DNA from: Candidatus Latescibacterota bacterium | Lineage (GTDB): Bacteria > Latescibacterota > UBA2968 | DNA length: 41,651 bases | Assembly (NCBI GenBank): GCA_021295695.1 | Contig: JAGWBW010000023.1 | Coordinates: forward strand, 4,626 to 46,276 | Direction of reading: 5' to 3' | Shown: in pieces, positions 1 to 41,651 of the stretch | How positions within the stretch are numbered: position 1 is the stretch's first letter | How the letters are laid out: each line of letters starts with the position of its first letter | Program-made: the position numbers and the translations under genes | The notes under the pieces: generated by a model | Databases searched by the model: none | What the model was told of the DNA's origin: nothing | Seen by the model: the letters and a program-made list of their open reading frames with translations, nothing else

Positions 1-114
1 CGCGATTCACATAACAAGATAACCCATTCTGTTAGAAATACAACGCTCTTCCATTAGATTTAATTACAATTTAACAATTTCTGTAACATATAAAACTGAG
101 ATGCGCCCCATTAG

Positions 115-141
115 TTGAACCGGTATAAAGGCTAATGAACG
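115..141 (+). repeat. Left terminal inverted repeat of the IS3-family element
   Basis: Reading inward from TTGAACC, this matches the reverse complement of 1411-1437 at about 19-20 of 27 positions. Two solid blocks match: TTGAACC and AGGCTAAT. Confidence 0.75.
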
Positions 142-163
142 GGGCTGGACATCGCCCCGTTTT
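138..163 (+). terminator. Hairpin with T-tail at the IS left end
   Basis: A perfect 8-bp stem (AACGGGGC at 138-145 pairs with GCCCCGTT at 154-161) has an 8-nt loop and is followed by TTTT. It sits between the inverted repeat and the transposase promoter. This position suits a block on read-in transcription from outside the element, as known in other insertion sequences; the role here is inferred. Confidence 0.6.
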
Positions 164-170
164 ACCCCGC

Positions 171-198
171 TTGACATTGGGTATCAGCGTGGTATTTT
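171..198 (+). promoter_or_regulatory. Transposase promoter
   Basis: TTGACA at 171-176 and TATTTT at 193-198 are separated by 16 bp. The strong ribosome site AGGAGGAG at 208-215 sits 5 nt before the orfA ATG at 221. Confidence 0.7.
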
Positions 199-220
199 CT
201 CACCAACAGGAGGAGATACC

Positions 221-505
221 ATGTCGAAGAGATCCAAGAAGTCCTATTCCGCTAAACTCAAATCTTAGGTCGTGTTAGAAGCACTGACCTCGGATAAAGG
301 GGACGCAGAAGTCGCTCGCGCTTACGATGTGCATCCGGTGAGTCTGTCAAAATGGAAACGTCAGTTTATAGACAGCGGTGCCGAAATTTTCTCTAACAGT
401 GATACGGTCAAAACGTATGAGTCACGTCTTTCTGAGTTGGAACGCCTGCTGGGTCAGAAAGAAGTAGAACTGGCCTTGCTCAAAAATTTTTTAGGCAACC
501 GTTGA
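221..505 (+). pseudogene. IS3-family orfA with amber codon 16
   Basis: OrfA is the DNA-binding subunit that pairs with OrfB to form an IS3-family transposase. The ATG at 221 has the good ribosome site, but codon 16 (266-268) is TAG, probably a mutated CAG since relatives carry Gln or Lys there. Reading could restart at GTG 272. That would give a 77-residue product with the helix-turn-helix region (VARAYDVHPVSLSKWKRQF) and the C-terminal leucine-rich coiled coil intact, but without the basic N-terminus. Restart would have no ribosome site at correct spacing, so output should be low. A natural suppressor tRNA is the other way out. The call as an IS3 OrfA is firm; loss of function is inferred. 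Confidence 0.8.
487..493 (+). other. Probable -1 ribosomal frameshift site, T TTT TTA
   Basis: Read in the orfA frame, the heptamer is T TTT TTA, which fits X XXY YYZ and is the same heptamer used by HIV-1 gag-pol. It is preceded by A AAT TTT (484-490), which also fits the rule. OrfB lies in the -1 frame, and that frame is open from before 481 through 502. A slip here would join OrfA to OrfB ten bases before the OrfA stop. IS3 elements are known to make OrfAB this way, usually on A-rich heptamers. Confidence 0.65.
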
Positions 506-1410
506 GCGTCTCTGATAAAGTCTGTCTGGTCGAAAAGCATAAAGACAGGTATGGTCTGAATACGTGCTGCCGTGCCTTAGGCTTGTCCAAAGGGACCCTT
601 GCCTATCGTCGTGGTCGCGCATCTTGTTCACAAGCAGATGATCAGATCAAGGATGAGATCGTCACCACGATCAGGCATCATCCCGATTATGGGTATCGTC
701 GCATCAAGGAAGATCTTAAAGACCGTGCTGGCATCGTGGTCAATCATAAGCGGTTGCGTAAGATATTGTCAAATTATGAGTTAGACTTACCTCGTCATCT
801 GCCAAAGCGCGGCAAGAATCCGGTATTGAAGCTGATAAGCGAGGTTGGACAAGACGCTAATTTAGTTCAGAAGCGCACCGTTGATCCGCTGTGTGTATTT
901 TGCACCGACTTTACAGAATTGCTCTATTGCCAAGGGCAGAAAAAGGCGTGGTTAATGGCCTTTTTGGACATCTACACCAGATGGATCGCAGGCTTTGGGG
1001 TGGCAAAACATCGCAATCGTGCGCTGGCGATTTATTGTTTGGATCAGTTGCAAAACAACTTGGCCTGTTTGGACAGGAGACTTAAAGACATCCTTATCCA
1101 TCACGACCGTGATTCGGTTTATACCTCATACGACTGGTTACATCGTGTGTTGATTGAAGAAGGTGCAGGTATTTCTTTTGCAATGAACGGAGCAAAAGAT
1201 AATCCGTGGATTGAGTCCTTCTGGGGACGTTTTAAGACGGAAAACAAAACTTTGATTATGCACGCAGACTCTTTGGCAGAACTTATCTGTGTGACAGAGC
1301 GGCAAATGACGTATTACAATCAAGACCGACGGCATTCTGCCTTGAACTATCGTACGCCGCAACAAGTGGTGCAAGCTGTTCATTTGAGAAATATCACGGC
1401 TGATCCTTAG
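502..1410 (+). CDS. IS3-family transposase OrfB (DDE integrase)
   Basis: Catalytic part of the transposase, 302 residues, close to the family norm. The N-terminal third contains the HTH_21-type region (HHPDYGYRRI). The rve integrase domain follows with its acidic triad: Asp in CTDFTEL, Asp in IHHDRDSVYTS and Glu in NPWIESFWGRF. The C-terminus has the usual YYNQDRRHSALNYRTP motif. The TTG at 502 overlaps the OrfA stop by four bases, so OrfB alone would start weakly. The normal product is an OrfAB fusion made by frameshifting. The OrfB frame itself is intact. Confidence 0.88.
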   Translation: MSVSDKVCLVEKHKDRYGLNTCCRALGLSKGTLAYRRGRASCSQADDQIKDEIVTTIRHHPDYGYRRIKEDLKDRAGIVVNHKRLRKILSNYELDLPRHLPKRGKNPVLKLISEVGQDANLVQKRTVDPLCVFCTDFTELLYCQGQKKAWLMAFLDIYTRWIAGFGVAKHRNRALAIYCLDQLQNNLACLDRRLKDILIHHDRDSVYTSYDWLHRVLIEEGAGISFAMNGAKDNPWIESFWGRFKTENKTLIMHADSLAELICVTERQMTYYNQDRRHSALNYRTPQQVVQAVHLRNITADP

Positions 1411-1437
1411 CGTGAATTAGCCTCCTAACTGGTTCAA
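1411..1437 (-). repeat. Right terminal inverted repeat of the IS3-family element
   Basis: Its reverse complement starts TTGAACC and contains AGGCTAAT, like the left end. It begins directly after the orfB stop codon. Confidence 0.75.
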
Positions 1438-1492
1438 ATTTTGGGTCACAGATCCAAATTCAAAATATGGTCTGTGTGTACGCCACAAAGTT

Positions 1493-1522
1493 TTGCATAC
1501 ATAATGCATCACTAAGTATAAA
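1493..1522 (+). promoter_or_regulatory. Promoter of the truncated exported-protein gene
   Basis: TTGCAT (1493-1498) and TATAAA (1517-1522) are 18 bp apart. A consensus AGGAGG ribosome site follows at 1529-1534, before the ATG at 1540. Confidence 0.5.
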
Positions 1523-1539
1523 TCCATCAGGAGGAACTT

Positions 1540-1726
1540 ATGAAAAAACTATGTGGCTTTTTGCTTGCAGGAATTTTGCTGGCCGCCCCCGCAACCGCTC
1601 AGATGTCGGTCAGTGTGACTCTGGATAGGCTGGGAGCCGATGACAGAATTGTGGCCCAGCCGGGTATTGAGGTGGGATTCGGTGAAACGGGTTTGTCATT
1701 AGGCGCGTGGGGGTCGTGGTTTGTGC
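1540..1726 (+). pseudogene. Exported, probably outer-membrane protein, truncated by an IS
   Basis: The start is clear: AGGAGG five bases before ATG 1540. Residues 1-20 form a typical signal peptide (Lys-Lys, a hydrophobic stretch, then Ala-Thr-Ala-Gln as the probable cleavage site). The roughly 40 residues after it alternate polar and apolar residues (VGFGETGLSLGAWGSW), as in a beta-barrel strand of an outer-membrane protein. Gene-specific sequence ends near 1726, where an IS end begins. The frame runs into the IS and stops at 1854, so any product has a nonsense tail. The rest of the gene is not on the other side of the IS, which points to a deletion or rearrangement. The family is not identified. 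Confidence 0.6.
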
Positions 1727-2621
1727 ATAAATCACTCCCACACGGCCTTGATGTGTGCAATGGCTCGTATAGGCGTTCGCCAAACGCTATTCATAATCAT
1801 CGCCAATTGCAGTGTAAAGACGGCCAAAGTCAGATATGTCCGCACATTTTCTAAACACTTCAAGGCGATCTGTTTGTGATTATCCGTTGTATCAATCAGC
1901 TTGGCAATCAGATCGAAGATCGGTTCAATCGCTGTTCTACGCAGTCGGATAAGGTCTTGATTTTCTGTCTGTTGTAGGAAGCGGTGATAATTTTTAGCAT
2001 AGCGTCCCTTGCCCCATTTGATCGCCGGAGTGAGTAAGACGATGCCTGCTTTCGCCCACTGTCTGATTCGCATCGCTTTGGTATAGGCGTCATCAGCGAC
2101 AACGCTGTATGGGTCTAACTGCTTGAAAATGTGGGCTTCTTTTTCGCCTAAGATTTGGCTTTCAGAAACCGATGCCGTGTCAACCCTTACCAGTCTTGGA
2201 AAGCCATTTTCTGTGCAGGTGACATGCAAGCCATACCCATAGACCCAGCCGTGATAGGCACTTTTACTCCAAGTGGCATCTTGATCAAGGTTGCGTAGCT
2301 TGTCCGGGATATGATCTCTTTTGCGATCCTTCTGATGCCAGACAGGTCCTTTTGCTTTGAACAGACTTTTATCCTCAAAGAGTTCTTTGCTTCTAAAGTC
2401 TTCTTCTAAATCCTGTGCAAAGCTGCCTACGAAAGCAATAAAATCTTGAAGCGTATGATATAGAGCTTTATACCGTCGTGAAATGGTTGTGCGATGTGGC
2501 AAACGCTTAAAATTCAGATGTTTGTAATGTTCAGGATGATTCTCTAACCAGCGATGTTGTGCACTAAATTCTGTGATGTGGCGCATTTGCATCCACAGGA
2601 AGAAGATCAGAAAGGATTTAT
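1727..2621 (-). mobile_element. Small one-gene insertion sequence (IS4/IS5-like)
   Basis: About 0.9 kb element holding a single DDE transposase on the minus strand. Both edges carry ATAAATC reading inward (1727-1733, and the complement of 2615-2621), and the host genes break exactly there. Left of it is the exported-protein gene; right of it is an AAA-ATPase gene fragment. The two sides are unrelated, so the element sits at a rearrangement joint and does not interrupt a single gene. Exact ends are uncertain by several bases. Confidence 0.65.
1732..2592 (-). CDS. DDE transposase (IS4/IS5-like)
   Basis: Single-frame transposase of 286 residues that cuts and joins the ends of the surrounding element. 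The likely catalytic residues are Asp in DQDATWSKS (about residue 105), Asp in VVADDAYTK (about 165) and Glu in TAIEPIFDLIAKL (about 225), spaced as in DDE_Tnp_1-type enzymes. The frame is open upstream of ATG 2592 to the element end, without a better start. The stop codon lies within the left inverted repeat, as is common in compact elements. The frame is intact, so activity is possible. The exact IS family is uncertain. Confidence 0.75.
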   Translation of the reverse strand: MQMRHITEFSAQHRWLENHPEHYKHLNFKRLPHRTTISRRYKALYHTLQDFIAFVGSFAQDLEEDFRSKELFEDKSLFKAKGPVWHQKDRKRDHIPDKLRNLDQDATWSKSAYHGWVYGYGLHVTCTENGFPRLVRVDTASVSESQILGEKEAHIFKQLDPYSVVADDAYTKAMRIRQWAKAGIVLLTPAIKWGKGRYAKNYHRFLQQTENQDLIRLRRTAIEPIFDLIAKLIDTTDNHKQIALKCLENVRTYLTLAVFTLQLAMIMNSVWRTPIRAIAHIKAVWE

Positions 2622-2995
2622 CCTTTCCTGGACGCGCTGGCGGTGCCCGAAGTCGCCCGGGCCAATCGCGACTTTTTGCACAGCCTGTACGCCACCACTA
2701 AAGACTGCGACGCACACATTCACTTCACTTTCCTCACGGGCGTCAGCCAATTTTCCAAAGCGAGTATCTTCTCTGGCCTCAACAATTTGACCAATATCAC
2801 GCTGGATGCGCGCTATTCATCTATATGCGGCTACACCGAGGAGGACCTCGACACGGTATTTGCGCCAGAACTGCCGGGTCTGGACAGAGATGAGATCCGC
2901 GACTGGTACAACGGCTATAGTTGGCGGGGACAGGAGAAGGTCTATAACCCCTTCGACATCCTCTTGCTGTCTGGTTCGAGACAGCTCTTGCATGA
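2622..2995 (+). pseudogene. Remnant of an AAA-ATPase / PD-(D/E)XK protein, internally deleted
   Basis: This is the middle of a gene of the PF09820 AAA-ATPase-like / PF08011 nuclease family. It starts right at the IS edge with LDALAVPEVARANRDFL and runs through LTGVSQFSK, LDARYSSICGYTEEDLDTV and WYNGYSW to PFDILLL near 2968. The sequence then jumps to GGTTCGAGACAGCTCTTGCA and TGA at 2993. That is the extreme 3' end of the same gene family, as seen in the copy ending at 30220, but in a shifted frame. About 750 bp encoding the C-terminal half is missing. The 5' half was lost at the IS. Nothing functional can be made. Confidence 0.8.
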
Positions 2996-3015
2996 GGAGT
3001 ACAAACCCGAAGGCT

Positions 3016-3180
3016 CTACCCGAGCGGTCGCGCATTGAATACTTCTCTCAAATAGAGAACGACCCATCCGATAGCTGTCACCGCTATTGCAACGCCCACG
3101 GCAATCAGACACAGCAGCCATCCCGGAGTTCGGGTATCTGGATCGTGGTAGGGGTTTCGTCGGGGATCGTCCCAGCGCAT
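3016..3180 (-). CDS. Small single-span membrane protein
   Basis: A 54-residue frame from ATG 3180. The N-terminus is charged and proline-rich (MRWDDPRRNPYHDPDTRTPG), followed by one strongly hydrophobic segment (residues 21-43, WLLCLIAVGVAIAVTAIGW and on) and a short basic tail. A weak AGGA lies about ten bases before the start. The layout resembles the small membrane protein at 3682-3837. Family unknown. It lies downstream of the VOC gene on the same strand and could be read with it. Confidence 0.45.
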   Translation of the reverse strand: MRWDDPRRNPYHDPDTRTPGWLLCLIAVGVAIAVTAIGWVVLYLREVFNARPLG

Positions 3181-3207
3181 GGTAGAGTCCTGAGTTGTAT
3201 CAGCAAT

Positions 3208-3648
3208 TTATTGATTTAAATCTTCTGAAAATTCAGTGCCTTCTGGTACATCTGTATCGCTTTCAAAGCAGATACTAAATCCATCCGGGTCGTTCAATGT
3301 AACAACCCACATTCCGTTTCCCACAAAGGGATTCGATACCTCGATACCGCGATTCTTGATTCTGCGATAGATCGTCAGGGCATCTTCGCACATGAATACA
3401 ATCGAGACGCCTTCGCCCACTTTTCCTTCGGGTACCCACGAATCGCGTCCTTCCTTGCGGAATTCCTGCAACATCAGTGCGGCGTCCCCGCATTGGAGCC
3501 AGCACCAGCGAAGTTTCCCATCTGGTTCCCATTTATGGATCATTTCAAATCCGAGACCATCGACATAGAAGCGAACAGACGCGTTGATGTTTGATACCGA
3601 AAAAAACGGGACTGCCTGTTTGACATTTGGTTTTGCCTCAGCGGTCAT
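3208..3648 (-). CDS. VOC (glyoxalase/bleomycin-resistance fold) protein
   Basis: A 146-residue single-module VOC protein, the normal size for this family. The two beta-alpha-beta-beta-beta units are visible: FFSVSNINASVRFYVDGLGF at residues 15-34 and a second half ending VTLNDPDGFSICFES. In the family such proteins bind a metal and act as lyases, dioxygenases or antibiotic-binding proteins. The substrate cannot be read from sequence. The start at 3648 has AAGGAGC seven bases upstream. It is followed on the same strand by the small membrane protein at 3016-3180. Confidence 0.8.
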   Translation of the reverse strand: MTAEAKPNVKQAVPFFSVSNINASVRFYVDGLGFEMIHKWEPDGKLRWCWLQCGDAALMLQEFRKEGRDSWVPEGKVGEGVSIVFMCEDALTIYRRIKNRGIEVSNPFVGNGMWVVTLNDPDGFSICFESDTDVPEGTEFSEDLNQ

Positions 3649-3681
3649 TATTTGCTCCTTATGCTTTCGGGGTTTTGCTCT

Positions 3682-3837
3682 TTATTGGAAAATATAGAAT
3701 TCCGCAATGACAGGATCAATGCCGCGCACATAGAGCAATAAAATTATTGCGAAAATAATAAAGATAGCGACGCAGAGGAGAACAAACCCATTTTTTTGAT
3801 ACCATTTGGGGCGGGGTGGGATGTTGGGATCGCTCAT
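3682..3837 (-). CDS. Small single-span membrane protein coupled to rdgB
   Basis: A 51-residue frame with a proline-rich N-terminus (MSDPNIPPRPKWYQK), one long transmembrane segment (about residues 17-36, rich in Ile, Leu and Phe) and a short C-terminal tail. Its ATG overlaps the rdgB stop codon (ATGA at 3834-3837), so translation is probably coupled to rdgB. It is the last gene of the smpB-rph-rdgB run. No family recognised. The hydrophobic profile and the overlap argue that it is real. Confidence 0.55.
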   Translation of the reverse strand: MSDPNIPPRPKWYQKNGFVLLCVAIFIIFAIILLLYVRGIDPVIAEFYIFQ

Positions 3838-4439
3838 GGCGTGGACGCGCTGAAAAGGTTGAGGATGAGGGGCAAGATGGCACGCAAAGCCTGTCCCCGA
3901 TGGCTGAGGCGATTTTTTTCGTCAGAAGATAGCTCGGCGGAAGTGGCGTTGTGGGTGGGAACGTAAAAGAGCGGATCGTAACCAAAGCCATTCGCGCCCC
4001 GGGGTGTTGTGAGGATGCGGCCATCCCATATAGCCTCGGCGGTTTGTACGCGGCCATCAGGTGAGGCGAGAGCCATTGCGCAGCAGAAGTGCGCGGTGCG
4101 CTGGCTTTCGGGAATGTCGCGCAGGTTTTTGATGAGTTTGTCGTTATTTGCTTCATCTGTTGCATTTTCCCCGGCGTAACGCGCGGAATATATGCCGGGC
4201 GCTCCGTTTAAGGCGTCAACCACAAGGCCAGAGTCATCGGCCAAAGCAGGCAAGCCCGTGTATTTCGCAATTTCACGGGCTTTTTTTATGGCATTGGCTT
4301 CAAAGGTTTCGCCGTCTTCGATCACTTCGGGTGCGTTGGGAAATGCATCGAGCGATAGTACCTGAATATCAGAGCTGAGCATATCCTGAATTTCCCTGCG
4401 CTTGCCTTGATTGCGTGTGGCGAGTATGAGGGTAGGCAT
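3834..4439 (-). CDS. rdgB: XTP/dITP diphosphatase
   Basis: Cleaves non-canonical purine nucleotides such as XTP and dITP to the monophosphate, keeping them out of DNA. The frame from ATG 4439 gives 201 residues, the usual size. The nucleotide-binding N-terminus LILATRNQGKRREI (residues 4-17) is clear, as are the metal-site motif ALADDSGLVVDAL, GAPGIYSARYAGE, and GANGFGYDPLFYVP near the C-terminus. The open frame extends far upstream of 4439, but the family start is MPTLIL. It lies 11 bp after rph, a common pairing in bacteria. Confidence 0.95.
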   Translation of the reverse strand: MPTLILATRNQGKRREIQDMLSSDIQVLSLDAFPNAPEVIEDGETFEANAIKKAREIAKYTGLPALADDSGLVVDALNGAPGIYSARYAGENATDEANNDKLIKNLRDIPESQRTAHFCCAMALASPDGRVQTAEAIWDGRILTTPRGANGFGYDPLFYVPTHNATSAELSSDEKNRLSHRGQALRAILPLILNLFSASTP

Positions 4440-4450
4440 AGGTGTGACTA

Positions 4451-5167
4451 CTATTGTCCCAATACATCTTGTTGGAGTTGAGTGATTTCGGAGATGCCCT
4501 TTTGGGCGAGGGCGATCAGGTGTTGCATCTGGTCGAGTGTGAATGGTTTTCCTTCGGCTGTGCCCTGTACCTCGACAAAGTCGCCTTGACCGGTCATGAC
4601 GATATTCATATCCACTTCGGCGGTTGCATCTTCGGCATAACACAAATCGAGCATGGGCGTATTGCCAATGATGCCCACGCTGACAGCGGCGACGGAATCG
4701 CCAAGAGGATTTTCTGTAATACTGCCTTTATTTTTCAGCTTGTTAATCGCATCTATGACTGCAACATAAGCCCCCGAAATTGAGGCTGTGCGGGTACCGC
4801 CATCGGCCTGTAACACATCGCAGTCGATCCAGAGGGTGCGCGAGCCGAGTTTTTTGAGGTCGATTACGGCGCGCAATGCGCGACCAATAAGGCGTTGGAT
4901 TTCCTGGGTTCGCCCCTTAGTACCGCGCGTTTCGCGCTCGCTGCGCGTGTGGGTTGAACGGGGCAACATGGCGTATTCCGCCGTGATCCAGCCCGTGTTT
5001 TTACCCACGAGAAAATGGGGTACGCGATTTTCAACACTCGCTGTGCATATAACGTGTGTGTCACCCATTTTGATCAGTGCCGATCCCTCGGCGTGTTTCA
5101 TAAATCCGCGTTCAATACTCGCGGGACGCAATTGATCTGGGTGGCGTCCATCTATGCGCTGGTTCAT
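4451..5167 (-). CDS. rph: Ribonuclease PH
   Basis: Phosphorolytic 3' exoribonuclease that trims tRNA 3' ends. The 238 residues match the normal length, and the start [19 protein letters not shown] is the family signature. [17 protein letters not shown] and [19 protein letters not shown], which contribute to the phosphate and RNA site, are all present. It sits between the DnaC-like gene and rdgB, with 15 bp and 11 bp gaps, in a minus-strand operon. Confidence 0.96.
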
Positions 5168-5182
5168 AAATGCTCCTCGTTG

Positions 5183-6037
5183 TTATCGCGGATCGATCCA
5201 TTTCTCTTCGGGGTTGCCCAATTCGCGGAAGTCTTGCCCTGTGACGTGAATGATATGACACATTTCGAGAAAACGAGAATAGATGCGCCCCTGTGCGAGG
5301 TCTTTCAATTCATCGGCTTTCTGATTTGTAGTCACAAATGTCAGGCGTCGATGGGCATATCGGGCGTCAATGAGGTTGTAGATGATTTCTAATTCCCATT
5401 CGGTATTGCGCTGCACGCCAAAGTCGTCGATGACGAGATAGGGAACATTGCTCAGTACGTCAATCATGGGCATGGCCTGCCCATGTGTATCACTGCTTTC
5501 GTCAAATGTGTGTCTGAGTTCCTGGAAGCTCTTTGAGAGTGAGATGAATTTGCCGGGTTTCACAAATCGAAAAATGAGTTCGTTGAGCAAGATATAGGCA
5601 AAATAGGTTTTTCCTCGACCTGGCTCACCCCACAAATAGAAGCCTTTAATTGAGGCTTTATTGCCGTAAATATTATCGACTAAGGTGCTGAAATAGGACT
5701 TGAGGAGTGTCGCGCCCTGGATGATCTGCCCATTATCGTGCTGCACTTTAAAGTCCTCTAAGAACTTAAAGCGAAAAGGCGCAGGTATGCCCGATTTACG
5801 AATGTATTTGTCAATGTGGATTACCTTCATCCGAAAGGGATAACATGGGCACCAGCTGGGTTCGCCGCTCTTTGTATTCAGGATCATAAAAGGCGACGTA
5901 CCGCCGCATCGACAGTGTTCGAGGACTTCTGAAGAGAGTTTGATTTTGCCGTGAAGCCCCGCTTCGACATGGGGGTCGTAGTCGTAGCCGAGATCATTGG
6001 GGGGGAGGTCAATTGCTGTTGTTTGTCGAGATGTGAT
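5183..6037 (-). CDS. DnaC/DnaI-like AAA+ ATPase with N-terminal zinc motif, start codon unclear
   Basis: The AAA+ core resembles helicase loaders (DnaC, DnaI, IstB): Walker A in YLWGEPGRGKTYFAY, Walker B in VPYLVIDDFG, and the sensor region RLTFVTTNQK. The first ATG is at 5887. However, the same frame stays open for 51 codons upstream to the smpB stop codon at 6041-6043 and encodes what looks like real protein, including a zinc motif CxC (HCRCGG) that pairs with CPCYP just after 5887. None of those 51 codons is ATG, GTG or TTG. The smpB-end GGAGG at 6044-6048 lies 6 nt before an ATC codon at 6035-6037, which I use as a tentative start. Alternatives are start at 5887, readthrough of the smpB stop, or a sequence error. 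The ATPase call is strong; the 5' end is unresolved. Confidence 0.75.
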   Translation of the reverse strand: MTSRQTTAIDLPPNDLGYDYDPHVEAGLHGKIKLSSEVLEHCRCGGTSPFMILNTKSGEPSWCPCYPFRMKVIHIDKYIRKSGIPAPFRFKFLEDFKVQHDNGQIIQGATLLKSYFSTLVDNIYGNKASIKGFYLWGEPGRGKTYFAYILLNELIFRFVKPGKFISLSKSFQELRHTFDESSDTHGQAMPMIDVLSNVPYLVIDDFGVQRNTEWELEIIYNLIDARYAHRRLTFVTTNQKADELKDLAQGRIYSRFLEMCHIIHVTGQDFRELGNPEEKWIDPR

Positions 6038-6040
6038 GAT

Positions 6041-6511
6041 TTACCTCCCATTGCGGGTGCGTGTCTTCAGTGCTTGTTCGACTTCGCGTTGGGCATCTCG
6101 GAGGGCAATATCGCGCCGCTTGTCAAATTGTTTTTTGCCGCGTGCCACGCCGAGTTCGACTTTGGCTTTGCCGCGTTTGAAATAGAGTTTGAGGGGAATT
6201 AATGTGTGGCCTCTTTCGTTGATATATCCCCTCAGGCGATTGATTTCATGGCGATGGAGCAGCAATTTGCGTTTGCGCTCGGTGTCGTGGTTAAACTGGT
6301 TGCCCTGTGCATATTCGCTGATATGCGTGTTGTGCAAATAGGCTTCTCCGTCTTCAATACGCGCGTAGCCATCTTTCAAATTGGCCCGGCCTTCGCGCAG
6401 AGCTTTGACTTCTGTGCCTCGCAATTGCAAGCCAGCTTCATAAGTGCTGAGGATGTGATAGTCGCGCCGTGCTTTTCGGTTTTGTGCGATAATTTTGATG
6501 TTGTCTGGCAT
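6041..6511 (-). CDS. smpB: SsrA (tmRNA)-binding protein
   Basis: Brings tmRNA to stalled ribosomes for trans-translation. 156 residues, the normal length, with the family core [29 protein letters not shown] and the basic C-terminal tail ([19 protein letters not shown]). The frame has an upstream ATG at 6526, but ATG 6511 is preferred because GGAGGT lies six bases before it and the family begins there. The stop codon is followed in the same frame by the DnaC-like gene. Confidence 0.96.
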
Positions 6512-6522
6512 TAGACCTCCGC

Positions 6523-7353
6523 TCATATATCAGGCTGAAGGATGTGCATGAGATTTTCGAGTTTTTTTGCGCGGTTTGGGTCGTCAAGGTTTAGATATGT
6601 ATATCTGAGGTTGTTCATCATGCGAAAGAGCGTGAAGCTGTTGCTGGCTTCGGCAAAAAGATCGTCAGGAATTTCTTCACCAATGAGATCGATGCATTCA
6701 TTTGCCGTGAGGATCTGCCCTCGATTATGCGGGTCAATATAAATATGTTGATCGCTTTGGATGTATTTGACGATGTAGTGCTTGGGTAAGGCAACGCCTG
6801 AGATAGGCAATTCCAGACGTTGTGCGAGAATGAGATAGACCGCAGAGAGCGTGATTGGCCAGCCGCGCCTGCGATCGAGTACGCGGTTGAAATACGTGTC
6901 GTCGGGATCATGGCGGGTAGATGCGTGAAACCCTTGCTCGTCAAAGAGATAATGATTGAGTGTGCGAATGATGCGAATGGGATGATCGTCGGGAGCAATC
7001 CTGGGCGCGAGTTCAAAGGCCATGTATCCCAGGCGCGTTTTGTAAGTACTTTCATCGAGGTCGGGATATCCGAATCGCGCCAGTGTAAAGACGCCTTCTT
7101 CGAGGGCAATATCGCCGTGTTGATCGCGGGTCAGATTGCGAAACCGCATGTCGAGAGACGGTTCTCTAAATCGCCTGAGTACGCGGCTGACTTCTCGGTG
7201 TGCACGTGAGTCTTCGGCGCAGGCACTGTGGATTTCGCGTGTGGCCTTCTCGCCCAAATCATACAGTTTTTGGCGCATGCGATCTGCAATGCCGGGCGTG
7301 GCGTCCGATAGAAGCGATACAATGGCGCGGATTTGTTCGGGATGGAGTTTCAT
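6523..7353 (-). CDS. SirB1-family transglutaminase-like protein
   Basis: 276 residues with the Transglut_core2 (SirB1) fold. The conserved stretch is [20 protein letters not shown], followed by [11 protein letters not shown] and [11 protein letters not shown]. Proteins of this group are transglutaminase-like but generally lack the catalytic Cys; here too I see no Cys at the active-site position, so an enzymatic role is unlikely. The N-terminal 100 residues are helical and charged. It overlaps the mnmG stop by four bases (ATGA), so it is translationally coupled to mnmG. The cellular role is unknown. Confidence 0.8.
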
Positions 7354-9227
7354 ACAGGTGTACCGCGTTTTTTTAGCATGATCATAAGTAGAGCAATATC
7401 CGCAGGCGAAATGCCGGGAATGCGAGATGCCTGCCCCAGTGAGCGGGGTCTGATACGGGTGAATTTTTCAACAGCTTCATTTCGCAAAGCGGCAATGGCA
7501 TCATAGTTAAAGTTTTGGGGAATGTATTTTTTTTCCAAATTGTGAAAGCGTTGCACCTGTTCTTCTTGTCGGTCGAGATATCCTTCGTATTTGAGTTCAA
7601 TTTCGACTGATTCACACACATCCTCGGGCAGGGTTTCAGAGGCAGGTGACAATTGGGTGACAATGTTGTAAGATAATTCTGGGCGTCGCAAAAGTTCGGC
7701 GAGTGTCACCGCGCGTTTCAACGGAGAAGAATGCGATGCTTTGAGTGTTGTTTGTACATTGTCAGTTGGGGTGAGGCGCATTGATCGCAGCCGTTTGATT
7801 TCTTCATCGATTTGTCGTTTGCGTTTGCAAAAGCGGTTATACGCCTCGTCGGAAAGCAGGCCAATTTTTCGTCCGAGTTCGCACAGGCGCAAATCCGCGT
7901 TGTCCTGCCGCAAGAGCAGACGATATTCGGCCAGCGAGGTAAACATGCGATAGGGTTCTTCTGTGCCTTTGGTCACGAGGTCGTCAATTAGTACGCCGAT
8001 ATAAGCCTGGGAGCGATCCAGGATTATGGGATCATCTCCTCGGGCTATCAAGGCGGCGTTGATGCCCGCCATAATCCCCTGTCCAGCGGCTTCTTCGTAT
8101 CCAGTGGTGCCGTTGATTTGTCCCGCAAAAAACAGACCGGCGATGGGTTTGGTTTCCAGGGTGGGATGGATTTGCGTTGGAGGCACATAGTCGTATTCGA
8201 CGGCATAGGCCGGGCGCATGATTTCGGCTCGTTCAAGACCGGGAATACTGCGTACAACCTCGACCTGCACATCTTCGGGCAGGCTCATCGACAGGCCATT
8301 GAGATAGACTTCAAGGGTGTGATACCCTTCGGGCTCGAGAAAAATTTGATGCCCATCCTTGTCGGGAAAACGCACAATTTTGTCCTCTACCGAGGGGCAA
8401 TATCGAGGTCCTACCCCCTGGATGCGTCCGCTGTACATGGCCGAGCGATCCAGATTATTGCGAATAATATCGTGCGTTTTTTGCACGGTCATTGTGAGAT
8501 GACAACTGAGTTGCTCTTGCTCAATGCAGTCGGTATGGTAGGAAAAGGGTCGGGGGTCGGCATCGCCGGGTTGCTCTTCGCATGTGTCAAAGTCGATGCT
8601 GCGCGCATTGACGCGCGGTGGGGTGCCGGTTTTGAGCCGTCCGAGTTCAAAGCCGAGTTGCGAGAGGCCGTCAGATGCTTTGTCGGCTGCTTGCTCACCT
8701 GCGCGACCCGCACTGTAGGAAAAATCGCCCACATGAATGAGGCCCTTGAGGAAGGTGCCTGTGGTCAGAATTACGGTTTTGGCGGCAAAAACCGTTTTGG
8801 CTTTGGTAACCACGCCCTCAATACGTCTGTTTTTGACCACGAGATCTTCGAGTAAGCCCTGTTTGACATCGAGGTATGGCTGGTTTTCGACTATTTCTTT
8901 TATGCGAAATTGATATGCTTTTTTATCAGCCTGTGCCCGGGGAGCCTGTACGGCGGGTCCTCTGCGCCGATTGAGCATGCGAAATTGCAAACCCGTGGCG
9001 TCAATATTGAGACCCATTTCACCGCCCAGAGCATCAATTTCGCGCACCATATGGCCTTTTGCAATACCGCCAATGGCCGGGTTGCACGACATCTGCGCGA
9101 TGGTGTCGAGGTTCATGGTCAGCAGCAGTGTTTCACAGCCCATGCGCGCAGAGGCCAGCGCGGCTTCTGCACCTGCATGCCCGCCGCCAACAACAATGAC
9201 GTCGTATTTTTTATCGTAGATCGACAT
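7350..9227 (-). CDS. mnmG: tRNA uridine-5-carboxymethylaminomethyl modification enzyme MnmG (GidA)
   Basis: FAD-dependent partner of MnmE that adds the carboxymethylaminomethyl group to the wobble uridine of certain tRNAs. 625 residues, full length. The FAD-binding motif [20 protein letters not shown] opens the protein, and [20 protein letters not shown] and [15 protein letters not shown] follow. [14 protein letters not shown] is present, and the C-terminal MnmE/tRNA-binding helical domain starts near [10 protein letters not shown]. The gene lies 15 bp after bioB and overlaps the SirB1-like gene. No clear ribosome site is visible at the start. Confidence 0.97.
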
Positions 9228-9241
9228 ATTTGTTTTTATTT

Positions 9242-10258
9242 TTATGCGTGTGTGCCAATCGCCAGAAGCTGATCGTTTTGCGATTCGCTTTGTATTGTTT
9301 CAACTTCAAATCCCAGATCGGCAATCATCTGGTGTGTATCTTTTACATCCAGGCCACCTGTGGTCAAATATCCTTCCATGAAGAGCGAGTTAGCCGGGTA
9401 CAGTGCCAGGGGTTGGAGAGATCTGAGATTTTTTTCTCGACCGCCTGCCACGCGAATTTCGGTTGATGGGTTGATAAAGCGGAAGAGACACAATGCGCGC
9501 AGACAATCGTGTGGGGTCAAAGAGTTTTGATTCGACAGAGGCGTGCCCGCGATGGGGTGCAGGAAATTGACGGGAATGGAGTTGACGCCGAGATCGCGCA
9601 AAGACAGGGCCATGTCAATGATGTCATCATGGGTTTCCCCCATGCCAATAATGCCGCCGCTGCACGTATCCAGGCCCGCTTTTTGGATGTTGTACAGGGT
9701 TTTCATGCGGTCTGCGTAGGTATGCGTGGATACAATATGCGGTGTGTGTGCTTTGCTGGTATTGAGGTTGTGATTGACGCGATCGACGCCCGCGTCTTTT
9801 AAGCGCTGTGCTTTTTTGCCCGTCAGCAAGCCCAAACAACAACAGATGTCGATATCTACTTCCCGTTTGATCTGGCGGACTATACCTGTAATGGCATCAA
9901 CTTCATTATCGGTGGGCGCGCGTCCGCTCGTAACAATGCAGTAGCGATACGCGCCGTTTTCTTTCGCGTTGCGGGCTGCATCTATCATTTCACGGGCTGG
10001 TCGCAGGGGATATTTATCAATCGGTGCGTTTGAGACGGCCGATTGCGAGCAATAGGCGCAGTCTTCGGGACACAAACCACTTTTGGCATTCATCAGCACA
10101 TGGATGTGTACTTTGCTCCCAAAATAATGATGGCGCACCTGGTATGCCGCGTGCAAAAGCGGCAGGATATCGCGATCAGGCGTTTGAAGAACAGCGTGCA
10201 TTTCAGCGGTTGACAAGTTGGTCCCGGAGAGGGTCTTTTGGGCATAAGAGGTGTACAT
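9242..10258 (-). CDS. bioB: Biotin synthase
   Basis: Radical SAM enzyme that inserts sulfur into dethiobiotin, the last step of biotin synthesis. 338 residues with the radical SAM cluster Cys63, Cys67 and Cys70 ([14 protein letters not shown]). [31 protein letters not shown] and the auxiliary-cluster region [13 protein letters not shown] are conserved. No other bio genes are in the window, but biotin users (accB, accC) lie 2-3 kb away on the other strand. It is transcribed with mnmG. Confidence 0.96.
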
Positions 10259-10288
10259 AGTATGTCCTGAATGTCTATACTTTTTGGG

Positions 10289-10810
10289 TTATCGATAAAA
10301 TGCAAGGCCAAGGGCCGCGGTTACAACAATGGCCAGAGCGGGATGCAGACCGAGAAAGTTGATGGCTGCAAAAGCAGCGATCGCAATGAGAGCCGTGTGC
10401 CAGGAGGTAACGGATTTGGGACACATTTCCCAGACCACGACGATTAAAAGCCCGACGACTGCTGGACGCACGGCTTTGAGCATGGCCTGTACGAGAGGCG
10501 TATCCTTATAGTTCATGAAAAACAGACCGAGGACCATCATCATGAGCAATGAGGGGAATACCGTGCCAAAGAGCGCGACCACAAGGCCAGGTATGTCGGC
10601 GACCTGGTATCCTATATATGCAGCCATTTTTGTGGCAATAGGACCGGGAAGAGCATAGCCCATTGCAAGGGCGTCTGTAAATTCTTCTATGGTCATCCAC
10701 GCATTGCGATCGACGACTTCTTCTTGAATGAGGGGGATCATCGAAGGACCGCCGCCATAGGCAAAAACGCCGACTTTGGTGAATGAAACAAACAGGTGCC
10801 ACAGCTTCAC
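10289..10810 (-). CDS. One-domain chromate transporter (CHR family)
   Basis: 173-residue membrane protein with a single CHR domain. The family hallmarks FTKVGVFAYGGGPSMIPLIQEEVV and ALAMGYALPGPIATKMAAYIGY are present, followed by three or four hydrophobic segments. Family members export chromate or act on unknown anions. Short CHR proteins usually work as pairs encoded side by side, but no second one is visible here. I take the GTG at 10810 because AAGGAG lies seven bases upstream; the ATG at 10831 has no such site. Confidence 0.82.
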   Translation of the reverse strand: MKLWHLFVSFTKVGVFAYGGGPSMIPLIQEEVVDRNAWMTIEEFTDALAMGYALPGPIATKMAAYIGYQVADIPGLVVALFGTVFPSLLMMMVLGLFFMNYKDTPLVQAMLKAVRPAVVGLLIVVVWEMCPKSVTSWHTALIAIAAFAAINFLGLHPALAIVVTAALGLAFYR

Positions 10811-10880
10811 TAAGGTGCTCCTTGCAAGCATAACAGATTGTTAAACATCAATGTTATGAATAGAATCGCTTCTTATAGCA

Positions 10881-10900
10881 AAATGGAAATATATCCATTT
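10881..10900. promoter_or_regulatory. Inverted repeat, possible operator
   Basis: AAATGGA and TCCATTT are separated by six AT bases, about 70 bp upstream of the chromate transporter start. The symmetry suits a dimeric regulator; no regulator is identified. Confidence 0.35.
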
Positions 10901-11090
10901 CGCGCTTATGAAACAAGGTAAATCACATCGGGAATCATCGAAATTGCTGGCTGATTTTACATTGGATTTTTTGGTCAGATTTTTTACATTTGAACACGAT
11001 TTTGTTGCGCGTTAATCTATTTTTGTGTAATTGTGCGGGAAGACGGCGCAATAGAAATGGGATAAGATCTGGTTTAATTTTTGTTTATCG

Positions 11091-11119
11091 TTGACAATCT
11101 CGGACCTTTTTCCTATTAT
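11091..11119 (+). promoter_or_regulatory. Strong promoter of the TPR gene
   Basis: TTGACA at 11091-11096, 17-bp spacer and TATTAT at 11114-11119. Transcription should begin near 11126. This rules out a TTG start at 11091 and places the TPR start at ATG 11151. Confidence 0.75.
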
Positions 11120-11150
11120 GCCCGCTCTTTTTCAGCGGCGATTTACTCCC

Positions 11151-11864
11151 ATGTCGGTATTAAAAAAACTCCAAAAAATCTATGATCAAAATCCGACGTC
11201 CATTTTATTTGCGCGCCTGGCAGATGGGTTGTTGCTGGAAGGAGAGGTCGCACGCGCAATTGAGGTTTGTCGCCGCGGATTGCGCTATCGACCGTCATAT
11301 ACAGCGGGCTATGTGGTGATGGGTAAGTGCTATCATGCGGCCGGGCATTATGAAGAAGCGCGTCTGGCGTTTCAAAGGGTATTGCAATTAGATGCCGGTC
11401 ATCTTGCCGCATGTTGGTATATGGGCAAAATCGCTTTGCAATTGGGCCGTGACGACCTCGCGCTCAAATATTTTGAACAGGCTCATGTACGCGACCCATT
11501 TAGTCCCGAACTCATAGAACAGATTCGCAAACTCAAGGGCGAGGAGGTTGAAGAGGAGCAGGACAGCGGTCCTGGAGTCATACCAGAGAGCGAGGTATTT
11601 GCTCAGGCTCTCCTGGAGGAAGATGGCGAGGATGATTTAGATACGCTGGTCACATCGCTTAAACGCGAGCCAAAATCCGGGGGGGAGGTCCCTGTTATTG
11701 CAACGAAAACGCTGGCTGAGCTGTACGCGAGTCAGGGCCTTATTCCTGAGGCCATCGCAGTTTTGGAACAGGTGATTGCACGCGAGCCCGACAATGAGCA
11801 TATTATTGCCCGCCTGGATGCGTTGCGGAATCTGCCGGAATCAGAGGGATCAAAGTATGGCTGA
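11151..11864 (+). CDS. Tetratricopeptide-repeat protein
   Basis: 237 residues made mostly of TPR helices: repeats at about residues 16-49, 50-83 and 84-117 (AGHYEEARLAFQRVLQLDAG is a textbook repeat), an acidic linker (EEVEEEQDSG, about 130-175) and a final repeat (ASQGLIPEAIAVLEQVIARE, about 200-220). Such proteins are scaffolds that hold partners together; no partner is identified. The frame is open back to 11091, but that region is the promoter. No Shine-Dalgarno is seen before 11151. It lies upstream of efp. Confidence 0.8.
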   Translation: MSVLKKLQKIYDQNPTSILFARLADGLLLEGEVARAIEVCRRGLRYRPSYTAGYVVMGKCYHAAGHYEEARLAFQRVLQLDAGHLAACWYMGKIALQLGRDDLALKYFEQAHVRDPFSPELIEQIRKLKGEEVEEEQDSGPGVIPESEVFAQALLEEDGEDDLDTLVTSLKREPKSGGEVPVIATKTLAELYASQGLIPEAIAVLEQVIAREPDNEHIIARLDALRNLPESEGSKYG

Positions 11865-11955
11865 ATCTGTCGATGTCGTAGTGGCGATGTATCTTTTAAA
11901 TTATGCCAGGACGAAAGAGGAACTTCTCAATTTTGTCCAGGTGGCTTATATATAG
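11857..11955 (+). CDS. Possible 32-residue small protein
   Basis: ATG 11857 overlaps the end of the TPR gene by eight bases and gives MAESVDVVVAMYLLNYARTK and on to TAG at 11953. The composition is protein-like, and the overlap would allow coupling, but there is no family and no clear ribosome site. It may be the start of a lost longer gene. Confidence 0.25.
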   Translation: MAESVDVVVAMYLLNYARTKEELLNFVQVAYI

Positions 11956-11989
11956 ACTGCAGTAACACAACCCATTTAAGGATAATTTT

Positions 11990-12547
11990 ATGGTTTCTAC
12001 TTCTGACTTTCGCAATGGTATGGTTATTCGCCTGGATGGGCAGCTTTTTTTTATGACCGAGTTTGAGCATTTTAAGCCCGGCAAAGGTGCTGCGGTCGTG
12101 CGCACCAAGCTCAAGAGTGTAAAGTCGGGCGCTGTGATTGACCGCACATTTCGGTCGGGCGACAAAGTAGATGATGTTCGCCTGGAAAAACGAAAGAGCC
12201 AATACTTATATAAACAAGATGCATTTTACATTTTTATGGATACCCGCACCTACGACCAATACGAAGTATCTACAGAGACTGTGGGCGATGCGCAAAAGCT
12301 GTTGCAGGAAAATGAGATTATCGATGTACTGATTGCCGAGGGAAATGCCCTGGGTGTGGAACTGCCCATTTTTGTGGAATTGAAAGTCGATCAAACCGAT
12401 CCCGGCTTGCGAGGCGATACGGCCACTGGCGGCACAAAGCCCGCGCGCGTAGAAACCGGGGCGACGGTGCAGGTTCCGCTATTTGTCGAGATTGGTGATG
12501 TGTTAAAAATTGATACGCGCACCCAATCTTATGTCGAACGGGTTTAG
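11990..12547 (+). CDS. efp: Elongation factor P
   Basis: Rescues ribosomes stalled at proline runs. 185 residues with the three beta domains: KOW-like N-terminus (FRNGMVIRLDGQLFFMTEFE), OB domain II, and a C-terminal domain with the signature GDTATGGTKPARVETGATV. The modification loop HFKPGKGAA carries Lys32 at the position beta-lysylated or otherwise modified in other bacteria. No modification enzyme is seen here. AAGGA lies before the ATG. It is followed ten bases later by accB, a common order in bacteria. Confidence 0.96.
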   Translation: MVSTSDFRNGMVIRLDGQLFFMTEFEHFKPGKGAAVVRTKLKSVKSGAVIDRTFRSGDKVDDVRLEKRKSQYLYKQDAFYIFMDTRTYDQYEVSTETVGDAQKLLQENEIIDVLIAEGNALGVELPIFVELKVDQTDPGLRGDTATGGTKPARVETGATVQVPLFVEIGDVLKIDTRTQSYVERV

Positions 12548-12556
12548 GAGATCATT

Positions 12557-13042
12557 GTGAAAATTTCCAAACAGATAATAGCGAGTGCAAAAGAACTCAT
12601 CAATCTGATTGGTGCCGATGATGTGCAGGAAGTTGAGATTGAACGCAAGCTTTTTGGGCGCGGGCGCATTCGCATTGTGCGTGCAAGTGAGCAAGCCCCC
12701 ATTTTGCAAACGCTGGCCGCACCGCCGGCGTCAGCATCTGCACCTGTTGATGCACCTGAATCTTCGGCTGAAGATGTTGTAGGTGAAGACGCTGGCCGCT
12801 ATCACACTTTGCGTTCGCCCATGGTGGGTATGTTTTATCAATCGCCAAACCCCGAAGCACCGCCTTATGCAACAGAAGGCGATGAGGTGACGAGAGGACA
12901 GACCCTGTGTATTATTGAAGCCATGAAAATTATGAATGAAATCGAGTGCGATGTGAATGGTCGGGTGGTGCGCGTACTGGTTGAAAATGCCGCGCCCGTC
13001 GAATACAATACGCCCTTGTTTTTGATTGATCCACAAAAGTAG
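12557..13042 (+). CDS. accB: Biotin carboxyl carrier protein of acetyl-CoA carboxylase
   Basis: Carries biotin between the carboxylase and transferase parts of acetyl-CoA carboxylase. 161 residues: a helical N-terminus, an Ala/Pro-rich linker (about 52-70) and the biotinyl domain from RYHTLRSPMVGMFY to the end. The biotinylation motif is EAMKIMNE with Lys124. Starts at GTG 12557, with TAGGAG upstream. Followed by accC after 98 bp. Confidence 0.95.
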   Translation: MKISKQIIASAKELINLIGADDVQEVEIERKLFGRGRIRIVRASEQAPILQTLAAPPASASAPVDAPESSAEDVVGEDAGRYHTLRSPMVGMFYQSPNPEAPPYATEGDEVTRGQTLCIIEAMKIMNEIECDVNGRVVRVLVENAAPVEYNTPLFLIDPQK

Positions 13043-13140
13043 TCGTGACCCTTTCGGGGATGCGCGTTCGCTTATTATCGCTTGCCCTCCCCCTGCGAAT
13101 GAGCAGGCCCTGTTGACTTTTCCTTTTTGAGATCATACCC

Positions 13141-14484
13141 TTGTTTGAGAAAGTCCTCATTGCCGACCGCGGCGAGATTGCGCTGCGTATTATCCGAGCC
13201 TGTAAAGAGTTGGGCTTGAAAACTGTGGCCGTTTACTCCGAAGCGGATAGCAATTCTCTGCATGTCGGTATGGCAGATGAAGATGTTTGTATTGGTCCAC
13301 CTCCTGGGGAGCAAAGTTATCGAAATATCCCGCGCATTTTAAGTGCTGCTGAAGTGACTGATGCCGATGCGATTCATCCGGGCTATGGGCCGCTGGCCGA
13401 GAATGCCGAGTTTGCCGAAATTTGCGGCACCTGCGGCATTGTTTTTATTGGCCCATCTGCCGAAGCGATACGCAAAATGGGCGATAAGGCCATCGCACGA
13501 GAGACCATGCAAGAGGCCGGTGTGCCCGTTGCGCCGGGTACGGGGGTTTTGGAGAGCTATGAGGAGGCTCAAGAATCTGCACGTGACATTGGATATCCCG
13601 TGCGTCTCAAGGCTGTAGCAGGCGGAGGCGGACGGGGAATGCGCACTGTGTTTTCAGAGGGCGAGTTAGAACGCGCGTGGCAAATGGCACAGGCAGAGGC
13701 ACAGGCGGCATTTACGTCGGGTGCGCTCTATTTGGAAAAAGAGATTGTGCAGCCACGGCATGTGGAGATTCAAGTGCTGGGAGATTTGGCAGGGCGTATT
13801 GTGCATTTGGGGGAACGGGAGTGTTCGGTTCAGCGTCGGCACCAAAAGCTCATTGAAGAGTCGCCTTCTCCCGTAGTCGATGACGCCATGCGCCAGCGCA
13901 TGGGAGAGGCAGCGATTAAAGGTGCTCTTTCGGTTGGATATGCCAGTGCTGGTACGGTTGAGTTTTTGCTCGACGCTTCCGGTGATTTTTATTTTTTAGA
14001 AATGAACACGCGCATTCAGGTCGAGCATCCGGTTACGGAGATGGTGGCAAGTCTCGATCTGGTCAAATGGCAGATCCAAATCGCAGCCGGTGCTTCTCTT
14101 TCACTTTCTCAAGATCTATTTGATTTCAAAGGACATGCTATTGAGTGTCGGATCAATGCCGAAGACCCCGAGCACAATTTCAGGCCCTCGCCCGGTACAA
14201 TTACGTCTTTTCATATGCCAGGTGGCCCGGGTATTCGCATTGATTCACACGTATATACGGGATATACGGTTCCCCCGCAGTACGATTCCCTTTTGGCCAA
14301 GCTCATAGGGTATGGCGACACGCGCGACGAGGCAATTGCACGGGCGGTACGCGCACTCGAAGAGTTTGTGATCGAAGGCGTGCCAACAACTATTCCCTTT
14401 CACCTCCATGCTTTGCAACACGAGGATTTTAGAACAGGACGTGCAACAACAGAATTTGTGAACAAGTTGGGCTACGGTGGGTGA
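13141..14484 (+). CDS. accC: Biotin carboxylase subunit of acetyl-CoA carboxylase
   Basis: ATP-dependent carboxylation of the biotin on AccB. 447 residues, full length: N-terminal [23 protein letters not shown]-grasp glycine loop [30 protein letters not shown], and the active-site segment [18 protein letters not shown]. It starts with TTG 13141 and only a weak ribosome site. Two usually fixed spots differ: ADRGEIA for ANRGEIA, and [13 protein letters not shown] for HPGYGFLSENAEF. These are substitutions outside the catalytic residues, and function is expected. Confidence 0.94.
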
Positions 14485-14526
14485 ATCCCATTCTCACCCA
14501 TAGGCAAAGGTATAAAGGAGCAGAAA

Positions 14527-14910
14527 ATGTCGGATATTCCAGAAGATTTACTTTTTAATAGCGATCACGACTGGGTTCGGATTGAGGGCGATACGGGCAC
14601 ATGTGGGATTACGGATTACGCGCAGGGAGAACTGGGCGATATTGTGTTTTTAGAATTGCCAGAGATTGGCGATTTTGTCGCGCAGGGAGAATCCTATGGC
14701 ATAATTGAGGCGGTCAAGACTGTGTCCGATCTCATTGCACCGGTTTCGGGTGAGGTGGTTGATGTCAATATCCAGTTGACAGATGATGCTGCTCTGGTCA
14801 ATGACGATCCTTATGGAGAGGGATGGATGATTCAAGTGCGCCTTTCAGATCCTTCAGAGACAGAGTTTTTAATGGATGCACCTGCCTATGCAGGCCTGGT
14901 TGATGAGTAA
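14527..14910 (+). CDS. gcvH: Glycine cleavage system H protein
   Basis: Lipoyl carrier protein of 127 residues. The lipoyl Lys64 sits in ESYGIIEAVKTVSDLIAP, and the N-terminal HDWVRIEGDTGTCGITDYAQ is the family start. AAGGAGC lies seven bases before the ATG. The other glycine cleavage genes (T, P1, P2) are not in the window. It follows the biotin carrier and carboxylase genes and is closed by a terminator at 15042. It may serve glycine cleavage encoded elsewhere or lipoate assembly. Confidence 0.94.
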   Translation: MSDIPEDLLFNSDHDWVRIEGDTGTCGITDYAQGELGDIVFLELPEIGDFVAQGESYGIIEAVKTVSDLIAPVSGEVVDVNIQLTDDAALVNDDPYGEGWMIQVRLSDPSETEFLMDAPAYAGLVDE

Positions 14911-15041
14911 GAGATGTAACGCCATTTTGCCCGATCTGTGAGAAAGAGGATTTGCGCAATGCGTATTCAAACGGGTGTCAATTCTGAGTTTGAATACCAA
15001 TTGTGGCCTGCTGCCATCAATTTCTAAGGCACTATGAATGT

Positions 15042-15077
15042 GGCCGAGTACAAGCATGTTGTGCTCGGCCTTATTTT
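15042..15077 (+). terminator. Rho-independent terminator after gcvH
   Basis: GGCCGAGTAC pairs with GTGCTCGGCC (one T-G pair) around a 9-nt loop, followed by TTATTTTTT. It ends the efp-accBC-gcvH transcription run. Confidence 0.8.
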
Positions 15078-15136
15078 TTGATTACATTTTAGTTTGAATT
15101 TTACACCAAATGTGGCAATCCTATCCCTGATGTACT

Positions 15137-15160
15137 AAAAGTTCGGAGAAAAGTTCGGAG
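15137..15160. repeat. Two exact tandem copies of a 12-bp unit
   Basis: AAAAGTTCGGAG occurs twice back to back and is followed by AAAA, the beginning of a third copy. It lies upstream of the palindrome pair and the HNH promoter. Confidence 0.7.
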
Positions 15161-15201
15161 AAAACGGATTCAGTATAGCAGGTCAAATGGTTTATTCCAC
15201 C

Positions 15202-15245
15202 ACAATATATTGTATATTTTCTTGAAAATGACTTACAATATATTG
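15202..15245. promoter_or_regulatory. Paired AT-rich palindromes, possible operator
   Basis: ACAATATATTGT (15202-15213) is a perfect 12-bp palindrome. ACAATATATTGC (15235-15246) repeats it with one change, 33 bp further on, about three turns of the helix. They lie 30-70 bp upstream of the promoter at 15275, as expected for sites bound by a cooperating dimeric regulator. Confidence 0.45.
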
Positions 15246-15274
15246 CGTCGCTGTTTAAGGGCAGTGAATAAGGC

Positions 15275-15303
15275 TTGACACCTTGTAGTCAATGCGATAT
15301 ATC
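15275..15303 (+). promoter_or_regulatory. Promoter of the HNH-trpS run
   Basis: TTGACA at 15275-15280, 17-bp spacer and TATATC at 15298-15303. The ATG of the HNH gene follows at 15367, with GAGGTG at 15354-15359. Confidence 0.7.
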
Positions 15304-15366
15304 ATGAGGATTTATGGGAGAGAGTGGCTGGGATGAGGCTAATCGCTATTTTTGAGGTGCTTTATC

Positions 15367-15894
15367 ATGCCCGTGACGATGCCCACAGTGCTCAATCAGT
15401 CTGTGCTGGTGCTCAATCAGAGTTACGAACCTCTGCATGTGTGTTCTGTGCGCAGGGCTATTGTGCTGGTTTTTCGAGGTCGCGCTGAAGTGGTTGAAGC
15501 GGCCGACTCTCGTATCCATACGGTGAGCGATTCATTCCCCGTGCCGAGCGTGGTGCGTCTGGCTGTATATGTGCGCGTGCCTCCAAAGCCACTCGCCTTG
15601 ACCAAGCGCAATATCTTAAAACGCGATGGGTTCCAGTGTCAGTATTGTGGTGTTCGCCGCGGTCCATTTACTATTGATCATGTGGTGCCGAGGTCTCACA
15701 ATGGGCGCAATTCATGGGACAATCTGGTCTGCGCCTGTCATCGGTGCAACAACCGCAAGGGCGACAATACGCCTGCGGAAGTCGGTTTAGCATTATTGCG
15801 CAAGCCACAGTCTCCCAACCGCGTGACCTTTATTCGACATCATATTGGGGTGCCAGATCGCCGCTGGCGTCCCTATCTTTTTATGGATGATTAA
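15367..15894 (+). CDS. HNH endonuclease-domain protein
   Basis: 175-residue protein of a widespread single-copy type. The N-terminal part (VLVLNQSYEPLHVCSVRRAI) is the usual lead. The HNH domain follows with two CxxC zinc pairs (CQYCG and CHRCN) and the core FTIDHVVPRSHNGRNSWDN. His in the DHV motif and the Asn-Asn of the CNNRKGD segment are the expected catalytic and structural residues. The role is unknown; relatives are chromosomal, with no modification partner. ATG 15367 is preferred over an upstream TTG at 15352 because GAGGTG is correctly spaced. It lies 12 bp before trpS. Confidence 0.85.
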   Translation: MPVTMPTVLNQSVLVLNQSYEPLHVCSVRRAIVLVFRGRAEVVEAADSRIHTVSDSFPVPSVVRLAVYVRVPPKPLALTKRNILKRDGFQCQYCGVRRGPFTIDHVVPRSHNGRNSWDNLVCACHRCNNRKGDNTPAEVGLALLRKPQSPNRVTFIRHHIGVPDRRWRPYLFMDD

Positions 15895-15906
15895 AAGCGG
15901 AAACTG

Positions 15907-16974
15907 ATGGAAAAAAAGCGAATTTTGACAGGTGATCGGCCCACAGGGCGTTTGCATCTGGGGCACTATGTCGGGTCTTTGAAAAACCGCGTGGCCTTGC
16001 AAGATGATTACGAGTGCTATTTTTTAGTGGCTGACCTGCACATGTTGACCACGCAGCCCCAAAAAGAATATATCGATGCACTGCGTGAAAATATCTATGA
16101 GATGGTGTTGGATTATTTGTCTTTGGGTATAGATCCAGAAAAATCGACCATCTATTTGCAATCGGCCATTCACGCTGTGTACGAAATGAATCTGTTTTTT
16201 GAGATGCTCGTGACATTGCCCCGCGTGGCGCGGTTGCCCAGTGTAAAAGATATGGCACGCGCGGCGAATATGACAGATGAGGCAATTCCATTTGGTCTGA
16301 TCGGGTATCCCGTGCTTCAAAGTGCCGATATTTTGATGCCGCGCGCACATGTTGTGCCGGTGGGAAAAGACAATGAGGCACACGTTGAAGTGACGCGAGA
16401 AATTGCGCGTCGGTTCAACGCGTATTACGGCGATGTATTTCCCATTCCCGAACTGCTCATGGGCGATGTGCCTACTCTGGTGGGGACCGATGGACAGGCC
16501 AAGATGAGCAAAAGTCTCGACAATGCGATTTTTTTGTCTGACGATGAAAAGACGGTAGAAAAAAAAGTGCGCGGTATGTACACAGATCCCAATCGCATTC
16601 GCGCAGATATTCCGGGCACTGTTGAAGGCAATCCCGTATTTATCTATCACGATGCGTTTAATCCCAATATCGCTGAGGTTGAAGATCTCAAAACCCGCTA
16701 TCGTCAAGGCCGCGTGGGCGATGTCGAAGTGAAAGATAAATTGGCCCGCGCGCTCAATGTGTTTCTCGATCCTATCCGCCAACGCCGAGCGCATTTTGCG
16801 GCGCAGTCGGGTTATATCGAGCAAGTGATTTACGAAGGTACGCTCAAAACGCAAGCACTTGCACACGAAACTCTTGTAGCTATGAAAAAGGCGATGGGTT
16901 TTACCGGCGTATGGAATCGGATTTCTCGCAAAGCGCGAGATAGAATGAAAAAACAAGAGAAGGAGGCGCGATGA
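15907..16974 (+). CDS. trpS: Tryptophanyl-tRNA synthetase
   Basis: Class I synthetase charging tRNA-Trp. 355 residues. The first signature is [10 protein letters not shown] (HIGH-type) and the second is [14 protein letters not shown] (KMSKS). The tryptophan-pocket region [21 protein letters not shown] is present. The stop overlaps the scpA start (ATGA). The C-terminal helix is lysine-rich and basic. Confidence 0.96.
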
Positions 16975-17774
16975 TTGCATCCAATTTGACGGCTCGATTC
17001 GATCCTGATGCCGCGCCTTATGGTGTGAAGCTCGACTTGTTTGAAGGCCCGCTGGATCTGTTGCTCTTTCTCATTCAAAAAAACGAGATCGATATCTACG
17101 ATATTCCCATCGCTGATATTACGCGGCAATTTTTAGAATACGTCGAGATCATCCAGCGATTAAACTTAGAAGTCGCTGGCGATTTTGTCGTTATGGCCGC
17201 CACATTGATGCGTATCAAATCGCGCATGTTGTTGCCCTCTGACCCAGAGGCTGAGGAGGAAGAAGGAGATCCTCGCGAGGAATTGGTGCGCCGCTTGTTG
17301 GAATATCAGCAATTCAGAGAAGTAGCTACGTGGATGGACGATCAGCAGACGGAGTACCGCGATGTTTTTTATCGGGGGACTTCGATGGACCTGGAAGATA
17401 TTCGGAAGCAACGCGCGGCCGAAGCCGGGGAATTTCGTCCCGTGAGCCTGTTCGAATTGCTCCGCGCCTTTAAGCAAGCGATGGATGCTGCACCAAAGGT
17501 CGATTTTCACGAGGTGACGCGGGTCGATGTGACCACAGAAGAGCGCGCCGCATACGTGCTCGATATGCTTGAGCGGCGGCATCAGGTTCCATTTAGTGAA
17601 CTGATTGCCAGTACACATCGCATTGTTGTTGTGGTGACATTTGTCGCATTATTGGAATTGATGAAAGAAGGAAAAGTTCGCGTTCAACAGGCCGATATCG
17701 ATGGGGAACTCTGGGTTTATCGCCGCGATGTTTTAGACACGGCGTCTTTAGAGGAGACCACAACCGATGTCTGA
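16971..17774 (+). CDS. scpA: Segregation and condensation protein A (kleisin)
   Basis: Bridges the SMC heads in bacterial condensin with ScpB. 267 residues: N-terminal SMC-neck-binding region ([20 protein letters not shown]), acidic linker (about 87-100) and C-terminal winged helix ([14 protein letters not shown]). It overlaps trpS by four bases and scpB by eight. No smc gene lies in the window. Confidence 0.95.
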
Positions 17775-18507
17775 AAGAGATGACGCGCGCGTCGCAAATT
17801 TGGCTACCGATGAAGATGCACGCAACAAAGGCGTGGTTGAAGCGTTGTTGATTGCAGCCGATGATCCTCTGGGAGCATCGCGCCTGTCATCGGTTTTGGG
17901 ACGGCATACTGGCGCAAAAGAAATTCGCGCGTATGTCAATGATCTCAATGAAGAATACGCACAGACGGGACGCAGTTTCAGGGTTGTCGAAGTCGCGGGT
18001 GGTTTTCAATTGGCTGTACACAGCGAATTTGCGCCCTGGATTCGGCAACTGATGCGCGAGAAAGTCGCGCCCCGGCTCTCTCAAGCTTCCCTGGAAACCC
18101 TCGCCATTCTGGCTTTTAAGCAGCCGATTACCAAAGCCGAGGTCGAGCATATTCGCGGTGTGTCTGTCGATGGCGTTTTGCGGCAGTTGATGGAAAAAGG
18201 GCTGATCCGCATTTCCGGTCGGTCAGATGCGCCCGGGCGGCCCTTGTTATACGGCACGACACGCGATTTTTTAAAGCACTTTGGCCTCAAGACCCTGTCT
18301 GATCTGCCCAGGATTCGCGAGTTGGAAGAATTGCTCCGGGAAGAAGAGCAACGGGTGACCGAAGGCAAAGACAGCCCGTTATCGGGCGTGATCAATACCG
18401 ATGAGGAAAGCGAACGGGATACCCATGACAGAGCGCCTGAACCGGTTTCTGGCCCGCGCGGGGGTGGCTTCGCGGCGGGCGAGCGATCGGTTGATTCAAA
18501 CGGGTAG
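17767..18507 (+). CDS. scpB: Segregation and condensation protein B
   Basis: Winged-helix dimer that binds ScpA in the condensin complex. 246 residues: two winged-helix domains, with VEALLIAADDPLGASRLSSVLG at the start and LAILAFKQPITKAEVEHIRGV and GRPLLYGTTRDFLKHFGL in the second. The last 60 residues are a charged, glycine-rich tail that continues 83 bp into the next gene, so the tail is encoded by the same DNA as the RluB S4 domain. The tail length is unusual; the core is normal. Confidence 0.93.
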   Translation: MSERDDARVANLATDEDARNKGVVEALLIAADDPLGASRLSSVLGRHTGAKEIRAYVNDLNEEYAQTGRSFRVVEVAGGFQLAVHSEFAPWIRQLMREKVAPRLSQASLETLAILAFKQPITKAEVEHIRGVSVDGVLRQLMEKGLIRISGRSDAPGRPLLYGTTRDFLKHFGLKTLSDLPRIRELEELLREEEQRVTEGKDSPLSGVINTDEESERDTHDRAPEPVSGPRGGGFAAGERSVDSNG

Positions 18508-19159
18508 CGTTAAAATAAATGGCGCTGTTGTGACACATCCGGGGACGCGATTAAACCCGCGTAGCGATCGGGTATGTGTCAATGGCCAGGCGATCCAATC
18601 GGTTGATCGACAAACATACATTTTATTACACAAACCCCCGGGATATCTGGTCTCGGCGCGCGACCCGCATCATGCTCAAACAATTTACAAATTGTTGCGC
18701 GGCATTGATGCTCGGGTTTTCCCCGTCGGACGGCTCGATCTGGATACGCGAGGGGTTTTGTTGTTGATGGATGATGGAGATTTGTCATTTCGGTTGACCC
18801 ATCCACGGTATCGCGTAAAAAAAGTCTATCGCGCATGGGTGCGCGGGCATCCCGGTGAGGCGGTATTGACGGGAATGCGAGAGGGAGTGAAGCTCAGCGA
18901 TGGTGTCACTGCCTCTGCACATATTCGGGTAATGCGCGCAAGAGGTGGGGATACAGAGTTGGAATTGGTGCTTCACGAGGGACGGAAAAGACAGGTAAAG
19001 CGGATGTGTGAGGCGGCGGGACATCGGGTGCGGTCTTTGACACGCACACATTTTGCCGGTATCACAACACGACACCTCGAGTTAGGCCAATGGCGGTACC
19101 TGACACAAGCAGAAGTAAAGAGGCTTCGAGAACTGGTCGGGCTGAACCATGAACAATGA
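18425..19159 (+). CDS. rluB: Pseudouridine synthase, RluB/RsuA type
   Basis: Makes pseudouridine in ribosomal RNA. 244 residues: N-terminal S4 RNA-binding domain (RLNRFLARAGVASRRASDRLI) and a catalytic domain with the Asp of VGRLDLDTRGVLLL, plus LVLHEGRKRQVKRMCEAAGH. It could be RluB (23S U2605) or RluE/RsuA; the S4 domain favours RluB or RsuA. The ATG at 18425 is preferred because the S4 domain begins there. It overlaps scpB by 83 bp and cmk by 11 bp. Confidence 0.88.
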   Translation: MTERLNRFLARAGVASRRASDRLIQTGSVKINGAVVTHPGTRLNPRSDRVCVNGQAIQSVDRQTYILLHKPPGYLVSARDPHHAQTIYKLLRGIDARVFPVGRLDLDTRGVLLLMDDGDLSFRLTHPRYRVKKVYRAWVRGHPGEAVLTGMREGVKLSDGVTASAHIRVMRARGGDTELELVLHEGRKRQVKRMCEAAGHRVRSLTRTHFAGITTRHLELGQWRYLTQAEVKRLRELVGLNHEQ

Positions 19160-19850
19160 GCAATTGGTGCGCAAAAATGGGATTGTCATTGCGATTGATG
19201 GCCCGGCAGGTGCTGGCAAGAGCACGACTGCGCGGCTTGTTGCAAAACAAATGGGGTACCTCTATCTGGATACCGGGGCGATGTATCGCGCCGTGGGGTT
19301 GGCGGCCCTGCAACAGGGTGTTGATCCCGATGATGCCGATGGCGTGACCGCATTGTGTAGTGCGCTCAATATCGCATTTGAAACGCGAGATGGGCAGTTG
19401 CAAACCCTGCTCAATGATAAAAATATATCCGATGCGATTCGCTCATCTAAAATTTCGCAGGCTGCGTCTCGTGTAGCTGTCCATCCGGGAGTGCGCGATG
19501 TGCTCGTTGCATTACAGCGGACCATGGGGCGGGATGGCGGTATTGTTTTAGAAGGTCGAGACACTGGTACTGCTATTTTTCCAGATGCGGAATTGAAAAT
19601 TTTTCTCGTTGCCGATCCCGCCGAACGCGCGCGGCGACGGCTCAGAGACCTCGAAAAAAGGGGCGAATCCGCCAAATTTGAGTCGCTGTTGGAGGAAATT
19701 CGCATTCGGGATATCCGCGACCGACAAACGCAATTGCGGCGCGGCGCGTGGCCCGCATCGGATGCCATATGTGTAGATACCACGGGATTGTCAATCGCAG
19801 AACAAGTAGATCGGATTGTTGCACTTGCCCACCGGCAAAATAGGGCGTGA
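19149..19850 (+). CDS. cmk: Cytidylate kinase
   Basis: Phosphorylates CMP and dCMP using ATP. 233 residues with the P-loop AIDGPAGAGKSTTARLVA (residues 16-33), the family stretch YLDTGAMYRAV, and IVLEGRDTGTAIFPDAELKIFL. The lid region RAERRxxD-type appears as ERARRRLRDLEKRG. It overlaps rluB by 11 bp and plsC by four, typical of the cmk-plsC-rpsA order. Confidence 0.96.
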   Translation: MNNEQLVRKNGIVIAIDGPAGAGKSTTARLVAKQMGYLYLDTGAMYRAVGLAALQQGVDPDDADGVTALCSALNIAFETRDGQLQTLLNDKNISDAIRSSKISQAASRVAVHPGVRDVLVALQRTMGRDGGIVLEGRDTGTAIFPDAELKIFLVADPAERARRRLRDLEKRGESAKFESLLEEIRIRDIRDRQTQLRRGAWPASDAICVDTTGLSIAEQVDRIVALAHRQNRA

Positions 19851-20515
19851 ATGATGAATGGATGATATCGATGACATTTTATCGCTTTTTCTGGTGGCTG
19901 GCTTACGGGCTGGTCGTTGTTCTTTTTCGGTTACGAGTCGAAGGTCGGCATCATATACCCCAGTCGGGTGCTTTAATTTTGGCTGCTAACCATTGTTCTT
20001 ACGTCGATCCCATTATTATTGGGGTTGCGGCAGGGCGTGAACTTTGGTATCTTGCTAAGGCTGAACTCTTTCCTATTCCGTTGCTGGGAAAGCTGATTCA
20101 CAGGTTGCACGCGATGCCCGTTGATAGAAGCCGTGGAGACCGCAGCGCATTTTTGGCCTGGACAAAAACTTTGCAGGGCGGTAATCCCGTGCTCATTTTT
20201 CCAGAAGGCACGCGCAATAAGCGCCCCGGTTTCCTGCGCCCCCGAGCAGGGGTTGGCATGCTGGTCTATCGCACTCAGGCGCCTGTGATACCTGTATATA
20301 TTTCGGGCACAGTCAATATCTGGAAAACGATGATTGGGTTGGAGTCGTTGCAGGTGCGGTTTGGCGCGCCCATTTTTGTTTGTCCAGAACAATTGCCCGA
20401 CAGGCGTCGCGACGCCTACAATTTTATCACTCATGAAGTGATGCGTCATCTCGCTGTTCTCAAGCGAATGCGGCGGAAAGCCGGCACGGTCGCACCCGCT
20501 TCTCAAAATAGTTAA
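19847..20515 (+). CDS. plsC: 1-acyl-sn-glycerol-3-phosphate acyltransferase
   Basis: Second acylation step of phospholipid synthesis, at the inner membrane. 222 residues: a hydrophobic N-terminus, the catalytic HX4D box NHCSYVD (His49, Asp54), the acceptor motif FPEGTR (118-123) and VIPVYISGT. The start is uncertain: GTG 19847 overlaps the cmk stop, and ATG 19862 and 19871 are downstream options; none has a strong ribosome site. It lies before rpsA, as in many bacteria. Confidence 0.92.
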   Translation: MNDEWMISMTFYRFFWWLAYGLVVVLFRLRVEGRHHIPQSGALILAANHCSYVDPIIIGVAAGRELWYLAKAELFPIPLLGKLIHRLHAMPVDRSRGDRSAFLAWTKTLQGGNPVLIFPEGTRNKRPGFLRPRAGVGMLVYRTQAPVIPVYISGTVNIWKTMIGLESLQVRFGAPIFVCPEQLPDRRRDAYNFITHEVMRHLAVLKRMRRKAGTVAPASQNS

Positions 20516-20607
20516 CCATAAGGTGTCGGCACGGTTTGATCGACGTTGTTTGTCGTTCTTTATTTTATTTTTTGCGCAGTTTTTAAGCGCGAGAGGGAAC
20601 ATTTAGT

Positions 20608-22458
20608 ATGGCCGTTAATACTCTTCCCAAACCCAGCCCTGAAGAAGCTCTGGCCGCGCTGGATGAAAGCGAATATAGCGAGGCAGAATTTAATGAAATG
20701 ATGGAACTCTACGAAGAGACGTTAGAGACCATTAAGCAGGGCGAGATTGTTATGGGCACTGTGAGGTCCATCCACGACGGAACTGTAGTAGTAGATATCG
20801 GTTTCAAGTCTGAAGGCGCGATTTCTCTATCTGAGTTTGGCGATCCTCCTGCTATTGAAGAGGGGGATGAAGTTGAGGTCTTTTTAGAGAGCATTGAGGA
20901 TCAAGAAGGCCAGGTGGTGCTGTCCAAGACCAAAGCTGACTTTATGCGGGTGTGGGATCGCATTAAAGACGCGTATGACAGTGATCAGATTGTTGAGGGG
21001 CGTTTGATGAGGCGAATCAAAGGTGGCATTGTGGTCGATCTTTTCGGCGTCGATGCTTTTTTGCCCGGCTCCCAAATTGACATCAAACAGGTCAAAAATT
21101 TTGATCAATTTCTCGGCAATGTGTACCCGTTTCGTATTATCAAGCTCAACAAAAATCGCCGAAATATTGTCATTTCTCGCCGCGTCGTTCTCGAAGAAGA
21201 ACGATCCAGGCTGCGCAAACAAATTCTCGCCACACTGGAAGTGGGGCAAGTGCGTCAGGGGTCGGTCAAAAATATCACCGATTTTGGCGCGTTTATCGAT
21301 CTGGGCGGCTTAGACGGGTTGTTGCATATTACGGATATTGCCTGGGGCCGCGTTGGACATCCGTCAGAAGTCTTGTCCATTGGTGAAGAAGTAGAAGTCA
21401 AGGTGCTCAATTACGATGAAAAACGCGAGCGTATTTCGCTGGGCATGAAGCAATTACAAGACCATCCTTGGAAAGATGTCGAGGAAAAATATCCGGTTGA
21501 TAGCAAGGTGATAGGCAAGGTTGTCAGCATTACGGATTACGGGGCTTTTGTCGAGTTGGAGCAGGGTGTCGAAGGGTTGGTACACATTTCTGAAATGTCG
21601 TGGACGCAGCATATCCGTCATCCTTCCAAGCTGGTCTCCATTAGCGATGAAGTTGAGGTTATGGTCCTGCGAGTTGACCAGGAAGGGCAAAAAATTTCGT
21701 TGGGTCTCAAGCAGGTGCAGCCCGATCCCTGGGAAGATCTCGATCAAAAATATCCCTCAGGGACATCTCTTCGAGGCACTGTGCGCAATTTGACCAATTT
21801 TGGGGCTTTTGTCGAAATCGAAGAGGGAATAGACGGGCTGGTGCATATTTCCGATATGTCCTGGACCAAGCGCATTCGCCATCCAAGCGAAGTCATAAAA
21901 AAGGGCCAGGAATTGGATATTGTCGTGCTCAATATCGACAAAGAGCGGCGGCGCATCTCATTGGGGCACAAACAGACCATTGAAAATCCCTGGGCAAAAC
22001 TGGCTGTCACCTATGCGGTGGGCAATGCCGTAGAAGGTACTATTTCGCGTATTCTCGAACGCGGGGTGGTCGTTGACCTCGAAGGCTATGTCGAGGGATT
22101 TGTGCCGGTCTCTCAACTGGGTATTGATGACCTTCAACGTCCCGATGAATATTTCGAGGAAGGCGATGGGATACCGCTGAAAGTTGTGGAGTTTGACGAA
22201 GATCAAAAGAAAATTGTGTTGAGCGTGCGAGAGCGTTTGCGCGATGCAGATCAAGATGAAATCGACGCTTTCCTGGCGGCACATCCTCGCCGCACAGAAG
22301 TAGAAGAGGAAGAAGCTGAAGTAGAAGATGCGGTAGAAGCAGAAGCTGAGGTGGAAGCTGAGGTGGAAGCTGAGGTGGAAGCTGAGGTGGAAGCTGAGGT
22401 GGTAGAAGCTGAGGTGGAAGAAGCAGAGGAAAAAGTACAGAGCAGCAAAGAGGAATAA
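20608..22458 (+). CDS. rpsA: 30S ribosomal protein S1
   Basis: RNA-binding ribosomal protein with six S1 (OB-fold) repeats over about residues 45-550. Repeats 3-6 are nearly textbook (ITDFGAFIDLGGLDGLLHIT, ITDYGAFVELEQGVEGLVHI, LTNFGAFVEIEEGIDGLVHI). 616 residues, longer than the E. coli protein because of an acidic tail of repeated Glu-Val-Glu-Ala units at about 570-616. GAGAGG lies before the ATG. Ends at a terminator. Confidence 0.96.
   Translation: MAVNTLPKPSPEEALAALDESEYSEAEFNEMMELYEETLETIKQGEIVMGTVRSIHDGTVVVDIGFKSEGAISLSEFGDPPAIEEGDEVEVFLESIEDQEGQVVLSKTKADFMRVWDRIKDAYDSDQIVEGRLMRRIKGGIVVDLFGVDAFLPGSQIDIKQVKNFDQFLGNVYPFRIIKLNKNRRNIVISRRVVLEEERSRLRKQILATLEVGQVRQGSVKNITDFGAFIDLGGLDGLLHITDIAWGRVGHPSEVLSIGEEVEVKVLNYDEKRERISLGMKQLQDHPWKDVEEKYPVDSKVIGKVVSITDYGAFVELEQGVEGLVHISEMSWTQHIRHPSKLVSISDEVEVMVLRVDQEGQKISLGLKQVQPDPWEDLDQKYPSGTSLRGTVRNLTNFGAFVEIEEGIDGLVHISDMSWTKRIRHPSEVIKKGQELDIVVLNIDKERRRISLGHKQTIENPWAKLAVTYAVGNAVEGTISRILERGVVVDLEGYVEGFVPVSQLGIDDLQRPDEYFEEGDGIPLKVVEFDEDQKKIVLSVRERLRDADQDEIDAFLAAHPRRTEVEEEEAEVEDAVEAEAEVEAEVEAEVEAEVEAEVVEAEVEEAEEKVQSSKEE
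22342..22416 (+). repeat. 12-bp tandem repeat in the rpsA tail
   Basis: GAAGCTGAGGTG occurs five times in a row (22342-22401) and once more after a 3-bp break (22405-22416). It encodes Glu-Ala-Glu-Val units. Because 12 is a multiple of 3, copy-number change would lengthen or shorten the acidic tail without breaking the frame. Confidence 0.9.
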
Positions 22459-22484
22459 GATTGCTCAGATGTGTCAAGAGGTTG

Positions 22485-22523
22485 CAAAGCGTTGGGGCAT
22501 ATCGTCTCAACGCTTTGTTTTTT
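22485..22523 (+). terminator. Rho-independent terminator after rpsA
   Basis: CAAAGCGTTG (22485-22494) pairs perfectly with CAACGCTTTG (22508-22517), followed by six T. It overlaps the leader of mtaB. Confidence 0.85.
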
Positions 22524-22539
22524 CTAATGGCTGAGTTTT

Positions 22540-23895
22540 ATGCGAGATCAAAAGACAGTTGCGTTTTTTACGCTTGGTTGTAAGCTCAATACTTACGACA
22601 CACAGTGGTATGCCGAGCAATTTGTGGCGCAGGGGTATCGCGAGGTATCGTTTGGCGAGTTGGCAGATGTCACTGTGGTCAATACATGCACTGTGACCGG
22701 TCAAGGGGACGCGCAGTCGCGCAAGGCATTGCGCAAAGCGCATCGGATTTCACCCACAGGTACCGTGGTCGCGGTGGGGTGTTATGCACAAACCGATCCT
22801 GATGCCCTATCTGCGATGCCCGAAGTCGATCTGGTGATCGGAACAGCAGAGCGGACGCAACTTCTTGACATGGTAAATGATACCTGTTCTTTGGGGCGTA
22901 CATTTGTGACGCGCAGTCGCACGGCTGATTTTCAGGATATGGATATTTACAATTTTGGCGGGCGCGCTCGGGCTTTTGTCAAAATTCAGGAAGGGTGTAA
23001 CGAATTTTGCTCGTTTTGCATTATTCCGTTTGCGCGTGGGCGCAGTCGCAGTCGGACGCTTGAGAGTACCTTATCACAGGTTGAAGAGCTGGTGGCGGCT
23101 GGCTATCGAGAGGTGGTGCTGACGGGGGTACATATTGGCGATTATGGCGTGGATTTGGAGGCGCGCGATTTGTTGCAGGTGCTGGAGGCTATTGAGGGGA
23201 TCAACGGATTAGAACGCTTTCGCGTGAGTTCAATCGAAGCGACTTATGTGACCGATGCCATGATCGACTTTTTTGCGTCGAGCCAGAAGTTTTGCAGGCA
23301 TTTGCACATCCCATTGCAAAGCGGTGATAATGGTGTGTTGAGAGCGATGCGCCGCCCCTATACGCGAGAACAGTATATTGCGCTGATTGAAAAACTCGCG
23401 GACCGGATTCCCGATGTGGGCATTGGCGGCGATGTGATGGTGGGGTTCCCCGGCGAGTCGGATGAGGCATTTTACAATACGCGCGATTTGATTGCCAATC
23501 ATCCCATGACGTATTTGCACGTATTTCCGTATTCGCCGCGCGGCAAAACGCCTGCGGCGCGCATGAAGAATCAGGTTGATTCACGGGTGAAAAAGCAACG
23601 CGGTGCAATACTGCGCGAATTGGGACAGCAAAAGGTGGCGGCATTTCAAGCGCGGTTTATTGGGCAGACATTGCCCGTGCTTTTTGAAAACCGCCGCAAT
23701 GGACAGCTTTTACAGGGGTTGACCGATAATTATATCCGGGTGGTTGTGCCAGCTCCAGATGCCGCGTGCGAGCAGATTGTAGATGTGCGCTTGCAGCGGG
23801 TTGAAGACGATGTGGTCGTTGGAGAATTGGTGGGTTTCGAGCGCGAAATAGTGCAGCATCACGCGCGGGGATTATTACAGGTGCAAAGTGCATAA
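22540..23895 (+). CDS. mtaB: tRNA t6A37 methylthiotransferase
   Basis: Adds a methylthio group to t6A at tRNA position 37. 451 residues: an N-terminal MTTase domain with three Cys for the second iron-sulfur cluster (Cys14 in TLGCKLNTYD, Cys50 in VNTCTV, Cys81 in VGCYAQ), a radical SAM domain with Cys153, Cys157 and Cys160 (EGCNEFCSFCI), and a C-terminal TRAM-like region. TLGCKLN, rather than the MiaB-type start, favours MtaB. It starts 17 bp after the rpsA terminator. Confidence 0.93.
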   Translation: MRDQKTVAFFTLGCKLNTYDTQWYAEQFVAQGYREVSFGELADVTVVNTCTVTGQGDAQSRKALRKAHRISPTGTVVAVGCYAQTDPDALSAMPEVDLVIGTAERTQLLDMVNDTCSLGRTFVTRSRTADFQDMDIYNFGGRARAFVKIQEGCNEFCSFCIIPFARGRSRSRTLESTLSQVEELVAAGYREVVLTGVHIGDYGVDLEARDLLQVLEAIEGINGLERFRVSSIEATYVTDAMIDFFASSQKFCRHLHIPLQSGDNGVLRAMRRPYTREQYIALIEKLADRIPDVGIGGDVMVGFPGESDEAFYNTRDLIANHPMTYLHVFPYSPRGKTPAARMKNQVDSRVKKQRGAILRELGQQKVAAFQARFIGQTLPVLFENRRNGQLLQGLTDNYIRVVVPAPDAACEQIVDVRLQRVEDDVVVGELVGFEREIVQHHARGLLQVQSA

Positions 23896-23914
23896 CGCGA
23901 AATTTGGATAGAAT

Positions 23915-23949
23915 AGGCCGATTCCAAAGGGAATTGGCCTTTTTTTTTT
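23915..23949 (+). terminator. Rho-independent terminator after mtaB
   Basis: AGGCCGATTCC pairs with GGAATTGGCCT (one G-T pair) across a 4-nt loop, followed by ten T. Confidence 0.88.
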
Positions 23950-24038
23950 CGAAATTCTGAGTATATTCCCGATGAGAAAGAATTTTTGTATTTGTTAAAG
24001 GCGATTATTGCGATCCAACAAAACAAAGGAGTGAGATT

Positions 24039-24605
24039 ATGTCTTTTGACACAGGTGCTTATGGCAATGTTTTTGCGGAATTGATTTCCGAAAAGCGATT
24101 GAATCCACTGGATGGCGGCGAAGAGAATACCGCGGCGAAAAACGCGCTCGATGCGCTGACTGTGGCGTCTGCATTTGCCGGCAAAATAATAGCGGATGAA
24201 GATATGGCACAGGCCTGTATTTCTGGTATGTGGTTGTATCACAACTTTTTAGATGCGTCTCACACCATCAGCCAGGGTATTCATACGGCGACAGGAAGTT
24301 ATTGGCACGGCATCATGCACCGCCGCGAACCCGATTTTTCCAATTCAAAATACTGGTTTCGCAAAGTGGGTAATCACGCCATTTTTGACGATTTGTGCAA
24401 GGCTGCGGCCCGCGTTGCGGGTGATGTTTCCGGCGCGCCAGAGTTTTTGACGACGCAAACACATTGGGATGCAGGTGCCTATGTTGATCTGTGTGCCGAT
24501 GCACTCGAAGGGCGTTCTGCACACGACGCGCTTTGCCGCGAGATTCAATTGCGGGAGTGGGAATTGTTATTTGATTATTCGTATCGAAAAGCGGTTGGGG
24601 AATGA
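24039..24605 (+). CDS. Conserved protein of unknown function
   Basis: 188 residues, probably all-helical, soluble, no signal peptide. The most distinctive stretch is GSYWHGIMHRREPDFSNSKY, followed by WFRKVGNHAIFDDL. I recall similar proteins in planctomycete- and verrucomicrobia-type genomes, with no assigned function. Several His, Asp and Trp residues cluster there and before it (NFLDASHTISQGIH), which could form a metal or substrate site; this is inference. AAAGGAGTG precedes the ATG. It is followed by mutS after 21 bp and is probably transcribed with it. Confidence 0.75.
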   Translation: MSFDTGAYGNVFAELISEKRLNPLDGGEENTAAKNALDALTVASAFAGKIIADEDMAQACISGMWLYHNFLDASHTISQGIHTATGSYWHGIMHRREPDFSNSKYWFRKVGNHAIFDDLCKAAARVAGDVSGAPEFLTTQTHWDAGAYVDLCADALEGRSAHDALCREIQLREWELLFDYSYRKAVGE

Positions 24606-24626
24606 GAAGTATTTAGAGGATTTGGG

Positions 24627-27251
24627 ATGGCGACACAACTGACACCGGCGATGGAGCAATACGCGCGTTTTAAGGAGCAGCATCCGGATGCGATCTTGCT
24701 ATTTCGGATGGGCGATTTTTACGAGACGTTTTACGATGATGCCGTTGTTGCATCTCAGCTTTTGGGCTTGACATTGACATCGCGCAATAATGGGCGTGCC
24801 GATCGCATTCCGCTGGCAGGTGTTCCGTATCACGCGCTGGATACCTATCTCGCAAGACTCATCAAAGCCGGTAAAAAGGTGGCGATTTGCGAGCAGATGG
24901 AGCCGCCGCAAAAGGGCAAAAAAGTGGTGCGCCGCGAGGTGGTGCAGGTTGTATCGCCGGGAACGGTAATGTCCGATGATTTGCTCGATCAAAAGCACAA
25001 TAATTACCTTGTAGGTATTTTTGTTTCTGATGATCAATTGGGCCTGGCAACAGCGGATTTGTCAACGGGAATGTTCAGGACGTCGGAACGCGCGGTCGAT
25101 GATTTGTGGGAGATATTAGAGCGTGTGGCTCCCGCAGAGGTGCTGGCGCCCGAGTCGTGGGTCAAAGACAATGAAGCCGAGTTTGAAGCGCGGATGCCGG
25201 GTGCATTGCTCACGCATATAGAAGATTGGCATTTTGGACAGCATTATGCGTACGATGCACTGAAGGAACATTTTAAGGTGGCGTCTCTCAAGGGCTTTGG
25301 ATGCGATGATCTCACCGTTGGGATATGCGCCGCGGGCGGGGTGCTGTGTTATTTGCGCGAAAATCAGAAGGGAGCCGTATCCCATATTACGCGATTGGCG
25401 CGCGAACACACCGAGTCGGTCATGGAACTGGATCTGGTGACGCAGCGCAATCTGGAACTGGTTACAACTATTCAAGAGGGGCGGCGAGAGGGCACGCTAT
25501 TTGGGGTTTTAGATCAGACGTGTACGCCGCAGGGCGCGCGAACACTTCGTACATGGTTATCACAGCCGCTTGTGGATGTCCGTCGCATTGAAGCGCGCTT
25601 AGATGCCGTGCAAGCATTTGTCGAATCTGCGGCACATCGGGACGAGGCGCGAGAGGCGCTGCGTCGCGTTGGAGACCTGGAGCGGTTGATGTCCCGAATT
25701 TGTTGCAATCGGGCAAGTCCGCGCGAGCTTGTGGCTCTTCGGCGGTCTTTGGAGGCGGTTGTTCCACTGCGAGAAACCCTGAGTGAATTTCGCGCAGATT
25801 TGCTGGTGCGGGCGCGCGATCAGGGCATGCCGGATCTGACAGAGTTGATTGATTTGGTCGCTCACACGCTTGAAGACGATCCTCCCGCGCAGATTAGCGA
25901 TGGCGGATATATCAGAACGGGCTATCACAAAGAACTGGACGAATTGCGGGAGATCGCATCGGGCGGGCGCAATTGGGTTGCCAACTTGCAGGCAGATGAA
26001 CGCGAGAAAACGGGTATCGCGTCGTTGAAGGTGGGGTATAATAAGGCATTTGGATACTATATTGAGGTCACCAAGGCCAATCAGGATAAGGTGCCCGCGT
26101 ATTTTGTGCGCAAGCAAACGCTGGTCAATGCCGAGCGATATATCACGCCGGAGTTGAAGGATTGGGAGGCGAAAATTTTGGGCGCTGATGAGCGGGCAAA
26201 AGATCTCGAGCGCGATTTGTTTGCCGCGTTGCGCGAAGAGGTGGCCGGTTGGGTGGAGCCCGTGCAGCGCACGGCGCTATCCGTGGCAACAGTAGATGTG
26301 TTGAGTACTCTGGCCGAGGTGGCATCGTCCAATGATTATGTGCGTCCCCAGGTGGATGATAGCGTACGTATTGATGTGAAAGAAGGCCGACATCCCGCGG
26401 TTGAGCAGTTGCTTCCGGGCGGCAATTTTGTGCCCAATGATCTGACGATTGATGGCGAGACCGATCAGATTTTGCTGATTACTGGCCCAAATATGTCGGG
26501 GAAATCGACTATTTTGCGCCAGACCGGGTTGATTGTGCTTTTGGCGCAGGTCGGCAGTTTTGTGCCGGCGCGCGAGGCGCGTATTGGGATGGTGGATCGC
26601 ATTTTCACACGGGTGGGTGCATCCGATAATCTGGCTCGGGGCGAGAGTACGTTTTTGGTGGAGATGAATGAGGCGGCGAATATTTTGAACAATGCGACGC
26701 CGAAGAGTCTGGTGCTTTTGGACGAGATCGGGCGCGGGACGAGTACGTTTGATGGGCTGAGCATTGCGTGGGCAATGACGGAGTATTTGCACAATGCCGA
26801 ACAGATTCAGCCGCGGACGTTGTTTGCGACGCATTATCACGAGTTGACAGAATTAGAGGATTTGCTGCCGCGGGTGGTGAATTACAGCGTTGCCGTGCGC
26901 GAGACGGGCGATACCATCGCGTTTTTACACAAGTTGGTGCCGGGTGGATGCGACCATAGCTACGGTATTGAGGTGGCGCGCCTGGCCGGGATGCCAGCAG
27001 AGATGATTGCGCGGGCAAAGGAGATTTTGAACCGGCTGGAGCAAAACGATCTGTCGGTGGGATCAAAACCCCAAACTGACCGCGTGAAGGAGAATGGGCA
27101 GATGCCTCTGTTTGCGCCAGTAGCAGAAGTGAAGGTTGAGCGGGAAGATCACCCGATGCTTTCTGAGTTGCGCGATTTAGATGTCGCCCGTCTCACACCA
27201 GTTGAGGCGCTGGTAAAATTAGATGCGTGGAAGCGGGTGTTGGAAGAATGA
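24627..27251 (+). CDS. mutS: DNA mismatch repair protein MutS
   Basis: Recognises base mismatches and starts repair. 874 residues, full length: mismatch-binding domain with Phe-x-Glu in GDFYETFYDDA (Phe31, Glu33), connector, lever and clamp regions (YNKAFGYYIEVTKAN), and a C-terminal ATPase with Walker A GPNMSGKST (about 619-627) and Walker B VLLDEIGRGTSTFDG, then LFATHYHELTELE. No mutL in the window. Confidence 0.97.
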   Translation: MATQLTPAMEQYARFKEQHPDAILLFRMGDFYETFYDDAVVASQLLGLTLTSRNNGRADRIPLAGVPYHALDTYLARLIKAGKKVAICEQMEPPQKGKKVVRREVVQVVSPGTVMSDDLLDQKHNNYLVGIFVSDDQLGLATADLSTGMFRTSERAVDDLWEILERVAPAEVLAPESWVKDNEAEFEARMPGALLTHIEDWHFGQHYAYDALKEHFKVASLKGFGCDDLTVGICAAGGVLCYLRENQKGAVSHITRLAREHTESVMELDLVTQRNLELVTTIQEGRREGTLFGVLDQTCTPQGARTLRTWLSQPLVDVRRIEARLDAVQAFVESAAHRDEAREALRRVGDLERLMSRICCNRASPRELVALRRSLEAVVPLRETLSEFRADLLVRARDQGMPDLTELIDLVAHTLEDDPPAQISDGGYIRTGYHKELDELREIASGGRNWVANLQADEREKTGIASLKVGYNKAFGYYIEVTKANQDKVPAYFVRKQTLVNAERYITPELKDWEAKILGADERAKDLERDLFAALREEVAGWVEPVQRTALSVATVDVLSTLAEVASSNDYVRPQVDDSVRIDVKEGRHPAVEQLLPGGNFVPNDLTIDGETDQILLITGPNMSGKSTILRQTGLIVLLAQVGSFVPAREARIGMVDRIFTRVGASDNLARGESTFLVEMNEAANILNNATPKSLVLLDEIGRGTSTFDGLSIAWAMTEYLHNAEQIQPRTLFATHYHELTELEDLLPRVVNYSVAVRETGDTIAFLHKLVPGGCDHSYGIEVARLAGMPAEMIARAKEILNRLEQNDLSVGSKPQTDRVKENGQMPLFAPVAEVKVEREDHPMLSELRDLDVARLTPVEALVKLDAWKRVLEE

Positions 27252-27267
27252 TTTGGAGATATATAAA

Positions 27268-27622
27268 ATGGCAACTGTTGATTTGAGGACGGAAGCAAAA
27301 CAGATTCTCGATAAGCTCTCCGATGAAAGTTTGGGGGTTGTAGTCAGTTTGCTGAGTTCTCTCAAAGATCGAGAGTGTCCCAGACGGACTGACTTGTTGT
27401 CAATATATCCGTGGGTACGTTACCTATCCGATGCGGAATGCGACGAATTTTTCGAGGAACTCTTAGATACGGCAAAGGACAATCGCCTGGCGGGAGACCG
27501 CGGAAATTCTCGCCGACCCTGACACGATGGCCGACATTGCCGAATCGGAAAAACAACTCGCAAATGGTGAGGGGGTTTCTTGGGACCAGGTGAAGGAACG
27601 TCTCAATATCAGATCGTTATAA
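27268..27622 (+). pseudogene. Antitoxin gene with a 1-base insertion
   Basis: ATG 27268 (GGAG upstream) gives MATVDLRTEAKQILDKLSDE and on. At about 27492-27494 an extra G in the run GCGGGAG shifts the frame. Without it, the protein would continue NRLAETAEILADPDTMADIA and end at TAA 27620 (117 residues), a layout seen in RelB-like or Phd-like antitoxins of relE/parE pairs. As it stands the frame ends at 27522. The gene starts 16 bp after mutS and overlaps a RelE/ParE-like remnant. Whether the inserted base is real or a sequence error is open. Confidence 0.6.
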
Positions 27623-27724
27623 CACCAAGGGCTGCGCGAAATCTCGGGCATCATCGAGAAATTTATTAAAAAACTCGTAAAATCTCGCGTTGACATAGGA
27701 ATTGTGGTTCTTGGAACAGCGTAA
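27580..27724 (+). pseudogene. RelE/ParE-like toxin remnant
   Basis: One frame reads YQIVITPRAARNL (27607-27645), a typical RelE/ParE beta-alpha start, then ends at TAA 27667. A second frame continues plausibly from about 27647 with IIEKFIKKLVKSR and stops at 27722. The two look like one toxin split by a frameshift and then cut short, since the C-terminal half of a normal 90-residue toxin is missing. It overlaps the antitoxin 3' end, as such pairs do. Confidence 0.5.
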
Positions 27725-27739
27725 AAATAGAGGGAAATT

Positions 27740-28627
27740 ATGGAAGAGATAGCTCTGCCAAAGTTGCGTGTTAGTAGAAAAGAGGCAAAAGATAAAATAC
27801 AAGCGCAAATTGAGAAGGGGGAATTACTCCGTGATCGGCAGATATGTTCAGAAGACGAATTGGACAAAAGCGGTATAGAAGCCAACAATTGGTCAAAGAT
27901 ACAACAGGGACCTTTTGATAAAGCTATTTGATAACTTATCGATGAAAAATGAATACAAAGATTTCCATTACTATAGATTGGATCTTCAGGATATGGAGGA
28001 CAGGCTTAACGCCGGGGTTCCCCCCGACTGGGAATATAGAGTAGATGAAGAATACCAAGGAAATATGGCTGATAGCATCAATAGCCTAAAAGGAATCTGT
28101 GACCGACTTGAATTAACAGTACTCCTCATACCTTGAACAATAAAGGATTTTCAGACAATCCCACTCGCACCTTTGGCGACTATGTCTTCATCGTGCATGG
28201 ACATGACGAGGCCGCCAAACATGCCATCGCCAGGTTCGTGGAGAAGTTTAACTTAAAGGCTACCATACTCGATGAGCCTGCAAGTAAAGGCCAAACGATC
28301 ATTGACAAGTTTGAAGAACATGCGGACAGGGCGGGTTTTGCAATCGTCTTGCTGACGCCTGACGATGTTGGCGCGCCAAAAGATAAGCAAGGCAAACTCA
28401 AAGACAGGGCGCGTCAGAACGTTATATTGGAACTCGGCTATTTTTTGTGTGGATTAGGGCGTGAGCGTGTATGTGTTCTTTACAAAAAAGGAGTTGAATT
28501 ACCTTCAGATATTCAGGGTATAGTCTATGTACCCATGAATAATCCCAATGAATGGCAACTGAAATTAGCTACAGAGATGAAGCAGGCAGGATTACCGATT
28601 GATCTGAACAAACTTGTAGAGGAATGA
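27740..28627 (+). pseudogene. TIR-like nucleotide-hydrolase-type effector (Cap12/PycTIR family), frame-broken
   Basis: The last part (28133-28627) is a clear TIR-like domain of the PF10137 group: FIVHGHDEAAKHAIARFVEK, KGQTIIDKFEEHADRAGFAI, LLTPDDVGAPKD and ARQNVILELGYFLCGLG. Known members act as NAD-degrading effectors in CBASS (STING-linked) and Pycsar defence. The N-terminal part is split: 27740-27931 and 28133-28627 are in one frame, but the middle (27915-28136) is in another. Frame shifts near 27920 and 28134 cancel, so the ancestral gene was about 295 residues. The TTG at 28133 has no ribosome site. No cyclase or sensor gene is next to it. Confidence 0.65.
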
Positions 28628-28634
28628 AAAAAAG

Positions 28635-28656
28635 GCCGATTTATATCGGCTTTTTT
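28635..28656. terminator. Bidirectional terminator
   Basis: GCCGAT-TTAT-ATCGGC is flanked by runs of A on the left and T on the right, so it can end transcription from both sides: the TIR-like gene (plus) and the dioxygenase remnant (minus). Confidence 0.75.
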
Positions 28657-28670
28657 CTTTTTCCGACTGG

Positions 28671-28866
28671 CTATTCACTGCTGCCCCCATGTTCTTCGAG
28701 CCAAGTTTTGAGGGGTACGTCTTCGGGCGTGGGGAGGTGTAGCCACGACCGCCAGAGTAGCTGACGCCGAGGAGTTGTTCTTGGATGGGCGTGCAGTAGT
28801 CGAGGTAGTGTTCTACCTGCATGTCGTCGCGGGGACGAAGCCAGCGGTAGGAATAGCCGTATCATG
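28671..28866 (-). pseudogene. 3' fragment of a phytanoyl-CoA dioxygenase gene
   Basis: About 195 bp that matches the 3' end of the intact gene at 31896-32090 at roughly 90 percent by eye. It reads SYRWLRPRDDMQVEHYLDYC and GVSYSGGRGYTSP, loses one base (GTGGGG where the intact copy has GTGGGAG), then ends WLEEHGGSSE. The 5' four-fifths, including all iron ligands, are missing. It derives from a second, diverged copy of the gene. Confidence 0.85.
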
Positions 28867-28876
28867 TACGCCAGGC

Positions 28877-29470
28877 TTATGGTATTGTCAACGTGATGTC
28901 ATAGTCGTTTAGAGCGTCCCAAAAATCGGCGTGTTGAGTCAATGGACTGACTGCCAGCGTATCCAATTTATCGAACGCCCGATCAAAAATGGCGCAGCAC
29001 CAATGCCCCGTAAATCGTGAGTGATACAGAAATCCATCGGCGTCTGGAAGATAGGCATGGACATCCGCGGATAATGAACGGCCTTCGAGGTGGTTCGAGT
29101 CGTGGACAACATCTGGGGAAACGCTAACCCGGATCGGCCCATCCCCCCGGAGATCCACAAGATTCAAGTTCTGCTGAGATTGGAACGACACAACCAGCCT
29201 ATAAGTAATGCCTGATCGTGGGATTACGCGACGCTGACGGCGTGTCAAGCGGTTCCGCACCACAACCTCCCATAAGCAGCACGGCACAGTTTCAGCTCCG
29301 TACAGCACGGCATAGTTCCCGGCCGGATCGCTGAATCGGCTCGGCGCAGGAATGGCATTAAGTGGTGCGGCGGCGTGGCGTTGGTTAATGACACGGAACA
29401 TCCACGCAATCCGGAACGTGCGAATCTGTGCTTCAATACGCCCTATGAGGTTGACATAGCTGGCCATCAT
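28877..29470 (-). CDS. RES-domain toxin (NAD+ phosphorylase/glycohydrolase type)
   Basis: 197-residue RES protein. Known RES toxins degrade NAD+ and stop growth until the antitoxin binds them. The name-giving residues are visible: Arg in APSRFSDPAGNYAVLYG (about 45), Glu in CLWEVVVRN (68) and Ser in FLYHSRFTGHW (151). The ATG overlaps the antitoxin stop by four bases (ATGA), the usual coupling. The gene appears intact. Confidence 0.88.
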   Translation of the reverse strand: MMASYVNLIGRIEAQIRTFRIAWMFRVINQRHAAAPLNAIPAPSRFSDPAGNYAVLYGAETVPCCLWEVVVRNRLTRRQRRVIPRSGITYRLVVSFQSQQNLNLVDLRGDGPIRVSVSPDVVHDSNHLEGRSLSADVHAYLPDADGFLYHSRFTGHWCCAIFDRAFDKLDTLAVSPLTQHADFWDALNDYDITLTIP

Positions 29471-29910
29471 CCAAAGTCACCCTGGAGGTATCCTTTGGCG
29501 GCAGCCTTAACACGAGCGACTTCTCCTTTGTGAAGAAGGGCAAGTGGTTCCGCTCCATCAAGCGCGTCGTTTGGTGTTGTAAGCCAATACCACATTTCAT
29601 AGGCGTCATCGAATAGCTGGCTGATACGATCAAGCTTTTTGATAGGTTGTCCGTGTTTGTCGAATTGTCCAGCGGGAAAGACATAATCGTGCTTGGCATT
29701 TTCCCATCCGACTATATGCCCTTTCTTCAGCCAGTCGTGAACAATCCGGTCGTGATTGAAGCCAGAGAGGGTGGCAAGTTGCGTGGAAGTTAGCAGGTCT
29801 TCCAGTTCTTCCATCTCTTGGGTATTTGCCTCGATCAATTCGTTCGCCTGTTGCTCGTCAATTAGACATGGTTTGGCACCCTCAATGGTTTCTATATTTT
29901 GCGTATTCAT
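29467..29910 (-). CDS. Xre/MbcA/ParS-type antitoxin of the RES toxin
   Basis: 147 residues. The C-terminal toxin-binding domain (PF09722 type) reads QLFDDAYEMWYWLTTPNDAL and GAEPLALLHKGEVARVKAAA. The middle resembles a helix-turn-helix (TSTQLATLSGFNHDRIVHDW). The open frame extends to 29991, but ATG 29910 is chosen: GGAGA lies eight bases before it, and the region upstream is a promoter. The last residues (YLQGDFG) probably reach into the toxin active site as in known pairs; this is inferred. It is the first gene of a two-gene operon and is likely self-repressing. Confidence 0.85.
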   Translation of the reverse strand: MNTQNIETIEGAKPCLIDEQQANELIEANTQEMEELEDLLTSTQLATLSGFNHDRIVHDWLKKGHIVGWENAKHDYVFPAGQFDKHGQPIKKLDRISQLFDDAYEMWYWLTTPNDALDGAEPLALLHKGEVARVKAAAKGYLQGDFG

Positions 29911-30219
29911 TTTCGATTCTCCGGTCATTGAGTGCTTATTCCACAATTTCTCGGTACATGGAAAATATAGCCGCTTTTGGATGTCTGTCAACGCTTGACA
30001 CGGAGCATGGGCTGATTCCCTTTTTATCTTTGGATGACGACAATGGCGACACCATACGCGCTGAGATGCACAGCACAGGCAGGTAATAGCTATGGCAGGT
30101 TATCAGCGGCCTTCTGCTTTTCACGACAAATCCCCATCCGCGAGCGAGATACAGCAGATAGGGGAAAAAAGTAGATGCATCTGATTGGGAAAGTGAGACT
30201 TTTCATCGGTTTTTACTTC
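29911..30219. other. Intergenic region upstream of the toxin-antitoxin operon
   Basis: About 309 bp between the 3' end of the AAA-ATPase pseudogene and the antitoxin gene. Apart from the promoter at 29964-29991, I see nothing that supports a gene or RNA. Confidence 0.5.
29964..29991 (-). promoter_or_regulatory. Promoter of the RES/Xre toxin-antitoxin operon
   Basis: On the minus strand TTGACA (29991-29986) is followed after 16 bp by TATATT (29969-29964), near consensus. Transcription would begin near 29957, leaving a leader of about 47 nt before ATG 29910. Confidence 0.75.
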
Positions 30220-31709
30220 TCATGCAAGAGCTGTTTCGAACCCTATCAGATTGCGGGTCTCGCGGCTGAATTCTACCCCGATTAGATGAATCGGCTCGCA
30301 TAGGTCGCGGTATTTGTCCGCATATCCCTTTGCCTGCAATTGCGCCATCGCCGCACCTTCGGATGCCAATTCCACAACCTTGAACTCGAACAGATACACA
30401 TTGTCGTTGAAACGAACCGCCATGTCCAGACGGCCAATCCCACCGATGCAAAGTAGGAGTAGAAGACGCTGGCGTAGTAGCCTTCGTAGTTCGCTATGTC
30501 ATTGTTTGTGTGCCACTGATAGGGGATGCTGGCAAAGAACGCCTTGAACAGGCTTTCCAGACTCGCGAAGTCATTGACCAGCAACAGGTCGTATAGGCGC
30601 GCACTGTGCTCTGCCTGCTGCGCGGGGCTTCCTGTCAAATGGTTGAGCAAGCTTTCGTTCAGGCTCTGGCGCACTTCCTGGTTTGGGTAACTCAGACGGT
30701 AGTAGGTTCTGCTACCTCGCGGTTCGGTTTGAATAATCGTGAGATAGCCGGTCTGGAACAGCAGGGCTTCGGTGGCGATGTGGTCAACGTCGAATGTAGA
30801 TAACAGTTCGTCACTGCCCAATATGTTATCCAGATCCAGCGTACCGACCCCGCGCGATAGCAGCGTCTCGATTAAGAATGTCGGGGTGCCGGTCTCGAAC
30901 CAGTAGGCGCCGAAGCGTCGGCTGTCGAAGAGCAAGAGGATATCGAATGGGTTATAGACCTCCTCTCCCAGCCAACTATAGCCGTTGTACCAGCGGCGTA
31001 TCTCGTCCCTGTCCAGACCGGGAAGTTCCGGTGCGAACACCGTATCCAGGTCAGCATCGGTGTAGCCACATATAGATGAGTAACGCGCATCCAGCGTGAT
31101 ATCCTTGAGATTGTTGAGACCAGAGAACAGGCTGACCTTAGAAAACTTACTGACGCCAGTGAGGATCGTGAACTTGATGTACCGCGCAGAAAATCACGGT
31201 TGGCGCGTGCGACCTCTGGCACCTCAAGAGCGTCCAGAATCGGCTTGTCGTATTCATCAACGAGAACAGCCACGCGCTGTCCCGCCTGGCTGTGTAACAT
31301 CTGGATGATGTGGCGAAAGCGTGCTGAAGCAGTATCGTAGTGGCTTTCTACGCCTGTTTCTTTTTCTACAGCGTCCAGTTGTGCCATAATCTTTGTGCAA
31401 GGTCTCCGGCTCTTTGAAATTGCCGCTGCCAAAGTCGAGGCGCAAGACGGGATAGCGAACGGACCAGTCCCAGTGGTCGTGGATGTACAGCCCTTTAAAC
31501 AGTGGTTCATTGCCCTCAAACAGTTCCTTCAATGTATCCAGAAACAGGCTTTTGCCAAACCGACGTGGACGCGATAAAAAGTAGTGCGTGCCTTCGTCCA
31601 TCAGTCGCTGAATGAGGGCTGTTTTATCGACATAGTAGCAGTTTTCCTCCCGAATTTTGCGGAAGGTCTGAATACCGATAGGCAACTTCCGTCTGTCTGA
31701 TATGCCCAT
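30220..31709 (-). pseudogene. AAA-ATPase / PD-(D/E)XK nuclease-family gene, broken by several frameshifts and deletions
   Basis: Member of the PF09820 AAA-ATPase-like plus PF08011 nuclease group, usually 500-560 residues. The start is intact: MGISDRRKLPIGIQTFRKIR, Walker-A-like RPRRFGKSLFLDTL. The frame then shifts near 31395, resumes with VLVDEYDKPILDAL, loses about 35 bp near 31190, resumes with ILTGVSKFSK and runs cleanly to FYSYFASVG. It breaks again near 30440 and ends with the nuclease core VYLFEFKVVE and FETALA. Family function is unproven (putative nuclease, often in large strain-variable sets). A second remnant lies at 2622-2995. Confidence 0.85.
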
Positions 31710-31895
31710 CTCTCATCTCCAGATTGCGATGTCCGTGCGGTCGTCCTGCTCGATACAGTATTATACCGATTTCGCTATCTATTTGGAAGTCAAAACTTTT
31801 CGTTTTTCTGTGCCTACATCTACCAAGCGGATCCGGATATGTGCGCTGAGGGCAATGAGGTTGTTATTATTGCACGCCATTAAAATTTTTAGTGA

Positions 31896-32741
31896 CTATT
31901 CACTGCTGATCCCGTGTTCTTCGAGCCAGGCTTTGAGAGGCGCATCTTTGGGCGTGGGAGAGGTGTAGCCACGACCGCCGGAGTAGCTGACGCCGAGGAG
32001 TTGTTTTTGGATGGGCGTGCAGCTGTCGAGGTAGTGTTCGACTTGCATGTCGTCGCGGGGACGAAGCCAGCGATAGGAGTAGCCGTAGAAGAGTACGCGG
32101 CGGGGTTCTTTCCAATAATTGGTACTGGCCGAGTGCCATATTCGGCGGTCAAAAAACACGGCTGATCCAGGTGGCACGAGCACCGGGATAGCGTCTTTGT
32201 GCGGTGCGTTGCGATTATCTCCTGGAAATGTGTTTTGCGTTTGGCTCTTGGGAAGGACGTAGAAATTGCCGCGGCCTTGTTCAGTTGTATCAGTGAGAAA
32301 AAAGCCGATTTTGAGGGAGATCATGGGACGCGGATTCATGTCAAAATCCTGATTGATGCGGCCACTGTCCTGGTGGAAGCCGAGGCCAGGTCCGTCTTTT
32401 TCGAATGTTTTGTGCGGTTCTGCAGGGGGTGTCACGGTCATGTGGGTGTGGTAGAGCTGGATGTGCCAGCCCAGGATGCCCCACACTTTGGGAAATGTCT
32501 TGTACCAGTCGAGCAAGGGCAAGAAGTGGTCGTCCTTGCCAATGAAGTCGTAGTGGTTGATGCGCGCTGTGGCGCTTTTGCCCATCCGAGCGCGTTCTTC
32601 TTTATCCACGCGATCTACCGCGGCGACAAGATCGCTGACCATGTCGGTTGGCAGGGCATCTGGAACGATGAAATAGCCATCTCGTTTGAATTTGCGCGCT
32701 TCTTCTTCTGTCAGGCAATAATCGAGACATTTGGGGTCCAT
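31896..32741 (-). CDS. Phytanoyl-CoA dioxygenase-family protein
   Basis: Fe(II)/2-oxoglutarate-dependent oxygenase, 281 residues, complete. The iron ligands are His123 and Asp125 (GLGFHQDSGRIN) and the distal His203 (RIWHSAS). Arg215 in EPRRVLFYGY is the likely 2-oxoglutarate anchor. The family hydroxylates many small molecules; the substrate is not predictable here. Ends with WLEEHGISSE. It lies 22 bp after the acetyltransferase gene on the same strand, so the two may be co-transcribed. A diverged 3' fragment of a second copy lies at 28671. Confidence 0.88.
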   Translation of the reverse strand: MDPKCLDYCLTEEEARKFKRDGYFIVPDALPTDMVSDLVAAVDRVDKEERARMGKSATARINHYDFIGKDDHFLPLLDWYKTFPKVWGILGWHIQLYHTHMTVTPPAEPHKTFEKDGPGLGFHQDSGRINQDFDMNPRPMISLKIGFFLTDTTEQGRGNFYVLPKSQTQNTFPGDNRNAPHKDAIPVLVPPGSAVFFDRRIWHSASTNYWKEPRRVLFYGYSYRWLRPRDDMQVEHYLDSCTPIQKQLLGVSYSGGRGYTSPTPKDAPLKAWLEEHGISSE

Positions 32742-32763
32742 TATTTGGCTCCTTTTGGTGATC

Positions 32764-33225
32764 TCACGTCTTTGTTTTACAGCGTCGCGTCATTACATAC
32801 CGATCTTCTGCGGCGCGATAATAACCCCGCACAAAGTTTCTCTCGCTAAATCCCCATTTTTCATATAGGGAAATAGCACCTTCATTTTCGGGATCTACGG
32901 TCAAAAAACAATCCACACCGATTTGATCGCAGGCTGCCAAAATTGCGTCGAACAAAGCTGAACCTATGCCTTTGCCGCGAAAGGTATGATCCACAAATAC
33001 TTTGTGCAAACAATATAGCCTATCTGTCGCCGTGGGAAATGCCAGCACAGCACCGATCAGTTTTTCGCGTTCCCATGCGCAAAATATCAGTGCGTGCTCT
33101 GTCCACAATCGCCAGACGTGTTCTCCATCGGGTATATACTCAGAATTTCGGTTTTGTGCCCAGGCTTCGCGATCCAATTTTGCGATTTCCAAAAAATCGC
33201 GCGTTTTAGCACGTTGGATGTGCAT
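32764..33225 (-). CDS. GNAT-family N-acetyltransferase
   Basis: 153 residues, single GNAT domain. The acetyl-CoA loop is VFVDHTFRGKGIGSALFDAI (V-x-x-x-x-R-G-x-G-I/V-G), and the C-terminal part has SLYEKWGFSERNF. Transfers an acetyl group to an amine; the acceptor is unknown. AAGGATA lies before the ATG. It is the first gene before the dioxygenase and divergent from the isomerase at 33455. Confidence 0.85.
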   Translation of the reverse strand: MHIQRAKTRDFLEIAKLDREAWAQNRNSEYIPDGEHVWRLWTEHALIFCAWEREKLIGAVLAFPTATDRLYCLHKVFVDHTFRGKGIGSALFDAILAACDQIGVDCFLTVDPENEGAISLYEKWGFSERNFVRGYYRAAEDRYVMTRRCKTKT

Positions 33226-33310
33226 TTCAAATATCCTTGTGAATAGCGGTTTGTACCTGTGTAGATATGGCGAAATGTTTGATGTGCGTCAAGTTATTTT
33301 GTATGTCTTA

Positions 33311-33322
33311 TGAGATATCTCA
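33311..33322. promoter_or_regulatory. Palindrome TGAGATATCTCA, possible operator
   Basis: A perfect 12-bp palindrome lies between the divergent acetyltransferase and isomerase genes, seven bases upstream of the -35 box at 33329. The position suits a repressor or activator site; no regulator is identified. Confidence 0.4.
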
Positions 33323-33328
33323 AAGGCA

Positions 33329-33356
33329 TTGACATTATTACAGCAAGTCCTATCTT
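33329..33356 (+). promoter_or_regulatory. Promoter of the isomerase-methyltransferase pair
   Basis: TTGACA (33329-33334), 16-bp spacer and TATCTT (33351-33356). The ATG at 33455 follows about 100 nt later, with GGGAGA upstream. Confidence 0.55.
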
Positions 33357-33454
33357 CTGAAGCGGTCGGCAACTGCAAGTTCATCCACTTTCAGCTTTTG
33401 GCCCTTTGTTTTGCTGACTGATCGCGGCTGGGAGCTACTAATCGGGAGATAAAA

Positions 33455-34216
33455 ATGAAGTTGGGTATTGTCACGTATCAAATCGCCGCGGATTGGGATG
33501 TTGCCACTATTATCGAAAACTGTGCCAAACTCGGTTATGGCGGTGCTGAACTGCGTACCACGCATGCTCACGGCGTTGAAACAGACCTTTCGGCGGGACA
33601 ACGGCAAGATATCCGCAAACAATTTGAGGATGGTGGGGTCGAAATCGCGGGTTTGGGCTCGGCGTTTGAATATCATTCGGATGATCCCGGCGTTGTGCGC
33701 GAAAATATTGATGGGACTATTGAATACGCCAAACTCGCCGCCGACCTGGGTTGCCCGGGCGTTAAGGTGCGCCCCAATGGCCTGCAAACCGACAAAGGCA
33801 TCTCGGTTGATCAAACACTCGAACAAATTGGCAAATCCGTGCGTGAATGCGCGATTGCGGCTGCTGATCTGGGGGTGCAAATCCGGGTGGAAGTTCACGG
33901 GCGAGAAACGCAAAAGCCCGCGTATATGCGTACCATTATGGATTGGGCAGATCACGACAACGCCTATGTGTGCTGGAATTCGAATTTGGGTGAAGTTGAA
34001 GATAGGTCTATCAAAGCCAATTTTGACCTGCTCAAACACAAAATCGGTCTGGTACACATCACCGAATTGTGCAATCCGGCTTATCCCTGGCGCGAACTCT
34101 TTTCTCTTCTCAATGCCGAAGGCTATGCGGGATATACGCTGGCCGAAATCCCCGGTAGTACAGATGCCGAGCGTTTGCTCCAGTATTACAAGGCTTTGTG
34201 GGAAGCGTATCAGTAG
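33455..34216 (+). CDS. Sugar phosphate isomerase/epimerase (xylose isomerase-like TIM barrel)
   Basis: 253-residue AP_endonuc_2-type TIM barrel, complete. The start MKLGIVTYQIAADWDVATII and ENCAKLGYGGAELRTTHAHG are typical. Later strands include VKVRPNGLQ, IRVEVHGRE (Glu and His, possible metal ligands), YVCWNSNLGE, GLVHITELC and YTLAEIPGS (Glu). The family holds sugar isomerases, epimerases and related enzymes; the substrate cannot be set. The next gene starts 19 bp later. Confidence 0.82.
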   Translation: MKLGIVTYQIAADWDVATIIENCAKLGYGGAELRTTHAHGVETDLSAGQRQDIRKQFEDGGVEIAGLGSAFEYHSDDPGVVRENIDGTIEYAKLAADLGCPGVKVRPNGLQTDKGISVDQTLEQIGKSVRECAIAAADLGVQIRVEVHGRETQKPAYMRTIMDWADHDNAYVCWNSNLGEVEDRSIKANFDLLKHKIGLVHITELCNPAYPWRELFSLLNAEGYAGYTLAEIPGSTDAERLLQYYKALWEAYQ

Positions 34217-34235
34217 ATAGGCTCCGTTCCCTTTG

Positions 34236-34961
34236 ATGAGTGTACAAAAAGAAATTTACGCCCTCAAACGCGAACTCGCCGCACGTTATCAACTCGGCGA
34301 AGAACACCACAATATTTGTGGACGCAAGATAGGTGTGACTTGTGTTGAAGATGCCGAAGCACTCTTTGACAAACTGGGGATGGCCGATCCCGATAGCATT
34401 GAGGTTCAGGATGAACGTCTGCCTTATTGGGCAACGCTTTGGGATTCTGCGCTTATTTTGTCCGATGTTTTGCTCTCGGATAACTTGATCGCGCCGGGCG
34501 AGTCCGTGCTTGAACTCGGCTGTGGATTGGGCCTGGTGTCATCTATTGCCTGTCTCAAACGCGCGCGTGTCACGGCCACCGATTATCAGCCCGATGCACT
34601 CAAGTTCGCACGACTCAACAGTTTGCAAATTGCCGGCGTCGCGCCCAGGACAATGCTTATCGACTGGCGCTTCCCGCCACAAGGTCAACACTATGCCACC
34701 TTGTTGGGTGCCGACCTTGTGTACGAACTGCGCTTTTTCGATCCGCTCATTGCCGCATTCGACGCCTTTCTCGCACCGGGCGGGCGCATTTTATTTTCTG
34801 AACCCCATCGCGTCGTAGGCAGATCTTTCTTCGATCGTCTCCAGGATGCGGGCTGGGCGTTTTCCACTATAACCGAGCGGGAAGGCGCGACAGTGTATGA
34901 GATCGTGAGGGGTGAGGGGGCCTCACACAAAGACACAAAGACACAAAGATACAAGACGTGA
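34236..34961 (+). CDS. SAM-dependent methyltransferase (lysine-methyltransferase-like)
   Basis: 241 residues. The SAM-binding motif I is SVLELGCGLGLVSSIACLKR (about 90-110), followed by VTATDYQPDALKFARLNSLQ. The pre-motif region RLPYWATLWDSALILSDVL is typical of the METTL21/EEF2KMT-like group that methylates lysine in proteins. The terminal residues SHKDTKTQRYKT come from an 8-bp repeat and look like a late addition. ATG 34236 is taken; a TTG three bases earlier is the alternative. Substrate unknown. Confidence 0.8.
   Translation: MSVQKEIYALKRELAARYQLGEEHHNICGRKIGVTCVEDAEALFDKLGMADPDSIEVQDERLPYWATLWDSALILSDVLLSDNLIAPGESVLELGCGLGLVSSIACLKRARVTATDYQPDALKFARLNSLQIAGVAPRTMLIDWRFPPQGQHYATLLGADLVYELRFFDPLIAAFDAFLAPGGRILFSEPHRVVGRSFFDRLQDAGWAFSTITEREGATVYEIVRGEGASHKDTKTQRYKT
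34925..34948 (+). repeat. Three tandem copies of an 8-bp unit
   Basis: ACACAAAG occurs three times, followed by a degenerate fourth (ATACAAG). It encodes the odd tail of the methyltransferase. Similar ACACAAAG arrays occur as dispersed repeats in some bacterial genomes. Confidence 0.7.
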
Positions 34962-35003
34962 AAAGCACCCTCTCTTACCTATTGTATATTACCTTCCACC
35001 ACT

Positions 35004-35894
35004 TCAAAATATATCCAAATCCACTGCTTCGATTTCTTTCCGCAATGCTTTCTCTTCTTCTTTGTCGAGCGGACGTGTAGGCTTGATGGGATCGCCGCAC
35101 TCGATCCCCTGCCAGCGCAATACGGCGCGTACGCTGCCGTGTCCACCGTATTTTTGACAAATCCGGATCAGTTCATTCACGTCTGCTTGCAATGCGCGCG
35201 CCGTATCCAAATCGCGCGTGTTCACCGCCTCGTAAATGCCCACAAAATGCGCGGGCATCACGTTGTAAAATGTGCCAATGCCCCCTTGCGCGCCTATCGC
35301 GATACCCGATAGGGCCACTTCGTCATGTCCGTTAAAAATATGCGGTTTATGCGTTCCATTGAGGACGCGTTCCATTAAGAACAAGTTGAAATTTGTGAAT
35401 TTAATGCCCACCACACCCTCGAGTGCGAGCATCTGGTTGACTTGTTCAAACGAATACTCTTGATGCGTGACCACGGGGATATAATACACAAAGACCGGCA
35501 AATTTGCCGCTGAACTCAGCGCGCTGTAATACGCCAATATATCGTCAAACCGATACCCCTGGACATAAGGCGGCAAACTCGAAACACCATCGGCTCCCGC
35601 ATCTGCGGCGTGTTTGGCGAGTTCAACGGCATCGCGCTCGGAGGGCGCACCAACGTGTACTACCACTCGGCCACATCCTTTTGATGCTTTGACAGCAACC
35701 TCTGTAGCCAGCTTGCGTTCGGCCATTGTCATCAAATAGCCTTCGCCCGTGTTGCCGGCTACATACACGCCATGTGAACCCTGTTCATAAATACGCGCCA
35801 TGAGTTTTTCGTAAGCCAGGACGCTAAATGCGCCTGCCCCATCTCTGGGGCTGACCAGTGCGGGATACATACCCTTAAAACCGTCGAGTATCAC
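35004..35894 (-). CDS. Dihydrodipicolinate synthase/N-acetylneuraminate lyase family protein
   Basis: Class I aldolase, 296 residues. GVYVAGNTGEGYLMTMAER carries the GxTGE signature, Tyr137 (VFVYYIPVVTH) the proton-shuttle position and Lys165 (VVGIKFTNFN) the Schiff-base lysine. The family cleaves or makes C-C bonds with pyruvate-type substrates; the keto-acid partner here is not DHDPS-specific. The GTG start at 35894 overlaps the stop of the ADP-ribosylglycohydrolase-like gene by four bases. It is the last gene of the corrinoid operon. Confidence 0.85.
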   Translation of the reverse strand: MILDGFKGMYPALVSPRDGAGAFSVLAYEKLMARIYEQGSHGVYVAGNTGEGYLMTMAERKLATEVAVKASKGCGRVVVHVGAPSERDAVELAKHAADAGADGVSSLPPYVQGYRFDDILAYYSALSSAANLPVFVYYIPVVTHQEYSFEQVNQMLALEGVVGIKFTNFNLFLMERVLNGTHKPHIFNGHDEVALSGIAIGAQGGIGTFYNVMPAHFVGIYEAVNTRDLDTARALQADVNELIRICQKYGGHGSVRAVLRWQGIECGDPIKPTRPLDKEEEKALRKEIEAVDLDIF

Positions 35895-36898
35895 AGGGCG
35901 CCTCCTGTTTTTTCGTAAAGTGTACGGGATAGTGATTCGATTTCTGTACGTTCAACCAATGTCTCTACGAGATGTTGCGGCAAACCCGATGTCCCGCGAT
36001 ACAAACCGCTCAATGTGCCGGCAATAGCTGCAAATGTATCTACATCTCCACCGGTGTGTAGCGCACGTTCAACAGTGGGGATAAATTTTCCTTCTGCGCG
36101 CAAAAATGCCTCCAGAGCCACCACAATTGTGGCCTGGGCTTCGCTCGGGATGGCATTTTTGCGCGCTGCTTCGGGCATTTTTACCATGGCCGCCCACGCA
36201 TCTTCTTCGTTCATTGTCAGCAATGTTCGCACCTGTGCGATCAGTTCGCCTGTAGATTCGCAAATCGGTCTGGCCGACCACTCGGCTACATCCAGCACTT
36301 CATTCCCATCCAGCGGACGATGTGTTACCAGATGCCCCACCACATGGGCCATTGCGACTGCAGGAGCAACTGCGCGTGGGTCCTGGTGCGTCACATGGCT
36401 CGCTGCAATTGCATCATCCCGGATATTTTCACCGGTTGCCCAGTTCCACAAGCCCACTGGCGCGATTTTCATGATCGCCCCGTTGGAGGGGTGGTCCTTT
36501 GATGCGGCTTCTGACCACGCCAGCCCCTGATCAAGGCGCTCCAGAGTTTCTCGAAAAGCCCTGCCATACATTTGCAGGATTCCCTCACGCCACAGCGCCA
36601 AAAACCGATTGCTCAGGTCTTCGGGATCGACCTTTCCACACGCTAATATTGACTCAATCAGGATGATAGTCTGCTGTGTATCGTCTGTATATTCTCCTGC
36701 TGGCCGGGTCAACACGCCTTCCCGATTGATCCGACCGCGATAGTGGTCTGTCAATCCTTCTACTGCCAAAATCCGATCCCGCGGCCATCCCTCACAAAAA
36801 CAGCCCAGAGTATCGCCTATCGCGCCGCCCAATAGCGCGCCTACAAACAAATCCTCAACATCGACATCTTCCAGATCGTCTTCCCAATAATCAGCCAT
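35891..36898 (-). CDS. ADP-ribosylglycohydrolase (DraG-like) family protein
   Basis: 335 residues, all-helical fold with the two di-metal motifs: EYTDDTQQTIILIESILA (Thr71, Asp72, Asp73) and GGDVDTFAAIAGTLSG near the C-terminus. The family removes ADP-ribose from proteins or small molecules, or hydrolyses related glycosidic bonds. Its place between the homocysteine-methyltransferase-like gene (44 bp upstream) and the aldolase (four-base overlap) suggests small-molecule catabolism, not protein regulation; this is inference. Confidence 0.85.
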   Translation of the reverse strand: MADYWEDDLEDVDVEDLFVGALLGGAIGDTLGCFCEGWPRDRILAVEGLTDHYRGRINREGVLTRPAGEYTDDTQQTIILIESILACGKVDPEDLSNRFLALWREGILQMYGRAFRETLERLDQGLAWSEAASKDHPSNGAIMKIAPVGLWNWATGENIRDDAIAASHVTHQDPRAVAPAVAMAHVVGHLVTHRPLDGNEVLDVAEWSARPICESTGELIAQVRTLLTMNEEDAWAAMVKMPEAARKNAIPSEAQATIVVALEAFLRAEGKFIPTVERALHTGGDVDTFAAIAGTLSGLYRGTSGLPQHLVETLVERTEIESLSRTLYEKTGGAL

Positions 36899-36942
36899 AA
36901 TACAAATCCCCCAAGTTTAATCGGTGTAAAAATATCGGGCCT

Positions 36943-37941
36943 CTATCGCACATCTACGATATTGCGAAATGCCCGAATGTGATCGGGCGTTGTTCCGCAA
37001 CATCCGCCTATCAAGAACCCACCGGCGTCCAACAAGTCTTCGACGTGTTGCGCCATGTCTTCTGGGCCTTGTGAATACGACGCCTGTTTGGTGACTTTGT
37101 CCAGGGTGGGTAAGCCCGCATTGGGATAGGCCATCAAACGCTTGTTTTCGATGCCGCGATCCACAAGCGCTTTTTGCATCTGCTTTGTGCCCTCAATTGC
37201 ATAGGGCATGCCCGTGTGGTCTGTATTGCGCGTTTCTGCGCCGCAGTTCAGGCCCAGGAGTTGTACGTCATCGATCAGGTTATCGCCATTTGAATATTCG
37301 CCACTTGTCAAAATGTCCAGCACATCGCCGGGCGAAAAGCCCCAGTCCGTTCGATAAATCAATTCACCCGTTTTGCGATCTTTTGTGAATTTATACGTCA
37401 TATTCACGGCGATAGGCAAGCCCGTTTGCCGTGCAATATCAACGGCGATTGCCGCTTCTTTGGCAGAAAACTGCGTCTCGATGACAAAGAAATCGACACC
37501 GCTTTTGACCATGGCAGAGATCACGCGCTCGTGGGCTGATCGCACATCTGCATTGGGAATGCCAAAAACCGTATCGCCGGCATCGGCTTCGATAGCACCA
37601 GGGGAGGGACCGATGGAACCGCCTACATAAACATCCTTTCCACTTTCTTCAACGGCTCGCCGCGCGTGTTGGACAGCTAATTTTGTCAGGTGCTCGGCAT
37701 CATCCTCATCGGCATCGGCCATTTCGAGATGCAGGGGGGATACCACAAATGTGTTTGTGCCAATGGCGTTTGCACCCGCATCAATATACGCGCGATGCAC
37801 TGCCACCACCTCGTCGGGGTGCGATAGATTGGCGATGGAACTGTTTGCCAGATTCACCCCATGTTCAAATAATTGAGACCCAAAGCCGCCGTCGTACACC
37901 ATAGGTTGGTCATCTGTGAGGCGTTCTGTAAAAGATTTCAT
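36943..37941 (-). CDS. Homocysteine S-methyltransferase-family protein
   Basis: 332-residue TIM barrel of the Hcy-methyltransferase type (as in betaine-homocysteine methyltransferase and the MetH N-terminus). The zinc ligands are Cys233 (LLGLNCGAETRN) and Cys314 and Cys315 (GGFLIGGCCGTTPDHIRAF). The start FTERLTDDQPMVYDGGFGSQ is the usual one. It may take a methyl group from the corrinoid protein or a methyl donor and pass it to a thiol such as homocysteine. It overlaps the corrinoid activator by four bases (ATGA). Confidence 0.9.
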   Translation of the reverse strand: MKSFTERLTDDQPMVYDGGFGSQLFEHGVNLANSSIANLSHPDEVVAVHRAYIDAGANAIGTNTFVVSPLHLEMADADEDDAEHLTKLAVQHARRAVEESGKDVYVGGSIGPSPGAIEADAGDTVFGIPNADVRSAHERVISAMVKSGVDFFVIETQFSAKEAAIAVDIARQTGLPIAVNMTYKFTKDRKTGELIYRTDWGFSPGDVLDILTSGEYSNGDNLIDDVQLLGLNCGAETRNTDHTGMPYAIEGTKQMQKALVDRGIENKRLMAYPNAGLPTLDKVTKQASYSQGPEDMAQHVEDLLDAGGFLIGGCCGTTPDHIRAFRNIVDVR

Positions 37942-39866
37942 ACTGTCATCCTCTTAAACTGACACCCTTCGACAAATGCATCAAAAAAATCTGGCTTTGT
38001 CTCCAGTTCCACATGCTCTATCCGTTTCACAAGGTGCTCTAACTCATCGCGTCGTTTTCGCGAGAGCAATACTTCTCTTGCGCCCAATATCGCGGCATTT
38101 CCCACCTTTTCAATGCGCTCTTGTGGCACGGGTGCGAGAAAACCGATATCAATCGCATTTTGCACATTTACGTAATTGGCGAAACCACCGGATAGATAGA
38201 GCCGATGGATCTGGTCGGGGGCAATGCCAAATTCGCGCATGACAATCATTTGTCCACAATAATTTGCGGCCTTGGCCTGAGCCAGATTGCTCACATCTTC
38301 GCGCGATAGCGCAATGCCGTGTTCGGGCACCACCATCATTTCAAATTGTTTGCGGTTGGCAAATACGCCCTTTTCCGTCATCATATCATGTCGCCGGAGT
38401 TCGGCCAACAAATCGATTAGCCCAGAGCCGCACAATCCCTGGGGCGCGCCGCCGCCAATTACGCGGTAATTGAACTGCCCATTCTCCCACGCCATCGATT
38501 CAATTGCCCCATCTTGCCCGGGCATGCCACAGGCGATGCCACCGCCTTCAAATGCCGGTCCCGCCGGACAAGATGCTGCGATCAACCGATCTCGATTGCC
38601 CACCACGACCTCGGTATTGGTGCCCACATCGACAAGCATAAACACTTCGTCCTGGTCACCCATTTCTACGGCCAGCATATCTGCTGCGACATCGCCGCCT
38701 ACATGGCTTGCAATAAGGGGCATGCCATATACCCTCGCTTTGGGATTTGCGCGAATGCCCAACCGCCTGCTGCTTTCATAAAGGGCGGTTGTTTTTCGCT
38801 TTCCGGCCAGATATTCGTGTTCTATTTGAGATTTATAGGGCTTTTGCCCAATACTCTGCACATCGAGTCTGAAAAACATATCTCGCATGGTGGCATTGCC
38901 AGCGACGACAATTTCGTAAATTTCTTGTCGCTTAAAACCCAGTTTTTCACAGAGCACCAGGATCTCGTGGTTGATTGCATTTACCAGTGCCTTCCACAGC
39001 TCATTTGGATATTCGCCGTCATAAGAAATGCGATACATGATATCGCTGCCGCCAAAGCGCTGGGGATTTTCATAAGATGCAATCGCAATACTCTCGCCAG
39101 ATTCCAGATCTATGAGATCCATCACAATTGTTGTGGTGCCCACATCAATTGCCAGCCCATAGATGTTTCCCCGAAACCGATCGATGTCTTCACCGTCGTA
39201 GAATATCCTGTCACCTTTGCGCGTTACCAGAGGATCGATGCCAATTTCTTTTTGCTGGCTCAAGGTCAAAATTTGAGGCGCGCGGCGCAGGGGCATAAAT
39301 TCAACTTCCGCATCTAAATCTACGACTTCAGCCTGACAGGCCAATCGGTAATTGTCTTTTAAGAAAGCTTCAGCCTCAGTTTTTGGGCACAGGGCTGCTT
39401 CACCCTTTGCAATTTCTACCACGCATTCATGGCATATTCCTGAACGGAAACACGATGTTGGAACCCGAACAGATAGATCGTCGGCATAATCAAAGATCGT
39501 CTTCCGCGCTTCGAGTTGTTGCACTTGCCCCATGTGCGTAATTGTGCCCGTTCCCTTTTTTCTGCGACGTTTTTTTTGTGTTTTGAGCGTGGTCTTCATC
39601 TCACGATAGGCGTTTGGATCCGTTTCCCAGGCCGTGCGATAGTCGAGGTTATCATTGCTGGCACATTGAAAAAGCGCCCGACCGGGCACTGGCTTTCGCT
39701 GAAATTTACATCCAAATTTGGCGGTGCATTCGTTGTCTTTATTTTTGTAGGGACAACGCATCTGTGCCTGTTCGTCGGCATGTTGGACAATATCTGAAAA
39801 AATTTCAGACATGCGATCCAACCGCTTTTGATAGGCTTCTCGATCTATTTTTTTTTGCTCACTCAT
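37938..39866 (-). CDS. Reductive activator of corrinoid proteins (RACo-like), with an extra N-terminal Cys module
   Basis: Reactivates the oxidised Co(II) corrinoid to Co(I) using ATP. 642 residues: (a) an unusual N-terminal segment with Cys38, Cys47, Cys53 and Cys68, then a basic linker (KKRRRKK); (b) a plant-type [2Fe-2S] ferredoxin domain with Cys139, Cys145, Cys148 (SCFRSGICHECVV) and Cys177; (c) a middle domain; (d) the actin-like ASKHA ATPase (YGLAIDVGTTTIVMDL, MLVDVGTNTEVVVG, CGSGLIDLLAEL, YLSGGFANYVN). It overlaps the corrinoid protein by eight bases. The extra Cys module is not part of RACo proteins I know. Confidence 0.9.
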   Translation of the reverse strand: MSEQKKIDREAYQKRLDRMSEIFSDIVQHADEQAQMRCPYKNKDNECTAKFGCKFQRKPVPGRALFQCASNDNLDYRTAWETDPNAYREMKTTLKTQKKRRRKKGTGTITHMGQVQQLEARKTIFDYADDLSVRVPTSCFRSGICHECVVEIAKGEAALCPKTEAEAFLKDNYRLACQAEVVDLDAEVEFMPLRRAPQILTLSQQKEIGIDPLVTRKGDRIFYDGEDIDRFRGNIYGLAIDVGTTTIVMDLIDLESGESIAIASYENPQRFGGSDIMYRISYDGEYPNELWKALVNAINHEILVLCEKLGFKRQEIYEIVVAGNATMRDMFFRLDVQSIGQKPYKSQIEHEYLAGKRKTTALYESSRRLGIRANPKARVYGMPLIASHVGGDVAADMLAVEMGDQDEVFMLVDVGTNTEVVVGNRDRLIAASCPAGPAFEGGGIACGMPGQDGAIESMAWENGQFNYRVIGGGAPQGLCGSGLIDLLAELRRHDMMTEKGVFANRKQFEMMVVPEHGIALSREDVSNLAQAKAANYCGQMIVMREFGIAPDQIHRLYLSGGFANYVNVQNAIDIGFLAPVPQERIEKVGNAAILGAREVLLSRKRRDELEHLVKRIEHVELETKPDFFDAFVEGCQFKRMTV

Positions 39867-40620
39867 TCTCCTCCTCCCACTCCTTCAACAATTGTACAGC
39901 CAGTTCCACGCAGTCCAGGGCGTTTTCGCCGTATCCGTCCGCACCCATGTCATCGGCAAATTCCTGTGTCACAGGGGCACCGCCTACCATAATTTTTACG
40001 TCGTCTCGCAAATCTTCGTCAATAAATGCCTCAATTGTCTTGCCCATATTCGGCATTGTCGTGGTCAACAGCGCCGACATGCCCAGTAAATTGGCTTCGT
40101 GTTCTTCGACGGCATCCATAAACTCGTCTTCGGATGTATCCACGCCGAGGTCGTGAACGATAAACCCGGCGCCGCGCAACATCATGATACACAAATTTTT
40201 GCCAATATCGTGCAAATCACCCTTTACCGTGCCCATAATGACCGTACCTGCCGGTTCGACGCCCGAGGCTGACAAGATGGGTTCAATATGCGCCATTCCC
40301 GCTTTCATCGCGCGGGCACATGCGAGGACTTCGGGTACAAAAATAAAATTCTCTCGAAATTTAATCCCCACAATGCCCATGCCAGCGATCAAGCCATCGT
40401 CCATAATTTCCAGCGCACCCACGCCTGCGTTCAGGGCGTCTTGTGTCAATTGATCGACATCGTGATGCGCGCCATCGATTAATGAGGCGGCAATATCCTG
40501 CATCTCGGGACTCGCATTTGCGAACAGATCGATATTGCGCTGGATCTCATTGGGGCGTTCTAAAAATTCTTCTATTTCTTCTTTGATAAACTCATTTTGA
40601 ATATCGGATAATTCAGCCAT
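39859..40620 (-). CDS. Corrinoid (B12-binding) methyltransferase carrier protein
   Basis: Holds the corrinoid that shuttles a methyl group between partner enzymes. 253 residues: a helical N-terminal cap and a C-terminal B12-binding domain with GTVKGDLHDIGKNLCIMML (D-x-H-x-x-G; His137 is the lower cobalt ligand), LLGMSALLTTTMPNM and IMVGGAPVTQEFADDMGADG. The MtaC/MtbC/MttC-type family is clear; the substrate is not. ATG 40620 is chosen over the 40641 ATG, because the first ATG lies in the end of the upstream gene and the family starts here. It overlaps the upstream gene by eight bases. Confidence 0.9.
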   Translation of the reverse strand: MAELSDIQNEFIKEEIEEFLERPNEIQRNIDLFANASPEMQDIAASLIDGAHHDVDQLTQDALNAGVGALEIMDDGLIAGMGIVGIKFRENFIFVPEVLACARAMKAGMAHIEPILSASGVEPAGTVIMGTVKGDLHDIGKNLCIMMLRGAGFIVHDLGVDTSEDEFMDAVEEHEANLLGMSALLTTTMPNMGKTIEAFIDEDLRDDVKIMVGGAPVTQEFADDMGADGYGENALDCVELAVQLLKEWEEENE

Positions 40621-41641
40621 GAACTCTCTTTTCCTCCGCATGCCAGTCCACGATCGCTTTGGGGATTTCTTTCAAATTTTCGATGGATGTCTGCAACGGA
40701 ATCGCGCATTCAGGCCCGATCAGGTTCACACCGGCGTCCAGGTTTTTATATACCTCTTCTCTTACGGTTTCCGGCTCTTTTGAAAATAGCGTTTCCGGAT
40801 TGTTGATGTTGCCGACCAGTGCGATTCGTTCCTTTATGATGTCAATTGACTCATCCGGATCGTTTTTGGAGTCGTAGTGGAATGCTGCCATGCCCGTTTG
40901 CGCGATGTATTCCATCCGATCAACGGTGCGCCCACATATATGCAAAATCAGTGGAATGGGGATGCGGTCGGCAAATTCGATGTGCAATTCACGCAAATAC
41001 CGATCGTAATAATCGCCGCTGACCAGATCGCCGGTTGCGTGATCGGGCAGGGTCAAGGCGTCGGCGCCTGCTTCGATTTGCGCCACGCCAAATTCGACGG
41101 TCACTTCTTTTAATTTGTCCAGAATCTGCCGCGTGTGATCCGGGTCGTCTAATGATAGGAGCAAAAAATCCTCTACGCCAAAACAGTGATAGGCGAGGGA
41201 CCAGGGCCCCATTGTTTTGCCAATAATCGCCACTTCGTCGCCGTATTCTTTTCGCAATATGCCAATTGCGTCCAGCACGCATTTTGTATCGGGATGGGTC
41301 AATAAGTTTGACGGGATTTGAATATCATCTGCTGTGTGCCAGATCGGCTCTTTCATTTTTACTGTGGGCCAGTTGTCTTTTTGCTCCCACTGGATTTTGC
41401 ATCCCAGTGCCGACGATTCTTGAATAATCGTAAATACCGGCATAATGGTGTCAAAGCCCAGTTCGGTATAGCCCGTTGCAGCCAGCCGCGCCATGAGTTC
41501 TGGCTCGCGATTGGCGTTCGGAAATGGCGCATCTACCAGGTCCATTAATTCCACGGTTGCAACCGAGGTAGGATTACACGTTGGTGTGCGATCTACAGGT
41601 GCCCGATTGAGTGCCGCCAATACGCGGTCGCGCGGTTTCAT
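40613..41641 (-). CDS. UroD-family corrinoid methyltransferase (MtaA/MtbA or MtvB type)
   Basis: 342 residues, complete. The fold is that of uroporphyrinogen decarboxylase, but the zinc site of the methyltransferase branch is present: His234 and Cys236 (LILHICGRTVDR) and Cys312 (NLIGPECAIPLQ). In methanogens such enzymes pass methyl from the corrinoid to coenzyme M; in acetogens relatives take methyl from methoxy-aromatics to the corrinoid. Either role fits here. Its stop overlaps the corrinoid gene start, so it works with that carrier. The gene begins ten bases from the window edge, with no visible ribosome site. Confidence 0.88.
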   Translation of the reverse strand: MKPRDRVLAALNRAPVDRTPTCNPTSVATVELMDLVDAPFPNANREPELMARLAATGYTELGFDTIMPVFTIIQESSALGCKIQWEQKDNWPTVKMKEPIWHTADDIQIPSNLLTHPDTKCVLDAIGILRKEYGDEVAIIGKTMGPWSLAYHCFGVEDFLLLSLDDPDHTRQILDKLKEVTVEFGVAQIEAGADALTLPDHATGDLVSGDYYDRYLRELHIEFADRIPIPLILHICGRTVDRMEYIAQTGMAAFHYDSKNDPDESIDIIKERIALVGNINNPETLFSKEPETVREEVYKNLDAGVNLIGPECAIPLQTSIENLKEIPKAIVDWHAEEKRVHG

Positions 41642-41651
41642 TGGTTTTATT

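What the first reader, a model, noticed from the sequence alone, without database searches (positions are those of the whole stretch)
5183..6043. DnaC-like ATPase frame begins right after the smpB stop with no standard start codon
The smpB stop TAA (6041-6043) and the DnaC-like frame are in the same reading frame. The next 51 codons contain no ATG, GTG or TTG, yet encode convincing protein, including CxC (HCRCGG) that pairs with CPCYP after the first ATG to form a zinc site. Starting at ATG 5887 would discard half of that site. The only ribosome-like site is GGAGG at 6044-6048, 6 nt from an ATC. This could be a rare AUC start, a coupled restart after SmpB, stop readthrough giving an SmpB-ATPase fusion, or a sequence error.
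Basis: partly seen in the sequence, partly recalled or inferred. Interest (0 to 1): 0.75.

Follow-up and report, generated by a model that had tools for sequence, protein, structure and literature searches.

The report
Conserved rare AUC start after smpB
A DnaC-like ATPase gene in a group of uncultured bacteria has lost every ordinary start codon and most likely begins at an AUC codon just behind the end of the gene before it, which gene-finding software would probably miss.

Summary
From the smpB stop TAA (6041-6043) to ATG 5887 the frame has 51 codons without ATG, GTG or TTG. It is not a sequence error: 10 of 11 genomes of the genus, one a single-contig chromosome, keep GGGAGG-TAA-AT[C/T]-ATC and have no canonical in-frame start before codon 27. 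Codons 10-51 are under protein-level constraint like those after the ATG (pN/pS 0.36 and 0.30), and four cysteines are invariant in 27 of 27 aligned sequences, so the protein does not begin at 5887. Stop readthrough fails in one relative, where a one-base difference puts smpB and the ATPase in different frames. An out-of-frame ATG (6051) plus slippage on a C run fails in several relatives. What remains is initiation at AUC, most likely 6035-6037, 6 nt after GGAGG (5 nt in one relative), probably by a ribosome that has just finished smpB. The 20 loci read outside this clade, the sister genome among them, have an in-frame canonical codon. The genus's infC is also best read as AUC-started. AUC starts are known (infC in Streptomyces, PMC5472188): a new member of a known kind. 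Coupling and IF3 control are inferred.

The parts
6041..6511 (-). smpB (SsrA-binding protein); the likely start is the ATG after GGAGG, though the open frame has an earlier ATG at 6526; stop TAA 6043-6041
   Evidence: Pfam SmpB 201.9 bits, NCBIfam SmpB 209.3 bits, both over the cut-offs; start choice read by eye from the sequence
6044..6049 (-). GGGAGG, Shine-Dalgarno-like site formed by the last two sense codons of smpB
   Evidence: invariant in 10 of 10 AUC-clade genomes; sister genome G009 lacks these two codons; the 16S-like 3' tail GGATCACCTCCTTT is present once in the genome
6035..6037 (-). proposed AUC start codon (codon 2 of the open frame)
   Evidence: ATC in 10 of 10; 6 nt after GGAGG in 9 and 5 nt in G004; no canonical start near
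6038..6040 (-). alternative start codon (codon 1, ATC or ATT), 3 nt from GGAGG (2 nt in G004)
   Evidence: ATC in 8, ATT in 2 of 10 genomes
5183..6037 (-). DnaC/DnaI-like AAA+ ATPase, 284 aa plus stop if started at the second ATC
   Evidence: PHROG 50 DnaC-like helicase loader, residues 39-278, E 1.3e-48; solved DnaC AAA+ chains
5843..5914 (-). putative metal site, CxC (5914-5906) and CPC (5851-5843), on both sides of ATG 5887
   Evidence: C42, C44, C63, C65 (284-aa numbering) invariant in 27 of 27 aligned sequences, own included
5885..5887 (-). first in-frame canonical start codon, ATG: the likely software call, rejected as the true start
   Evidence: protein-level constraint continues upstream of it
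6049..6051 (-). out-of-frame ATG overlapping the end of smpB; decoy
   Evidence: of the 10 AUC-clade genomes, ATG in the window's own, GTG in six, neither in three

Best explanation
The ATPase is translated from an AUC start codon, most likely 6037-6035, placed by the GGGAGG that forms the last two codons of smpB. A ribosome that terminates smpB at the adjacent TAA, or a new 30S subunit bound to the same GGGAGG, starts with fMet on AUC. Shown here: the conserved layout, the coding constraint upstream of ATG 5887, and the failure of the readthrough and frameshift readings. Inferred: the exact codon, coupling to smpB, and low, IF3-sensitive expression as for other noncanonical starts.
For: 10 of 11 genus genomes keep GGGAGG TAA AT[C/T] ATC with no canonical in-frame start before codon 27. 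The second ATC is ATC in 10 of 10 and sits 5-6 nt from GGAGG, while the first varies between ATC and ATT and in G004 is only 2 nt away. pN/pS is 0.36 over codons 10-51 against 0.30 over codons 52-99; the two other frames give 1.01 and 1.45 over codons 10-51. All 20 loci read outside this clade have an in-frame ATG, GTG or TTG before the conserved core; counted back from the IDLP-like motif, the ATG of sister G009 lies one codon before the ATC pair. The same genus's infC reads best as GGAGG followed by AUC in 10 of 10 loci read, although 9 of them also have an in-frame GTG inside the GGAGGTG.
Against: No protein or ribosome data exist here. Codons 3-9 show no amino-acid constraint (pN/pS 3.8, few changes), as expected of a loose tail but also of an untranslated stretch, so a start at ATT codon 10 is not excluded; it is invariant, but I saw no conserved purine-rich site before it. 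Isolated RNA folds mostly hide the GGGAGG in 10 of 10 (unpaired probability 0.00-0.16), about as synonymous shuffles do, so access may be poor without smpB translation. The one-clade grouping of the AUC genomes has weak support (80/53).
Confidence: 0.75

Rival explanations
1. Initiation at AUU codon 10 (6013-6011), with codons 1-9 an untranslated leader.
For: ATT is invariant in 10 of 10 and protein-level constraint becomes visible from there; AUU (written ATT) is the E. coli infC start (PMC5472188, passage seen).
Against: No conserved purine-rich site before it (by eye); 30 nt from GGAGG; the codon lies in a peptide motif (IDLP-like) shared with ATG-started relatives such as G009, G014, G013, G019 and G016, whose ATG lies 10 or more codons upstream of it.
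Confidence: 0.1
2. Readthrough of the smpB TAA gives an SmpB-ATPase fusion.
For: In 9 of 10 AUC-clade genomes the two frames are the same, and the stop is TAA in 10 of 10.
Against: In G004 one base fewer puts smpB and the ATPase in different frames; the 20 loci read outside the clade have an in-frame canonical codon of their own.
Confidence: 0.02
3. Initiation at the out-of-frame ATG 6051, with a frameshift or a base-call error in the run of seven C (6005-5999).
For: The frame opened by that ATG runs through the C run and could join the ATPase frame after a shift.
Against: The site is GTG in six and neither ATG nor GTG in three of the 10 genomes; the C run is interrupted in G006 and G003 and one shorter in G005. 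Separate assemblies agree, including a single-contig chromosome.
Confidence: 0.02
4. The protein starts at ATG 5887, or the upstream frame is decayed.
For: It is the first canonical codon in the frame.
Against: pN/pS 0.36 upstream of it; invariant C42, C44 and other invariant residues before it; PHROG 50 homology begins at residue 39; only a 4-nt SD match at 9 nt before the same ATG in G008.
Confidence: 0.03

Closest known systems
infC (translation initiation factor IF3) with AUU or AUC start
   Same: Start codon other than AUG, GUG or UUG. The mBio paper says ATT in E. coli and ATC in Streptomyces (PMC5472188, passages seen). The infC of this very genus also reads best as AUC behind GGAGG.
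   Different: infC is autoregulated by its own product; the ATPase is not IF3, and its start abuts the smpB stop.
Streptomyces sigR GTC start, repressed by IF3
   Same: A non-infC gene with a noncanonical start that the paper says is misannotated in all available streptomycete genomes (PMC5472188, passages seen).
   Different: The codon is GTC, the gene encodes a sigma factor, and there is direct experimental proof.
Start codon switches to AUU or CUG in prokaryotes
   Same: A 2017 reconstruction reports rare switches: of 61,358 ancestral AUG starts, 1 to AUU and 2 to CUG (PMC5622118, passage seen).
   Different: The word AUC does not occur in that main text (term count 0); here 10 genomes keep AUC.
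DnaC/DnaI helicase loaders
   Same: AAA+ core with Walker A-like GEPGRGKT and Walker B-like LVIDDFG (motif names recalled); best solved match is DnaC 6qel.
   Different: Does not reach any NCBIfam DnaC/DnaI cut-off; DciA is also present in 11 of 11 genus genomes.

Membership tests
Gene with a noncanonical AUN start (infC type) | No ATG, GTG or TTG at the protein's start | tested here: met
   10 of 10 AUC-clade genomes, no in-frame canonical start before codon 27
Gene with a noncanonical AUN start (infC type) | Shine-Dalgarno site at working distance from the AUN codon | tested here: met
   GGAGG 5-6 nt before the second ATC in 10 of 10; matching 16S-like tail in the genome
Gene with a noncanonical AUN start (infC type) | Repression by IF3 | not testable with these tools
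   needs an IF3 fidelity mutant or added IF3
Gene with a noncanonical AUN start (infC type) | fMet found at that codon in the protein | not testable with these tools
   needs N-terminal peptides or start-site profiling
Translationally coupled gene pair | Start site abuts or overlaps the upstream stop, with the ribosome site inside the upstream gene | tested here: met
   in some class members (such as L024, L026, L028, L030) a GTG overlaps what reads as the smpB TGA (by eye)
Translationally coupled gene pair | Downstream expression depends on translation of the upstream gene | not testable with these tools
   needs a reporter; the folding test gave no selected hairpin
Stop-readthrough fusion | Both genes in one frame in all carriers | tested here: not met
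   G004 frames differ
DnaC/DnaI helicase loader | DnaC-type AAA+ ATPase core | tested here: met
   PHROG 50 E 1.3e-48; DnaC 6qel E 5.8e-19 with profile A1
DnaC/DnaI helicase loader | NCBIfam curated cut-off for a loader family | tested here: not met
   PRK08116 138.2 of 189; DnaC PRK07952 59.4 of 357; DnaI PRK08939 42.6 of 228 bits
DnaC/DnaI helicase loader | DnaI-type N-terminal zinc domain that binds the helicase | tested here: inconclusive
   four invariant Cys, but the profile match to DnaI 4m4w covers only positions 117-277 and the model had mean pLDDT 38.7
IS21 helper ATPase (IstB) | IstB-type ATPase over the curated cut-offs | tested here: not met
   Pfam IstB_IS21 33.5 over 24.1 bits is met, but NCBIfam IS21 helper is 47.6 of 200
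IS21 helper ATPase (IstB) | Transposase gene beside it | not tested
   upstream neighbour is smpB; the downstream ORF 4451-5167 was not searched (recalled as RNase PH from its sequence)

The most novel reading that the evidence does not exclude
A clade of Latescibacterota-like bacteria has fixed an AUC start on a DnaC-like loader that is translated only by ribosomes finishing smpB and is held down by IF3, as infC is. Output of a replication protein would then follow ribosome rescue and initiation-factor state.
Probability: 0.2. Interest if true: 0.65.

Novelty: new member of a known kind. Interest (0 to 1): 0.5.

Why it matters
Well-characterized noncanonical starts are rare (so PMC5472188 says of infC, passage seen), and gene finding that assumes ATG, GTG and TTG cannot see them. 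Here comparison of 10 genomes shows one by elimination: the canonical start is gone, the protein is kept, and the ribosome site lies inside the neighbouring gene. It is a natural experiment on how a start codon can be replaced, and a warning that the N-terminal part of this protein is probably cut off in annotation (no annotation of these genomes was seen). The listings showed no paper on it.

Tried and rejected
Stop readthrough: rejected through G004. Out-of-frame ATG 6051 plus slippage on seven C, or a base error: rejected through relatives. Start at 5887: rejected by codon constraint and invariant residues.

SD-sequestering hairpin: GGGAGGU can pair with ACCUCCC of codons 11-13 in the window, but the fold is no better than shuffles (z -0.09), predicted partners differ among genomes, and synonymous shuffles hide the site about as often (fraction at or below the real value 0.18-0.59 over 10 genomes). 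Not claimed. The codon table behind those shuffles counted smpB from 6520, nine bases before the start I prefer; the effect is negligible.

Lineage-wide use of AUC: in 400 kb of G008, of 221 predicted genes, 117 had a canonical start with an SD match of 5 or more, 83 had a canonical codon without such a match and no noncanonical rival, and 21 had a noncanonical codon with such an SD and no canonical one. By eye only the ATPase of these 21 lacks a plausible canonical start at its coding onset; one other (4236417) has its first ATG at codon 86, but its coding onset scores later (102). Noncanonical starts without a strong SD would be missed. A first, stricter score found 0 genes and missed the ATPase itself, so it is uninformative.

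Structure: AlphaFold2 on 7 close sequences gave mean pLDDT 38.7; no fold search was made. A first infC script picked the frame wrongly and was redone.

Not examined: the relatives search matched 58 of 100 genomes, of which 30 gave loci that I read (L001-L030); the other 28 were not read at sequence level. L037-L039, weak matches, were not used. Of 12 infC loci I read 10; those of G001, split over two contigs (L051, L052), were not read. Alignment A1 took 27 of 30 loci (L023, L024 and L027 left out because my start choice there was doubtful). In A1 the rows L020, L026, L028 and L030 start at a TTG although an ATG or GTG lies upstream.

Full report
What is there. On the minus strand smpB ends GGG AGG TAA (6049-6041). 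The next codons in the same frame are ATC ATC ACA, and the frame stays open for 285 sense codons, with its stop at 5185-5183. No ATG, GTG or TTG occurs before codon 52 (5887). The ATPase is followed by the ORF 4451-5167 (recalled as RNase PH; no call named it). Pfam and NCBIfam confirm smpB. The ATPase is a DnaC-like AAA+ protein (PHROG 50, E 1.3e-48 over residues 39-278 of the 284-aa form; DnaC chains in the PDB), though it reaches none of the 12 NCBIfam cut-offs listed.

Is it an error? The own genome holds one match. All 15 genomes searched in the family carry the gene, 11 of them in the genus. In 10 of the 11 genus genomes smpB ends GGGAGGTAA and the ATPase begins AT[C/T] ATC A[C/T]A. None of the 10 has an in-frame ATG, GTG or TTG before codon 27. 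GTG appears at codon 27 in G002, G004 and G003 and at codon 39 in G004 and G007 (Val codons, not shared by all). ATG 52 (55 in G005, which has three extra codons) is common to all 10. A base error or a binning artefact is a very unlikely explanation.

Is the upstream stretch protein? Over the 10 genomes pN/pS in the ATPase frame is 0.36 for codons 10-51 and 0.30 for codons 52-99; in the other two frames codons 10-51 give 1.01 and 1.45. Across 27 aligned sequences from the genus to the class (the own one included; the others 43-94% identical to it), G17, Y20, D21, G27, G30, V38, C42, C44 and P49 (284-aa numbering), all upstream of Met 51, are invariant, as are C63 and C65 after it. I therefore reject a start at 5887. 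Codons 3-9 vary freely (pN/pS 3.8); the canonical-start relatives also have a variable tail there.

Which start? Readthrough needs one frame for both genes. In G004 one base is missing between GGGAGG and ATT ATC, so the smpB stop and the ATPase are in different frames, which excludes a fusion there. The out-of-frame ATG 6051 is GTG in G010, G006, G005, G002, G008 and G004, and neither ATG nor GTG in G007, G003 and G001. The run of seven C is interrupted in G006 and G003 and one shorter in G005. What all 10 share is GGAGG and, 5-6 nt on, ATC. The first codon of the pair is ATC in eight and ATT in two, and sits only 2-3 nt from GGAGG. ATT codon 10 is invariant too, but I see no such site before it. 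I take the second ATC (6037-6035) as the start, with fMet-Thr-Ser-Arg-Gln as the N-terminus.

Origin. Sister genome G009 has smpB ending without Gly-Arg, a TGA, and an in-frame ATG AAC AAC 46 codons later. Counted back from the IDLP-like motif, that ATG lies one codon before the ATC pair. All 20 loci read outside the AUC clade (L011-L030) have an ATG, GTG or TTG in frame before the conserved core; that these codons are the true starts was not tested. On the protein tree the 10 AUC genomes fall on one side of a branch, but with weak support (80/53). The simple reading is that loss of the smpB-ATPase spacer took the ATG away and left a GGGAGG directly in front of ATC; this is inference.

Generality. 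infC is found in 11 of 11 genus genomes. In the 10 loci read, the sequence is GGAGGTG, a few bases, then ATC AAT AGA GG. In 9 of 10 an in-frame GTG lies three codons upstream of that ATC, inside the GGAGGTG; in G009 the nearest in-frame canonical codon is a TTG 44 codons upstream. AUC infC starts are known in Streptomyces (PMC5472188, passage seen). In 400 kb of G008 the ATPase was the only one of 221 predicted genes that I judged to need a noncanonical start (partly by eye; one search failed as a test). So this does not look like a habit of the whole genome, within the limits of that survey.

How it likely works. A ribosome ending smpB at TAA stands by the GGGAGG and has AUC beside it, so restart there is easy. 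In some other class members a GTG overlaps what reads as the smpB TGA, so the junction may have been coupled before. AUC should give low output that depends on IF3, by analogy with infC and sigR (PMC5472188). Neither coupling nor IF3 control was tested. Folding gave no support for a selected hairpin. The protein may be a loader of DnaB-type helicase, but DciA is present in 11 of 11 genus genomes, so it need not be the only or essential loader. The cysteines recall the zinc-binding N-terminal domain of DnaI (PMC3791466, passages seen), but the profile match to DnaI covers only the AAA+ part.

Verdict. It is a new member of a known kind.

Noticed in passing
L041-L050 (infC loci): infC of this genus reads best as AUC-started: GGAGGTG, a few bases, ATC AAT AGA GG in 10 of 10 loci read; gene callers might take the in-frame GTG inside the ribosome site that 9 of them have.
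   Followed up: partly
6044-6049: The last two codons of smpB (Gly-Arg, GGG AGG) are extra relative to sister G009, so smpB seems to have gained two residues that double as the ribosome site of the next gene.
   Followed up: partly
L012, L013, L015, L016, L019: In several relatives the ATPase follows another gene whose end reads like an N-acetylmuramoyl-L-alanine amidase (name recalled, not searched) and overlaps the ATG; L014 seems to keep a remnant of it between smpB and the ATPase (by eye).
   Followed up: no
L010 (G001): The ATPase has a longer C-terminus (305 aa from the second ATC) than most of its close relatives (284).
   Followed up: no
L004 (G005): Three extra codons next to the CxC motif (CRYCQCGG for CRCGG), adding a third cysteine there.
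   Followed up: no
G000-G010: DciA is present in 11 of 11 genus genomes alongside the DnaC-like ATPase.
   Followed up: partly
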